Below, one piece after another: positions 1 through 37,264 of a stretch of DNA of 37,264 nucleotides. The number at the start of each line of letters is the position of its first letter. The stretch's first letter is position 1. The translations under genes were made by a program, and so were the position numbers. Source of the stretch: a virus; IMG/VR virus record IMGVR_UViG_3300022905_000027, positions 1 through 37,264 of that record. One strand, 5' to 3'. Under the pieces are notes generated by a model. That model made no database searches. It saw nothing but the letters and a program-made list of their open reading frames with translations, and was not told where the DNA came from.

Positions 1-195
1 ATAGATGATTCTCAGCTTTTCGTACTTCCAAATTATGTGTTAGATGGTTATATAAATATAGAGTCAAGCAGCGGTACTGCTCAATACGTTGTTGAAGGAT
101 ATGTAGATGCAGGCTATGTTCTTGTATCGTCTACGTCTGGAGATTTCATTGCGTATGTCGGTAAGTACTTTAATGATTCAGGGGAAACGACTTAA
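1..195 (+). CDS. C-terminal end of an unidentified protein (5' truncated by window)
   Basis: An open frame runs from the first base to a TAA at 193-195 and encodes the last 64 residues of a protein. The segment is rich in Gly, Ser, Tyr and Val (DGYINIESSSGTAQYVVEGY, then a Ser/Gly-rich stretch ending NDSGETT), which fits a beta-structured virion or fibre-associated protein. The next gene's ATG follows the stop directly, with no gap, so the two genes are very likely co-translated. Because the fibre gene follows, an upstream tail-fibre or baseplate role is a reasonable guess. No family can be named from this fragment. Confidence 0.7.
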   Translation: MDDSQLFVLPNYVLDGYINIESSSGTAQYVVEGYVDAGYVLVSSTSGDFIAYVGKYFNDSGETT

Positions 196-2859
196 ATGGC
201 TATTACTAAACGCAGTGATAAGGGATCTGCATTAACATATACAGAAATGGACGATAACTTTGATGCTATCGCTCCGCGTACAAGTAACACCGGCGCCATT
301 GAAATTCCAGCTGGTGCGACGTCAGATAGACCATCAAGCGCTTCTGACGGCATGTTTAGATACAACTCATCGCTAAACTCTTTTGAAGGATATTCTGGTG
401 GAGTTTGGGGAGCAGTCGGCTCTGGAGGCGGAGGCGGCGGAGGCCAAGTAAACCAAAATGCTTGGTCAGAATTTATTGTTGCTGGTCAATCTTCTGTATC
501 AGCCGATGCAGCCACAGATTCAGTTACATTAGTTGGTGGCACAAACATAACAATTACAACAGATGCAGCAGCTGACGAAATTACTTTTGCTGCTACATTT
601 AACCAAGATTTTGCGTATTCAAGCTTAACCGGTGCACCTTCAATTCCGTCAGAATTAACAGATTTAGGAATTAGTGATGGATCTAGCAACCAAGTTCTTT
701 CAACAGACGGTAACGGTAACTTTACCTTTGTAAACCAAACCGGTGGTGGCACACAAGGTGCTCAAGGTACAACTGGTATTCAGGGTCCTTTAGGTACAAC
801 TCTACAAGGTGTTCAAGGTTTCACTGGAGCAAGCGGAGCAGATGGCAATCCAGGTGCTGATGGAGATCCAGGTCCTCAAGGCCCAGCCGGTTCTATTCAA
901 GGTACACAAGGCCTACAAGGTACAACTGGCCAAACAGGATTTGGTGTTCAAGGTGCTCAAGGCCCGGCCGGTTCTGTTCAAGGTACACAAGGTACTACCG
1001 GTGATGCTGGTGATTTTGGTCCACAGGGCTTCCAAGGCTTCCAAGGAATGAACGGAACTGCTCAAGGTGTTCAGGGTGTTCAGGGCGGTGTTGGATTTGA
1101 TGGTCAGCCTGGTCAGCCAGGTCCTCAAGGACCAGCGGGCGATGCTCAAGGTGTTCAAGGTATACAAGGTGGAGATGGACCAGCAGGTTTTGGTAACCAA
1201 GGTATTCAAGGTGTGCAAGGTGACATAGGACCAGGCGGAACGGGTCCTCAAGGTCTTCAAGGTTTACAAGGATTAGATGCCGCCGGACAACAAGGTGTTC
1301 AGGGTACTGACGGAGAAGGTATTCAAGGCTTCCAAGGTTTTCAAGGACCAGCAGGTTCAGTACAAGGTATTCAAGGCGACACTGGTATAGGTGATACTGG
1401 TAATCAAGGTACTCAAGGCCTACAAGGTATTGGTGGTCCTCCGGGCGACGCTGGAGATGCGGGTATTCAAGGTGTGCAAGGTTCTGGAGTTCAAGGTGTT
1501 CAAGGCACTGTTGGACCTCTTGGAGTTCAAGGCGATACAGGTATTCAAGGCAATGACGGTGTATCAGGTTTACAGGGCGAGCTCGGTCCTTCGGGTAATC
1601 AAGGTATTCAAGGCTTAAGTGGAGCTGATGGTGCATTCGGCGGTGAAGGGCCGCAGGGCATTCAAGGTACATCTACCCAAGGTATTCAAGGTACTATAGG
1701 CACAGCAATCCAAGGTTTCCAAGGTGCTTCAGGTGTTCAAGGACCAGCAGATGGTCTACAAGGTGTTCAAGGTACTGATGGATCAGGCGGCCAAGGTGTA
1801 CAAGGTTTGATAGGTATTCAAGGACCAGCAGATGGTCCACAAGGTACTGCAGGACCTACTGGAAATCAAGGTGTGCAAGGTCCTTTGGGTAATCCTGGCG
1901 TTGCGACACAAGGTACTCAAGGTTTACAAGGATTAGATGCCACCGGACAGCAAGGTGTTCAGGGCTTGCAAGGCACAACTGGAACTGGACTTCAAGGTGT
2001 ACAAGGACCAGAAGCGGCAGACGCAGATATTTCGACTGATTTAACACCAGTGCTTGGTGGTAATCTCGACGTAACCAACAAAACTTTATTTACTACATCT
2101 AACGGTGACCTGAGTATCTTACCAGACGGGACTGGTGACGTACGTTTTGCCACGACGATGACAGGCACTACAACTGGTGGCATGGTTGCATTTAAAAAGT
2201 TTTATCCAAACACCACGCAGCAGGCAAACCTTGGCAGCCACGCATTATATGCTCACAGTGATACTACAACAACTGGAACTTACGCAAGTATTGGTTTGCA
2301 TCCAGGCACAGACACTAGTCCTTCATCAAATTCATATACTTGGATTAGAGCAATAAGAACTAGTAACTCAACTGCTAATTTTGAAATTGCTGCAGCTGAA
2401 AACAGCGGCGGCGGAGTATATAACAAGATTACTCTTAATGGTGAAACTGGGCTTGTCAGTATGCCTGCAGATATTTCTATAGCAGGTAAAACCACATTCA
2501 ATGGAATCACAACAGAAAAAACAAATGCACTTACTGGTGCAACTGGTACTGTGGCACACGATTTGGACACTGGGGGGATATTCGATCATACAAGTTTGGC
2601 TGCAGACTTTACTGCAAACTTCACGAATGTTCCTACGACTGTAAGTAGAACTATCGGTGTCGCATTGATTTTAAGTCAAGGTGGTACTGCGTATATGCCA
2701 ACAGCAGTTCAGATTGATGGATCTGCACAGACTATTCTATGGCAAGGTGGATCTGCTCCAAGTGGTACTGCAAGTGGAACTGATATTGTAAGTTTCACTT
2801 TGATTAGATCTTCAGGCGGTGCTTGGAAAGTTATTGGTTCTGCAACGAGTTATTCATAA
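196..2859 (+). CDS. Collagen-like tail fibre protein (887 aa)
   Basis: Likely a distal tail fibre or fibre-like virion protein that contacts the host surface. The N-terminal ~75 residues include LTYTEMDDNF, a motif I associate with attachment domains of marine T4-like fibre proteins. A poly-Gly linker follows (about residues 75-83). Residues ~186-606 are a long Gly-X-Y collagen-like region dominated by G(V/I/L/F)QG triplets, roughly 140 triplets, which should form a trimeric triple helix. The C-terminal ~280 residues are non-repetitive and end in a beta-rich domain (GVALILSQGGTAYMPTAVQI onward) that could be the trimerisation or receptor-binding head. The gene begins directly after the previous stop and overlaps the next start by one base (TAATG). 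Several long open frames on both strands inside the repeat are by-products of its composition. Confidence 0.85.
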   Translation: MAITKRSDKGSALTYTEMDDNFDAIAPRTSNTGAIEIPAGATSDRPSSASDGMFRYNSSLNSFEGYSGGVWGAVGSGGGGGGGQVNQNAWSEFIVAGQSSVSADAATDSVTLVGGTNITITTDAAADEITFAATFNQDFAYSSLTGAPSIPSELTDLGISDGSSNQVLSTDGNGNFTFVNQTGGGTQGAQGTTGIQGPLGTTLQGVQGFTGASGADGNPGADGDPGPQGPAGSIQGTQGLQGTTGQTGFGVQGAQGPAGSVQGTQGTTGDAGDFGPQGFQGFQGMNGTAQGVQGVQGGVGFDGQPGQPGPQGPAGDAQGVQGIQGGDGPAGFGNQGIQGVQGDIGPGGTGPQGLQGLQGLDAAGQQGVQGTDGEGIQGFQGFQGPAGSVQGIQGDTGIGDTGNQGTQGLQGIGGPPGDAGDAGIQGVQGSGVQGVQGTVGPLGVQGDTGIQGNDGVSGLQGELGPSGNQGIQGLSGADGAFGGEGPQGIQGTSTQGIQGTIGTAIQGFQGASGVQGPADGLQGVQGTDGSGGQGVQGLIGIQGPADGPQGTAGPTGNQGVQGPLGNPGVATQGTQGLQGLDATGQQGVQGLQGTTGTGLQGVQGPEAADADISTDLTPVLGGNLDVTNKTLFTTSNGDLSILPDGTGDVRFATTMTGTTTGGMVAFKKFYPNTTQQANLGSHALYAHSDTTTTGTYASIGLHPGTDTSPSSNSYTWIRAIRTSNSTANFEIAAAENSGGGVYNKITLNGETGLVSMPADISIAGKTTFNGITTEKTNALTGATGTVAHDLDTGGIFDHTSLAADFTANFTNVPTTVSRTIGVALILSQGGTAYMPTAVQIDGSAQTILWQGGSAPSGTASGTDIVSFTLIRSSGGAWKVIGSATSYS

Positions 2860-3746
2860 TGCCTAGATTAACAAGTTTAACATCGCAAACATTATTGGGG
2901 ATAACTATTCTTAGAACACCAATTATTGATCCAGGCGAACATGTATATACTACTGCAGGAACACATACTTGGACTGCACCAGCAGGCGTTACAGAAGTAA
3001 GTGTCGTTTGTGTTGGAACAGGGGGTATGCCATCCGGTTACCAAGCATCTGGCGGAGGCGGGGGGCTTGGTTGGAAAAACAGTATTTCAGTAATTCCAGG
3101 CCAGGGTTATACAGTTGTAGTTGGTGCAAGAGGAACATATGGAAGTTTCCCCGGCAACAGCGGCGGAGATAGTTATTTTATAAATGACACAATAGTAAAA
3201 GGCGGCGGCGGCGAAGGTGGAAGTTCCACATCGCATCAGATACCATCAGCAGGTGGAGATTACGTTGGTGATGGTGGTGGAAACGGCGGCGGTAGTCCTG
3301 CGCAGTCATCTTGGTACAGTTATTCCGGAAATGGTGGTGCTGGCGGATATTCTGGTAATGGTGGCGAAGGTGGATTGCCAACTAATGACCAAACTGCCTC
3401 TACGGCAGGAACTGCAGGTCAAGGCGGTGGCGGCGGTGGTGGATCAGGCGGAAGACCAGTCACCGGCGGCGGCTGGGGCGGTGGCGATGGCGGCGGAGTC
3501 GGTATATACGGAGAAGGTGCAAGTGGAGCTGCAGGCGCAAGCGCTCCAACTGGATCGTCTTCTTCTAATGGGGTAGCAGGATCCCCTGGATCTGGCGGAT
3601 CAGGAACACAATATGGCGCAGGTGGAGGAAGCAGTAATCAATCAATATGTCTTGGTGCTGTCCGTATTGTATGGGGAACAGGAAGATCTTTCCCATCAAC
3701 AAATGTAGACTTGTCGTCTTCAAATGGAAATGTTTCAACAAATTAA
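2859..3746 (+). CDS. Glycine-rich tail-tip adhesin-like protein
   Basis: Encodes 295 residues from the ATG at 2859, which overlaps the fibre gene's TAA by one base. An in-frame upstream start at 2823 would lie inside the fibre gene and is less likely. After a short N-terminal part there is a TAGTHTWTAPAGVTEVSVVC segment, typical of glycine-rich phage domains. Residues ~60-270 contain many poly-Gly clusters (GGGGG, GGGGGGGSGG and similar) separated by variable loops. T4-like phages of the T2 type carry gp38 adhesins whose receptor specificity lies in loops between poly-Gly strands. The position directly downstream of a fibre gene and the composition fit such a role, but homology to gp38 itself is not shown. 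It is the last gene of this fibre unit. Confidence 0.7.
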   Translation: MPRLTSLTSQTLLGITILRTPIIDPGEHVYTTAGTHTWTAPAGVTEVSVVCVGTGGMPSGYQASGGGGGLGWKNSISVIPGQGYTVVVGARGTYGSFPGNSGGDSYFINDTIVKGGGGEGGSSTSHQIPSAGGDYVGDGGGNGGGSPAQSSWYSYSGNGGAGGYSGNGGEGGLPTNDQTASTAGTAGQGGGGGGGSGGRPVTGGGWGGGDGGGVGIYGEGASGAAGASAPTGSSSSNGVAGSPGSGGSGTQYGAGGGSSNQSICLGAVRIVWGTGRSFPSTNVDLSSSNGNVSTN

Positions 3747-3749
3747 TAG

Positions 3750-3777
3750 TTGACATTTGTTTCACATGTGATATAAT
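3750..3777 (+). promoter_or_regulatory. Early sigma70-like promoter with extended -10
   Basis: TTGACA at 3750-3755, a 16-base spacer and TATAAT at 3772-3777, with TGA directly before the -10 (extended -10, TGATATAAT). It lies in the 60-base gap between the glycine-rich protein gene and the nuclease gene at 3807, so it starts a new plus-strand unit. Both hexamers match consensus exactly. Confidence 0.8.
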
Positions 3778-3806
3778 GTAAACAATATGAAATCAAAAGG
3801 TGACTT

Positions 3807-4475
3807 ATGTTTACACATATAGATCATGGGATTGTACTTCCAAAGCTAACGAGACAAACAACTGAAAGCGGTCGTAAGTATTTTACCGAAGATGGAAATG
3901 CATATCCGTCAATTACGACCGTCCTCAGTATTCTCAGCAAACAAGCAATCATGGAATGGCGAAAAAGAGTTGGCGAAGAAGAAGCCAACAAGATTTCCCG
4001 TCAAGCCGCTGGCCGTGGTACTGCTGTCCATAAAATTGCAGAAGACTATATTGACAATCTTGAAGATTGGAAAGGCAAACATATGCCTGCTAATATTGCT
4101 TCATTTATGGATATTAAACCAATACTTGATGAACGCTTAAATAATGTATGGATGCAAGAAACATTTCTCTATAGTGACAAATTAAAATGTGCTGGTCAGG
4201 TTGACTGTATCGCCGAATTTGATGGTGAGTTGTCAATTGTTGATTTTAAAACATCTCGCAGAGTAAAAAAAGAAAAAGACATTACGAGTTACTTTATTCA
4301 AATGTTCTTTTATGCCGCTGCTTTTCTTGAGCGTACTGGAATTCCAATTAAACAAGGTGTAATTGTAATGGCAGTGGATGGTAACGAGCCACTTGTATTT
4401 AAAGTACGTGTTCATGAATATATGGAACATTTCTTATCAGTGCGAAAAAAATACAAAGAAATATACGAAACTTAA
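3807..4475 (+). CDS. PD-(D/E)XK-superfamily nuclease (RecB/exonuclease-like)
   Basis: A 222-residue protein that is probably a DNA exonuclease or endonuclease of the PD-(D/E)XK fold. The C-terminal half holds the expected core: CAGQVDCIAEFDGELSIVDF followed by KTSRR. The D of GQVDC, the D of IVDF and the K of KTS stand at the spacing of the metal-binding D and D-x-K residues, and a later Q (FIQMFFYAAAF) fits the RecB-family motif. The N-terminal region (YPSITTVLSIL, then GRGTAVHKIAEDYI) is common in phage nucleases of this type. In T4-like phages such enzymes may act in host DNA breakdown or recombination; which one is unknown here. It is the first gene after the promoter at 3750, and GGTGAC lies just before the start. 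Confidence 0.75.
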   Translation: MFTHIDHGIVLPKLTRQTTESGRKYFTEDGNAYPSITTVLSILSKQAIMEWRKRVGEEEANKISRQAAGRGTAVHKIAEDYIDNLEDWKGKHMPANIASFMDIKPILDERLNNVWMQETFLYSDKLKCAGQVDCIAEFDGELSIVDFKTSRRVKKEKDITSYFIQMFFYAAAFLERTGIPIKQGVIVMAVDGNEPLVFKVRVHEYMEHFLSVRKKYKEIYET

Positions 4476-4493
4476 AAAAATCTGGAGCTTATA

Positions 4494-4739
4494 ATGTTTA
4501 CTATAGAACTCGATGTTTCTCACGAAGTAACCCACGAATTAGTAGTTGAGTGGGCCCACGGTCATGACTGCCGGGTTTTATCTCGACTAGAAGAAGGTCC
4601 TGGTGGTGGAAATCCAGTTTACACGTTTGCATCCGACACTTACAATCCTCTAAAAGACCTGGCTGAAGACCTTTACGGTGGTGAGTTGGATAATACATTT
4701 TTAATGAATAAAATTATTCCATACGTAGGTGGAAGATGA
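4494..4739 (+). CDS. Small conserved phage protein, paralogue A
   Basis: An 81-residue acidic protein of unknown function. It is clearly related to the protein encoded at 5038. Both share L-D-V-S near the N terminus, a later GP(G/A)GGNP(V/L)Y motif, an (A/S)SD(T/N)YN motif and an acidic C-terminal part. The GGNP turn and flanking strands suggest a compact alpha/beta fold. A good ribosome site (GGAG) precedes the ATG at 4494. It overlaps the next gene by 4 bases (ATGA), so translation is coupled. Expression is most likely early, from the promoter at 3750. Confidence 0.75.
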   Translation: MFTIELDVSHEVTHELVVEWAHGHDCRVLSRLEEGPGGGNPVYTFASDTYNPLKDLAEDLYGGELDNTFLMNKIIPYVGGR

Positions 4740-4966
4740 TACCAGTAGAAATTGCAGAATACAAACAAAAATGGATGCCGGGCTATGCTGTTCGGCTCCA
4801 TAGCGATTTAAGATCAGCAGGAAAAGATTGGTGTAAGCAGCTTGATAAACATGAATGGAACCATACGAAATGGACCAACGTTTACGAAGATACTTTCTAT
4901 TTTGAAAATGCGTATGCTGGTCAAAATTTTGAGCACGAATTTGCTAATTGGGTGCAAAAAAGTTAA
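4736..4966 (+). CDS. Small hypothetical protein
   Basis: Encodes 76 residues rich in Trp, His, Lys and Asn (for example KHEWNHTKWTNVYEDTFYFE, then NAYAGQNFEHEF). No signal peptide or membrane segment is visible. Its start overlaps the stop of the preceding gene by four bases (ATGA), which supports it as a real, translationally coupled gene. It sits between the two paralogous genes at 4494 and 5038 and is followed by an early promoter. I do not recognise the family. Confidence 0.6.
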   Translation: MIPVEIAEYKQKWMPGYAVRLHSDLRSAGKDWCKQLDKHEWNHTKWTNVYEDTFYFENAYAGQNFEHEFANWVQKS

Positions 4967-4992
4967 AATAAAATGAAAAAAGGGTTGACATT
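4956..4992 (+). repeat. A-rich upstream promoter repeat, copy 1
   Basis: The block AAAAAAGTTAAAATAAAATG, then a run of A and GGGTTGACATT, recurs almost unchanged at 5273-5311 and 7049-7087. The 3' end of each copy contains the TTGACA -35 element. The A-tracts could act as an UP element for the RNA polymerase alpha subunit. This copy begins in the last codons of the gene ending at 4966. Confidence 0.75.
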
Positions 4993-5011
4993 CGTTTTGA
5001 TATGATATAAA
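4985..5011 (+). promoter_or_regulatory. Early sigma70-like promoter
   Basis: TTGACA at 4985-4990 and TATAAA at 5006-5011 with TGA before it (extended -10). The spacer is 15 bases, which is short but common to this set of promoters. It directs the gene at 5038, whose ribosome site (AAGGAG) is well placed. Confidence 0.7.
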
Positions 5012-5037
5012 ATGGTTTTGTTTATAAGGAGAAAAAC

Positions 5038-5271
5038 ATGGCATATGTAGCACAACTTGACGTTTCATCAGAACCAACACATAACGAAGTATCTCAATTC
5101 GCAACCGAGCACGGTTGTACTGCACTTCTTCTTTTACAAAACGGACCTGCCGGCGGCAATCCACTATATCAATTTTCATCCGACAACTATAACTATCTAG
5201 AAGAATTGGTTGGTCAAGTTCTTGGTTTCATGGATCCAGATCACATCAAAGATATTATCAGGGAGATCTAA
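5038..5271 (+). CDS. Small conserved phage protein, paralogue B
   Basis: A 77-residue acidic protein, paralogous to the product of 4494-4739. Shared features are LDVS at residues ~7-10, EPTHNEVSQFATEHGC matching a similar segment in paralogue A, then NGPAGGNPLYQFSSDNYNYL, followed by an acidic helix. Function unknown. The strong AAGGAG site lies about seven bases before the ATG. It has its own promoter at 4985-5011 and is followed by another promoter copy, so it seems to be a single-gene unit. The gene at 4736 separates the two copies, so the duplication is not strictly adjacent. Confidence 0.75.
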   Translation: MAYVAQLDVSSEPTHNEVSQFATEHGCTALLLLQNGPAGGNPLYQFSSDNYNYLEELVGQVLGFMDPDHIKDIIREI

Positions 5272-5272
5272 T

Positions 5273-5311
5273 AAAAAAAGTTGAAATAAAATGAAAAAAA
5301 GGGTTGACATT
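5273..5311 (+). repeat. A-rich upstream promoter repeat, copy 2
   Basis: Second copy of the A-rich module ending in GGGTTGACATT. Compared with copy 3 (7049-7087) it differs at a single base (GTTG against GTTA). The similarity continues past the -10 into the leader: TATTATATTAT, two variable bases, then ATATAAGGAATGAAAA occurs in both. About 90 bases are therefore duplicated. Confidence 0.8.
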
Positions 5312-5332
5312 TCATTCAAGAAGTATTATATT
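5304..5332 (+). promoter_or_regulatory. Early sigma70-like promoter
   Basis: TTGACA at 5304-5309. The best -10 is TATATT at 5327-5332 with a 17-base spacer; TATTAT registers overlap it. It lies upstream of the gene at 5366. Its leader holds ATATAAGGAATGAAAAAGGAA, with GGA close to the start. Confidence 0.7.
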
Positions 5333-5365
5333 ATAGATATAAGGAATGAAAAAGGAACCTACATT

Positions 5366-5662
5366 ATGACGAAGTTTAACAAAGATGATTTTACTTGGGA
5401 TGGAATGTACCTAATGTATCGTGGCCGGCACACCGGTTCTCGCAATATGGAAGAAGTACACCCTAATTGTCATCCTTCTTGGATCGGACAGCCAAAGCCC
5501 GAGTTTATCGCTCGCTTTAAGTATGGCAGCAAGCCTTGGAAATCTTGGGTTAAGTGTCTTTGCGAAAACTACACAGTTGAGTCTTATATCGCCGAATGTA
5601 AGGCAACAAATCCTTTAGCAGCAGTTCAAAAAGTCGGTTATTCTGGAAAGGGGCGCTACTAA
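5366..5662 (+). CDS. Small hypothetical protein (98 aa)
   Basis: The ATG at 5366 is chosen because it lies downstream of the promoter at 5304-5332 and has AAAGGAA before it. A longer in-frame start at 5291 would place the start upstream of the promoter. The 98-residue protein is basic and aromatic, with RGRHTGSRNMEEVHPNCHPS and KPWKSWVKCLCENYTVESYI as landmarks. It has four Cys/His-type residues that could bind metal, but no recognisable finger. No family recognised. It overlaps the next gene by one base (TAATG), so the genes at 5366, 5662 and 5877 form one coupled unit. Confidence 0.65.
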   Translation: MTKFNKDDFTWDGMYLMYRGRHTGSRNMEEVHPNCHPSWIGQPKPEFIARFKYGSKPWKSWVKCLCENYTVESYIAECKATNPLAAVQKVGYSGKGRY

Positions 5663-5877
5663 TGACATTTCTTAAACCATCTCAAATTATTGGAGCGGTG
5701 GCTGCTGGTGCAGCTACTGCTTTATTCGTATATTCTTGCCTTAGCAGTTTAGATATGCCAGATGTTTGGTATAGCTATAGCTCTAGCGAATGTGTGAAAG
5801 TTTTAAATTATGCAGAAGGTGATAACTATTCTTGTGAAAATCTTCCTCGTAAGTTTAATCATGTATGGGTTAAATAA
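5662..5877 (+). CDS. Small membrane-anchored or exported protein
   Basis: A 71-residue protein with a hydrophobic segment at residues ~8-27 (SQIIGAVAAGAATALFVYSC), then a short region with paired cysteines (SSSECVKVLNYAEGDNYSCE) ending in FNHVWVK. The topology suggests an N-terminal membrane anchor with the Cys-containing domain outside the cytoplasm, where the two Cys could form a disulphide. The Cys at the end of the hydrophobic stretch could be mistaken for a lipobox but is not a good match. Translation is coupled to both neighbours by TAATG overlaps. Function unknown. Confidence 0.7.
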   Translation: MTFLKPSQIIGAVAAGAATALFVYSCLSSLDMPDVWYSYSSSECVKVLNYAEGDNYSCENLPRKFNHVWVK

Positions 5878-6461
5878 TGAATATTTTTGTTCTTCATGAG
5901 GATCCAGTAGTATCTGCTGAGATGATGTGTGACAAACATATTCCAAAAATGATTGTCGAAGCAGCTCAAATGTTGTCAACAGCGCATCGAATGCTTAATG
6001 GCTATGTTGAGAAGCGTCCTTCTAAATCTGGAAAGCGCATGATCAACTACTGGGTTCATAACAATCCAAACCTCGAAGAAGTTCTGTACAAAGCAGTTCA
6101 TCACAGTCATCCTTGTACTGTTTGGACTATGGAGTCTAAATCTAACTATGATTGGCATTACAGACACTTCGTGGCCCTCTGTAGTGAGTTTGAGTACCGC
6201 TTTGGTAAGTCCCATATGACTGCGGACAAGCTCACAGAAGCCCTCCAGAAGGCTCCAGATGGCATTCCAGATATAGGAATTACACCCTTTGCTCAAGCTA
6301 TGAGTCATTATCCAGAGTGTATTGTTCCAAACAATCCGGTAAAGGCTTATCGCAATTACTATCATGTGGCCAAAGAATTTGCTAAGTGGCAAAAAGGACG
6401 CCCTGCGCCAGATTGGTGGGAAGGCTATAAAGGTCCAGAGTTCTTAATCGAAGCTGCATAA
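5877..6461 (+). CDS. Conserved phage protein of unknown function (194 aa)
   Basis: Starts with MNIFVLHEDPVVSAEMMCDK and continues HIPKMIVEAAQMLSTAHRML. This signature looks like a widely shared phage protein of unknown role: a D-P pair, a conserved C-D-K-H, and an E-x-A-Q-M-L-S-T-A-H helix. Further His, Trp and Tyr residues are clustered (VHHSHPCTVWTMES, NYDWHYRHF), so a metal site or nucleic-acid-binding surface is possible. The C-terminal part includes PVKAYRNYYHVAKEFAKW. No signal peptide or membrane segment. It is the third gene of the coupled set that begins at 5366. I cannot name a function. Confidence 0.7.
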   Translation: MNIFVLHEDPVVSAEMMCDKHIPKMIVEAAQMLSTAHRMLNGYVEKRPSKSGKRMINYWVHNNPNLEEVLYKAVHHSHPCTVWTMESKSNYDWHYRHFVALCSEFEYRFGKSHMTADKLTEALQKAPDGIPDIGITPFAQAMSHYPECIVPNNPVKAYRNYYHVAKEFAKWQKGRPAPDWWEGYKGPEFLIEAA

Positions 6462-6485
6462 ATATAAAAAAACAAGGAAGAATAC

Positions 6486-6695
6486 ATGTTTCTACTGAAT
6501 GAAATGCATATCTGGCTTTTAGGAACAGCGGTGTTGTTTACTATACTTGGTATGTGGATGTCTGGAAATAAATGGGATAAATATACGTCTGTGATTATTG
6601 AAGCTACAATTGATAGACTCATTAAAGACGGATATGTAAAGGCTCGTATAGATAAAAATGGTGAAATTGAGCTCATTAAGTACAATGAAGAGTGA
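6486..6695 (+). CDS. Small inner-membrane protein
   Basis: A 69-residue protein with one N-terminal transmembrane segment (about residues 8-26, HIWLLGTAVLFTILGMWMSG). A charged tail of ~40 residues follows (VIIEATIDRLIKDGYVKARI and on), which looks like a helix then a beta-hairpin. It is preceded by AAGGAAG eight bases before the ATG. The next gene starts one base after its stop. Phages often encode small membrane proteins of this type whose roles are unknown. Confidence 0.65.
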   Translation: MFLLNEMHIWLLGTAVLFTILGMWMSGNKWDKYTSVIIEATIDRLIKDGYVKARIDKNGEIELIKYNEE

Positions 6696-6696
6696 T

Positions 6697-7050
6697 ATGA
6701 ATAAATACGTCATCATTGATCCAGAAGATGGAGTCTTTTTAGGCACCACTGGAAGAGATACAGCTGAAGCACTTATTGACGTTCCAAGAGGTGCAAGAGT
6801 AATAGCGCTTTTTTCAGGGAACAACATATTTGATTTAACAAAAGCTGCAGCTTTCTTCTCTGAAAGAGATGCAGACGAATACATGAGAGCTTACATCAAA
6901 AGACCTTCTTCTGGTGCATTTATTGCAAAAATTAAAAGCGATTCTAAAGAGCCGTATGTAGATGTAATAGATCTTGTAAAATCTGGATATGGCGAATATG
7001 TACAAGACATGATTGATGCCATACCAATGCTTAGTCAGCACATTCATTAA
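6697..7050 (+). CDS. Hypothetical protein (117 aa)
   Basis: The start at 6697 (MNKYVIIDPEDGVFLGTTGR) is chosen because it directly follows the previous stop (TGA 6693-6695) and has GAAGAG just before it. An ATG at 6685 is the main alternative, and a more distant start at 6658 is unlikely. The protein begins with short strands and turns (VIIDPEDGVFLG), then VIALFSGNNIFDLTKAAAFF and an acidic helical part ending in IPMLSQHIH. There is no membrane segment and I do not recognise the family. The A-rich promoter repeat begins right at its stop codon. Confidence 0.6.
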   Translation: MNKYVIIDPEDGVFLGTTGRDTAEALIDVPRGARVIALFSGNNIFDLTKAAAFFSERDADEYMRAYIKRPSSGAFIAKIKSDSKEPYVDVIDLVKSGYGEYVQDMIDAIPMLSQHIH

Positions 7051-7087
7051 AAAAAGTTAAAATAAAATGAAAAAAAGGGTTGACATT
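7049..7087 (+). repeat. A-rich upstream promoter repeat, copy 3
   Basis: Third copy of the A-rich module, nearly identical to 5273-5311 and including the TTGACA. The following leader (TATTATATTATTAATATAAG and GAATGAAAAGGAA) also matches copy 2. The repeat abuts the stop codon of the upstream gene. Confidence 0.8.
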
Positions 7088-7108
7088 ACTTTCATCTTGT
7101 ATTATATT
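7080..7108 (+). promoter_or_regulatory. Early sigma70-like promoter
   Basis: TTGACA at 7080-7085 and TATATT at 7103-7108 with a 17-base spacer; an alternative TATTAT lies at 7100-7105. It drives the genes at 7141 and 7434. Ribosome site AAAGGAAAG precedes the ATG at 7141. Confidence 0.7.
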
Positions 7109-7140
7109 ATTAATATAAGGAATGAAAAGGAAAGCACATC

Positions 7141-7434
7141 ATGACAAACGAAGCTCAAAAATTCTGGCTAAACACTCCTCTAAACGCGGTTTCATTATTG
7201 ATGGATCAAACAGTCAGCTATGCTGAAGAAAGTGACGATCTTGCTGAAATGTACCTGGAAGATTGGACAGATTTCAGTGTAGCAATTACTTTGTTCCGCA
7301 ATTCAGATTGTGAAGGCTTGGCTAACCACATTTGCGAAATGGATACAGCGCCTCGTGAGCAATTGATCGTAGCATTTGCTGAAGATTGTGGTAAAAATTT
7401 CGTTTCACAAAATTTGGGATGGGAACTTCGTTAA
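7141..7434 (+). CDS. Small acidic hypothetical protein (97 aa)
   Basis: A 97-residue, strongly acidic and probably all-helical protein (landmarks AEESDDLAEMYLEDWTDFSV and EQLIVAFAEDCGKNFVSQNL). It has three Cys (residues ~60, 68 and 87) and no membrane segment. It is the first gene after the promoter at 7080-7108 and overlaps the next, very short, gene by one base (TAATG). No family recognised. Small acidic early proteins in phages are sometimes inhibitors of host proteins, but nothing specific supports that here. Confidence 0.65.
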   Translation: MTNEAQKFWLNTPLNAVSLLMDQTVSYAEESDDLAEMYLEDWTDFSVAITLFRNSDCEGLANHICEMDTAPREQLIVAFAEDCGKNFVSQNLGWELR

Positions 7435-7568
7435 TGGAAGAAATTCTTATCTATAACATTGTATTCTGGTCAGTGTGGATTTTATTGTCCGCACTGCCTC
7501 AGATCGTGGTACAACATATCATTGATAACCACGAAACTTTTTTCAAAAAAAATGAAAAAAACTGTTGA
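7434..7568 (+). CDS. Very short membrane protein (44 aa)
   Basis: An open frame from the ATG at 7434, overlapping the previous TAA by one base, to the TGA at 7566-7568. It encodes MEEILIYNIVFWSVWILLSA followed by LPQIVVQHIID and a polar Lys/Asn-rich tail. Residues ~5-28 form one hydrophobic segment. Support comes from the TAATG coupling, which is used by many genes in this block, and from the membrane-like composition. The stop codon lies inside the TTGACA of the next promoter (7565-7570). Below usual gene-calling size, so less certain. Confidence 0.5.
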   Translation: MEEILIYNIVFWSVWILLSALPQIVVQHIIDNHETFFKKNEKNC

Positions 7569-7591
7569 CAAACGAACTAAGATGATATATT
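7565..7591 (+). promoter_or_regulatory. Early sigma70-like promoter with extended -10
   Basis: TTGACA at 7565-7570, a 15-base spacer and TATATT at 7586-7591 with TGA in front (TGATATATT). A degenerate version of the A-rich module (AAAAAAAATGAAAAAAACTG) lies immediately upstream. It drives the DUF932-type gene at 7634; AAGG is placed before that ATG. Confidence 0.7.
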
Positions 7592-7633
7592 ATTATCTTA
7601 TCAAATGAAAAACAACCTCTAAGGATCTATATT

Positions 7634-8590
7634 ATGGCACATGAACTTGAAATGATTAACGGCGTTGCTCAAATGGCTTACCGCGAAAGCAACGGTCTTC
7701 CTTGGCACGGTCTTGGTACTCCGGTATCTGACGACATGACTCCTCAGCAAATGATGGAAGTTGCAGGTCTTGATTGGTCTGTTGAAAAAGTTCCAACTTT
7801 CATCGATCTAAACGGTCAGAAAATCGAAACAGGTCAAGAAGCTCTGGTTCGTTCAACTGACGGCAAAATCCTAACACAAGTAGGTAAAGGCTGGAATCCA
7901 GTACAAAATGCCGAAGCATTCGATTTCTTCACAGATTTCGTATCAGCTGGCGACATGATCATGGATACTGCTGGCTCACTTAAAGAAGGTCAGATTGTTT
8001 GGGCAATGGCTGATGTTCGTGATGGTTTCTCATTGTTCAACGGTGACGAAGTCAAAGGCTATCTTCTTTTCTCTAATCCACATCAGTACGGTAAAGCAAT
8101 CGACATTAAGTTCGTAATGGAACGTGTCGTATGCAACAACACTTTGACTGTGGCTCTTAACGAAAAAGGTATGCCAGGCGTACGTATCAACCACCGCTCT
8201 GAGTTTGATGCTGAGTCTGTGAAAGTTGCACTTGGTATTTCTCATGAAAAAATTGAGATGTTTAAAGAAGCTGCCGAGTTCCTTGGCTCTAAGCGTTATC
8301 AAGATGAAACACTTAAGCGCTTTATGGCCAAAGTGTTTGGTGAGTCAACTCGCGACGACAAGCTTCTATCTCGCACTGCAGAGCAAGCTATGGAATATGT
8401 TGAGAACCAGCCTGGTGACAACTATCGTCCAGGTACGTGGTGGAATGCATATAATGCAGTAACCTACATGGCTGACCATAAGCTTGGTCGCACTGCAGAC
8501 ACACGTATGGCTTCAGCATGGTTCGGTACCAATGCTAAGCGTAAGGTTGACGCTCTTGATGCGGCAATCGAAATGGCGGAAGCAGCGTAA
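7634..8590 (+). CDS. DUF932-family phage/plasmid-like protein
   Basis: A 318-residue protein that matches the DUF932 / phage-plasmid-like family I know from many phages and plasmids. Hallmarks are AYRESNGLPWHGLGTPVSDD near the N terminus, the VGKGWNPVQNAEAFDFF segment at residues ~78-95, KGYLLFSNPHQYGKA in the middle (~141-155) and ERVVCNNTLTVALNEKG (~163-179). The C-terminal part ends in a helical tail and includes RPGTWWNAYNAVTYMADHKLG. Its biochemical role is not established. Length is normal for the family. It has its own promoter (7565-7591) and a hairpin terminator that overlaps its stop codon, so it looks like a separately and highly expressed early gene. Confidence 0.85.
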   Translation: MAHELEMINGVAQMAYRESNGLPWHGLGTPVSDDMTPQQMMEVAGLDWSVEKVPTFIDLNGQKIETGQEALVRSTDGKILTQVGKGWNPVQNAEAFDFFTDFVSAGDMIMDTAGSLKEGQIVWAMADVRDGFSLFNGDEVKGYLLFSNPHQYGKAIDIKFVMERVVCNNTLTVALNEKGMPGVRINHRSEFDAESVKVALGISHEKIEMFKEAAEFLGSKRYQDETLKRFMAKVFGESTRDDKLLSRTAEQAMEYVENQPGDNYRPGTWWNAYNAVTYMADHKLGRTADTRMASAWFGTNAKRKVDALDAAIEMAEAA

Positions 8591-8605
8591 GCTGCTTCCA
8601 TTTTT
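8578..8605 (+). terminator. Rho-independent terminator overlapping a stop codon
   Basis: GGAAGCAGC (8578-8586), loop GTAA, and GCTGCTTCC (8591-8599) form a perfect 9-bp stem followed by ATTTTT. The left arm encodes the last residues of the DUF932-type protein, and its stop codon (8588-8590) lies in the loop. Confidence 0.85.
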
Positions 8606-8626
8606 AAACTATAGGAAGAGGTGAAA

Positions 8627-9049
8627 ATGAAAATTCTCATTTTTGGTTTGCCGGGATCTGGCAAAACTACTCTTGCTACACCTTTTGCTGATCTCATCGG
8701 TGGTGTACATATTAACGCCGATGAGATTCGCGGATTTTATGATGATTGGGACTTTAGTCCTGAGGGTCGTATGCGACAAGCTATGCGTATGCGATACCTA
8801 AGTGATGGTGTAGTAAGATCGGGCAAGGTCGCAGTAACTGACTTTGTATGTCCTACTGAAGCTACCCGTTTAGAGTTCGATCCTGACTTTACAGTTTGGA
8901 TGGATACTATTAAAGATGGCCGCTTTGAAGATACAAATAAAATCTTTGAGCAGCCGCCTGATTGTGATTATCACGTAAGCCAATGGTTTGATGATACTCA
9001 TGAAGTTTTATTTGATGTTGTAAAGAAGTGGATGAATCGTAATGTATGA
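8627..9049 (+). CDS. P-loop kinase-like protein (adenylylsulfate-kinase type)
   Basis: A 140-residue protein with a Walker A motif at residues ~7-15 (GLPGSGKTT) followed by HINADEIRGFYDDWDFSPEG, similar to the substrate-binding part of small kinases such as adenylylsulfate kinase and polynucleotide-kinase-like enzymes. DFVCPTEATR (residues ~77-86) looks like the strand carrying a Walker-B-like region. The ATG at 8627 is chosen because AGGAAGAGG lies at good spacing; a GTG at 8621 is in frame. It overlaps the nucleotidyltransferase gene by 8 bases, so the two probably act together, perhaps in activating and transferring a small phosphorylated substrate. Substrate unknown. It follows the terminator at 8578-8605 and no clear promoter is visible. 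Confidence 0.7.
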   Translation: MKILIFGLPGSGKTTLATPFADLIGGVHINADEIRGFYDDWDFSPEGRMRQAMRMRYLSDGVVRSGKVAVTDFVCPTEATRLEFDPDFTVWMDTIKDGRFEDTNKIFEQPPDCDYHVSQWFDDTHEVLFDVVKKWMNRNV

Positions 9050-9464
9050 TAAACCAATGTTTGATTGGAAAAAGCCAACCGTTCAAATGCTAGGACGATG
9101 GCAGCCTTGGCATCCTGGGCATACAGCCCTATTTAAAAAAGCTTTAGCAACTACCGGACAAGTTGTTATTATGGTCCGAGATGTGTATAATTTTGATGGC
9201 GATGCGGGTGCAGGGCGTACTGTTAAACAGGACGATAATCCCTTTGGAGAAATCGAAGTTGTAAAAAACATTGAAAAAGCGTTAGCTCAGGAGGGCTATC
9301 ACAATGGACATGAATACAATATTATTTGCGTACCTAATATCGTGGATATTAGCTATGGTCGTGGCGTTGGGTATACATTCACTGAGCACGACCTCGGAGA
9401 GCAAATACACAACATATCCGCAACAAAAATCCGCAAACAATTGCGAGAAGAAGGTAAACTATAA
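9042..9464 (+). CDS. Nucleotidyltransferase (cytidylyltransferase / NMNAT-like fold)
   Basis: A 140-residue enzyme of the HxGH nucleotidyltransferase superfamily. GRWQPWHPGHTALFKKAL carries the HPGH signature at residues ~24-27, and NISATKIRKQLREEG near the C terminus is the ISxTxIR motif used for nucleotide phosphate binding. VVIMVRDVYN and YNIICVPNIVDISYGRGVGY fit the Rossmann-like core. The substrate cannot be told from sequence. It could transfer a nucleotide to a phosphorylated sugar, alcohol or NMN. The 8-base overlap with the kinase gene suggests a two-step pathway. A 75-aa overlapping frame beginning at 9304 is not credited as a gene. Confidence 0.75.
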   Translation: MYDKPMFDWKKPTVQMLGRWQPWHPGHTALFKKALATTGQVVIMVRDVYNFDGDAGAGRTVKQDDNPFGEIEVVKNIEKALAQEGYHNGHEYNIICVPNIVDISYGRGVGYTFTEHDLGEQIHNISATKIRKQLREEGKL

Positions 9465-9521
9465 AATTCACGAGAATGACCAATCTGGTCATCGTAAATA
9501 TTCTATATTATATGAGGATCT

Positions 9522-9821
9522 ATGCCAATGAGTGATTTACCATCAACTATTACCCAAGAGGACCGTAACAAAGTTCAGGGTGCACTAAAAGAAATGTCTG
9601 ATAGCATGACACGAGTATCAGCTGAAAAAGATTTGCAAAAAGATATTGCTCAGCGAATGCTTGACGAAGTTGGAGTACCTAAAAAGGATTTCAACAAACT
9701 TGCTCGTATCTATCATGCTTCAAACCTAATGGAAGAAGCAGCTCGTAATGAAGAATTCATGGAGTTTGCTGAAGCAATAATGGCGCCACCCGAGCGTCAG
9801 ATTGCGAGCGGAAATGACTGA
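9522..9821 (+). CDS. dsbA: DsbA-like double-stranded DNA-binding protein
   Basis: A 99-residue protein whose layout resembles T4 DsbA, a small dsDNA-binding protein that binds near late promoters. The pattern is: a start region ITQEDRNKVQGALKEMSDSM, a charged helix with SAEKDLQKDIAQRMLDEV, then VPKKDFNKLARIYHASNL and a final acidic helix (EEFMEFAEAIM). T4 DsbA is 89 residues, close to this. If correct it may take part in late transcription, which fits the TATAAATA late promoters seen elsewhere in the window. The start at 9522 is preceded by GAGG at good spacing; ATG 9528 is the alternative. It overlaps the next gene by 8 bases. This is the bacteriophage DsbA, not the disulphide oxidase. Confidence 0.65.
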   Translation: MPMSDLPSTITQEDRNKVQGALKEMSDSMTRVSAEKDLQKDIAQRMLDEVGVPKKDFNKLARIYHASNLMEEAARNEEFMEFAEAIMAPPERQIASGND

Positions 9822-9993
9822 TGGTCCGTTTAAAGCAGCGTTTGATGCCGATACAGATGGTGTCGTACGACGTGAGATTGTAACCTATCGTATCAAAAAT
9901 GGTATGATGGTTAAGGAAACAGCATATCGCGATTATTACAAAAGCGGTGATTATCACGATAGCCAAAGCATAGCACCATTAGCGGAGCGTTAA
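9814..9993 (+). CDS. Small conserved phage protein (59 aa)
   Basis: Starts at the ATG at 9814, eight bases before the end of the DsbA-like gene; an in-frame TTG at 9802 is possible. The 59 residues are a compact polar protein with VVRREIVTYRIKNGMMVKET and AYRDYYKSGDYHDSQSIAPL. The pattern R-R-E-x-V-T-Y-R followed by D-Y-H-D-S-Q-S looks like a small protein I associate with other marine T4-like phages, but no function is known to me. There is no membrane segment. Confidence 0.65.
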   Translation: MTDGPFKAAFDADTDGVVRREIVTYRIKNGMMVKETAYRDYYKSGDYHDSQSIAPLAER

Positions 9994-9994
9994 A

Positions 9995-10333
9995 ATGGCT
10001 AATAATCCAAAACCAATTGGGTGGGCTTCTACAGTTTCCACGCTTGTTGCTGAAATTCCATTAATGTGGAAGGCGGTAATGACTATTGAAAATTCACCCT
10101 TGAAAAACCTTGATCCGCGAGCAGCGCACATGGTCTTTCAATGTCTTGCGTTTGTCTGGTCTGGTATTTTTGCTGCTATGATTAGTAGCTATCAGGCTTT
10201 TGGTATCAGTGCTATGTTTCACGTATTGTTCATTGGTGGTGTTTTTATTACGGCAATGACTTTTAGAACTGCTAATAAGCAAAAATATCCTACTAACTAT
10301 CATGGTCGTGGCAAAGGAGGCGAGCATGAGTGA
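9995..10333 (+). CDS. Small membrane protein with two membrane segments
   Basis: A 112-residue protein with two hydrophobic segments at residues ~47-66 (VFQCLAFVWSGIFAAMISSY) and ~69-89 (FGISAMFHVLFIGGVFITAM). These are probably a membrane hairpin, followed by a basic C-terminal tail (RTANKQKYPTNYHGRGKGGE). The N-terminal ~45 residues are polar to amphipathic. Function unknown. A holin would also be a small two-segment protein, but holin genes cannot be told from sequence alone and no endolysin is seen nearby. The ATG is one base after the previous stop. Confidence 0.65.
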   Translation: MANNPKPIGWASTVSTLVAEIPLMWKAVMTIENSPLKNLDPRAAHMVFQCLAFVWSGIFAAMISSYQAFGISAMFHVLFIGGVFITAMTFRTANKQKYPTNYHGRGKGGEHE

Positions 10334-10366
10334 ACAACATAATAAATATCACAGAATGAGGTTATT

Positions 10367-10573
10367 ATGACGCCAGCAGAAGAAGCTCAAAAACAAGCTG
10401 AGGCTGCGATGGACGGTTTTATTCAATGGAGTAAACGCGGTACATTGTGGGCTGGATTTTTTCTATGTGTAGTAGTCTTTGCTTGCAACAATGGGGTTGA
10501 AACAGGCCCCAATAAAACGGGATCAGGTTACAATGGAGAACAATACGATCCCCAGAACCTAAAGGTAAAGTAA
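10367..10573 (+). CDS. Small membrane or lipoprotein-like protein (68 aa)
   Basis: A 68-residue protein with an Ala/Gln-rich amphipathic start (MTPAEEAQKQAEAAMDGFIQ), a hydrophobic stretch at residues ~27-40 (LWAGFFLCVVVFAC) and a polar, Gly/Asn-rich tail. The FAC-N-N at the end of the hydrophobic stretch is similar to a lipobox, but the N-terminal region is longer than usual, so a simple membrane anchor is as likely. Function unknown. Its ATG overlaps the TGA of a 14-codon micro-frame (10326-10370), and the next gene begins directly after its stop. Confidence 0.6.
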   Translation: MTPAEEAQKQAEAAMDGFIQWSKRGTLWAGFFLCVVVFACNNGVETGPNKTGSGYNGEQYDPQNLKVK

Positions 10574-10816
10574 ATGAAATGGCTCATAGTTGTTTTGTTT
10601 GCTACTGCGCACGGCGATGTTTATATATTCAATGAACCTACATTTGATGACAGAGCGACATGCATGGCAAGCATTAAGAATACCGAAGATCAAAAAAAGT
10701 ATGTTCAAAAGTTAGTTTTGGAATACAATAGGTTACTGCCGATTATGGCTGTAAACTGTCTAAGCGAAGAAAACATTAAAGATATTCTAAGTAAGGAAAA
10801 AGAAACCTCAATATGA
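10574..10816 (+). CDS. Exported small protein, paralogue A
   Basis: An 80-residue protein with a short hydrophobic N terminus (MKWLIVVLFATAHGDVYIF), probably a signal peptide or anchor. A polar domain follows with two Cys (residue ~31 in ATCMAS and ~62 in VNCLSEE) that could pair outside the cytoplasm. It is homologous in layout to the next gene: M-x-W-(L/F)-I-V, a P-x-F-D-(D/N)-R motif, a Cys, a spacer, then AV-x-C-L-(S/P)-E. The ATGA overlap of 4 bases couples the two genes. Function unknown; an envelope-directed role is an inference. Confidence 0.7.
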   Translation: MKWLIVVLFATAHGDVYIFNEPTFDDRATCMASIKNTEDQKKYVQKLVLEYNRLLPIMAVNCLSEENIKDILSKEKETSI

Positions 10817-11037
10817 CTTGGTTTATAGTATTTTTTATGGCGAATGTTGATCCATTTGCTGTAAAAACTTTGCCGTTTGATAACAGAAACGAATGCGTAG
10901 CTTACGTTAATGATCCATCTAATAGTAGTAGATTGGCAATCGAAGTAATTGATATTGCCGGCTTCAAGGATGAAATATTAGCTGTTGCTTGTTTGCCTGA
11001 GTCTGAAATTCCTAAAGATGAAGAGGTAGGTGTTTGA
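10813..11037 (+). CDS. Exported small protein, paralogue B
   Basis: A 74-residue protein that is a tandem paralogue of the product of 10574-10816. It has the short hydrophobic N terminus MTWFIVFFMANVDPFAV, the LPFDNRNECVAYV segment with the first Cys, and EILAVACLPESEI with the second. The C-terminal tail is acidic. The conserved pair of cysteines suggests a disulphide-stabilised periplasmic or membrane-surface domain. It starts inside the last codons of its paralogue (ATGA) and its stop overlaps a TTG-initiated small gene downstream. Confidence 0.7.
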   Translation: MTWFIVFFMANVDPFAVKTLPFDNRNECVAYVNDPSNSSRLAIEVIDIAGFKDEILAVACLPESEIPKDEEVGV

Positions 11038-11183
11038 TAGAGTGGTATGATATATTAGCCGCAACTTTTTGCGCATGGCTAATACTAAATTTTTTCTTCT
11101 TTCCATTTATTGGTCCTATTATATCATATAGTTTGTGGGAAGCTTGGAAAGTATATTGTGAATATAGAAAAAATATGGAATAA
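11034..11183 (+). CDS. Very short membrane protein (49 aa), TTG start
   Basis: An open frame starting at TTG 11034-11036, four bases into the overlap with the previous TGA, and ending at TAA 11181-11183. The product would read (M)IEWYDILAATFCAWLILNF, then FFFPFIGPIISYSLWEAWKV and a charged tail ending KNME. Residues ~6-32 are strongly hydrophobic and the aromatic/charged tail is typical of a small inner-membrane protein. AGGTAGG lies just before the TTG. It fills the otherwise empty stretch before the terminator, and the A-tract of that terminator starts within its stop. Non-ATG start and small size keep confidence moderate. Confidence 0.55.
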   Translation: MIEWYDILAATFCAWLILNFFFFPFIGPIISYSLWEAWKVYCEYRKNME

Positions 11184-11212
11184 AAAAAGGGAGCTGAAAA
11201 GCTCCCTTAAGT
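11182..11212. terminator. Bidirectional rho-independent terminator
   Basis: GGGAGCT (11189-11195), loop GAAA, AGCTCCC (11200-11206). On the minus strand the hairpin is followed by six or more U, a strong terminator for the capsid-protein transcript. On the plus strand it is followed by TTAAGTTTT, a weaker terminator for the small-gene block. It lies exactly between the converging blocks. Confidence 0.85.
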
Positions 11213-11236
11213 TTTGGTAAGTTAACCTTACTCTTA

Positions 11237-12553
11237 TTAGAATAGGTTTGAGATTGCAACTCTGCGGTAGTATACGTTTGAGTTTGCATCCAATGCACCA
11301 AGACCCTGTGCTGAGCCTTTAGCGAATGGGTTAGCAACCATGCCGTAACGAGTTTTGAACCCGATTTTTGGCTGGAAGCTGTTCTCACCCACTGCACGAA
11401 CCATCTGTAGTGGAACGTATGGGCAGTAGAACAAGCCAGCATCAAATGCTGATGTACCTTTGTAGCCAACAACCAAGTAGTTACCAACCGCATATGGGTC
11501 GATATATACACGGTAACGACCGTTTAGAACACCTGCGAAAGTGTTTCCTGTGTCGTCAACTGCTAGGTTGTTACCTGCGATAGCTGGTGTATAATCTAGA
11601 ACACCTGCCATTTGCAATGCTGATGCTACGTCTGAAGAACAGATAACGATGTTACCTTTCCCTCTACGAGTATCTTTTGCAATTGCGTTTGCTTCTTGTT
11701 CGATCTGGAACATTAGCCCTTTGAATTTCTCAACTGACCAACGACCGTTTGCATCAACGTCAAGATCGAAAGTACCTGCTGAAGCTGTTCCTGCTGCACC
11801 TGCTACCGCGTTTGTGTAGATTGTGCGAACCAATTCACGGTTGATTTCAACAAGGATTTCTGACTGCAGAATGTTTGCTAATTCTGTTTCAGCATCCAAG
11901 CCGTGTACCGCTTTAAGGTCTTGAGCAAGCTCAGTTGTGTACTCAGCTTTCAACGCACGTGATTTCGCAGTTACTGATACTTTCTCGATTGAGAACGCCA
12001 TTTCTGCAAAGTTTGTGCCGTTACCGTCGCCAAGTGCTTCAGCTTCAGTTGTACCCATACCAGTACCAGATGTTACTGTAGCTGTGTTAGCCTGTGGTAG
12101 AGTATTAGCGTGTGTACCTGCGCCAGAGAAGTCTGTATCAGCTTCGCCGTAGAATGCTTCGGCACCTGCCTGTGAAGTGTAGCGTGAACGCATTGCAAAG
12201 ATTAAGCCTGTTGGGCCTGTCATTGGCTGAACACCTGCAATGTCATATGCCATTAGGTTTGGCATTGCACGACGTACTAATGAGATAAGTACTGGATCAT
12301 AACCAGCAGTTGGACCTGCCGCTGCTGAACCTGAACCAAAACCACCTGTAGTTGCGTCGTTAGCTGGTGTTTCCATAAGTAGTGAGCTCATGTTAGCTGA
12401 CAAATCGCCAGATTCTGCTAGAGCTTTTTCTGTGTTTTCAAGAATAGTCGCAGTGACTGATCTCTTGTGCTGGTCTGCAATTGGTGAAAAAGAATCGTGC
12501 TCAAGAATTGGGCCCCACTTTTCCACAAGTGCTTGATAGTTTGACTGTGCCAT
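11237..12553 (-). CDS. 23: Major capsid protein, gp23-like
   Basis: A 438-residue precursor that forms the hexameric capsomers of the head. Recognisable gp23 hallmarks are RRAMPNLMAYDIAGVQPMTG and PTGLIFAMRSRY (residues ~90-121) and the MRAVGENSFQPKIGFKTRYG region followed by MVANPF near the C terminus. T4 gp23 is 521 residues; the shorter length is typical of marine T4-like relatives. LLME at residues 58-61 provides an (L/I)xE site, so the prohead protease probably cuts after Glu61, close to the T4 site at residue 65. A late promoter (12593-12600) and AAGGAGATAG precede the start. It is last in the minus-strand structural block and is closed by the hairpin at 11189-11206. Confidence 0.97.
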   Translation of the reverse strand: MAQSNYQALVEKWGPILEHDSFSPIADQHKRSVTATILENTEKALAESGDLSANMSSLLMETPANDATTGGFGSGSAAAGPTAGYDPVLISLVRRAMPNLMAYDIAGVQPMTGPTGLIFAMRSRYTSQAGAEAFYGEADTDFSGAGTHANTLPQANTATVTSGTGMGTTEAEALGDGNGTNFAEMAFSIEKVSVTAKSRALKAEYTTELAQDLKAVHGLDAETELANILQSEILVEINRELVRTIYTNAVAGAAGTASAGTFDLDVDANGRWSVEKFKGLMFQIEQEANAIAKDTRRGKGNIVICSSDVASALQMAGVLDYTPAIAGNNLAVDDTGNTFAGVLNGRYRVYIDPYAVGNYLVVGYKGTSAFDAGLFYCPYVPLQMVRAVGENSFQPKIGFKTRYGMVANPFAKGSAQGLGALDANSNVYYRRVAISNLF

Positions 12554-12592
12554 TATTGTCTATCTCCTTGTTAAATAAGTTCTATCTGGATC

Positions 12593-12600
12593 TATTTATA
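12593..12600 (-). promoter_or_regulatory. T4-type late promoter (TATAAATA)
   Basis: An exact TATAAATA on the minus strand, 40 bases before the major capsid gene start. In T4 this element is read by the gp55 sigma-like factor with the sliding clamp as activator. Confidence 0.75.
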
Positions 12601-12604
12601 TAAT

Positions 12605-13579
12605 TTAATTTTTTGCTGATCTTGAGTTAAGAGCATTAACTAAAGCATTGATTGAAGAATAATCTGAAACTGGAGCTTTCGGTGCAGTTTCTTCTGTGAT
12701 AATTTCTTCCTCTTCAACTGCTTCCTCTACAACCGGAGCGGCTTTAGCAAAGAAAGATTCTTTCAAAGTAGCAAGATCTGTCTTGTATTCATCAATGTTA
12801 TCAGCATCAAGTTTTTCAGAAAGAACTTTGAGACGCTCACGCTGGGTGATTGTTAGGTCTTCAGTCATTTCTTCGAAAACTCTTTCAGCTTTAAGTGAAG
12901 CAATTTCTGCCTTTAAAGCAACTGACTCGTTAATTGCTTCGTTAGCAGCATTCTTAAGCTCTTCGGCTTGTTCTTCAAGCCCAGCAACTACGTCAACTGT
13001 TTCGTTGTCAACTTCGATGTTGTGCTCTTCAAACAAGGACTTAAGTCCGTCCATTAATGATTCAGCCATCTCAACTTTAACACCAGTTTCGATTGCTAAT
13101 TCATTTTCCTTCATCCACTCTTCTACTACGTAGTCAAGGTATGAATCAAGGTTTTCTACGATTTGGTCAACTTTACTCTGAACTGATTCATTCATTTCTG
13201 TTTCTAGTTCTGCTGTTTTTGCTTCAACGATTGCTTCAGCTTTAGTAGCTGCTGCTTCATTTACTGCTGCTTCAAAAACAAGAGTAACTTTTGATTTAAA
13301 GTCTTCTGCAAGATCCATGCCTTCAAACATAGCAGCAATTGAAGCATCGTGTTCAATGACTACTTCTTCTTCTACTTCTGCTTCTTCAGCAACTTTTGCG
13401 CCTTGACCAGGTGTAACTGCGTCAACTTTGTCTGCAGACGGATCTACAGCTTTTTTAACATCAGCTTTTTTCTTAGCAACTGCACCACCTTCACCAGCAA
13501 CTGGTTCTGGTGTCTCAGCTGGCTTAACGCCTTCGCCGCCAGTGTGCGGGACGACTTTTTCGTCTAGCTCATTTGACAT
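12605..13579 (-). CDS. 22: Prohead core scaffold protein, gp22-like
   Basis: A 324-residue, very acidic protein made mostly of Glu/Ala/Lys-rich helices, as expected of the T4 gp22 scaffold (269 aa). The N-terminal ~75 residues are low-complexity (Gly, Pro, Glu, Lys, Ala). Coiled-coil-like helices then run from ~85 to 260 (for example AEAIVEAKTAELETEMNESV and NEAINESVALKAEIASLKAE). The C terminus ends SSINALVNALNSRSAKN. Several (L/I)xE tripeptides occur, consistent with digestion by the prohead protease during maturation. Identity rests on composition plus position between gp21 and gp23. A weak late-promoter variant (AATAAATA) lies upstream. Confidence 0.9.
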   Translation of the reverse strand: MSNELDEKVVPHTGGEGVKPAETPEPVAGEGGAVAKKKADVKKAVDPSADKVDAVTPGQGAKVAEEAEVEEEVVIEHDASIAAMFEGMDLAEDFKSKVTLVFEAAVNEAAATKAEAIVEAKTAELETEMNESVQSKVDQIVENLDSYLDYVVEEWMKENELAIETGVKVEMAESLMDGLKSLFEEHNIEVDNETVDVVAGLEEQAEELKNAANEAINESVALKAEIASLKAERVFEEMTEDLTITQRERLKVLSEKLDADNIDEYKTDLATLKESFFAKAAPVVEEAVEEEEIITEETAPKAPVSDYSSINALVNALNSRSAKN

Positions 13580-13620
13580 ATGTTCTACTCCCTATTCTAG
13601 TGGTTATTCTATATGTTTCT

Positions 13621-13628
13621 TATTTATT
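13621..13628 (-). promoter_or_regulatory. Possible late promoter variant (AATAAATA)
   Basis: Minus-strand AATAAATA about 42 bases before the gp22 start; one mismatch to TATAAATA. The spacing matches the exact copies. Confidence 0.4.
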
Positions 13629-13634
13629 AAAAAA

Positions 13635-14327
13635 TCATTTTCTCAGAGAATTCACAAAGCGCTCGAACAGTTGAGCAGCAGTGCTCTCGTCCACTTTACG
13701 AACGACCCTTCTGACTTCTTTTTCAATCGTTTCCTGAATTTCTTCAATTACTTCTTCAACTGATTCTTGTTGTGGCAGCCAGTGTCCAGCAGCAATATCA
13801 TAATAATATTCAGTATTTTCCATAATCCCATTTACGAAGCAATTAGGACCAGATGGATCAGTCACAATATCTACAGTAGCAAGATGAAAATCATCTTGAA
13901 CCTCCATAATGCCTTGGTTTGTTGGTTTTACAGAACCAAGACCACGAGTAGATACACCGATTTTTACGCCTTCATCCATGAATTCTTTTACAATGTTACC
14001 CATTGGTGTTCCAAGGATTTTAGCTTTACCAGTAAAGTTGGATCCGTCTTGTTTCATCTCTGTAATAAGATGAGATACGCGATCGCCATTAATGCTTGGA
14101 CCTTCTGGATGACCAAGCTCGCCGAGCGCACGTTTCGTGTCGATGAAGTCTTTTTGATAACGCTTCATCTCTTTTTCTAAAACCGCAGAAGGATAGACTC
14201 GCCCATTGCGGTTTTTAAGATCTGCCTGCATGAAGATGCCTTCGATGAAGTAAGACTTTTTACCAGTCTCTTCATTGAGTTCTGTTAGTACTTTTGCTTC
14301 TTCATTTACTTCTGCAATAAGCTTCAT
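13635..14327 (-). CDS. 21: Prohead core protease, gp21-like
   Basis: A 230-residue protein (T4 gp21 is 212) that cleaves the scaffold and head precursors after (L/I)xE. Family landmarks are FIEGIFMQADLKNRNGRVYP (residues ~27-46), ALGELGHPEG with a probable catalytic His73, and GVKIGVSTRGLGSVKP with a candidate nucleophile Ser126. DFHLATVDIVTDPSGPNCFV follows, a hallmark of this protease family. The assignment of catalytic residues is by motif position only. The C-terminal ~50 residues are charged helix, a likely autocleavage or scaffold-binding tail. An exact late promoter lies upstream (14358-14365). Confidence 0.93.
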   Translation of the reverse strand: MKLIAEVNEEAKVLTELNEETGKKSYFIEGIFMQADLKNRNGRVYPSAVLEKEMKRYQKDFIDTKRALGELGHPEGPSINGDRVSHLITEMKQDGSNFTGKAKILGTPMGNIVKEFMDEGVKIGVSTRGLGSVKPTNQGIMEVQDDFHLATVDIVTDPSGPNCFVNGIMENTEYYYDIAAGHWLPQQESVEEVIEEIQETIEKEVRRVVRKVDESTAAQLFERFVNSLRK

Positions 14328-14357
14328 ATTTCTAATCCTTATAATATCTTTTGATTA

Positions 14358-14365
14358 TATTTATA
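14358..14365 (-). promoter_or_regulatory. T4-type late promoter (TATAAATA)
   Basis: An exact minus-strand TATAAATA 31 bases before the gp21 start, in the gap between gp21 and the 74-aa gene. Confidence 0.75.
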
Positions 14366-14371
14366 ATATTA

Positions 14372-14596
14372 TTACACGCGGGCATCATAATAGTTCTTGT
14401 TCAATTCGCCTCTTACAGTAGTTTCACCTACTTTTCGGCATTTGACATATGTTTCTTGTGCGTTTCCACCAGGCGGTGTAAAGGATCTTACCCCACCAGA
14501 TACTGTACCGTTTGCATCTTCGTAGTATTCGCCCGAGGCCGGAGCATTATCATACTCCCATATACTATTAGATCCTGGTACAGCTACCCAAGCCAT
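14372..14596 (-). CDS. Small virion-associated protein in the gp68 position
   Basis: A 74-residue protein beginning MAWVAVPGSNSIWEYDNAPA and ending in TTVRGELNKNYYDARV. It is a small beta-rich polar protein with no membrane segment. Its location between gp20 and gp21 is where T4 has gene 68, but the sequence does not look like a helical core protein and homology is not claimed. Similar short proteins with a W-E-Y-(D/E) motif and a final R-G-E-L-N-K-x-Y are, to my knowledge, common in marine T4-like phages. The start overlaps the stop of the 418-aa gene by one base (TAATG), so the two are translated together. Confidence 0.6.
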   Translation of the reverse strand: MAWVAVPGSNSIWEYDNAPASGEYYEDANGTVSGGVRSFTPPGGNAQETYVKCRKVGETTVRGELNKNYYDARV

Positions 14597-15852
14597 TAAA
14601 GAGCCTCTTTCGCAAATCCACGAATTTCTTCGTAGCCAGCTTTATCCATCATCATTACTTTTTGCATTTGACGTTGGTTATTAGCTGACAAATCTTTAAA
14701 CATTCTGTTTAATAGATCTGCATCCTCTTTTGATACCATAATTTGAGATCCGTCTTTTAAACGCATTGGACCTCTTTTCATTTTCATGGCTTCGTCAATC
14801 ATTTCAACTGATTCAAGTTTATCTTGACCTCTATCATCAGTTCTATCATTTCTTGCTTTTTTCATAACAGTACGTGTTTTACCATCTGGGCCTGTTTGAG
14901 TAACAGGACGCTTTAAGGCAGATGATGTAGTTTCGTCAAGCTCTACTTCTTCATTCTTTTTTTTTCTTAGCATTGCAAGATCGTGTCCATCAATTTTACC
15001 ATTTTTGTTATGGTCAATCTTCTTTTGCTTTGCTGAAAGCTCTTCATCCTTTTTATCCCAAGGAGCTTTTGGAAGTGTTACTTTCTTTTTGTCTTTATCG
15101 TCAGCAGCATCAAAGCGCGCGCGATCGTCTGCAGTAGATTCAGTAGCATTTTGCTTGGCTTTACCAGTAAGTTTAGCTACTGCAAGTTCTGTACCTCTGT
15201 GACGATTTAGAAAGGTTTTAATTCCTTTCTTACGATCTTTTTCGTATCCTTTTCTGACGTCTGCAGATGCTCCTGCTTGATTCGCGCTTGAACGACCAAT
15301 TTTGTCGCCAGCATCAGCAGCGGAAGCTGGAACCTTTTTTAAGTAACGAGATGCTAATGCTTTTGAGATCTCGTCGATTTGCTCTACTTCTTCATTTTTA
15401 CCTTTATAGGCTAAACGCTTAGCAGCCATATCTGTGCCTTTTCCACGCTTGTGGAATGTTTTTCTAGCGTCATCATATGCTTTTTTCTTTTCAGGCTTTC
15501 TCGCTTTTTCAGTATCAATCATTGTGTTCATAGCTTTACGCTGCGCATCGTATGATTTAGTGTAATAACGCTGAGCCAAATCTTTTGAGATCTCGTCAAT
15601 TTGCTCTGCTTCTTCATTTACTGATTCAGCAGCCATCCGTCTTTCAGGATTTTTTACTGCTTTATCATAATTAGCATCGCCTTCTTGATCAGCGATGCGC
15701 TTAGCTTTTGGCTTATCGATATCACCAGTAAACTGAGCATCTGTAGCAACAGGATGCTTAATCACTTCATAAGTGTGCTGATCCTTAAATCTTTTTTCTT
15801 CTTCCGGCTTTGGTTGTGCAACCTCAGTTACGAATTTTTTAAAGGATTTCAT
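14596..15852 (-). CDS. Lys-rich prohead-core candidate with EF-hand-type loop
   Basis: A 418-residue, highly charged and largely helical protein located where T4 has the core gene 67. A segment with EE(A/V)EQIDEISK(D/A)LA occurs twice (residues ~80-93 and ~154-167). Four (I/L)-D-E tripeptides stand at 85-87, 159-161, 305-307 and 352-354, matching the (I/L)xE consensus cut by the gp21 protease. Residues 280-291 (DHNKNGKIDGHD) match a calcium-binding EF-hand/dockerin loop with D, N, N, G, I, D and D at positions 1, 3, 5, 6, 8, 9 and 12. T4 gp67 is much shorter (about 80 aa) and acidic, so this is a functional guess, not clear homology. Other possibilities are an internal or head-packaged DNA-binding protein. 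Confidence 0.65.
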   Translation of the reverse strand: MKSFKKFVTEVAQPKPEEEKRFKDQHTYEVIKHPVATDAQFTGDIDKPKAKRIADQEGDANYDKAVKNPERRMAAESVNEEAEQIDEISKDLAQRYYTKSYDAQRKAMNTMIDTEKARKPEKKKAYDDARKTFHKRGKGTDMAAKRLAYKGKNEEVEQIDEISKALASRYLKKVPASAADAGDKIGRSSANQAGASADVRKGYEKDRKKGIKTFLNRHRGTELAVAKLTGKAKQNATESTADDRARFDAADDKDKKKVTLPKAPWDKKDEELSAKQKKIDHNKNGKIDGHDLAMLRKKKNEEVELDETTSSALKRPVTQTGPDGKTRTVMKKARNDRTDDRGQDKLESVEMIDEAMKMKRGPMRLKDGSQIMVSKEDADLLNRMFKDLSANNQRQMQKVMMMDKAGYEEIRGFAKEAL

Positions 15853-15882
15853 TTTAAGTCTCCTAAGAATTTGTTTTGATTA

Positions 15883-15890
15883 TATTTATC
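15883..15890 (-). promoter_or_regulatory. Possible late promoter variant (GATAAATA)
   Basis: Minus-strand GATAAATA 31 bases before the 418-aa gene; one mismatch to TATAAATA. It overlaps the end of gp20. Confidence 0.4.
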
Positions 15891-17466
15891 CATTTATTTC
15901 TTTTGAATTCGTTGGTGAGCTGTTGCTTTGTGTTTCCATATCATCTGGCGTCTCTTCGTCATCAGGCGCCTCGTTTTCAGCCTCAGCTGCAATTTCTTTG
16001 TCCATCTCTTTAATATCATCTTCAGACATACGAAGAACATTTTTACGTACCCAATCACGAGAGTAGTATGTACCAATATGTTCTTCAACTTCGCGAAGTG
16101 TGGTAAGTCTTTCGCGGTTAATCTCAGCTTCTTTTAATTCATCGAAATAATTGTCAGAAATAAAATCGTATCTAATTAAGTTTTTAACTTCAGCAAATTC
16201 TTCAGGAGTCATAATTCCTTTTAAGATCAATTGCTTTTCTAGAATCTGCGTAAAGATACCTGAAAAACGAGCGCGCTGTCTTTTAATGAATTTACCGAAC
16301 TTCATTTCGTCACGAGTGATTTCTGACACACGACCAAATGAATACATTGTTTCTGGTTCTAAACGTGACAATGGAACTTTCAACGCTTTAAATAATTTAC
16401 GTTGGAAGTATTGTAGATTTTCATCTCCAGACAATCCAGCAGCACTACCACCAGCCATTGTATCAACTTCTGTTGTACGCTCACCACCACGACGTGGGAA
16501 CCAAAAGTCTTCGGTCATTGTCATCATTTTACGAGAATCGCTGATTTCACCAGTAGAAGAGTTGTATTGTAACTTATTCTTATGACGAACCATCATATCT
16601 CTTATGTATTGTTCAGCTTTCGATTTAGGTAAGTTGCCAACGTCAATATAGAAAACTCGTCTTTCAGGAGCTCTCGTAAGAGTATAAATGATTGTAGCAT
16701 CTTCAAGCATCCTTAACTGGTTAAGAGGTTTGATAGCGCCATGCAAATAGCTCAAAACAAGAGCATTATTTTCACTCATTTGTCCTGATGTAATTCTTGC
16801 AATAGAGTCTTTTGAAATCTTAAAGCCTTGTGTTCCAGACATGCTAGATGATTTAGAGTCTGAACCAAAGCCGTTTTCTGAGTACATATAATACTCAGCT
16901 TTTACTTTTTTAATAGGTAAACCAGAGTGTTGGTCTTTACCTTTCTTATCAACTTCTCTAATAAGCTTTAATTTACGAGGATCTACGTAACGAAGCTCTT
17001 TAATACCTTCTTTGATATTATCATTATCAATAATTACGTGATAATTTAAACGACCGTCTACGTAGAATTTACTGTAAATGTCATAGCCCATGTGGCTAAA
17101 ATCAAGCAATTTTAAGATATGTTTAAACTCTTCACTGAGTTTATCTTTTACTTTGTCAGGTAGATCCGTGTCGTCAAGCACTAGCTCGACAACCTCATCA
17201 TTAATATCGATATTAATAGATTCGTTTACGATTTCATCAACAGCCTGAGAAATTTCAGGTTGCATTGCCATTCCACGATATTTTGTTACAAGTTCGGATT
17301 CTGTTTTAGCAGTACCTTCCATATCAAGAATAGTACTATAGAATCCGCCCATCGCGTTACCGACGGTGATTGCGCCATCATCGTTTTGTGGCTCGGCGAA
17401 AGAAACAGGAACATTATCCTCATTTTCTTCCGCCCTTTTTATTTCGAAACCAAATATCTTTGCCAC
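15886..17466 (-). CDS. 20: Portal vertex protein, gp20-like
   Basis: A 526-residue protein (T4 gp20 is 524) that forms the dodecameric portal through which DNA is packaged and to which the neck attaches. Landmarks include ELRYVDPRKLKLIREVDKKG, the LLDFSHMGYDIYSKFYVDGR region, TRAPERRVFYIDVGNLPKSK and LSRLEPETMYSFGRVSEITR, then DEMKFGKFIKRQRARF, all typical of gp20. The frame opens with GTG at 17466 (GTG GCA AAG), preceded by GGAG at fair spacing. Order gp19-gp20-core-gp21 is as in T4. The C-terminal ~30 residues are acidic and low-complexity. Confidence 0.96.
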   Translation of the reverse strand: MAKIFGFEIKRAEENEDNVPVSFAEPQNDDGAITVGNAMGGFYSTILDMEGTAKTESELVTKYRGMAMQPEISQAVDEIVNESINIDINDEVVELVLDDTDLPDKVKDKLSEEFKHILKLLDFSHMGYDIYSKFYVDGRLNYHVIIDNDNIKEGIKELRYVDPRKLKLIREVDKKGKDQHSGLPIKKVKAEYYMYSENGFGSDSKSSSMSGTQGFKISKDSIARITSGQMSENNALVLSYLHGAIKPLNQLRMLEDATIIYTLTRAPERRVFYIDVGNLPKSKAEQYIRDMMVRHKNKLQYNSSTGEISDSRKMMTMTEDFWFPRRGGERTTEVDTMAGGSAAGLSGDENLQYFQRKLFKALKVPLSRLEPETMYSFGRVSEITRDEMKFGKFIKRQRARFSGIFTQILEKQLILKGIMTPEEFAEVKNLIRYDFISDNYFDELKEAEINRERLTTLREVEEHIGTYYSRDWVRKNVLRMSEDDIKEMDKEIAAEAENEAPDDEETPDDMETQSNSSPTNSKEING

Positions 17467-17491
17467 GGATCAATTCTCCATTATATAAAAA

Positions 17492-18025
17492 TTATGTAGT
17501 TGGAATGCCAGTGTTTCCTTCAACTCTCCATAGATCATATTGGAATGTTACACTGAATTCTTCGATTGAATCAGTTTGCGACCAATCCATCTGGATACCT
17601 TCAACCCCTACTGGGAACATACCTTCGAAAACGTATGTACGCAGAGGCGATCCATCTTTGCTGTATTGAGTAATTTGTCCTGTAGACTTGTACTCTTGCG
17701 GTAACCCTCTTGAATTTGAATCATGAGAGTTAATAAAGTTCATCCACTCTTCCATAGCGTTACGGATAGCGAAGTCTTCGTCGTTGATGATTGTGACTGT
17801 CCAGTCTGCAAATGTTCTATCACCAGCATATTTAACCTGACGGCCGAAGTACGGTACAGTGTACTGACCTACAACCGATTCAGGAATCCCACCGGCTCTG
17901 ACCATAAAGGGAACTTTAATATCAGCAGCCGGGTTGATTGGGTTAGTGATTTGACATTGGAAGAGCGTAGGACGTGCACCGCCACCCACGAGTTCTGATT
18001 TGAACTGGTTGATGTTAAATGCCAT
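17492..18025 (-). CDS. 19: Tail tube protein, gp19-like
   Basis: A 177-residue protein (T4 gp19 is 163) that forms the inner tail tube. MAFNINQFKSELVGGGARPT followed by LFQCQITNP is a typical start for the family, and FMVRAGGIPESVVGQYTVPY with FGRQVKYAGDRTFADWTVTI matches the tube beta-barrel core. NDEDFAIRNAMEEWMNFINS and the C-terminal SIEEFSVTFQYDLWRVEGNT complete the fold. It lies between gp18 and gp20 as in T4. A strong GGAG ribosome site and a late-promoter variant are upstream. Confidence 0.95.
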   Translation of the reverse strand: MAFNINQFKSELVGGGARPTLFQCQITNPINPAADIKVPFMVRAGGIPESVVGQYTVPYFGRQVKYAGDRTFADWTVTIINDEDFAIRNAMEEWMNFINSHDSNSRGLPQEYKSTGQITQYSKDGSPLRTYVFEGMFPVGVEGIQMDWSQTDSIEEFSVTFQYDLWRVEGNTGIPTT

Positions 18026-18046
18026 GTGTCTTTCTCCTTTTTAAAC

Positions 18047-18054
18047 TATTTATT
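18047..18054 (-). promoter_or_regulatory. Possible late promoter variant (AATAAATA)
   Basis: Minus-strand AATAAATA 22 bases before the gp19 start, overlapping the gp18 stop; one mismatch to the T4 consensus. Confidence 0.4.
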
Positions 18055-20017
18055 AAGCGAGCTGGCCAACGATTTCGTCAAATTCTACGCCTGTTCTTGT
18101 CGCTACGAATGTAAGTTCGATAACGTTGATAGAACGTGCAGGCTTGATAAAGATGCTTGCGCGGAATTTGTTTTGGTCGATCACTTCTGGAGTATTGACT
18201 GTAGAGTCAGAAACCACTCTGAAATCAATAATACCACGACGCCCTTGGATGTCACGAAGGAATGGATCAACAATGTTTCTAAACTGTGTTTGAGTAAATT
18301 CATCGTTGAATTCGAACAAGAAGCTTTCTGCTGCTGTAGCGATTTGTTTTTCAACTGCGATAAACAATCTGCGTACATTAATACGGTCGAATGCGCTTGC
18401 CGATCCCAGACCTGTCTTATCGCCAAATAGAACAATACCACGGCCTGCCTGTGCCATAACTGGGTTAATGTCTGCTGAATATAGCTGATCTCTTTGAGCT
18501 TTTCCTGGGTTCAATGCAAGCTTAACAACATTTTTAATGATGCCCTTACGGAAGCCAGCTGGAGACTCGAAAGTTTCTACCCTTGCTGCTAGACCTGCCA
18601 TATCACCATTTAATGGTGTATAGCGATATACGTCATTGTACTTGTCATAACGATATTTGTAGCCTGAATCTATAAACGAATAAGATGAATTCTGTACTTT
18701 ATTACGCCATGTAATTGCATTTGTTACTTTAGCTTGTGTTTTAAGCTCATCAACAACTGCTTCTTTAGATGGTGATAGATATGCTACGCAATCTCTACGA
18801 TAATCTGTTATGTTTGAAACAATGTAGTTTGCTCTTTGTGCTGAATCATCTGCTTTACCGCCAAGTACTGCCGAAATATCAAGTTCATTAGCATTTTTAA
18901 GCTCGTCTAAAGCAAATCCTAATGTAGATAATGTTACGGTAGACTCTGTGCTTCCATCAGTACCATCAGCCATTCTTTCATAAACTGCTTTGCTGTCTGT
19001 GGCTGTACCAATTGGTAATGTATTTGCAACCGCCACATATGCTGACATGTTTTCAATTACGTCTTCATAATAGTTTGAGTTACCTTGTGGAAGTGTAGCT
19101 CCATCTGTTGTAGATACGTTTTCAAACTTTTCGAGTACCGCATTTACAGTGCCAGAGATCTCTCCACCTGCATCAATAACTGCAATATGCAAGTGATTTG
19201 CAGCAGGAGCACCAGCAAATATGCTGTTATGCTGCCATTTTTTAGTCATTGAAAGCGCTGAGAGTCTTGTTTCAGCAAGAGTATATCTTTTGTTAAATCC
19301 GATTGAATATTCATAGAATTGAACATAATCGTCGTCTGTCGCTAATGGATCTGTGTTAGCGCCAAGATTTGTGTTTGCAGATTCTGCGAATGAAGTAACT
19401 TCGAGCTCTTGATAACCAACACTATCGTTACCGATTACAAGAATATCGCCTGCAGTTAATGCTCCAAGTTGCCCTGTATTTGCTACTTGGAATGAAACTT
19501 CGTTGCCGTTAAATGCAATTTCTTGAGTAGATGGGTTAGTATTAGCATCTCCATCAACTAATTCCCAAAGACTATCTTGCGGAATATCACCTACGGTTAC
19601 AAAATCATTTGAAAATGAACCAGATGTTACCCATGCAACTTCAAGGGAATTACCTAATGCACCTTTGTACTTAGCTTCGAATGCACCATAAAATGACGCA
19701 GCCATATCGACATTGTTGTTAGCGTCAAGAACAACGTTTGTTGAATCTGCTTTTGTACCTGTATCACCGCGAACAACATATAAAGCATTTGAATAAGCTA
19801 AATAGTCTGCTGCAGTAAAGAATGTTTCGTAGTTGTCATCAGTTGGCTTACCAAAACGATCAACCAACTCGTTTTCTGACGTAATTAGAATAGGTTCATT
19901 TACTGGGCCCCATCTAAATACACCAGCCATAGCCGCGGGCGATGTCGCAACAGCAGGAACCGCCTGCGATGCGTCCACTTCACGAACAATGACGGAAGGA
20001 CTTACGGAAAAAGCCAT
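18053..20017 (-). CDS. 18: Tail sheath protein, gp18-like
   Basis: A 654-residue protein (T4 gp18 is 659) that forms the contractile sheath. It starts MAFSVSPSVIVREVDASQAV with GVFRWGPVNEPILITSENEL, a classic sheath N terminus. The C-terminal conserved domain includes GIVLFGDKTGLGSASAFDRI, NVRRLFIAVEKQIATAAESF and TQTQFRNIVDPFLRDIQGRR, ending in the GVEFDEIVGQLA strand that links neighbouring subunits. The middle section (about residues 100-400) is the variable, outward-facing part. It is preceded by an exact late promoter (20070-20077) and AAGGAG. Confidence 0.96.
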   Translation of the reverse strand: MAFSVSPSVIVREVDASQAVPAVATSPAAMAGVFRWGPVNEPILITSENELVDRFGKPTDDNYETFFTAADYLAYSNALYVVRGDTGTKADSTNVVLDANNNVDMAASFYGAFEAKYKGALGNSLEVAWVTSGSFSNDFVTVGDIPQDSLWELVDGDANTNPSTQEIAFNGNEVSFQVANTGQLGALTAGDILVIGNDSVGYQELEVTSFAESANTNLGANTDPLATDDDYVQFYEYSIGFNKRYTLAETRLSALSMTKKWQHNSIFAGAPAANHLHIAVIDAGGEISGTVNAVLEKFENVSTTDGATLPQGNSNYYEDVIENMSAYVAVANTLPIGTATDSKAVYERMADGTDGSTESTVTLSTLGFALDELKNANELDISAVLGGKADDSAQRANYIVSNITDYRRDCVAYLSPSKEAVVDELKTQAKVTNAITWRNKVQNSSYSFIDSGYKYRYDKYNDVYRYTPLNGDMAGLAARVETFESPAGFRKGIIKNVVKLALNPGKAQRDQLYSADINPVMAQAGRGIVLFGDKTGLGSASAFDRINVRRLFIAVEKQIATAAESFLFEFNDEFTQTQFRNIVDPFLRDIQGRRGIIDFRVVSDSTVNTPEVIDQNKFRASIFIKPARSINVIELTFVATRTGVEFDEIVGQLA

Positions 20018-20069
20018 GTTTTTCTCCTTTTTAAATTAGAAACGCGTTTTTATCATATATTGCTGTTTC

Positions 20070-20077
20070 TATTTATA
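20070..20077 (-). promoter_or_regulatory. T4-type late promoter (TATAAATA)
   Basis: Exact minus-strand TATAAATA 53 bases before the tail sheath gene, in the gap between gp17 and gp18. Confidence 0.75.
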
Positions 20078-20107
20078 AAATTGTTGTTTTGCTTTTTTTG
20101 AGCTTTT

Positions 20108-21694
20108 TCATAGTACAAGACCGTCTTCCTCATAGAATTCACCACCATCATCTATAAATCCAAAAGGTAACATCTCTTCTTCAATTTGCTCGTCTGTTTT
20201 TTCTCTTAACTTAATTAAAGTATTTATGTCAGTCATATCTTTGAAATATGCTTGCTCAGTCATCCATGCAAACAATACAAGATTCATAACTAAATCATCA
20301 TGAAAACCAGGCTCAGCCTCATATGAATTGCCTTTCTTAGAAAATCTGCTTAATTCTTGGATAGTTTCAAAATCTCGTATGAATAATTGAGTTTGTTCCA
20401 CTAACATCTTAAGCATAGAGCAACCAGTTCCTTTTACAGTCTTAGTTGTTCTGATTCCGTTATCTATATTTTTTCCGAATCCACCAGATAGTACTTTACC
20501 AGATCTACCTGAGTTTTGTGTATAAAGCAAGTTTTCGTATCCGTAATCCATCAACAAAACATCGGTAACTTGTCCACCAATATCGTTAATTTCTACGAGT
20601 ATTCCAGCCTTATTATATACTAAACCAATTCGATTCAGAACGGAAGCGAAGTCGATTGGTCCAATAAAGTTGTCTCTAAAAACCGCCACTTGTCTATATG
20701 GCATTTCAGTAATATCAAATACTGTAAATGTAGAATAGTCTAAACCTTTACCTCTTGCGACGTCAGCAGTAATCACATATTGCTTGCCTTGCTCTGGTCT
20801 TTCATATTGAAGAAAACCTTCACCTTGAACTAGAGGATTTTCAGGGTATAAATTTTTAAGGCAAGCACCGCTAATTAAGGTACCAGAGCTTCCCAAAAAT
20901 TGGCATTCGTATTCTTGCGCAAACTTTTCTGTATCATGGTCGAGTGATTCAATTGTTTCTTTCTTCCATTTTTCATCTCGGCCAGGTACATCATACCACA
21001 TTACTTCTATATATTCGTAGCCATTTGTGCCTTCTTTTGCGCCTTTACATGTTTTCCAAAAGTGGTTCAGACCATTGGGTGTAGAGGTCATTAGAAGCTT
21101 CGTGGTGTCACCGGATGAAATAGTTGGGTATACTGAAGCAAAAAACTCATCGTATCCCTCGATGAAGGCTACCTCATCTAGATATAGGAAGTTAACAGAT
21201 TTACCACGAATTGCGCTAGAAGATGTTGTACCAGCTAATACTTGGCACCCATTTTCTAATGCAATATTACCTTTATTCCATTCTTCAACACCTTGCTGTA
21301 ACCATTTAGGCAATGCTTCAAATGCTAACTTAATACGAGCCATCACTTCGCGAGATGCATCACCTTTGTTTGCAAGGATAGCCACGGTTTTAAATTCATT
21401 GAATAGAATATAATGTAATATTACAGCAACCGCTGTTGTGGTCTTACCAGACTGACGCGCAGTTAAAACAGAAACTCTGCGATTGTTAAAGATCTTTTCG
21501 CAAATTTCTTTTTGGTAATCATACATTTCAAAAGGAACTAATCCTCTATCTACATGCACAATCTTAATATATTTTGATGCAAAGTAAATTGGATCTTGAG
21601 CACACTTCATGTATTCCTGCAATAACTCAGGAGTCCATTCGATTTGTTCTGCAATTTTTTTAAGATTAGGATTACCTAAGTAGCCGTCACCCAT
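20108..21694 (-). CDS. 17: Terminase large subunit, gp17-like
   Basis: A 528-residue packaging motor ATPase and headful nuclease (T4 gp17 is 610). Walker A is at residues ~78-86 (TARQSGKTT), Walker B at ~167-174 (VNFLYLDE, Asp173 and catalytic Glu174), and the coupling motif TSTPNG at ~203-208. The RNase H-like nuclease domain has Asp311 in YVITADVARGKG, a second acidic position near Glu369 (ILVEINDIGG) and Asp466/Asp467 in EPGFHDDLVM. All key residues are present. Its start overlaps the small subunit gene by 8 bases. It ends just before a late promoter for gp18. Confidence 0.97.
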   Translation of the reverse strand: MGDGYLGNPNLKKIAEQIEWTPELLQEYMKCAQDPIYFASKYIKIVHVDRGLVPFEMYDYQKEICEKIFNNRRVSVLTARQSGKTTTAVAVILHYILFNEFKTVAILANKGDASREVMARIKLAFEALPKWLQQGVEEWNKGNIALENGCQVLAGTTSSSAIRGKSVNFLYLDEVAFIEGYDEFFASVYPTISSGDTTKLLMTSTPNGLNHFWKTCKGAKEGTNGYEYIEVMWYDVPGRDEKWKKETIESLDHDTEKFAQEYECQFLGSSGTLISGACLKNLYPENPLVQGEGFLQYERPEQGKQYVITADVARGKGLDYSTFTVFDITEMPYRQVAVFRDNFIGPIDFASVLNRIGLVYNKAGILVEINDIGGQVTDVLLMDYGYENLLYTQNSGRSGKVLSGGFGKNIDNGIRTTKTVKGTGCSMLKMLVEQTQLFIRDFETIQELSRFSKKGNSYEAEPGFHDDLVMNLVLFAWMTEQAYFKDMTDINTLIKLREKTDEQIEEEMLPFGFIDDGGEFYEEDGLVL

Positions 21695-22163
21695 CTTCGT
21701 TTTCGCCTTTGATCATTTTCAACAAGTCTGCAGTTGAAACAATTAAGTTGTTATTTGTAACATTAGTTTGAGCTGCTTCTTTAGGCCCATTGATTTCTTC
21801 TTTTACAAATCTCTTTTTTGAAGACATATCAGCAAAATCTTTATTTGCATCAAGCACTGTTTTCATTAAAGTAGAAACAACTTCGAATGCTCTTGGGTGC
21901 TCAGATTGCTTTGCAATTTCAAGCATTTCGCGCATAGCTTCTTCGCCAGTTTCCATAACACCTTGAATATTTTGGCGAGCAGTTTCTAAGTCTTTGAGAT
22001 TCTCTTCTTGAGTTTCAAAGTTATCAATTAATGCCGGCGGACTTGATTCTTCTATTTCAGCAGGAGGATTATCAAGCTTATCATTTTCTTTTGGTGTATC
22101 TTGCTCAACTTCTGATAAGGGTCTAATACCTAGAGCAGAAGAAATTTTATCATCATTGTTCAT
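21687..22163 (-). CDS. 16: Terminase small subunit, gp16-like
   Basis: A 158-residue protein (T4 gp16 is 164) that regulates packaging by the large terminase. The N terminus is acidic and disordered (PLSEVEQDTPKENDKLDNPP). The central region is helical (NLKDLETARQNIQGVMETGE, then AFEVVSTLMKTVLDANKDFA), as expected of the oligomerising coiled-coil hairpin, and a tail ends in LLKMIKGENEDG. Identity rests on this pattern and on its position next to gp17 and gp15. It overlaps gp17 by 8 bases and gp15 by 1 base. Confidence 0.9.
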   Translation of the reverse strand: MNNDDKISSALGIRPLSEVEQDTPKENDKLDNPPAEIEESSPPALIDNFETQEENLKDLETARQNIQGVMETGEEAMREMLEIAKQSEHPRAFEVVSTLMKTVLDANKDFADMSSKKRFVKEEINGPKEAAQTNVTNNNLIVSTADLLKMIKGENEDG

Positions 22164-24253
22164 TATACATCCTCAAATATTGTAATAATACCCCAATTGT
22201 CATCAAATTCAATGTCAGTATATGGTACAGAAGCAGATGCTGGATCTGAAATTGTAACCACAGGAGCTGAAGAATAACCTGCACCTGGATTTGTTATCGT
22301 AATTGCAGATACATCTCCGTGCGAATCAATTGTTGCATTAGCGGTTGCTGTAATCGCTGCGGCGACATCAATGGTCACATTTGCAGTTTCATAAAACTTT
22401 CCGCTACTAGTAATATTTATTCCAGTTACAACACCGTCTGTAAGAGTAGCTGTGGCGGTGGCTCTGAAGCTCGCAGGAGTGTCGTCAGGTGCCGTAAAGG
22501 TAATAGTTGGTGTTGTATTTGCGTAATTTGCACCACCATCTATAATTGTAACTCCAGTCACTTCGCCATCAGTAACTTGAACATTTGCAGTTGCTGGCTG
22601 CTTTTCAAAATTGCCAGTAAAATCAGATCCTGTTTGTGCTACGGTTGGTACTGTGTATGATCCAACAGCTGTAAGACCAGTGATTTGCGTAATGATTACG
22701 TTATCAATCGATCCTTTGAATGACGGTGTTGCTCCACGTTGGCCAGCAATAACCTCAACACCACCACCTAGAATAAAACCTTGTGGTGCGTTTCCGCCTT
22801 GATCTACTACGCCGTTAATTAACCATCTTGCCGTACCACCAAAGTGTTCTAATCTAACATGATTCCATTGATTCAAGTTTAGAACTTCAGGTGTACATCG
22901 AATTGGTGGGCTGTTGAAATTTGGTCTATAAACGATTTCTGCGTCAGGCTCTATTTCAAATCGCATATCATTGCCATCCCAATGGATAACGTTATGAACA
23001 CCTGAAATTGGAACTTCTTCTGGGTAAATCCAAAATTCAACTGCGAAGCCTTGGCCAGCGGTAATAAGGTTTGTCGCCATTGTATGGATTAAAACTTCAT
23101 CTGTGTCTGCTTCAAAATATAAAGCATCTGTGCCGAATTTAATGTATGGCGATTTATCTGGTGGCTCGCTAATCGTAACTGTTGCTGTGTTATAGTAGCG
23201 ACCTGCATCTGTTACAGTAACTGAAGTAATGTCACCGTTTGCTCCTATTACTGCTTCACCAAGAGCTGTATTTGCTGAAAGATCAGGATCTGAAATTAAT
23301 ACGTTTGGAGTAGAACTATAATATCCTCCTCCTTCAATAACGTTTATTGAAGAAACTTCTGTATTGGTGATTGTTGCGTTTGCCGAAGCATTGGTTGTTA
23401 TTGGCGCCGCAATTGTAACGGTTGGCGCAGTGGCATAACCTTGGCCGTCATTAACTACTGTAATTGTATCGACTCGCCCATTTACAAGTGCTGCTGTAGC
23501 AATTGCTTCTTCGCCGCGAAGTGTAATAGGATTACCGTTTGAATCCATTCCTGGCTTAACAATAACTTTTTCTTCTGGTGTTGTATTAGCAGTAGTGTTG
23601 GTATACATGTCTGCTTCAATAAATTTAATGACTTTACGTTTCTTTTCAGGACCAAAATAAAATCCTTTAAGAGTAAAACTCAAAGTATAAAGAATAGATT
23701 GACGAGTTTCAAAATCGTTTTCATACAGATCTTCTGTAGTAATGCTGTTTAAAATAACCGGAATATCAATAGGATCTAAATCCGGAATCATTTTAGCAGA
23801 CACAGTCCAGTCTGGAGTAAAGAACGGTAAAATCTGTTCCATTAATTGCGTAGCATCTTCTTGATATTTTGTCATAATATATAATTGAAAATCGATATTA
23901 TAAGGTACAGAAGCATATAAGAAATTACGAGAATTTTCAGATTCTGCCTTTGCATCTTTACGCATTTTCATAGTAGACGCAATTTTACGAGATGGGTCGT
24001 ATGTAATACTTGCAATTTCAAAAGACATGCGAGGCAAGCGAATCGCAGTTCTGCGACTATTCAACAAATCAGGATCTTGATTTAGTCGAGCCAAAACCTT
24101 TTGAAAAGGTGCATAAGATAGAGGCACAAGCATAGATTGTGTTGTAGTACCTGCATTATCTTTTCGAGTAATCTTTAACTGATTAAAGATAGTACCAAAC
24201 AGTGCTACATATTTTCTTGTTGATTCATTGTAGAAATAATTTGCAATTGCCAT
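22163..24253 (-). CDS. 15: Tail sheath terminator gp15 with large C-terminal extension
   Basis: A 696-residue protein. Residues 1 to ~222 match gp15, which caps the tail and joins it to the neck: the start NYFYNESTRKYVALFGTIFN, then LPRMSFEIASITYDPSRK and IDFQLYIMTKYQEDATQLME followed by QILPFFTPDWT. T4 gp15 is 272 residues, so about 470 residues are extra. The extension has three ~18-residue repeats of the form GxGY-x-x-x-P-x-V-x-I at 267-284, 306-323 and 347-364. A jelly-roll (LamG/concanavalin-like) domain lies at about 368-525 (FAVEFWIYPEEVPISGV, LNQWNHVRLEH, IDNVIITQI), followed by three further repeats at 570-589, 614-631 and 653-671. The extension probably projects from the neck or tail top and may bind glycans. 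Position between gp14 and gp16 confirms the gp15 call. Confidence 0.88.
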   Translation of the reverse strand: MAIANYFYNESTRKYVALFGTIFNQLKITRKDNAGTTTQSMLVPLSYAPFQKVLARLNQDPDLLNSRRTAIRLPRMSFEIASITYDPSRKIASTMKMRKDAKAESENSRNFLYASVPYNIDFQLYIMTKYQEDATQLMEQILPFFTPDWTVSAKMIPDLDPIDIPVILNSITTEDLYENDFETRQSILYTLSFTLKGFYFGPEKKRKVIKFIEADMYTNTTANTTPEEKVIVKPGMDSNGNPITLRGEEAIATAALVNGRVDTITVVNDGQGYATAPTVTIAAPITTNASANATITNTEVSSINVIEGGGYYSSTPNVLISDPDLSANTALGEAVIGANGDITSVTVTDAGRYYNTATVTISEPPDKSPYIKFGTDALYFEADTDEVLIHTMATNLITAGQGFAVEFWIYPEEVPISGVHNVIHWDGNDMRFEIEPDAEIVYRPNFNSPPIRCTPEVLNLNQWNHVRLEHFGGTARWLINGVVDQGGNAPQGFILGGGVEVIAGQRGATPSFKGSIDNVIITQITGLTAVGSYTVPTVAQTGSDFTGNFEKQPATANVQVTDGEVTGVTIIDGGANYANTTPTITFTAPDDTPASFRATATATLTDGVVTGINITSSGKFYETANVTIDVAAAITATANATIDSHGDVSAITITNPGAGYSSAPVVTISDPASASVPYTDIEFDDNWGIITIFEDV

Positions 24254-24255
24254 TC

Positions 24256-24936
24256 TTATGTATCCTGAGTACTAATGCTTTCACTAAATGGATCTATTTC
24301 AGAGAAATCAATGATATCATCAGCAACATCTTCAAATACTAAGTTTTGCGCTAATGGATCTGTCTCTTCAAGATCTTCAAGTGTGGAAACAGTGTCTGAT
24401 GTGGTTTTAACGTCATCAAAATAATGGTCAATTTCATAGATGCCAGTATCGAATCTTTCGTTTGAGAACTCCATAAGCTCGCATTTAATATCATAAACTT
24501 GCAATTTACCAGTCTGATAGAATACACTCTCATGCTCAACATATGTAATACGATACATTTTTCGATTCAATGGAAGCCAGATGAGATCATTTTCTCTTGG
24601 TCTAACCTTAGTTTGATTTGTTCTAGTAACGTATCTTTCAAATGTTCGTATTGCTACCGTAAACGTAACTTGGTCTCGTATTTCTAAACCAAACTTGGAT
24701 AGGAAATCACCTTCGCCTTCAAACCCATCTACATTCTTAACATAAGCTTCGAACTCGTACTTCTCGTCATAGAAAGGCATATCATCTTCATTGAAGACTT
24801 CGTCTCTGTTGTTAAATTCTCCAGAAATATATGTAACATCAAGACCATAGATCTTAATCGATTCAATTACTAAATCATCAATTAAGTTCTGTTCGTTGAA
24901 GTTATTATAATTTCTAAAGTACGCGCTAGTGGCCAT
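24256..24936 (-). CDS. 14: Neck protein, gp14-like
   Basis: A 226-residue protein (T4 gp14 is 256) of the head-tail neck. Landmarks: YFRNYNNFNEQNLIDDLVIE with SIKIYGLDVTYI, FGLEIRDQVTFTVAIRTFER, RPRENDLIWLPLNRKMYRIT and VEHESVFYQTGKLQVYDIKC, then ELMEFSNERFDTGI, all typical of gp14. The last ~50 residues are acidic. The gap to gp15 is two bases and to gp13 three bases, so gp13, gp14 and gp15 are translated as one unit. Confidence 0.93.
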   Translation of the reverse strand: MATSAYFRNYNNFNEQNLIDDLVIESIKIYGLDVTYISGEFNNRDEVFNEDDMPFYDEKYEFEAYVKNVDGFEGEGDFLSKFGLEIRDQVTFTVAIRTFERYVTRTNQTKVRPRENDLIWLPLNRKMYRITYVEHESVFYQTGKLQVYDIKCELMEFSNERFDTGIYEIDHYFDDVKTTSDTVSTLEDLEETDPLAQNLVFEDVADDIIDFSEIDPFSESISTQDT

Positions 24937-24939
24937 ATT

Positions 24940-25683
24940 TTATCCAATAAAGTTATATGTGAGAGGTTGTAAATTTTGTACTGCTTCCTCTTCCATTGCT
25001 CTTCTTTCTTCTCTTGCTTCGGCTAAGATCTGCTCTCCATTGAACTGAACACCACCAACAAGCTGCATTCCTGTAAATTTAGTTAAATTTAAACCCCATT
25101 GCTCTCTAATCAATACTGCTGCATAATTTTGCAGCCAACGATCTTCCCAAACATCTGAATATGCATCTGGATCAATCACATCATATGCTTCAATAATAAT
25201 GTAATGACCTTCTACCCAGTGAGAAATATCCGTATCTACATATAATCTATTCACATGTTTGTTGTAACGAATCATAGGTTTACCTACAAGAATTTCTTGC
25301 ATAAACTCAATATGCTGCATTGTCATGTAGTAGTGTTGAAGATTATAGTTTGTTAAATCGGTTAGATTATTCAATACAAATTGATATTGAACATTAAACA
25401 TACCAGTGCCAGTAGAAATTGATGTATCAAACGGAAATACTTTTGATATACCTAACAGCTTTTGTGGTAAAGTAATGTAGCCGTTTTCTTTGTCTTGTTC
25501 TGTAATTTGATGCTTTAAGTAAATAAGTTGACTGCCATTATAATGATAATCACGCCAATATGAAATAGCCTCATCTATGCGATCATCTATTTGCTCTTCA
25601 GCTACGTTGATCTCGATAACCGGCGCACCGATTTTTCGGAGAACGTAATCTGTAAATTCTTCTCTTGATTGTGGTTGTGCCAT
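24940..25683 (-). CDS. 13: Neck protein, gp13-like
   Basis: A 247-residue protein (T4 gp13 is 309) that completes the head neck with gp14. The N terminus SREEFTDYVLRKIGAPVIEI followed by NVAEEQIDDRIDEAISYWRD is diagnostic. HYIIIEAYDVIDPDAYSDVW and EDRWLQNYAAVLIREQWGLN are further family motifs, followed by KFTGMQLVGGVQFNGEQILA. The C-terminal tail is Glu/Arg-rich helix. It overlaps the upstream gene by one base. Gene order gp13-gp14 is as in T4. Confidence 0.94.
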   Translation of the reverse strand: MAQPQSREEFTDYVLRKIGAPVIEINVAEEQIDDRIDEAISYWRDYHYNGSQLIYLKHQITEQDKENGYITLPQKLLGISKVFPFDTSISTGTGMFNVQYQFVLNNLTDLTNYNLQHYYMTMQHIEFMQEILVGKPMIRYNKHVNRLYVDTDISHWVEGHYIIIEAYDVIDPDAYSDVWEDRWLQNYAAVLIREQWGLNLTKFTGMQLVGGVQFNGEQILAEAREERRAMEEEAVQNLQPLTYNFIG

Positions 25684-26015
25684 TATGCTATCTCATCTTT
25701 TACGATTACACGAATGTAACCTGTGTTTGGGAAAGTCTCTATCTGGCCATTATTATATTCAATTTGAAACTCAGCATTATGAATGCCAGTGTTTGAAGTA
25801 TCACCGCTTTGCCATTGGTAAGCAACTATTCCTTTAGCACCGTTAACGACAGAACCGATACCATTTTCTACTAAGATAGTACCTTGTTCGCTTTTCATAT
25901 GAAACTTTACAGTAGAAGTGTCGGCCATAGATTTGACTCTGCCATTAGAATCTGTAAGAACAGCTTCAATGGTTGGTGCAGTATCATTTTGTTTTATATA
26001 GAAGCTTGCAGCCAT
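25683..26015 (-). CDS. BppU-N-like baseplate/virion domain protein
   Basis: A 110-residue protein resembling the N-terminal beta-sandwich domain of phage upper baseplate proteins (BppU-type). YIKQNDTAPTIEAVLTDSNG (residues ~6-25) with VKFHMKSEQGTILVENG, GIVAYQWQSGDTSNTGIHNA and EFQIEYNNGQIETFP follow the strand order I know from that family. Such domains attach receptor-binding parts to the baseplate or stand alone as virion decorations. Here it is free-standing and coupled to gp13 by a 1-base overlap, so it may be a neck or head-attached fibre component. A late-promoter variant and a GGAG ribosome site precede it. Confidence 0.6.
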   Translation of the reverse strand: MAASFYIKQNDTAPTIEAVLTDSNGRVKSMADTSTVKFHMKSEQGTILVENGIGSVVNGAKGIVAYQWQSGDTSNTGIHNAEFQIEYNNGQIETFPNTGYIRVIVKDEIA

Positions 26016-26037
26016 TGTTTTCTCCGGATTTTACTTT

Positions 26038-26045
26038 TATTTATT
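26038..26045 (-). promoter_or_regulatory. Possible late promoter variant (AATAAATA)
   Basis: Minus-strand AATAAATA 23 bases before the BppU-N-like gene. One mismatch to TATAAATA; it could be the start of the gp13-gp17 transcript. Confidence 0.4.
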
Positions 26046-26049
26046 TGTT

Positions 26050-26631
26050 TTAGATAATTTCAGCAAAGCCTATACCATTGCTTACAAGTTTAACGCCGTT
26101 GCTTTCTATTTTAATATTTGTACCATTAGATTCTGGGCCCGTAAATCTAATTCCATTAGCGCCATATCTATCGTAGATATGAGTATCCCAGTTTAATCCT
26201 TTACCAGCTAATGAAAAGCTCGTTGCAACTGAAACAGGGCCTTCTGAAAATACATAAATGTTTGTAGTAGATGGAAATTCAAGTAAAAGATCTGCATAGG
26301 CATGAGTAGTTACATAGCCAGGAACAGTATCTAATGCAAAATCAATAGAATTATTTGCATCTAAATATCTTTGTACACCAAATTGAATAGTACCAGATAC
26401 ACTAAAACTAGTACTTAAATCGGTGGCTGACGCATACAGCGTGGGTGTTTCTATTAAAGACGTACCTATAAGTGGTAATGTATATGGCTGTAATTCACCA
26501 TAGATAGGTAATACGCCGGTGATCGATGTAATAGTATCAATTTGTACGGACAACGGCCCTTTTACAGATACTACAGCACCAGCAATAAAATTAAAGTCTA
26601 ATGTAGATGTAAATGCGCCATTAGCAGACAT
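26050..26631 (-). CDS. Putative virion structural protein (193 aa)
   Basis: A 193-residue protein of Ser, Thr, Gly, Val and Ile-rich beta-type composition with no charged helices. Segments such as FNFIAGAVVSVKGPLSVQID, LYASATDLSTSFSVSGTIQF and GNGI-type turns near the C terminus (NIKIESNGVKLVSNGIGFAE) suggest a beta-helix or beta-sandwich virion protein. There is no signal peptide. It is placed between two other small beta-rich proteins and the neck gene block, with an 18-base gap upstream. Family not recognised; a fibre or decoration role is inferred from composition and context only. Confidence 0.55.
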   Translation of the reverse strand: MSANGAFTSTLDFNFIAGAVVSVKGPLSVQIDTITSITGVLPIYGELQPYTLPLIGTSLIETPTLYASATDLSTSFSVSGTIQFGVQRYLDANNSIDFALDTVPGYVTTHAYADLLLEFPSTTNIYVFSEGPVSVATSFSLAGKGLNWDTHIYDRYGANGIRFTGPESNGTNIKIESNGVKLVSNGIGFAEII

Positions 26632-26648
26632 GGGGCTTGTCCTTTAAA

Positions 26649-27056
26649 TTATGCCCCACCTGCCGTAATGGTAAATGCAGTAATGTTGATTTGCTGACCT
26701 GTTGCAATATTAGTATTATCTAATTGCATATCACCACCTGCACCTGTTGCAGTCACTGTTCCTTGCATATGACATACTGTACCGTCAGATTGGTGCATAC
26801 GGAAATAGCTTGCTGTACCCGAAGCATCTGCAGAAAGATCCTGCCATGTGCCAGATAAAGTGATTTGGCCGCTTACTGGATTGTTAAACCAATCGGATGG
26901 TAAAATCATAGTAGCAAGAACAGTACCGGTATTTGCAGTAGCGCAATCTGATGGGACTGCTCCTGAGTGTACTGTTAAAATAGGTGAAGCACCAACAGTG
27001 GTTTCAATGGCTTGCAAGGTTCCGTTTCTTACATCCGTTGATAGTTGAAAAGCCAT
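26649..27056 (-). CDS. Phage virion-type protein (135 aa)
   Basis: A 135-residue protein that resembles a small family present in many phages and prophages. It opens MAFQLSTDVRNGTLQAIETT then VGASPILTVHSGAVPSDCAT. The pattern is: an initial R-N-x-x-L-x-A helix, an S-G-A-x-P-x-(D/N)-C-A loop, a T-G-T-(V/L)-L-A strand, and FRMHQSDGTVCHMQGTVTAT later. Members are usually annotated only as phage structural or hypothetical proteins. An exact late promoter (27093-27100) and GGAG lie upstream, so it probably heads the late transcript that includes 26050-26631. Confidence 0.65.
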   Translation of the reverse strand: MAFQLSTDVRNGTLQAIETTVGASPILTVHSGAVPSDCATANTGTVLATMILPSDWFNNPVSGQITLSGTWQDLSADASGTASYFRMHQSDGTVCHMQGTVTATGAGGDMQLDNTNIATGQQINITAFTITAGGA

Positions 27057-27092
27057 CTTATTCTCCTTTGATTAAAGACAAATTATTTTAGA

Positions 27093-27100
27093 TATTTATA
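27093..27100 (-). promoter_or_regulatory. T4-type late promoter (TATAAATA)
   Basis: Exact minus-strand TATAAATA 37 bases before the gene at 27056. It lies within the A-rich sequence directly upstream of an opposing plus-strand promoter (27110-27137). Confidence 0.75.
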
Positions 27101-27109
27101 AAAAAAGAG

Positions 27110-27137
27110 TTGACAATAATCTGGACGATGGTATAAT
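27110..27137 (+). promoter_or_regulatory. Isolated plus-strand sigma70-like promoter, antisense to downstream genes
   Basis: TTGACA at 27110-27115, 16-base spacer, TATAAT at 27132-27137 with TGG before it (extended -10), and an A-tract (AAAAAAAGAG) in front, the same design as the early promoters at 3750-7591. No plus-strand gene follows. Transcription would run antisense into the genes at 27162-31641. A short palindrome, TAGATTTATCTA, follows the -10. Confidence 0.6.
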
Positions 27138-27161
27138 AGATTTATCTACTACAAAATAATA

Positions 27162-27923
27162 TTAGTTTCTTCTCTCAATATCATCTTCAGACAGCATGTC
27201 ACCCATCCAAACTTCAATTACTTTACAAGGATAGTTGCCGACGTTTGTCGCTTTATGCCACGATTTCTTGGGAATGTCGATGCTTTCGCCAGATTTGTAA
27301 ACTTTCGATGTTTTATAACCATTGCTAAATTCAAGAGACATTTCTAAATTACCGTCAACAATATGCCAATGCTCAGATCTTGCAAAATGTCTTTGATCGC
27401 TTAATGATTTACCAGGATCAATAGTAAGTTCTTTTACTTTCCAATGTCCATTTTGATCTAGATCTTTGTATCTACCCCACAATCTCTCTGTTGTTGGTTT
27501 ATCCCATTCGGATAGAATCCAAGAAGAGCTATTCTTTTTATCCTCTCCTCCTACGCCAAACACAAAGTTTACATCATCAAATACCATTTCTGGTATGTTT
27601 TCTTTTGTGCGATCACCACCATTTGCAAAAATGATTTCAGAATTATTGGGAAAATACTCTTTAATATGCCGAATAGCATCAATGGCTGAATCATCATCGT
27701 CATTAAAATCAAAGGCATAACCTACTGATTTAATATTATGGACAATATCTTTACGTTCCTCCCAAGGCATAAATGGCTTACCTTTTTTACGAGTTAACCA
27801 TGCATCACTATTTACACCTACACAAAGAATATCACCAAGTTCTTTTGCTGCATTAAAATAAGCAATATGTCCAGAATGTAGAGGATCGAATCCTCCTGTA
27901 ACAATAACAACTCTCATTCCCAT
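27162..27923 (-). CDS. Nucleotidyltransferase-cupin fusion enzyme
   Basis: A 253-residue two-domain protein. The N-terminal half (VVIVTGGFDPLHSGHIAYFN, with the HSGH signature, then ELGDILCVGVNSDAW) is a cytidylyltransferase-like domain of the kind found in HldE/RfaE and glycerol-3-phosphate cytidylyltransferases. The C-terminal half (about residues 165-245) is a single cupin (HFARSEHWHIVDGNLEMSLE, IDIPKKSWHKATNVGNYPCK), similar to the isomerase part of mannose-1-phosphate guanylyltransferase/isomerases. A role in activating and converting a sugar phosphate for a surface glycan is plausible. The ATG at 27923 is chosen because it overlaps the upstream stop (TAATG) and has GGGAGAAG before it; a start at 27950 would overlap further. 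Confidence 0.75.
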   Translation of the reverse strand: MGMRVVIVTGGFDPLHSGHIAYFNAAKELGDILCVGVNSDAWLTRKKGKPFMPWEERKDIVHNIKSVGYAFDFNDDDDSAIDAIRHIKEYFPNNSEIIFANGGDRTKENIPEMVFDDVNFVFGVGGEDKKNSSSWILSEWDKPTTERLWGRYKDLDQNGHWKVKELTIDPGKSLSDQRHFARSEHWHIVDGNLEMSLEFSNGYKTSKVYKSGESIDIPKKSWHKATNVGNYPCKVIEVWMGDMLSEDDIERRN

Positions 27924-29182
27924 TAAACTTCTCCCATCATATAATCCCAAGCAAAGTTTACTTGATTTGCAGTTTTCATTTGTGGATTATTATTTGCAAT
28001 ATTTGGATGAACCCACCAATCTTCATAAGGAGACTTGGGATCAACAGCAACATTTGGTACTAATAATATATATCCAATTTGCTTAAGTATCTTTCTTGAT
28101 TCGTCTCTAAACTCTTCACCCCACCAAATAGCATTGTGCTGAAATTGTATTACATTAAATTCGTGTTTATCAAATGGAATGTTCTTTAAACAATCTAAAG
28201 ATGCGTGTTCTGCATTAATTCTTAAAAAGTCAATTTGTTGTTCAAAGCAATTTTGTTTAAACAACGCTGTGTAATCTTGATTTGCGCCATCAGCTAAAAT
28301 AACCGGTGTCTTTCTTTCTCTAGAAAATATATGACACATACGTTCGCTATTATCTAGAGATATACCTTTCCAATTAAACTTTTCTTCAAGCAATTTTGTA
28401 TTATTGTAAAGCTTAGGATGACCAGATCCTATTTCAATGAAAGTACCATTTTTCTTTCCATCTAAACAAGACAATACAAACATATCTTGAAAATGTCTTG
28501 AATAGTTACGGTCTACTGATTCTATTCCATTAAATTTAAATTTATACATATCCCAGTCAACATGATGATAAGTTAATGTGCTAGGATAGCCGTGCCATTT
28601 ATCTAATAATTCGGTAGCTTCTGCATCTAATTCTGCTGATAAGTTATTTTTATATTTTAAATTAAATGCTAAATTCTTTGAAGAGTCTCTACCGTCAGTT
28701 TTCCACTTAGCTTTTGCATATAATAAACGCAAAGCATTCTCGCCCGGATACTTTAAATCATTATCTGGGGGATCAAGCGCTGGAATATCTGATACTGATG
28801 ATTCGATATGAGAAATACCAATAGCAGCATACATCATGCTTTCTCGCCAATCATCTCTTTCTTGTTTAAATTTAGATAAGAAATAGTAAGCCTCTGGTCT
28901 TTCAGGCATTGTTTCAATGGCAATTTTAAGTAAGCCTTCTGTGCTATGATTACGATTTTCATTACGATCATAGATGAATGCGCCGAGAATCATAGACTTA
29001 TATTGAATCCAACGCTCACCGTATTCGTCCTCATTCGCCATGTCAGCAGCTCTAAGATACCAACTAAAAGCGCCAGCACCCTGTTCTAAGCGATCGTATT
29101 CTCGTGCTAACTTATAGATTTTATATGGATTCTGGTAGTCAAGCACCACATCATTTAAAAGATTCATATTTGTAAATTTCAT
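27923..29182 (-). CDS. FkbM-type methyltransferase with helical repeat N terminus
   Basis: A 419-residue protein. Residues ~20-190 are helical and TPR-like (YKIYKLAREYDRLEQGAGAF, SWYLRAADMANEDEYGERW, TMPERPEAYYFLSKFKQERD), as is common in phage and bacterial glycan-modifying proteins. Residues ~225-390 form an FkbM-like SAM-dependent methyltransferase: SRHFQDMFVLSCLDGKKNGT leads into FIEIGSG (248-254, SAM-binding loop), then KGISLDNSE (~272-280) and QIDFLRINAEHASLDCLKNI, the acidic region of the family. It is translationally coupled to both neighbours by 1-base overlaps. The likely substrate is a sugar or glycan made with the adjacent enzymes; it is not known. Confidence 0.75.
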   Translation of the reverse strand: MKFTNMNLLNDVVLDYQNPYKIYKLAREYDRLEQGAGAFSWYLRAADMANEDEYGERWIQYKSMILGAFIYDRNENRNHSTEGLLKIAIETMPERPEAYYFLSKFKQERDDWRESMMYAAIGISHIESSVSDIPALDPPDNDLKYPGENALRLLYAKAKWKTDGRDSSKNLAFNLKYKNNLSAELDAEATELLDKWHGYPSTLTYHHVDWDMYKFKFNGIESVDRNYSRHFQDMFVLSCLDGKKNGTFIEIGSGHPKLYNNTKLLEEKFNWKGISLDNSERMCHIFSRERKTPVILADGANQDYTALFKQNCFEQQIDFLRINAEHASLDCLKNIPFDKHEFNVIQFQHNAIWWGEEFRDESRKILKQIGYILLVPNVAVDPKSPYEDWWVHPNIANNNPQMKTANQVNFAWDYMMGEV

Positions 29183-30225
29183 TATTCAGTATCCGTTAAA
29201 AATTGCAAAAACACACTTTGGGGAATTCTTAAGATAAAACTCGCGTTGTCTTGAAAACCAAAAGAAACCAAAATATCATCTCCAAGTATCGTCATGCCAG
29301 TCACAAATTCAATGTTATAATCTGTGTTTGTTACATGATCCCAATATGTACCAAGAAAATGAAACTTGCGTGAAGCATGAATTAAATTCCAATCATTATC
29401 CCAAATTATGACACGGTGGCCATAATCACCATCTTTACGACCGAATGGATCTCTAAGAAGATTTGTTTCATGAATAAAAGCCATGCGCTGATTATCATTA
29501 ATTCGTAGAACTTGAGAACCGCCTCTAAAGTCTTTTGCGAAAGGTTTACGTTCACCTTCATCTACAAAGACTTCAGTTGTTGTGCCTTCTTCAATGTCAA
29601 ATTGAACAACTTGAGTTGGGTTACACCATTTAACAAAATGATATGGCATATCCAAAATAGGCATCCAATTCTTTTCACAATAGCTTCCGTCATTTCCTGG
29701 TGCGGGAATTGGATGTCGAGAAAGTTCCTGCCATTCTTGAGCTTCTTCATTAAACTCTATATGACAAAGCTCCATTCTTCCTTTACCTTTATCATCATAG
29801 CAATCTCTACGAACTCCACAAAGGTACAATTTACCATCCCACTCGAATAAACGAGCATCTTCTAATCCAATAAAATTCCAAGTTGGATCAGTATCTAATT
29901 TCATGTTAACACGTCCGGCACTGACGAGATTTAAGTTCCCGTCAAGTTCACACATTACATTGTGAGTTCTAAGTGTTACGTCGTTTTCAGGATGAATATA
30001 GACAAGCGGTCCCCACTGATGGGGGAACTTTTTTCCTTCACTATGATAGAGAATATAGTTTACGTGTCTAACGTTTATAAGAATCTTTCCATCATGTATA
30101 AAGATAGATGGATTCATAATTCCTGTTTCATTACCTAAAACAGATTTTGGTAATAAAATAGGATGTAGCGATCCGCCTCTTTTTAAAGCGTAGGTCGCAA
30201 GACCACCCATATGCAAATCGTGCAT
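29182..30225 (-). CDS. GH130/GH43-like five-bladed propeller enzyme
   Basis: A 347-residue protein that looks like a five-bladed beta-propeller glycoside hydrolase or phosphorylase. Blade-type motifs are GIMNPSIFIHDGKILINVRH (residues ~35-54), TWNFIGLEDARLFEWDGKLY (~114-133, with the G-x-E-D-A-R signature of GH130-like proteins), CEKNWMPILDMPYHFVKWCN and FVTGMTILGDDILVSFGFQD near the C terminus. Such enzymes cleave or phosphorolyse mannosides and related glycans; some phage relatives may be glycosyltransferase-like. It is coupled to the methyltransferase gene and has GGAGGTGAC upstream of the ATG. Substrate unknown. Confidence 0.65.
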   Translation of the reverse strand: MHDLHMGGLATYALKRGGSLHPILLPKSVLGNETGIMNPSIFIHDGKILINVRHVNYILYHSEGKKFPHQWGPLVYIHPENDVTLRTHNVMCELDGNLNLVSAGRVNMKLDTDPTWNFIGLEDARLFEWDGKLYLCGVRRDCYDDKGKGRMELCHIEFNEEAQEWQELSRHPIPAPGNDGSYCEKNWMPILDMPYHFVKWCNPTQVVQFDIEEGTTTEVFVDEGERKPFAKDFRGGSQVLRINDNQRMAFIHETNLLRDPFGRKDGDYGHRVIIWDNDWNLIHASRKFHFLGTYWDHVTNTDYNIEFVTGMTILGDDILVSFGFQDNASFILRIPQSVFLQFLTDTE

Positions 30226-30267
30226 GTCACCTCCATAATATAAAACAGTGATATAATACTATATATC

Positions 30268-30597
30268 TTACCAGCTCGGCTTCACGGTGCGAGTTCTGTT
30301 TCTTTCAAGTTTAGTTGCAAGTTGTTCATTAATTCTTTCGAGGTCTTTTGAGCTTACGCTGTTTGTCACCCACTCAAGAGCCATCGCATTAGTTACGTCA
30401 ATTAAAGCAACAAAGTCAGCGGCCGCTGTGTTAGCAGCCGACAACTTAGTATTACCTACATAACTAGCAATTGTTCCATCCGTGTCTTCGACAATGCGTT
30501 TCCACTTAATACTCACAATAGAGTTTTCTAAGAGAGTTCCCTCGTGATTCAGCTCGTCTTGCAAATCGAGCTTCATTATTTGCCAAGTATAAGTCAC
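30268..30597 (-). CDS. Virion-type protein, paralogue A (109 aa)
   Basis: A 109-residue protein paralogous to the product of 30613-31026. Shared points in order are a short N-terminal strand, K-(L/V)-x-D-E-(L/V)-N-x-E-G-(T/V)-(T/L)-L, an I/Q-x-x-W-K-x strand, D-(T/S)-D-G-(T/N) turn, (A/T)-x-F-S/KLSAA region, a F-V-A-(L/F) helix and an E-W-V/G-W-I helix. In my memory this type of protein recurs in T4-like marine phages as a small structural protein. The C-terminal tail is basic (ATKLERNRTRTVKPSW). The 15-base gap to the paralogue suggests one transcript. Confidence 0.6.
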   Translation of the reverse strand: MTYTWQIMKLDLQDELNHEGTLLENSIVSIKWKRIVEDTDGTIASYVGNTKLSAANTAAADFVALIDVTNAMALEWVTNSVSSKDLERINEQLATKLERNRTRTVKPSW

Positions 30598-30612
30598 GGT
30601 GCGTTTCCTTTA

Positions 30613-31026
30613 TTATTCACCAGCTGGTGCTGGATCGTCTGCTGCTGGTGCATCTTCAGGAAGAGTTGGTGTAACGTCATCAGGTGCCCAAGGCATCGCG
30701 CGATCTTGAATAAGGTCTTGCTGGATCATGCGCTGAATTTGCTCTTCGATGTGAGCCTTATAACTAGCATCACCATCTACTACAGCTTGAATCCACCCAA
30801 TAACAGTTTCTTCAACTAGATCTTCAAAAGCTACGAATGCTCCTTCTGATACGGTAGCTGCTGAAAATGGTGTTGCTCCAGAAAATTCACCTGTGTTTCC
30901 GTCTGAGTCCGTTCCTGTGACTTTCCAATAAGTTTGGCATACTGCGTTTGGCAAAGTAACGCCTTCTGAATTTACTTCATCTTTTACTCTAAGATTAGTA
31001 ACTTCGTATGATAATGTAAGAGCCAT
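30613..31026 (-). CDS. Virion-type protein, paralogue B (137 aa)
   Basis: A 137-residue protein related to the product of 30268-30597. It starts MALTLSYEVTNLRVKDEVNS and continues with a W-K-V-T-G-T-D-S-D-G-N-T-G segment and FSGATPFSAATVSEGAFVAF. A helical part follows (VEETVIGWIQAVVDGDASYK), then an acidic, Pro/Ala-rich tail (PTLPEDAPAADDPAPAGE) that differs from the basic tail of its paralogue. Role unknown, probably virion-associated given the late promoter at 31073-31080. The GGAG ribosome site is well placed. Confidence 0.65.
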   Translation of the reverse strand: MALTLSYEVTNLRVKDEVNSEGVTLPNAVCQTYWKVTGTDSDGNTGEFSGATPFSAATVSEGAFVAFEDLVEETVIGWIQAVVDGDASYKAHIEEQIQRMIQQDLIQDRAMPWAPDDVTPTLPEDAPAADDPAPAGE

Positions 31027-31072
31027 TATTTTTTCTCCGTTTAGTTAACTAAGTTGTAGGTTCATGTAAGTC

Positions 31073-31080
31073 TATTTATA
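31073..31080 (-). promoter_or_regulatory. T4-type late promoter (TATAAATA)
   Basis: Exact minus-strand TATAAATA 47 bases before the gene at 31026, probably starting the transcript of the paralogue pair and the glycan genes. Confidence 0.75.
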
Positions 31081-31083
31081 TAT

Positions 31084-31641
31084 TTACTGTCTATGCAAAT
31101 ATAAATCGACCGGTATACAAATTCTAAGGCTAGAAAGATAAGGATTTACGCAATGATATGCAAAGCTTGGAAATATCATATAGTCACCAGTTTTTGGCAC
31201 ATGAATATGGTTTTGAAACAAAGAAAAAAACCAATCATCATATCCTCTATTACAATTCGATCTAGGATCTGAAAATACTATTTCGCCTCCTACGTCTTTT
31301 TCTTCTACCATAATGTAAAATACTCCAGACAATTGAGAACCAGAATGATTATGATTTGACATACTATAGTACTTACCATGTCCGGTAATCCAAGCTTTCA
31401 TCTCATAACTATCATAATCTGAAATTCTTTTACCAATTGTATTTATAAGATATTCATCAAATTTATTATAAACTACTTTTTTAAACTTTTCCATTGTGGA
31501 ATGTTTATCAGCAAAAATACTGTTTCCATCTACGCCGGGTCTTGAGCTTAAATCATAGTTAGAAAAAATATATTCGACTAAGCCTTCTACTTCAAAATTA
31601 CCAGAGCCAAACATAGTCGGCCATAAAGCATCCATTTTCAT
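31084..31641 (-). CDS. 2OG-Fe(II) oxygenase family protein
   Basis: A 185-residue protein of the phage-type 2-oxoglutarate/Fe(II) dioxygenase family. SNHNHSGSQLSGVFYI gives His97/His99. GGEIVFSDPR gives Asp125. YMIFPSFAYHCVNPYLSSLR gives the distal His163 and Arg173, which would bind 2-oxoglutarate. The start MKMDALWPTMFGSGNFEVEG is typical of the phage family. These enzymes hydroxylate or oxidise peptides, nucleic acids or small molecules; the substrate is not predictable. It faces away from the radical SAM operon, sharing the ~100-base divergent control region, so co-expression is likely. A late promoter (31666-31673) and GAGGTGA lie upstream. Confidence 0.8.
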   Translation of the reverse strand: MKMDALWPTMFGSGNFEVEGLVEYIFSNYDLSSRPGVDGNSIFADKHSTMEKFKKVVYNKFDEYLINTIGKRISDYDSYEMKAWITGHGKYYSMSNHNHSGSQLSGVFYIMVEEKDVGGEIVFSDPRSNCNRGYDDWFFSLFQNHIHVPKTGDYMIFPSFAYHCVNPYLSSLRICIPVDLYLHRQ

Positions 31642-31665
31642 ATTTCACCTCATCATATATAAACC

Positions 31666-31673
31666 TATTTATA
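31666..31673 (-). promoter_or_regulatory. T4-type late promoter (TATAAATA)
   Basis: Exact minus-strand TATAAATA 25 bases before the oxygenase gene. It is part of a divergent control region together with the plus-strand signals at 31686-31719. Confidence 0.75.
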
Positions 31674-31685
31674 GGATTTTTACAG

Positions 31686-31714
31686 TTGACATTTTCATCT
31701 GAATGTGTTACTAT
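31686..31714 (+). promoter_or_regulatory. Early sigma70-like promoter of the radical SAM operon
   Basis: TTGACA at 31686-31691, 17-base spacer, TACTAT at 31709-31714 with TGT before it (extended -10 form). It lies 29 bases before the cupin gene. Confidence 0.6.
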
Positions 31715-31719
31715 AAATA
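31712..31719 (+). promoter_or_regulatory. T4-type late promoter (TATAAATA) of the radical SAM operon
   Basis: Exact plus-strand TATAAATA 24 bases before the cupin start, overlapping the end of the early promoter. This would allow both early and late expression of the operon. Confidence 0.65.
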
Positions 31720-31742
31720 TAGATTATTAAGATAGGATTAGA

Positions 31743-32201
31743 ATGACATTTGACCAATTTGAAGCTTACTTGTTATCCGAAGCTTGTTATCAAAATCATG
31801 ACGTCTCTATTATCGATCATCAACAATTGCAGCACTATATAAAAGCAAACGACTTTATAGAATACAACGCTTTGATGTCTAGCCATTTAGCTCAAGGTGT
31901 AGTCACTATTAAAGTAGAGCAAATGGAGCGCTATTGGGAGTTCGATGATAGAACAATTCATGCTTTCTATAATCCAAAAAATGGTCCAACATTTCCTGAA
32001 CATACTGACGATGTAGATGTTATTATCGAATGTAAAGATGGAATTAAAAATATGGAAGTAGACGGTAAAGAAATTGCATTGCAACCGGGTGATAAGTTGA
32101 TTATATCAAAGGGAACAATGCACAAAGCATTAAATTATGAAAAGGCATTAATGGCATCACATGGGATTGGCGACACAGCGTCACTTGAGCGTTTACGTTA
32201 A
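31743..32201 (+). CDS. Cupin-domain protein
   Basis: A 152-residue protein with a helical N terminus and a single cupin barrel. GPTFPEHTDDVDVIIECKDG holds His87 and nearby acidic residues for a metal. KNMEVDGKEIALQPGDKLII (~102-121) is the second cupin motif, and KGTMHKALN supplies His127. Possible roles are a metal-dependent oxygenase or isomerase, or a binding protein for the following radical SAM enzyme. It is the first gene after the promoters at 31686-31719. Its reading frame overlaps the radical SAM gene by 41 bases if that gene starts at 32161, longer than any other overlap in the window. Confidence 0.7.
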   Translation: MTFDQFEAYLLSEACYQNHDVSIIDHQQLQHYIKANDFIEYNALMSSHLAQGVVTIKVEQMERYWEFDDRTIHAFYNPKNGPTFPEHTDDVDVIIECKDGIKNMEVDGKEIALQPGDKLIISKGTMHKALNYEKALMASHGIGDTASLERLR

Positions 32202-33186
32202 AACGACAGAGACTTGTAATTTAAACTGTTCTCACTGTTTTACTTCTGGCATTAATGGAGCAAAAATTTATTTTGATCCAGTTCGTACTGCCAATTGGGT
32301 GAATCAGCTAGACAGAGATACAATTTTTTACGAATTTCACGGGGGTGAGCCTATGCTTGCCTCCGTCGAATCTATGCGCAAATTTGTTGAACTTACAAAG
32401 GGTGAAGGTGTCGATTATGGTATGACAACAAATTTGGTGTACAAACTTACAGATGAAAAACTTGAGTTTTTTGACGACGTCTTAAATAAGAGAATTGGAA
32501 CGTCTTGGGATCCTACTATACGTTTTACAAATGATAGGCAAAGAAAACTATGGGAAGATAACGTAAAACTGCTAGTTGAACGCGGCTATACAATTAAATG
32601 TTTTGTGAGTTTAAGTAAAGATGTAATTAATATGGAACCAAGAGATATTGTTTCTTATATGGAATCTCTTGGTGTTAAAGAACTAGATTTTGAGCGTATT
32701 ACTATGGATGGTAACGCTAAAGGAAAAATGTGGCCATCTAACATTGAATTAGATAAATGGTTTATGAGATATCATAATCAAATCGAAAGTAGAGATTCTA
32801 TTTTTCATGTAATTATGGAAAACATTTACGCTAAATTTGAAGATAATAATCCATCTCGTGGTACTTGGTGTAGAGATTGCGAACAAAAACTATTGACAAT
32901 TAATGCAGATGGTAGTATAGCTGGATGTCCTAATACTGCTCCTCATAAAGCATACGGGCATATCGATACTCCCGCAAAAGAAGTAATGAAATCTACTGGC
33001 CGATGTGATATTATAATTAAAGAATTAAATAGAAATCCTGCATGCTTTTCTTGTCCGGTATTTGATGTATGTGGATCAGATTGTCATCAATTAGAGTGGG
33101 AAGGTGAAATATGCCCGTCTCCTAAGAGTTTAATGCAGCATCTGAAGGATATAAATAATGTACATATACTTAGAATTGGAGCTTAA
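32161..33186 (+). CDS. Radical SAM / SPASM domain peptide-modifying enzyme 1
   Basis: A 341-residue enzyme. CNLNCSHC (Cys19, Cys23, Cys26) is the CX3CX2C motif binding the SAM-cleaving 4Fe-4S cluster, and EFHGGEPML (~58-66) is the GGEP-type SAM-binding strand. The C-terminal SPASM domain follows the expected pattern for two auxiliary clusters: Cys240-X10-G-X4-Cys256, then Cys295-X2-Cys298-X5-Cys304-X3-Cys308-X9-Cys318. SPASM enzymes typically modify ribosomal peptides (thioether, C-C or C-O-N cross-links, epimerisation) or proteins such as sulfatases. The stop is two bases before the next gene, whose product ends in a Cys/His repeat. The ATG at 32161 lacks a clear ribosome site; a TTG at 32185 is in frame. 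Confidence 0.85.
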   Translation: MGLATQRHLSVYVKTTETCNLNCSHCFTSGINGAKIYFDPVRTANWVNQLDRDTIFYEFHGGEPMLASVESMRKFVELTKGEGVDYGMTTNLVYKLTDEKLEFFDDVLNKRIGTSWDPTIRFTNDRQRKLWEDNVKLLVERGYTIKCFVSLSKDVINMEPRDIVSYMESLGVKELDFERITMDGNAKGKMWPSNIELDKWFMRYHNQIESRDSIFHVIMENIYAKFEDNNPSRGTWCRDCEQKLLTINADGSIAGCPNTAPHKAYGHIDTPAKEVMKSTGRCDIIIKELNRNPACFSCPVFDVCGSDCHQLEWEGEICPSPKSLMQHLKDINNVHILRIGA

Positions 33187-33188
33187 AA

Positions 33189-33770
33189 ATGGTATCTTTA
33201 AATAATAATGTTAGAAAGTCTAATGTTATTGACAGATGGGAAGATTATGTCGCTGACGACGCAAGAGGTGGTCTTGTGTGGGGATTAGACGCTAAGCCTT
33301 TCAGTACTGCTCCAGACGATTGGTTTGGAGGAGATATTGCTAGCCCACCTGCAAAAGACTCTTACGTTTCAGACAGCAATATTAGTGGAACACTTATTGA
33401 GGCAACAGCCACGCGAAACGCGCTAGTGACTGGCACAACACAGTGGACTCATCTAAGAAATATGCGCGCGGTTCAATTATTTAATTCCCAAGGCACCCAG
33501 CAGGGAACATTTGATGACACACAAAAAGCATACCAAGAAACTGGTCAAAGAGTAGATGTTACAGATCCTGCCATTCCAACACAAGGGCCTTCAAATAATG
33601 GAAATCTCATTACTATCGGCTCAGATTCTGCACAAACTGGTATGGAGCACTATCTTGCTAGACTTCGCGGCGCTTATAGAACTATTCGAGATGACGCAGT
33701 ATATAGAGAACAAACTGTCTGCCATTACAGCTGTCACTATAGCTGTCACGGCTCAAGAGGAAGAAGATAA
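33189..33770 (+). CDS. Candidate substrate protein with C-terminal CHYS repeat
   Basis: A 193-residue protein. The N-terminal ~160 residues are polar, with RWEDYVADDARGGLVWGLDA, then many Asn/Thr/Gly/Gln-rich segments (RNMRAVQLFNSQGTQQGTFD) resembling virion beta-structured proteins. The C terminus (residues 178-193) reads CHYSCHYSCHGSRGRR: three C-H-(Y/G)-S units followed by R-G-R-R. The DNA units use different codons (TGC CAT TAC AGC; TGT CAC TAT AGC; TGT CAC GGC TCA), so the protein repeat is maintained. The gene follows the SPASM radical SAM gene by two bases and overlaps the next by one. The simplest reading is a substrate whose C-terminal Cys/His/Tyr/Ser are modified; a metal-binding virion tip is the alternative. 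No signal peptide. Confidence 0.75.
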   Translation: MVSLNNNVRKSNVIDRWEDYVADDARGGLVWGLDAKPFSTAPDDWFGGDIASPPAKDSYVSDSNISGTLIEATATRNALVTGTTQWTHLRNMRAVQLFNSQGTQQGTFDDTQKAYQETGQRVDVTDPAIPTQGPSNNGNLITIGSDSAQTGMEHYLARLRGAYRTIRDDAVYREQTVCHYSCHYSCHGSRGRR

Positions 33771-34510
33771 TGAATACAAGAGATACAGTGGCTCCTATTC
33801 CTATTGAATTACTTAAGGAGTATTTTAGTGATGATAGTATCGTTTTTAATATTGACTATGAAAAAAGTCTTTTAAAGGGTGATAAGATTATTACGTATCT
33901 AAGCAATTTAGATGTGCCATGCAAACTTACAGGTTTTGATAATGTTTCTTTAGAAGATAAAATGTCTTTAGTAAGAGATTATATGAATTCAAATCTCATA
34001 ATTAACAGCAATGAACTTGAAGTATGCGTACTTAAAATATTACATAACGCAGCCATATATGATTTTGTGCGTCGATATGACGTTCAAGATATTTTAGACG
34101 AAAAAGAAATAGAGATTTTTTGCGAAAAAAATAAAGAAATAATTCATAAGTGGCTTGTTATGCTAGCAAGCTGTTCAGTGTATGCCATATATTCGATTGA
34201 AGATTTTAAAGATAAGGTAAAAGAAGAATTTGAAACTATAGATGATTATGATTATTGTGGCGTGAATTTTGTGCAATTATTTAAATACGAAGATACTCAG
34301 GTTTTGTTAACAAATCAAGACTTAGATGTATATTATTTTGAAAAACAATTTAACGAGCCTATGTTTAAAGGAGCTAATATATTTTATTATTGGCAAACAG
34401 AGGAAAACACAATGGCAATTATGGCATGGGGAATATCAACCGGAGAAATAAAACACGGTGATTTCACCCGTGCTATAGAAAAAGGATACGAAAATGTTTC
34501 TGCTTTTTGA
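33770..34510 (+). CDS. Unrecognised protein of the radical SAM operon (246 aa)
   Basis: A 246-residue, acidic, largely helical protein. Visible parts are a start MNTRDTVAPIPIELLKEYFS, a stretch with DYMNSNLIINSNELEVCVLK (~69-88), an acidic segment ILDEKEIEIFCEKNKEIIHK, and a C-terminal alpha/beta part (ANIFYYWQTEENTMAIMAWG). It does not show catalytic motifs I can name. The TAATG overlap with the CHYS-repeat gene and the 17-base overlap with the next show tight coupling, so it is probably a helper of the same system (recognition, chaperone or immunity-like role are all open). No membrane segment. Confidence 0.6.
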   Translation: MNTRDTVAPIPIELLKEYFSDDSIVFNIDYEKSLLKGDKIITYLSNLDVPCKLTGFDNVSLEDKMSLVRDYMNSNLIINSNELEVCVLKILHNAAIYDFVRRYDVQDILDEKEIEIFCEKNKEIIHKWLVMLASCSVYAIYSIEDFKDKVKEEFETIDDYDYCGVNFVQLFKYEDTQVLLTNQDLDVYYFEKQFNEPMFKGANIFYYWQTEENTMAIMAWGISTGEIKHGDFTRAIEKGYENVSAF

Positions 34511-35666
34511 TAGAGTTTATGTTAAGTACGATTTTTTACTTGACAACAACGTTGATAATTTAACTATCAGCCCTAATTTATCAATTCTAAACTGGGATGC
34601 GCTTGAGCTGGTGCATTCAAACATGGGTAATGAAATGCACAGGGTGCAGTTATATGAGCAACTATTTCCCGGTTTTACATCTCCTGCAATGCCTGAAGGA
34701 CAAGATCCTTTGCGAGAAATTGATACTCCCTACCCAAATGATCTAGCGTTTTTTCAAGCATTATTAGATAAAGGACGCCTTAATATACACGTAGATACTG
34801 TTGCTTACGACCAACTCTTTTCTAAATTCTTAAAAATATTCTTTCCAAATATGCCAAGGGAAGTAGTATGGAAAACTTATAACATATTTAGAACAAATAG
34901 TCAACTACTTAATACAACTTCTTTTATATGGGGAGTTGAAGGATATGATGCAGTACAGCAAGCAAATGCAGATGCATGGGTGCCTAGAACAAAGACTCAA
35001 TTTTTAGAAGTATTTGATGCAACAACTTTAGATTTACCTGACGCAGATTATAATACATTTAGAACTAATGCCAAGCAAAAAATTGGAATTGAATGGATGA
35101 TTGCAAATAGATTAAACGGCGATCAAACATACGATGTTTCTCTTGGCGAAAAAATGTATAAGCTTATGTCACAGCGTATTAATGAAGAAGTACAGTTTCT
35201 TAAGTCATCGTTATTTAGTAATCTATTTAGAGGATGGTCTCAAACAGTATTAGGATTGTCGTCAGTTGATGCTAATACAGATTTAATGGATCTTCGAGAT
35301 ACTAATGATAAAACCCGATGGTTATTTGATGATGACGATAAATTCTCATCTCCTGATTATCTTGCTCGTCACCCAAATATTCAATTTAGTACAATACGTA
35401 CAAATATTTTGCAAGCGGTTACCGCAAATAATACTCCAATCGAAGAAGCTCTTACAGATGATATGATGAATTTCGTATATAATAATACCGCATTACAAAA
35501 CTTTACAACTGCTGATATTACTACAATATTAGATAATGATAGAAATCATTTAGGTCCATCAGTATTTGAATCTGAAGATAGAATTAAGGTAAATTCTTTA
35601 TTTTTAAGTTACATTTATAAACTTAAAAACAACGATGATAGTGAGTTAGGCTTATTTAGTTTATGA
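34494..35666 (+). CDS. Unrecognised protein of the radical SAM operon (390 aa)
   Basis: A 390-residue soluble protein of mixed helical composition. Landmarks are MFLLFDRVYVKYDFLLDNNV, the MGNEMHRVQLYEQLFPGFTS segment (~44-63), FLKIFFPNMPREVVWKTYNI (~111-130) and TYDVSLGEKMYKLMSQRINE (~212-231). No nucleotide-binding, metal-binding or membrane motif is evident. It starts 17 bases inside the preceding gene (ATG 34494, with GGA upstream) and overlaps the following oxygenase gene by four bases. Its constant coupling with modifying enzymes makes a role in the same pathway likely, but a virion structural protein cannot be ruled out. I do not recognise the family. Confidence 0.6.
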   Translation: MFLLFDRVYVKYDFLLDNNVDNLTISPNLSILNWDALELVHSNMGNEMHRVQLYEQLFPGFTSPAMPEGQDPLREIDTPYPNDLAFFQALLDKGRLNIHVDTVAYDQLFSKFLKIFFPNMPREVVWKTYNIFRTNSQLLNTTSFIWGVEGYDAVQQANADAWVPRTKTQFLEVFDATTLDLPDADYNTFRTNAKQKIGIEWMIANRLNGDQTYDVSLGEKMYKLMSQRINEEVQFLKSSLFSNLFRGWSQTVLGLSSVDANTDLMDLRDTNDKTRWLFDDDDKFSSPDYLARHPNIQFSTIRTNILQAVTANNTPIEEALTDDMMNFVYNNTALQNFTTADITTILDNDRNHLGPSVFESEDRIKVNSLFLSYIYKLKNNDDSELGLFSL

Positions 35667-36205
35667 TTCAAAATTGCTATGAGTCTTCGATATGGATTAA
35701 ACAATTTGTAAATAGCGATAATTTCAATCAAGACGTTTTAAATACAACTAAAGCAATATCAGCCACGGTTCCTGAGCCGGTGGCTGATTATAATATTGAC
35801 TTGTGGCAAACAGATAATATGCTCACAATTAAGTCTTACTTTACTGAAGGATTTAATGCGCTTTGTGAGCAGTACGAAGAATCATCTTCTTATAATATAG
35901 ATTCTATGAATATTATCAATCCTATGAAGTTTGGCGATTTTAAATCATGCCATACTCATGATGTGATTGATGCCTTTGGTGTATATTATCTAAATGACTC
36001 TGAAGAAGGCGGTAAGCTTAGATTATATGATCCACGATTCTTAAATAAAAAATCATTTACCAAAGAAGCATATATAGAAATAGAACCTAAAACTGGTTTA
36101 ATGGTTGTAGCTCCTTATTATATTTGGCATGAAGTTACTCCATACCTCGGAAAAGAAACGAGATATAGTTTAGTATGTAATATGGTATTTGATAATGTTG
36201 TCTAG
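35663..36205 (+). CDS. 2OG-Fe(II) oxygenase family protein (second)
   Basis: A 180-residue protein of the same broad family as the product of 31084-31641. FKSCHTHDVIDAFGVYYLND gives His97/His99 and Asp100 as candidate Fe ligands. GGKLRLYDPRF supplies Asp123 and Arg125. IWHEVTPYLGKETRYSL gives the distal His156 and Arg167 for 2-oxoglutarate. Expected chemistry is hydroxylation or related oxidation. Placement between the unknown 390-aa gene and the second radical SAM gene, with overlaps of 4 and 11 bases, points to a substrate within this operon, possibly the CHYS-repeat protein; that is inference. Confidence 0.75.
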   Translation: MIQNCYESSIWIKQFVNSDNFNQDVLNTTKAISATVPEPVADYNIDLWQTDNMLTIKSYFTEGFNALCEQYEESSSYNIDSMNIINPMKFGDFKSCHTHDVIDAFGVYYLNDSEEGGKLRLYDPRFLNKKSFTKEAYIEIEPKTGLMVVAPYYIWHEVTPYLGKETRYSLVCNMVFDNVV

Positions 36206-37211
36206 TATAATTCCCACACAAAACGTAGATATAATAACGAAACAAAATAAAAGATCTCAAGATGGTGAGATCATTGTTACGTTATTTGAATATTGCAATC
36301 TCAGCTGTACGTTTTGTAATCAAGATCATAATAGTCTTGAAGGCATAGATACAATTTTAGAAAAAATACAGGTTGTACAGAATATTATCCAAAAAACTCC
36401 AAAGGACCATTATAGTGTGCACTTTATGGGAGGCGAAGTATTTGCTGATGGTTTGCCTGATACAGTATTTGATGATTATGTAATCTTATGCCATGAATTA
36501 AATACATGGGCGCATCAACAAAATATTAGTCTTGAAATTTGTTTTACAAGTAATATGGTCTTTGATAATAGAGAAAGATTAGATAACTTTCTTTATCAAT
36601 CTAATCCTACGTTACTTACAAGCTTTGATCCAGCAGCAAGATTTAATAAAAAGAATTTTAAAATATTTCAAGATAATGTGAAGCACTACAAAGACTTTAT
36701 TAAGTCTGCTAATGTGATTATGACTAGACCAACTATAAATAAGTTCATGAATGGCGACGTAGAGTTTTTTGATTATCTTTACGACAACTTCGATATATAT
36801 TTTGATTATTATACACCAGAGAAAAATATGAAGTTGTTTATTCCAAATGATATTCAACTGCGCGACTTTATGATTTATATGCTTGAGCATTATCCTAAAG
36901 CTTTACCATTTGCTGATTATACAAATAAAGTAAAAAAGCAAATGAGCTGCATGGATACAATAACAATTATGCCAAACAATTCATTTGGCGCCTGTACTAT
37001 ACTGTTGAATAATTTTAAAAATGTAACGGCAACAAAAATCGAAATGGAACAAGAATGGTTCAAGCAATATAATTGTCTTGAATGCCCACATTTTCAATAC
37101 TGTTCTATGGGATGTTTTTTGTCAAACCATATGCAAAGTTTTAGAACACAAGAAGCATGCTGGTTAAGTGAGGTTTATGATGTGGTCCACTCCAATACAA
37201 GTATTCAATAA
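36195..37211 (+). CDS. Radical SAM / SPASM domain enzyme 2
   Basis: A 338-residue enzyme starting at ATG 36195 (an in-frame TTG at 36189 is less likely). CNLSCTFC (Cys34, Cys38, Cys41) is the CX3CX2C cluster motif. HFMGGEVFADG (~76-86) is the GGE strand. The C-terminal SPASM-type cysteines are Cys252, Cys267, then Cys294-X2-Cys297-X5-Cys303-X3-Cys307 and Cys322. It shares architecture with the enzyme at 32161 but little direct sequence, so the two probably carry out different steps or act on different positions. It overlaps the oxygenase gene by 11 bases and the next gene by about 32. Expected substrate: a ribosomal peptide or protein from this operon. Confidence 0.85.
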   Translation: MLSSIIPTQNVDIITKQNKRSQDGEIIVTLFEYCNLSCTFCNQDHNSLEGIDTILEKIQVVQNIIQKTPKDHYSVHFMGGEVFADGLPDTVFDDYVILCHELNTWAHQQNISLEICFTSNMVFDNRERLDNFLYQSNPTLLTSFDPAARFNKKNFKIFQDNVKHYKDFIKSANVIMTRPTINKFMNGDVEFFDYLYDNFDIYFDYYTPEKNMKLFIPNDIQLRDFMIYMLEHYPKALPFADYTNKVKKQMSCMDTITIMPNNSFGACTILLNNFKNVTATKIEMEQEWFKQYNCLECPHFQYCSMGCFLSNHMQSFRTQEACWLSEVYDVVHSNTSIQ

Positions 37212-37264
37212 TGGATATCAAGATCCATTTGAAAGATATAAAGATTTTTTAAAAGATCATTATA
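37180..37264 (+). CDS. Start of a further gene, truncated by window end
   Basis: A third reading frame opens at ATG 37180 (an adjacent ATG at 37177 is in frame) with GAGG at 37170-37173 and continues open to the window edge. The first residues read MWSTPIQVFNNGYQDPFERY followed by KDFLKDHY. The start overlaps the second radical SAM gene by 32 bases. Short openings of the type TPI-x-V-F are common in the phage 2OG-Fe(II) oxygenase family, so this might be a third oxygenase, but too little is present to decide. Confidence 0.55.
   Translation, partial: MWSTPIQVFNNGYQDPFERYKDFLKDHY

Follow-up and report, generated by a model that had tools for sequence, protein, structure and literature searches.

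A repeat-LamG-repeat insert in the tail terminator protein of a marine T4-like phage: a probable neck device for surface attachment, or a collar

In T4, gp15 (also named tail terminator or tail sheath stabiliser) is present in six copies that form the ring capping the tail, and gp14 is hexameric as well. The gp15 gene of a marine T4-like phage, found in the IMG/VR record IMGVR_UViG_3300022905_000027 (the window, meaning the whole stretch of 37,264 nucleotides analysed here), encodes a much longer protein, which makes us ask what has been added to it, where, and what could it do on the neck of the virus? T4 gp15 (PF16724; PDB 4huh, 9mkb) resembles the window protein in its core domain, in the gene order 13-14-15-16-17 and in an acidic C-terminal region, but it has 272 amino acids and no insert, and alignment confirmed that it holds nothing comparable to the added region.

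The identity of the protein is clear. A single open reading frame fills the gene interval exactly (table 1), and residues 6-229 match T4-gp15_tss (PF16724) with an E-value of 1.8e-68 and phrog_227 with 3.5e-76, which bears out the original prediction that the first ~222 residues are gp15. The gene overlaps the downstream terminase small subunit gene by one base and is separated by two bases from the upstream gp14 gene, so that it is flanked by the two genes expected for this family; the contiguous order gp13, gp14, gp15, gp16, gp17, gp18 matches that of T4. By terminase comparison the nearest cultured relatives are the Sinorhizobium phages phiM12 and phiN3 (60% identity), and the window therefore comes from a T4-like phage allied to the phiM12/phiN3 group.

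Table 1. Neck genes of the window and the parts of its gp15 (positions of the window; all on the minus strand)
Feature	Residues	Position	Strand	Basis
gp13 neck / head-tail adaptor, 247 aa		24940..25683	minus	phrog_211
gp14 neck / head closure protein, 226 aa, insert-free		24256..24936	minus	PF11649, E 3.5e-30
gp15 tail terminator / tail sheath stabiliser gene, 696 aa, internal insert		22163..24253	minus	
gp15 core	1-229	23567..24253	minus	PF16724; best structural match T4 gp15 4huh/9mkb
First hinge, low confidence	203-245	23519..23647	minus	pLDDT <50 at 202-242
Repeat 1	247-285	23399..23515	minus	profile search
Repeat 2	286-324	23282..23398	minus	profile search
Repeat 3	328-366	23156..23272	minus	profile search
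LamG / concanavalin-like jelly roll	369-530	22664..23149	minus	PF13385, Foldseek
Linker from LamG to repeat 4	531-550	22604..22663	minus	
Repeat 4	551-590	22484..22603	minus	profile search
Repeat 5	595-633	22355..22471	minus	profile search
Repeat 6	634-673	22235..22354	minus	profile search
Native gp15 C-terminal tail (PYTDIEFDDNWGIITIFEDV)	674-696	22166..22234	minus	common to insert-free gp15s

Further upstream on the same strand, two small open reading frames of beta-rich appearance precede gp13 (26050-27056); the one of 135 amino acids matches phrog_3758 (virion structural protein, 1.2e-31), and that of 193 amino acids gave no Pfam or PHROGs match. Beyond them (27162-30225, minus strand) lie, as judged by eye, a nucleotidyltransferase-cupin-like protein, a 419-residue methyltransferase-like protein and a 347-residue protein resembling a glycosidase or glycan-acting enzyme, possibly a sugar-modification cluster.

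The added residues had been taken for an extension of some 470 residues, and in this respect the original prediction had to be corrected, as it counted the native tail in: about 428 residues (246-673) are inserted in frame inside gp15. In the gp15s of 270-272 amino acids a PG-rich segment (e.g. QPGLTANNEPTT) is followed almost directly by PYxxIDFDDDWGIIT, whereas in the window ~428 residues separate the two. Where insert-free relatives read VTVQPGLTANNEPTTVLANTVPYSQIDFDDDWGIITV, the window reads VIVKPGMDSNGNPITL, the insert, and then SVPYTDIEFDDNWGIITI; residues 677-696 are the native C-terminus that insert-free gp15s also have, and the tail YTDIEFDDNWGIIT is retained behind the insert as in the 270-272-residue relatives. 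For the window, a C-terminal add-on is rejected because the native tail persists behind the insert. An assembly error or fusion artefact is likewise rejected, since numerous independent contigs encode this architecture at full length, some of them matching the window exactly and others sharing as little as ~46% identity with it.

The insert consists of six repeat units of 39-40 residues each, three before and three after a LamG domain. When a profile built from five repeats was used to find the sixth, every repeat was recovered at 29-47 bits, and none of 2000 shuffles per unit attained the real score. Residues 395-521 match Laminin_G_3 (PF13385; E 1.6e-11), at 45 bits where the Pfam cut-off is 27.6. 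The repeats and the LamG domain of the original prediction all stand far above chance. The Pfam scan of gp15 found no family covering the GxGY repeats, and in a Foldseek search against the PDB, repeats 4-6 had no match with E <0.6, the query being a model of moderate quality (pLDDT 81, with three poor models out of five). A weak sequence match links the GxGY repeat to a region of the tailspike Dpo31 (E 4e-4).

The structure prediction called for with the original prediction was made with AlphaFold2 (34 sequences) and gave beta-rich repeats on either side of a jelly roll. Each modelled repeat comprises a beta hairpin and a short strand, and the LamG domain forms a jelly roll with pLDDT mostly 72-93; the values are ~85-97 across most of residues 247-670. 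The repeats score better within the whole-protein model than when repeats 4-6 are modelled separately, which hints that the six pack together. At both junctions of the insert, residues 202-242 and the tail at 674-696, the pLDDT falls below 50, and the insert is therefore predicted to be a set of folded domains on flexible tethers, in a monomer model whose overall pTM of 0.47 means that domain orientations are not to be trusted.

Homology to T4 gp15 supports the proposed location on the neck, where the window protein would likewise form a hexameric ring capping the tail tube and sheath. In the T4 virion the C-terminal region of gp14 (178-256) contacts gp15 203-245 extensively (PMC12270204). The hinge of the window protein at 203-245 aligns with this T4 contact segment for the gp14 C-terminal arm, and the insertion point lies just after it, following residue ~245. 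A module of the same kind is found in gp14 of Synechococcus phage S-SSM7 (762 amino acids), where repeats-LamG-repeats lie within the gp14 C-terminal region, between the core and the conserved end DFTERNPFGEF. Given the T4 contact, the gp14 and gp15 insertions share the same inter-ring arms; judged by T4 homology, both insertion sites would fall within the C-terminal arms linking gp14 with gp15.

The idea that the module is special to gp15 therefore fails, as it is present in gp14 of S-SSM7-type cyanophages, whose metagenomic relatives share the repeat-LamG-repeat arrangement, and of a second group. S-SSM7 gp14 resembles the window gp15 in that the module sits in an arm of a neck protein whose native C-terminus is retained, and its LamG domain is related to that of the window (~25-27% identity); it differs in the protein that carries the module and in the LamG domain being behind the second of six repeats and not the third. 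The layout of this type is thus 2-LamG-4, with a weak first repeat that is marginal by profile (E 0.2-0.4) and found in a minority of members, and that of the second group is 4-LamG-2. The symmetry that had been proposed holds for the window, with three repeats on each side, but 3+3 is only one of three layouts (3+3, 2+4, 4+2). When weak units are included each layout totals six repeats, which is suggestive only. In the cyanophages Syn33, P-HM1 and SynMITS9220M01, gp14 carries two to four repeats without a LamG domain. In the set of distinct gp14-gp15 pairs for which both genes were complete, sampled by similarity to carriers and not at random, LamG is located in gp15 in 33, in gp14 in 57, in neither in 85 and in both in none; this mutual exclusion may partly follow lineage.

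Insert-bearing gp15s (66 full-length open reading frames, some from overlapping loci; 33 distinct pairs) have 695-707 amino acids and invariably the 3-LamG-3 layout, which persists though the LamG identity to the window falls to 27%. Among viral contigs, the top full-length LamG relatives are without exception gp14 or gp15. On the tree of the gp15 core the state of the insert changes five times, at least three of these changes being forced by well-supported branches, so by sequence comparison the insert is gained or lost several times; relatives with a 77% identical core have no insert. Insert-free gp15s of 301-307 amino acids nest among the carriers and are apparent losses. Pelagibacter phage Mosig, whose gp15 (532 amino acids) has close relatives of 268 amino acids on the core tree, represents a separate gain among pelagiphages, and its 90%-identical relatives are without the extra region. 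Mosig gp15 is like that of the window in the succession of repeat, large middle domain and repeat, and differs in that the addition is attached behind the conserved DDDFG motif. The middle domain resembles LamG by eye; Pfam and profile comparison did not support this, and it was counted as repeats.

Which function could be proposed for such a module? The structural neighbours of the LamG domain in Foldseek are LG domains of agrin, laminin and neurexin and the pentraxins (E ~1e-5), together with domain 4 of the arabinanase AbnA, and as far as the predicted fold goes they are compatible with a binding domain. LG domains can have proteins as well as sugars as ligands, or serve as spacers. In ten close pairs, few in number and some highly diverged at synonymous sites, pN/pS is 0.085 in the gp15 core, 0.093 in LamG and 0.14-0.16 in the repeats. 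LamG is maintained by purifying selection about as strong as that on the core. Diversifying selection on LamG, which would be a sign of receptor tracking, was considered and is not seen at this value.

As related phages have the same kind of module in the neighbouring neck protein, we propose that the insert probably serves the viral neck for surface attachment or as a collar. The more specific version, to which we give an even chance, is a flexibly tethered six-copy ring of surface-displayed, lectin-like neck arms acting as a collar- or whisker-like adhesion device. Each gp15 copy would contribute six beta repeats that form a compact body with one LamG domain, held by flexible segments on both sides just beyond the gp15 segment in contact with the gp14 arm. 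If the ring is hexameric as in T4, six such arms would surround the neck, in phages without T4-type fibritin whiskers, and could bind host-surface glycans or polymers weakly and multivalently. Such binding would keep the virion close to the cell until its tail fibres attach, as with Hoc and as proposed for the collar spikes of XM1. We infer the presence of the insert in virions, its outward exposure, the glycan ligand and the adhesive function itself. On the one hand, adhesion is favoured by the LamG family match and by the likeness of its fold to ligand-binding LG and pentraxin domains. On the other hand, LamG is under strong purifying selection, for which a fixed partner is at least as good an explanation as a changing cell-surface receptor, the repeats are common in other structural proteins, and LG domains can also bind proteins or act as spacers.

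Bracing of the neck or holding of the tail fibres is the main rival to adhesion. As a clamp or collar, the insert would brace the stopper-terminator-sheath junction against mechanical stress, with LamG as a protein-protein packing domain, and this reading, although unlikely, deserves serious attention: in phage 812, decoration proteins bridge the adaptor-stopper and stopper-terminator junctions and in their absence the neck is often deformed or broken, and Milano and 7-7-1 possess neck-encasing collars. The fact that gp14 or gp15 alone suffices is what would be expected when one junction is braced, and LamG is conserved like the core in close pairs. However, the predicted hinges are flexible at both ends of the insert, the insert is often lost with the rest of the locus unchanged, and close relatives with the 77% identical core manage without it.

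The arms could also replace fibritin, retaining the retracted long tail fibres or aiding their assembly as T4 whiskers do. T4 whiskers bind domain III of gp13 (PMC12270204), and alignment with T4 gp13 shows that gp13 of the window, S-SSM7 and Mosig is without the segment holding this domain. A search of 12 records, some of which are fragments, detected Fibritin_C in the T4 control alone and in none of the marine or phiM12 records. Both results fit a replacement, but HTVC008M and Melnitz, marine T4-likes without Fibritin_C, lack the insert too, and we consider the explanation improbable. The Pfam scan of the window gp15 gave no Fibritin match; the insert may be whisker-like in action and is not classed as fibritin. 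Least probable of all, and in our opinion very much so, is a selectively near-neutral accretion, in which cassettes of repeats and LamG recombine into tolerant linkers of virion proteins. The same repeats are found in many structural proteins of marine T4-likes, largely baseplate wedge proteins, and may be generic building blocks; their gain and loss is also repeated. Nevertheless, the pN/pS of 0.09-0.16 across the insert reveals purifying selection, which already disfavours this reading, and 3-LamG-3 is retained even in the lineages with the most diverged LamG.

Returning to adhesion, the proposed module can be compared with other accessory neck appendages. T4 fibritin whiskers and collar (gpwac) and the XM1 collar spikes, for which host sensing has been proposed, are encoded by separate genes and are not fused to gp14 or gp15. 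The collar gp13 D domain of Agrobacterium phage Milano and the neck decorations of phage 812 are also beta-rich, and the D domain resembles glycan-interacting proteins; they are separate proteins, and the portions of these reports that are available mention neither LamG nor GxGY repeats. A mechanical role is suspected for the Milano collar, and the decorations of phage 812 seem to strengthen the neck. Phage Ig-like domains (e.g. Hoc) are similarly modular, dispensable accessories of virion proteins thought to bind carbohydrates; they have a different fold, and the part of the survey available to us does not list the tail terminator among the carrier classes.

LamG domains on phage virions are known in general, and the repeats are common in marine T4-like structural proteins; a jumbo-phage survey places Laminin G3 domains in general terms on tail fibres "and other virion components". 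The original prediction had asked whether an identical extension was widespread and already described. It is widespread in marine T4-likes, but the open-access literature, from which subscription journals are largely missing, yielded no description of a LamG module in either of the two ring proteins or of its either-or occurrence, and nothing specific on LamG in cyanophage or pelagiphage neck proteins. More tentatively, we suggest that the neck module is transferable: a beta body of six repeats, in which one LamG domain may occupy any of several repeat junctions, would be carried by exactly one of gp14 and gp15 and would provide a six-arm organ for adhesion or sensing, separate from the tail fibres, the baseplate, the head decoration and fibritin. 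If this is true, marine phages bear a second attachment or bracing device in the ring proteins connecting head and tail, the gp14-gp15 arm junction is a site that tolerates large added domains, and the wide length variation of both proteins in marine T4-likes and their relatives is accounted for; S-SSM7 and Mosig (a related form) are the cultured phages to look in.

The survey of lengths proposed with the original prediction gave 255-707 amino acids for gp15, with and without insert, against 272 in T4, and 217-767 for gp14, in most of the full-length sequences examined from marine T4-likes and relatives. The gp15-like protein of Campylobacter phage CPt10 (456 amino acids) and gp15 of Vibrio phage V09 (434 amino acids), both BFVD matches, also exceed T4 gp15 in length, and tail terminators may carry extra domains more widely. 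In the 301-307-residue gp15s nested among the carriers (L039-L043, L045-L052), the conserved tail is followed by ~30 or more extra residues that end in a DLxSGYxIDDLN-like motif and are possibly a remnant or another small addition. Finally, the contig IMGVR_UViG_3300022921_000002 (221,447 bases; L035, L065) holds two different gp15 genes near its ends, a truncated repeat-bearing one at one end and an insert-free one of 271 amino acids near the other, and possibly represents two phage genomes joined in assembly.
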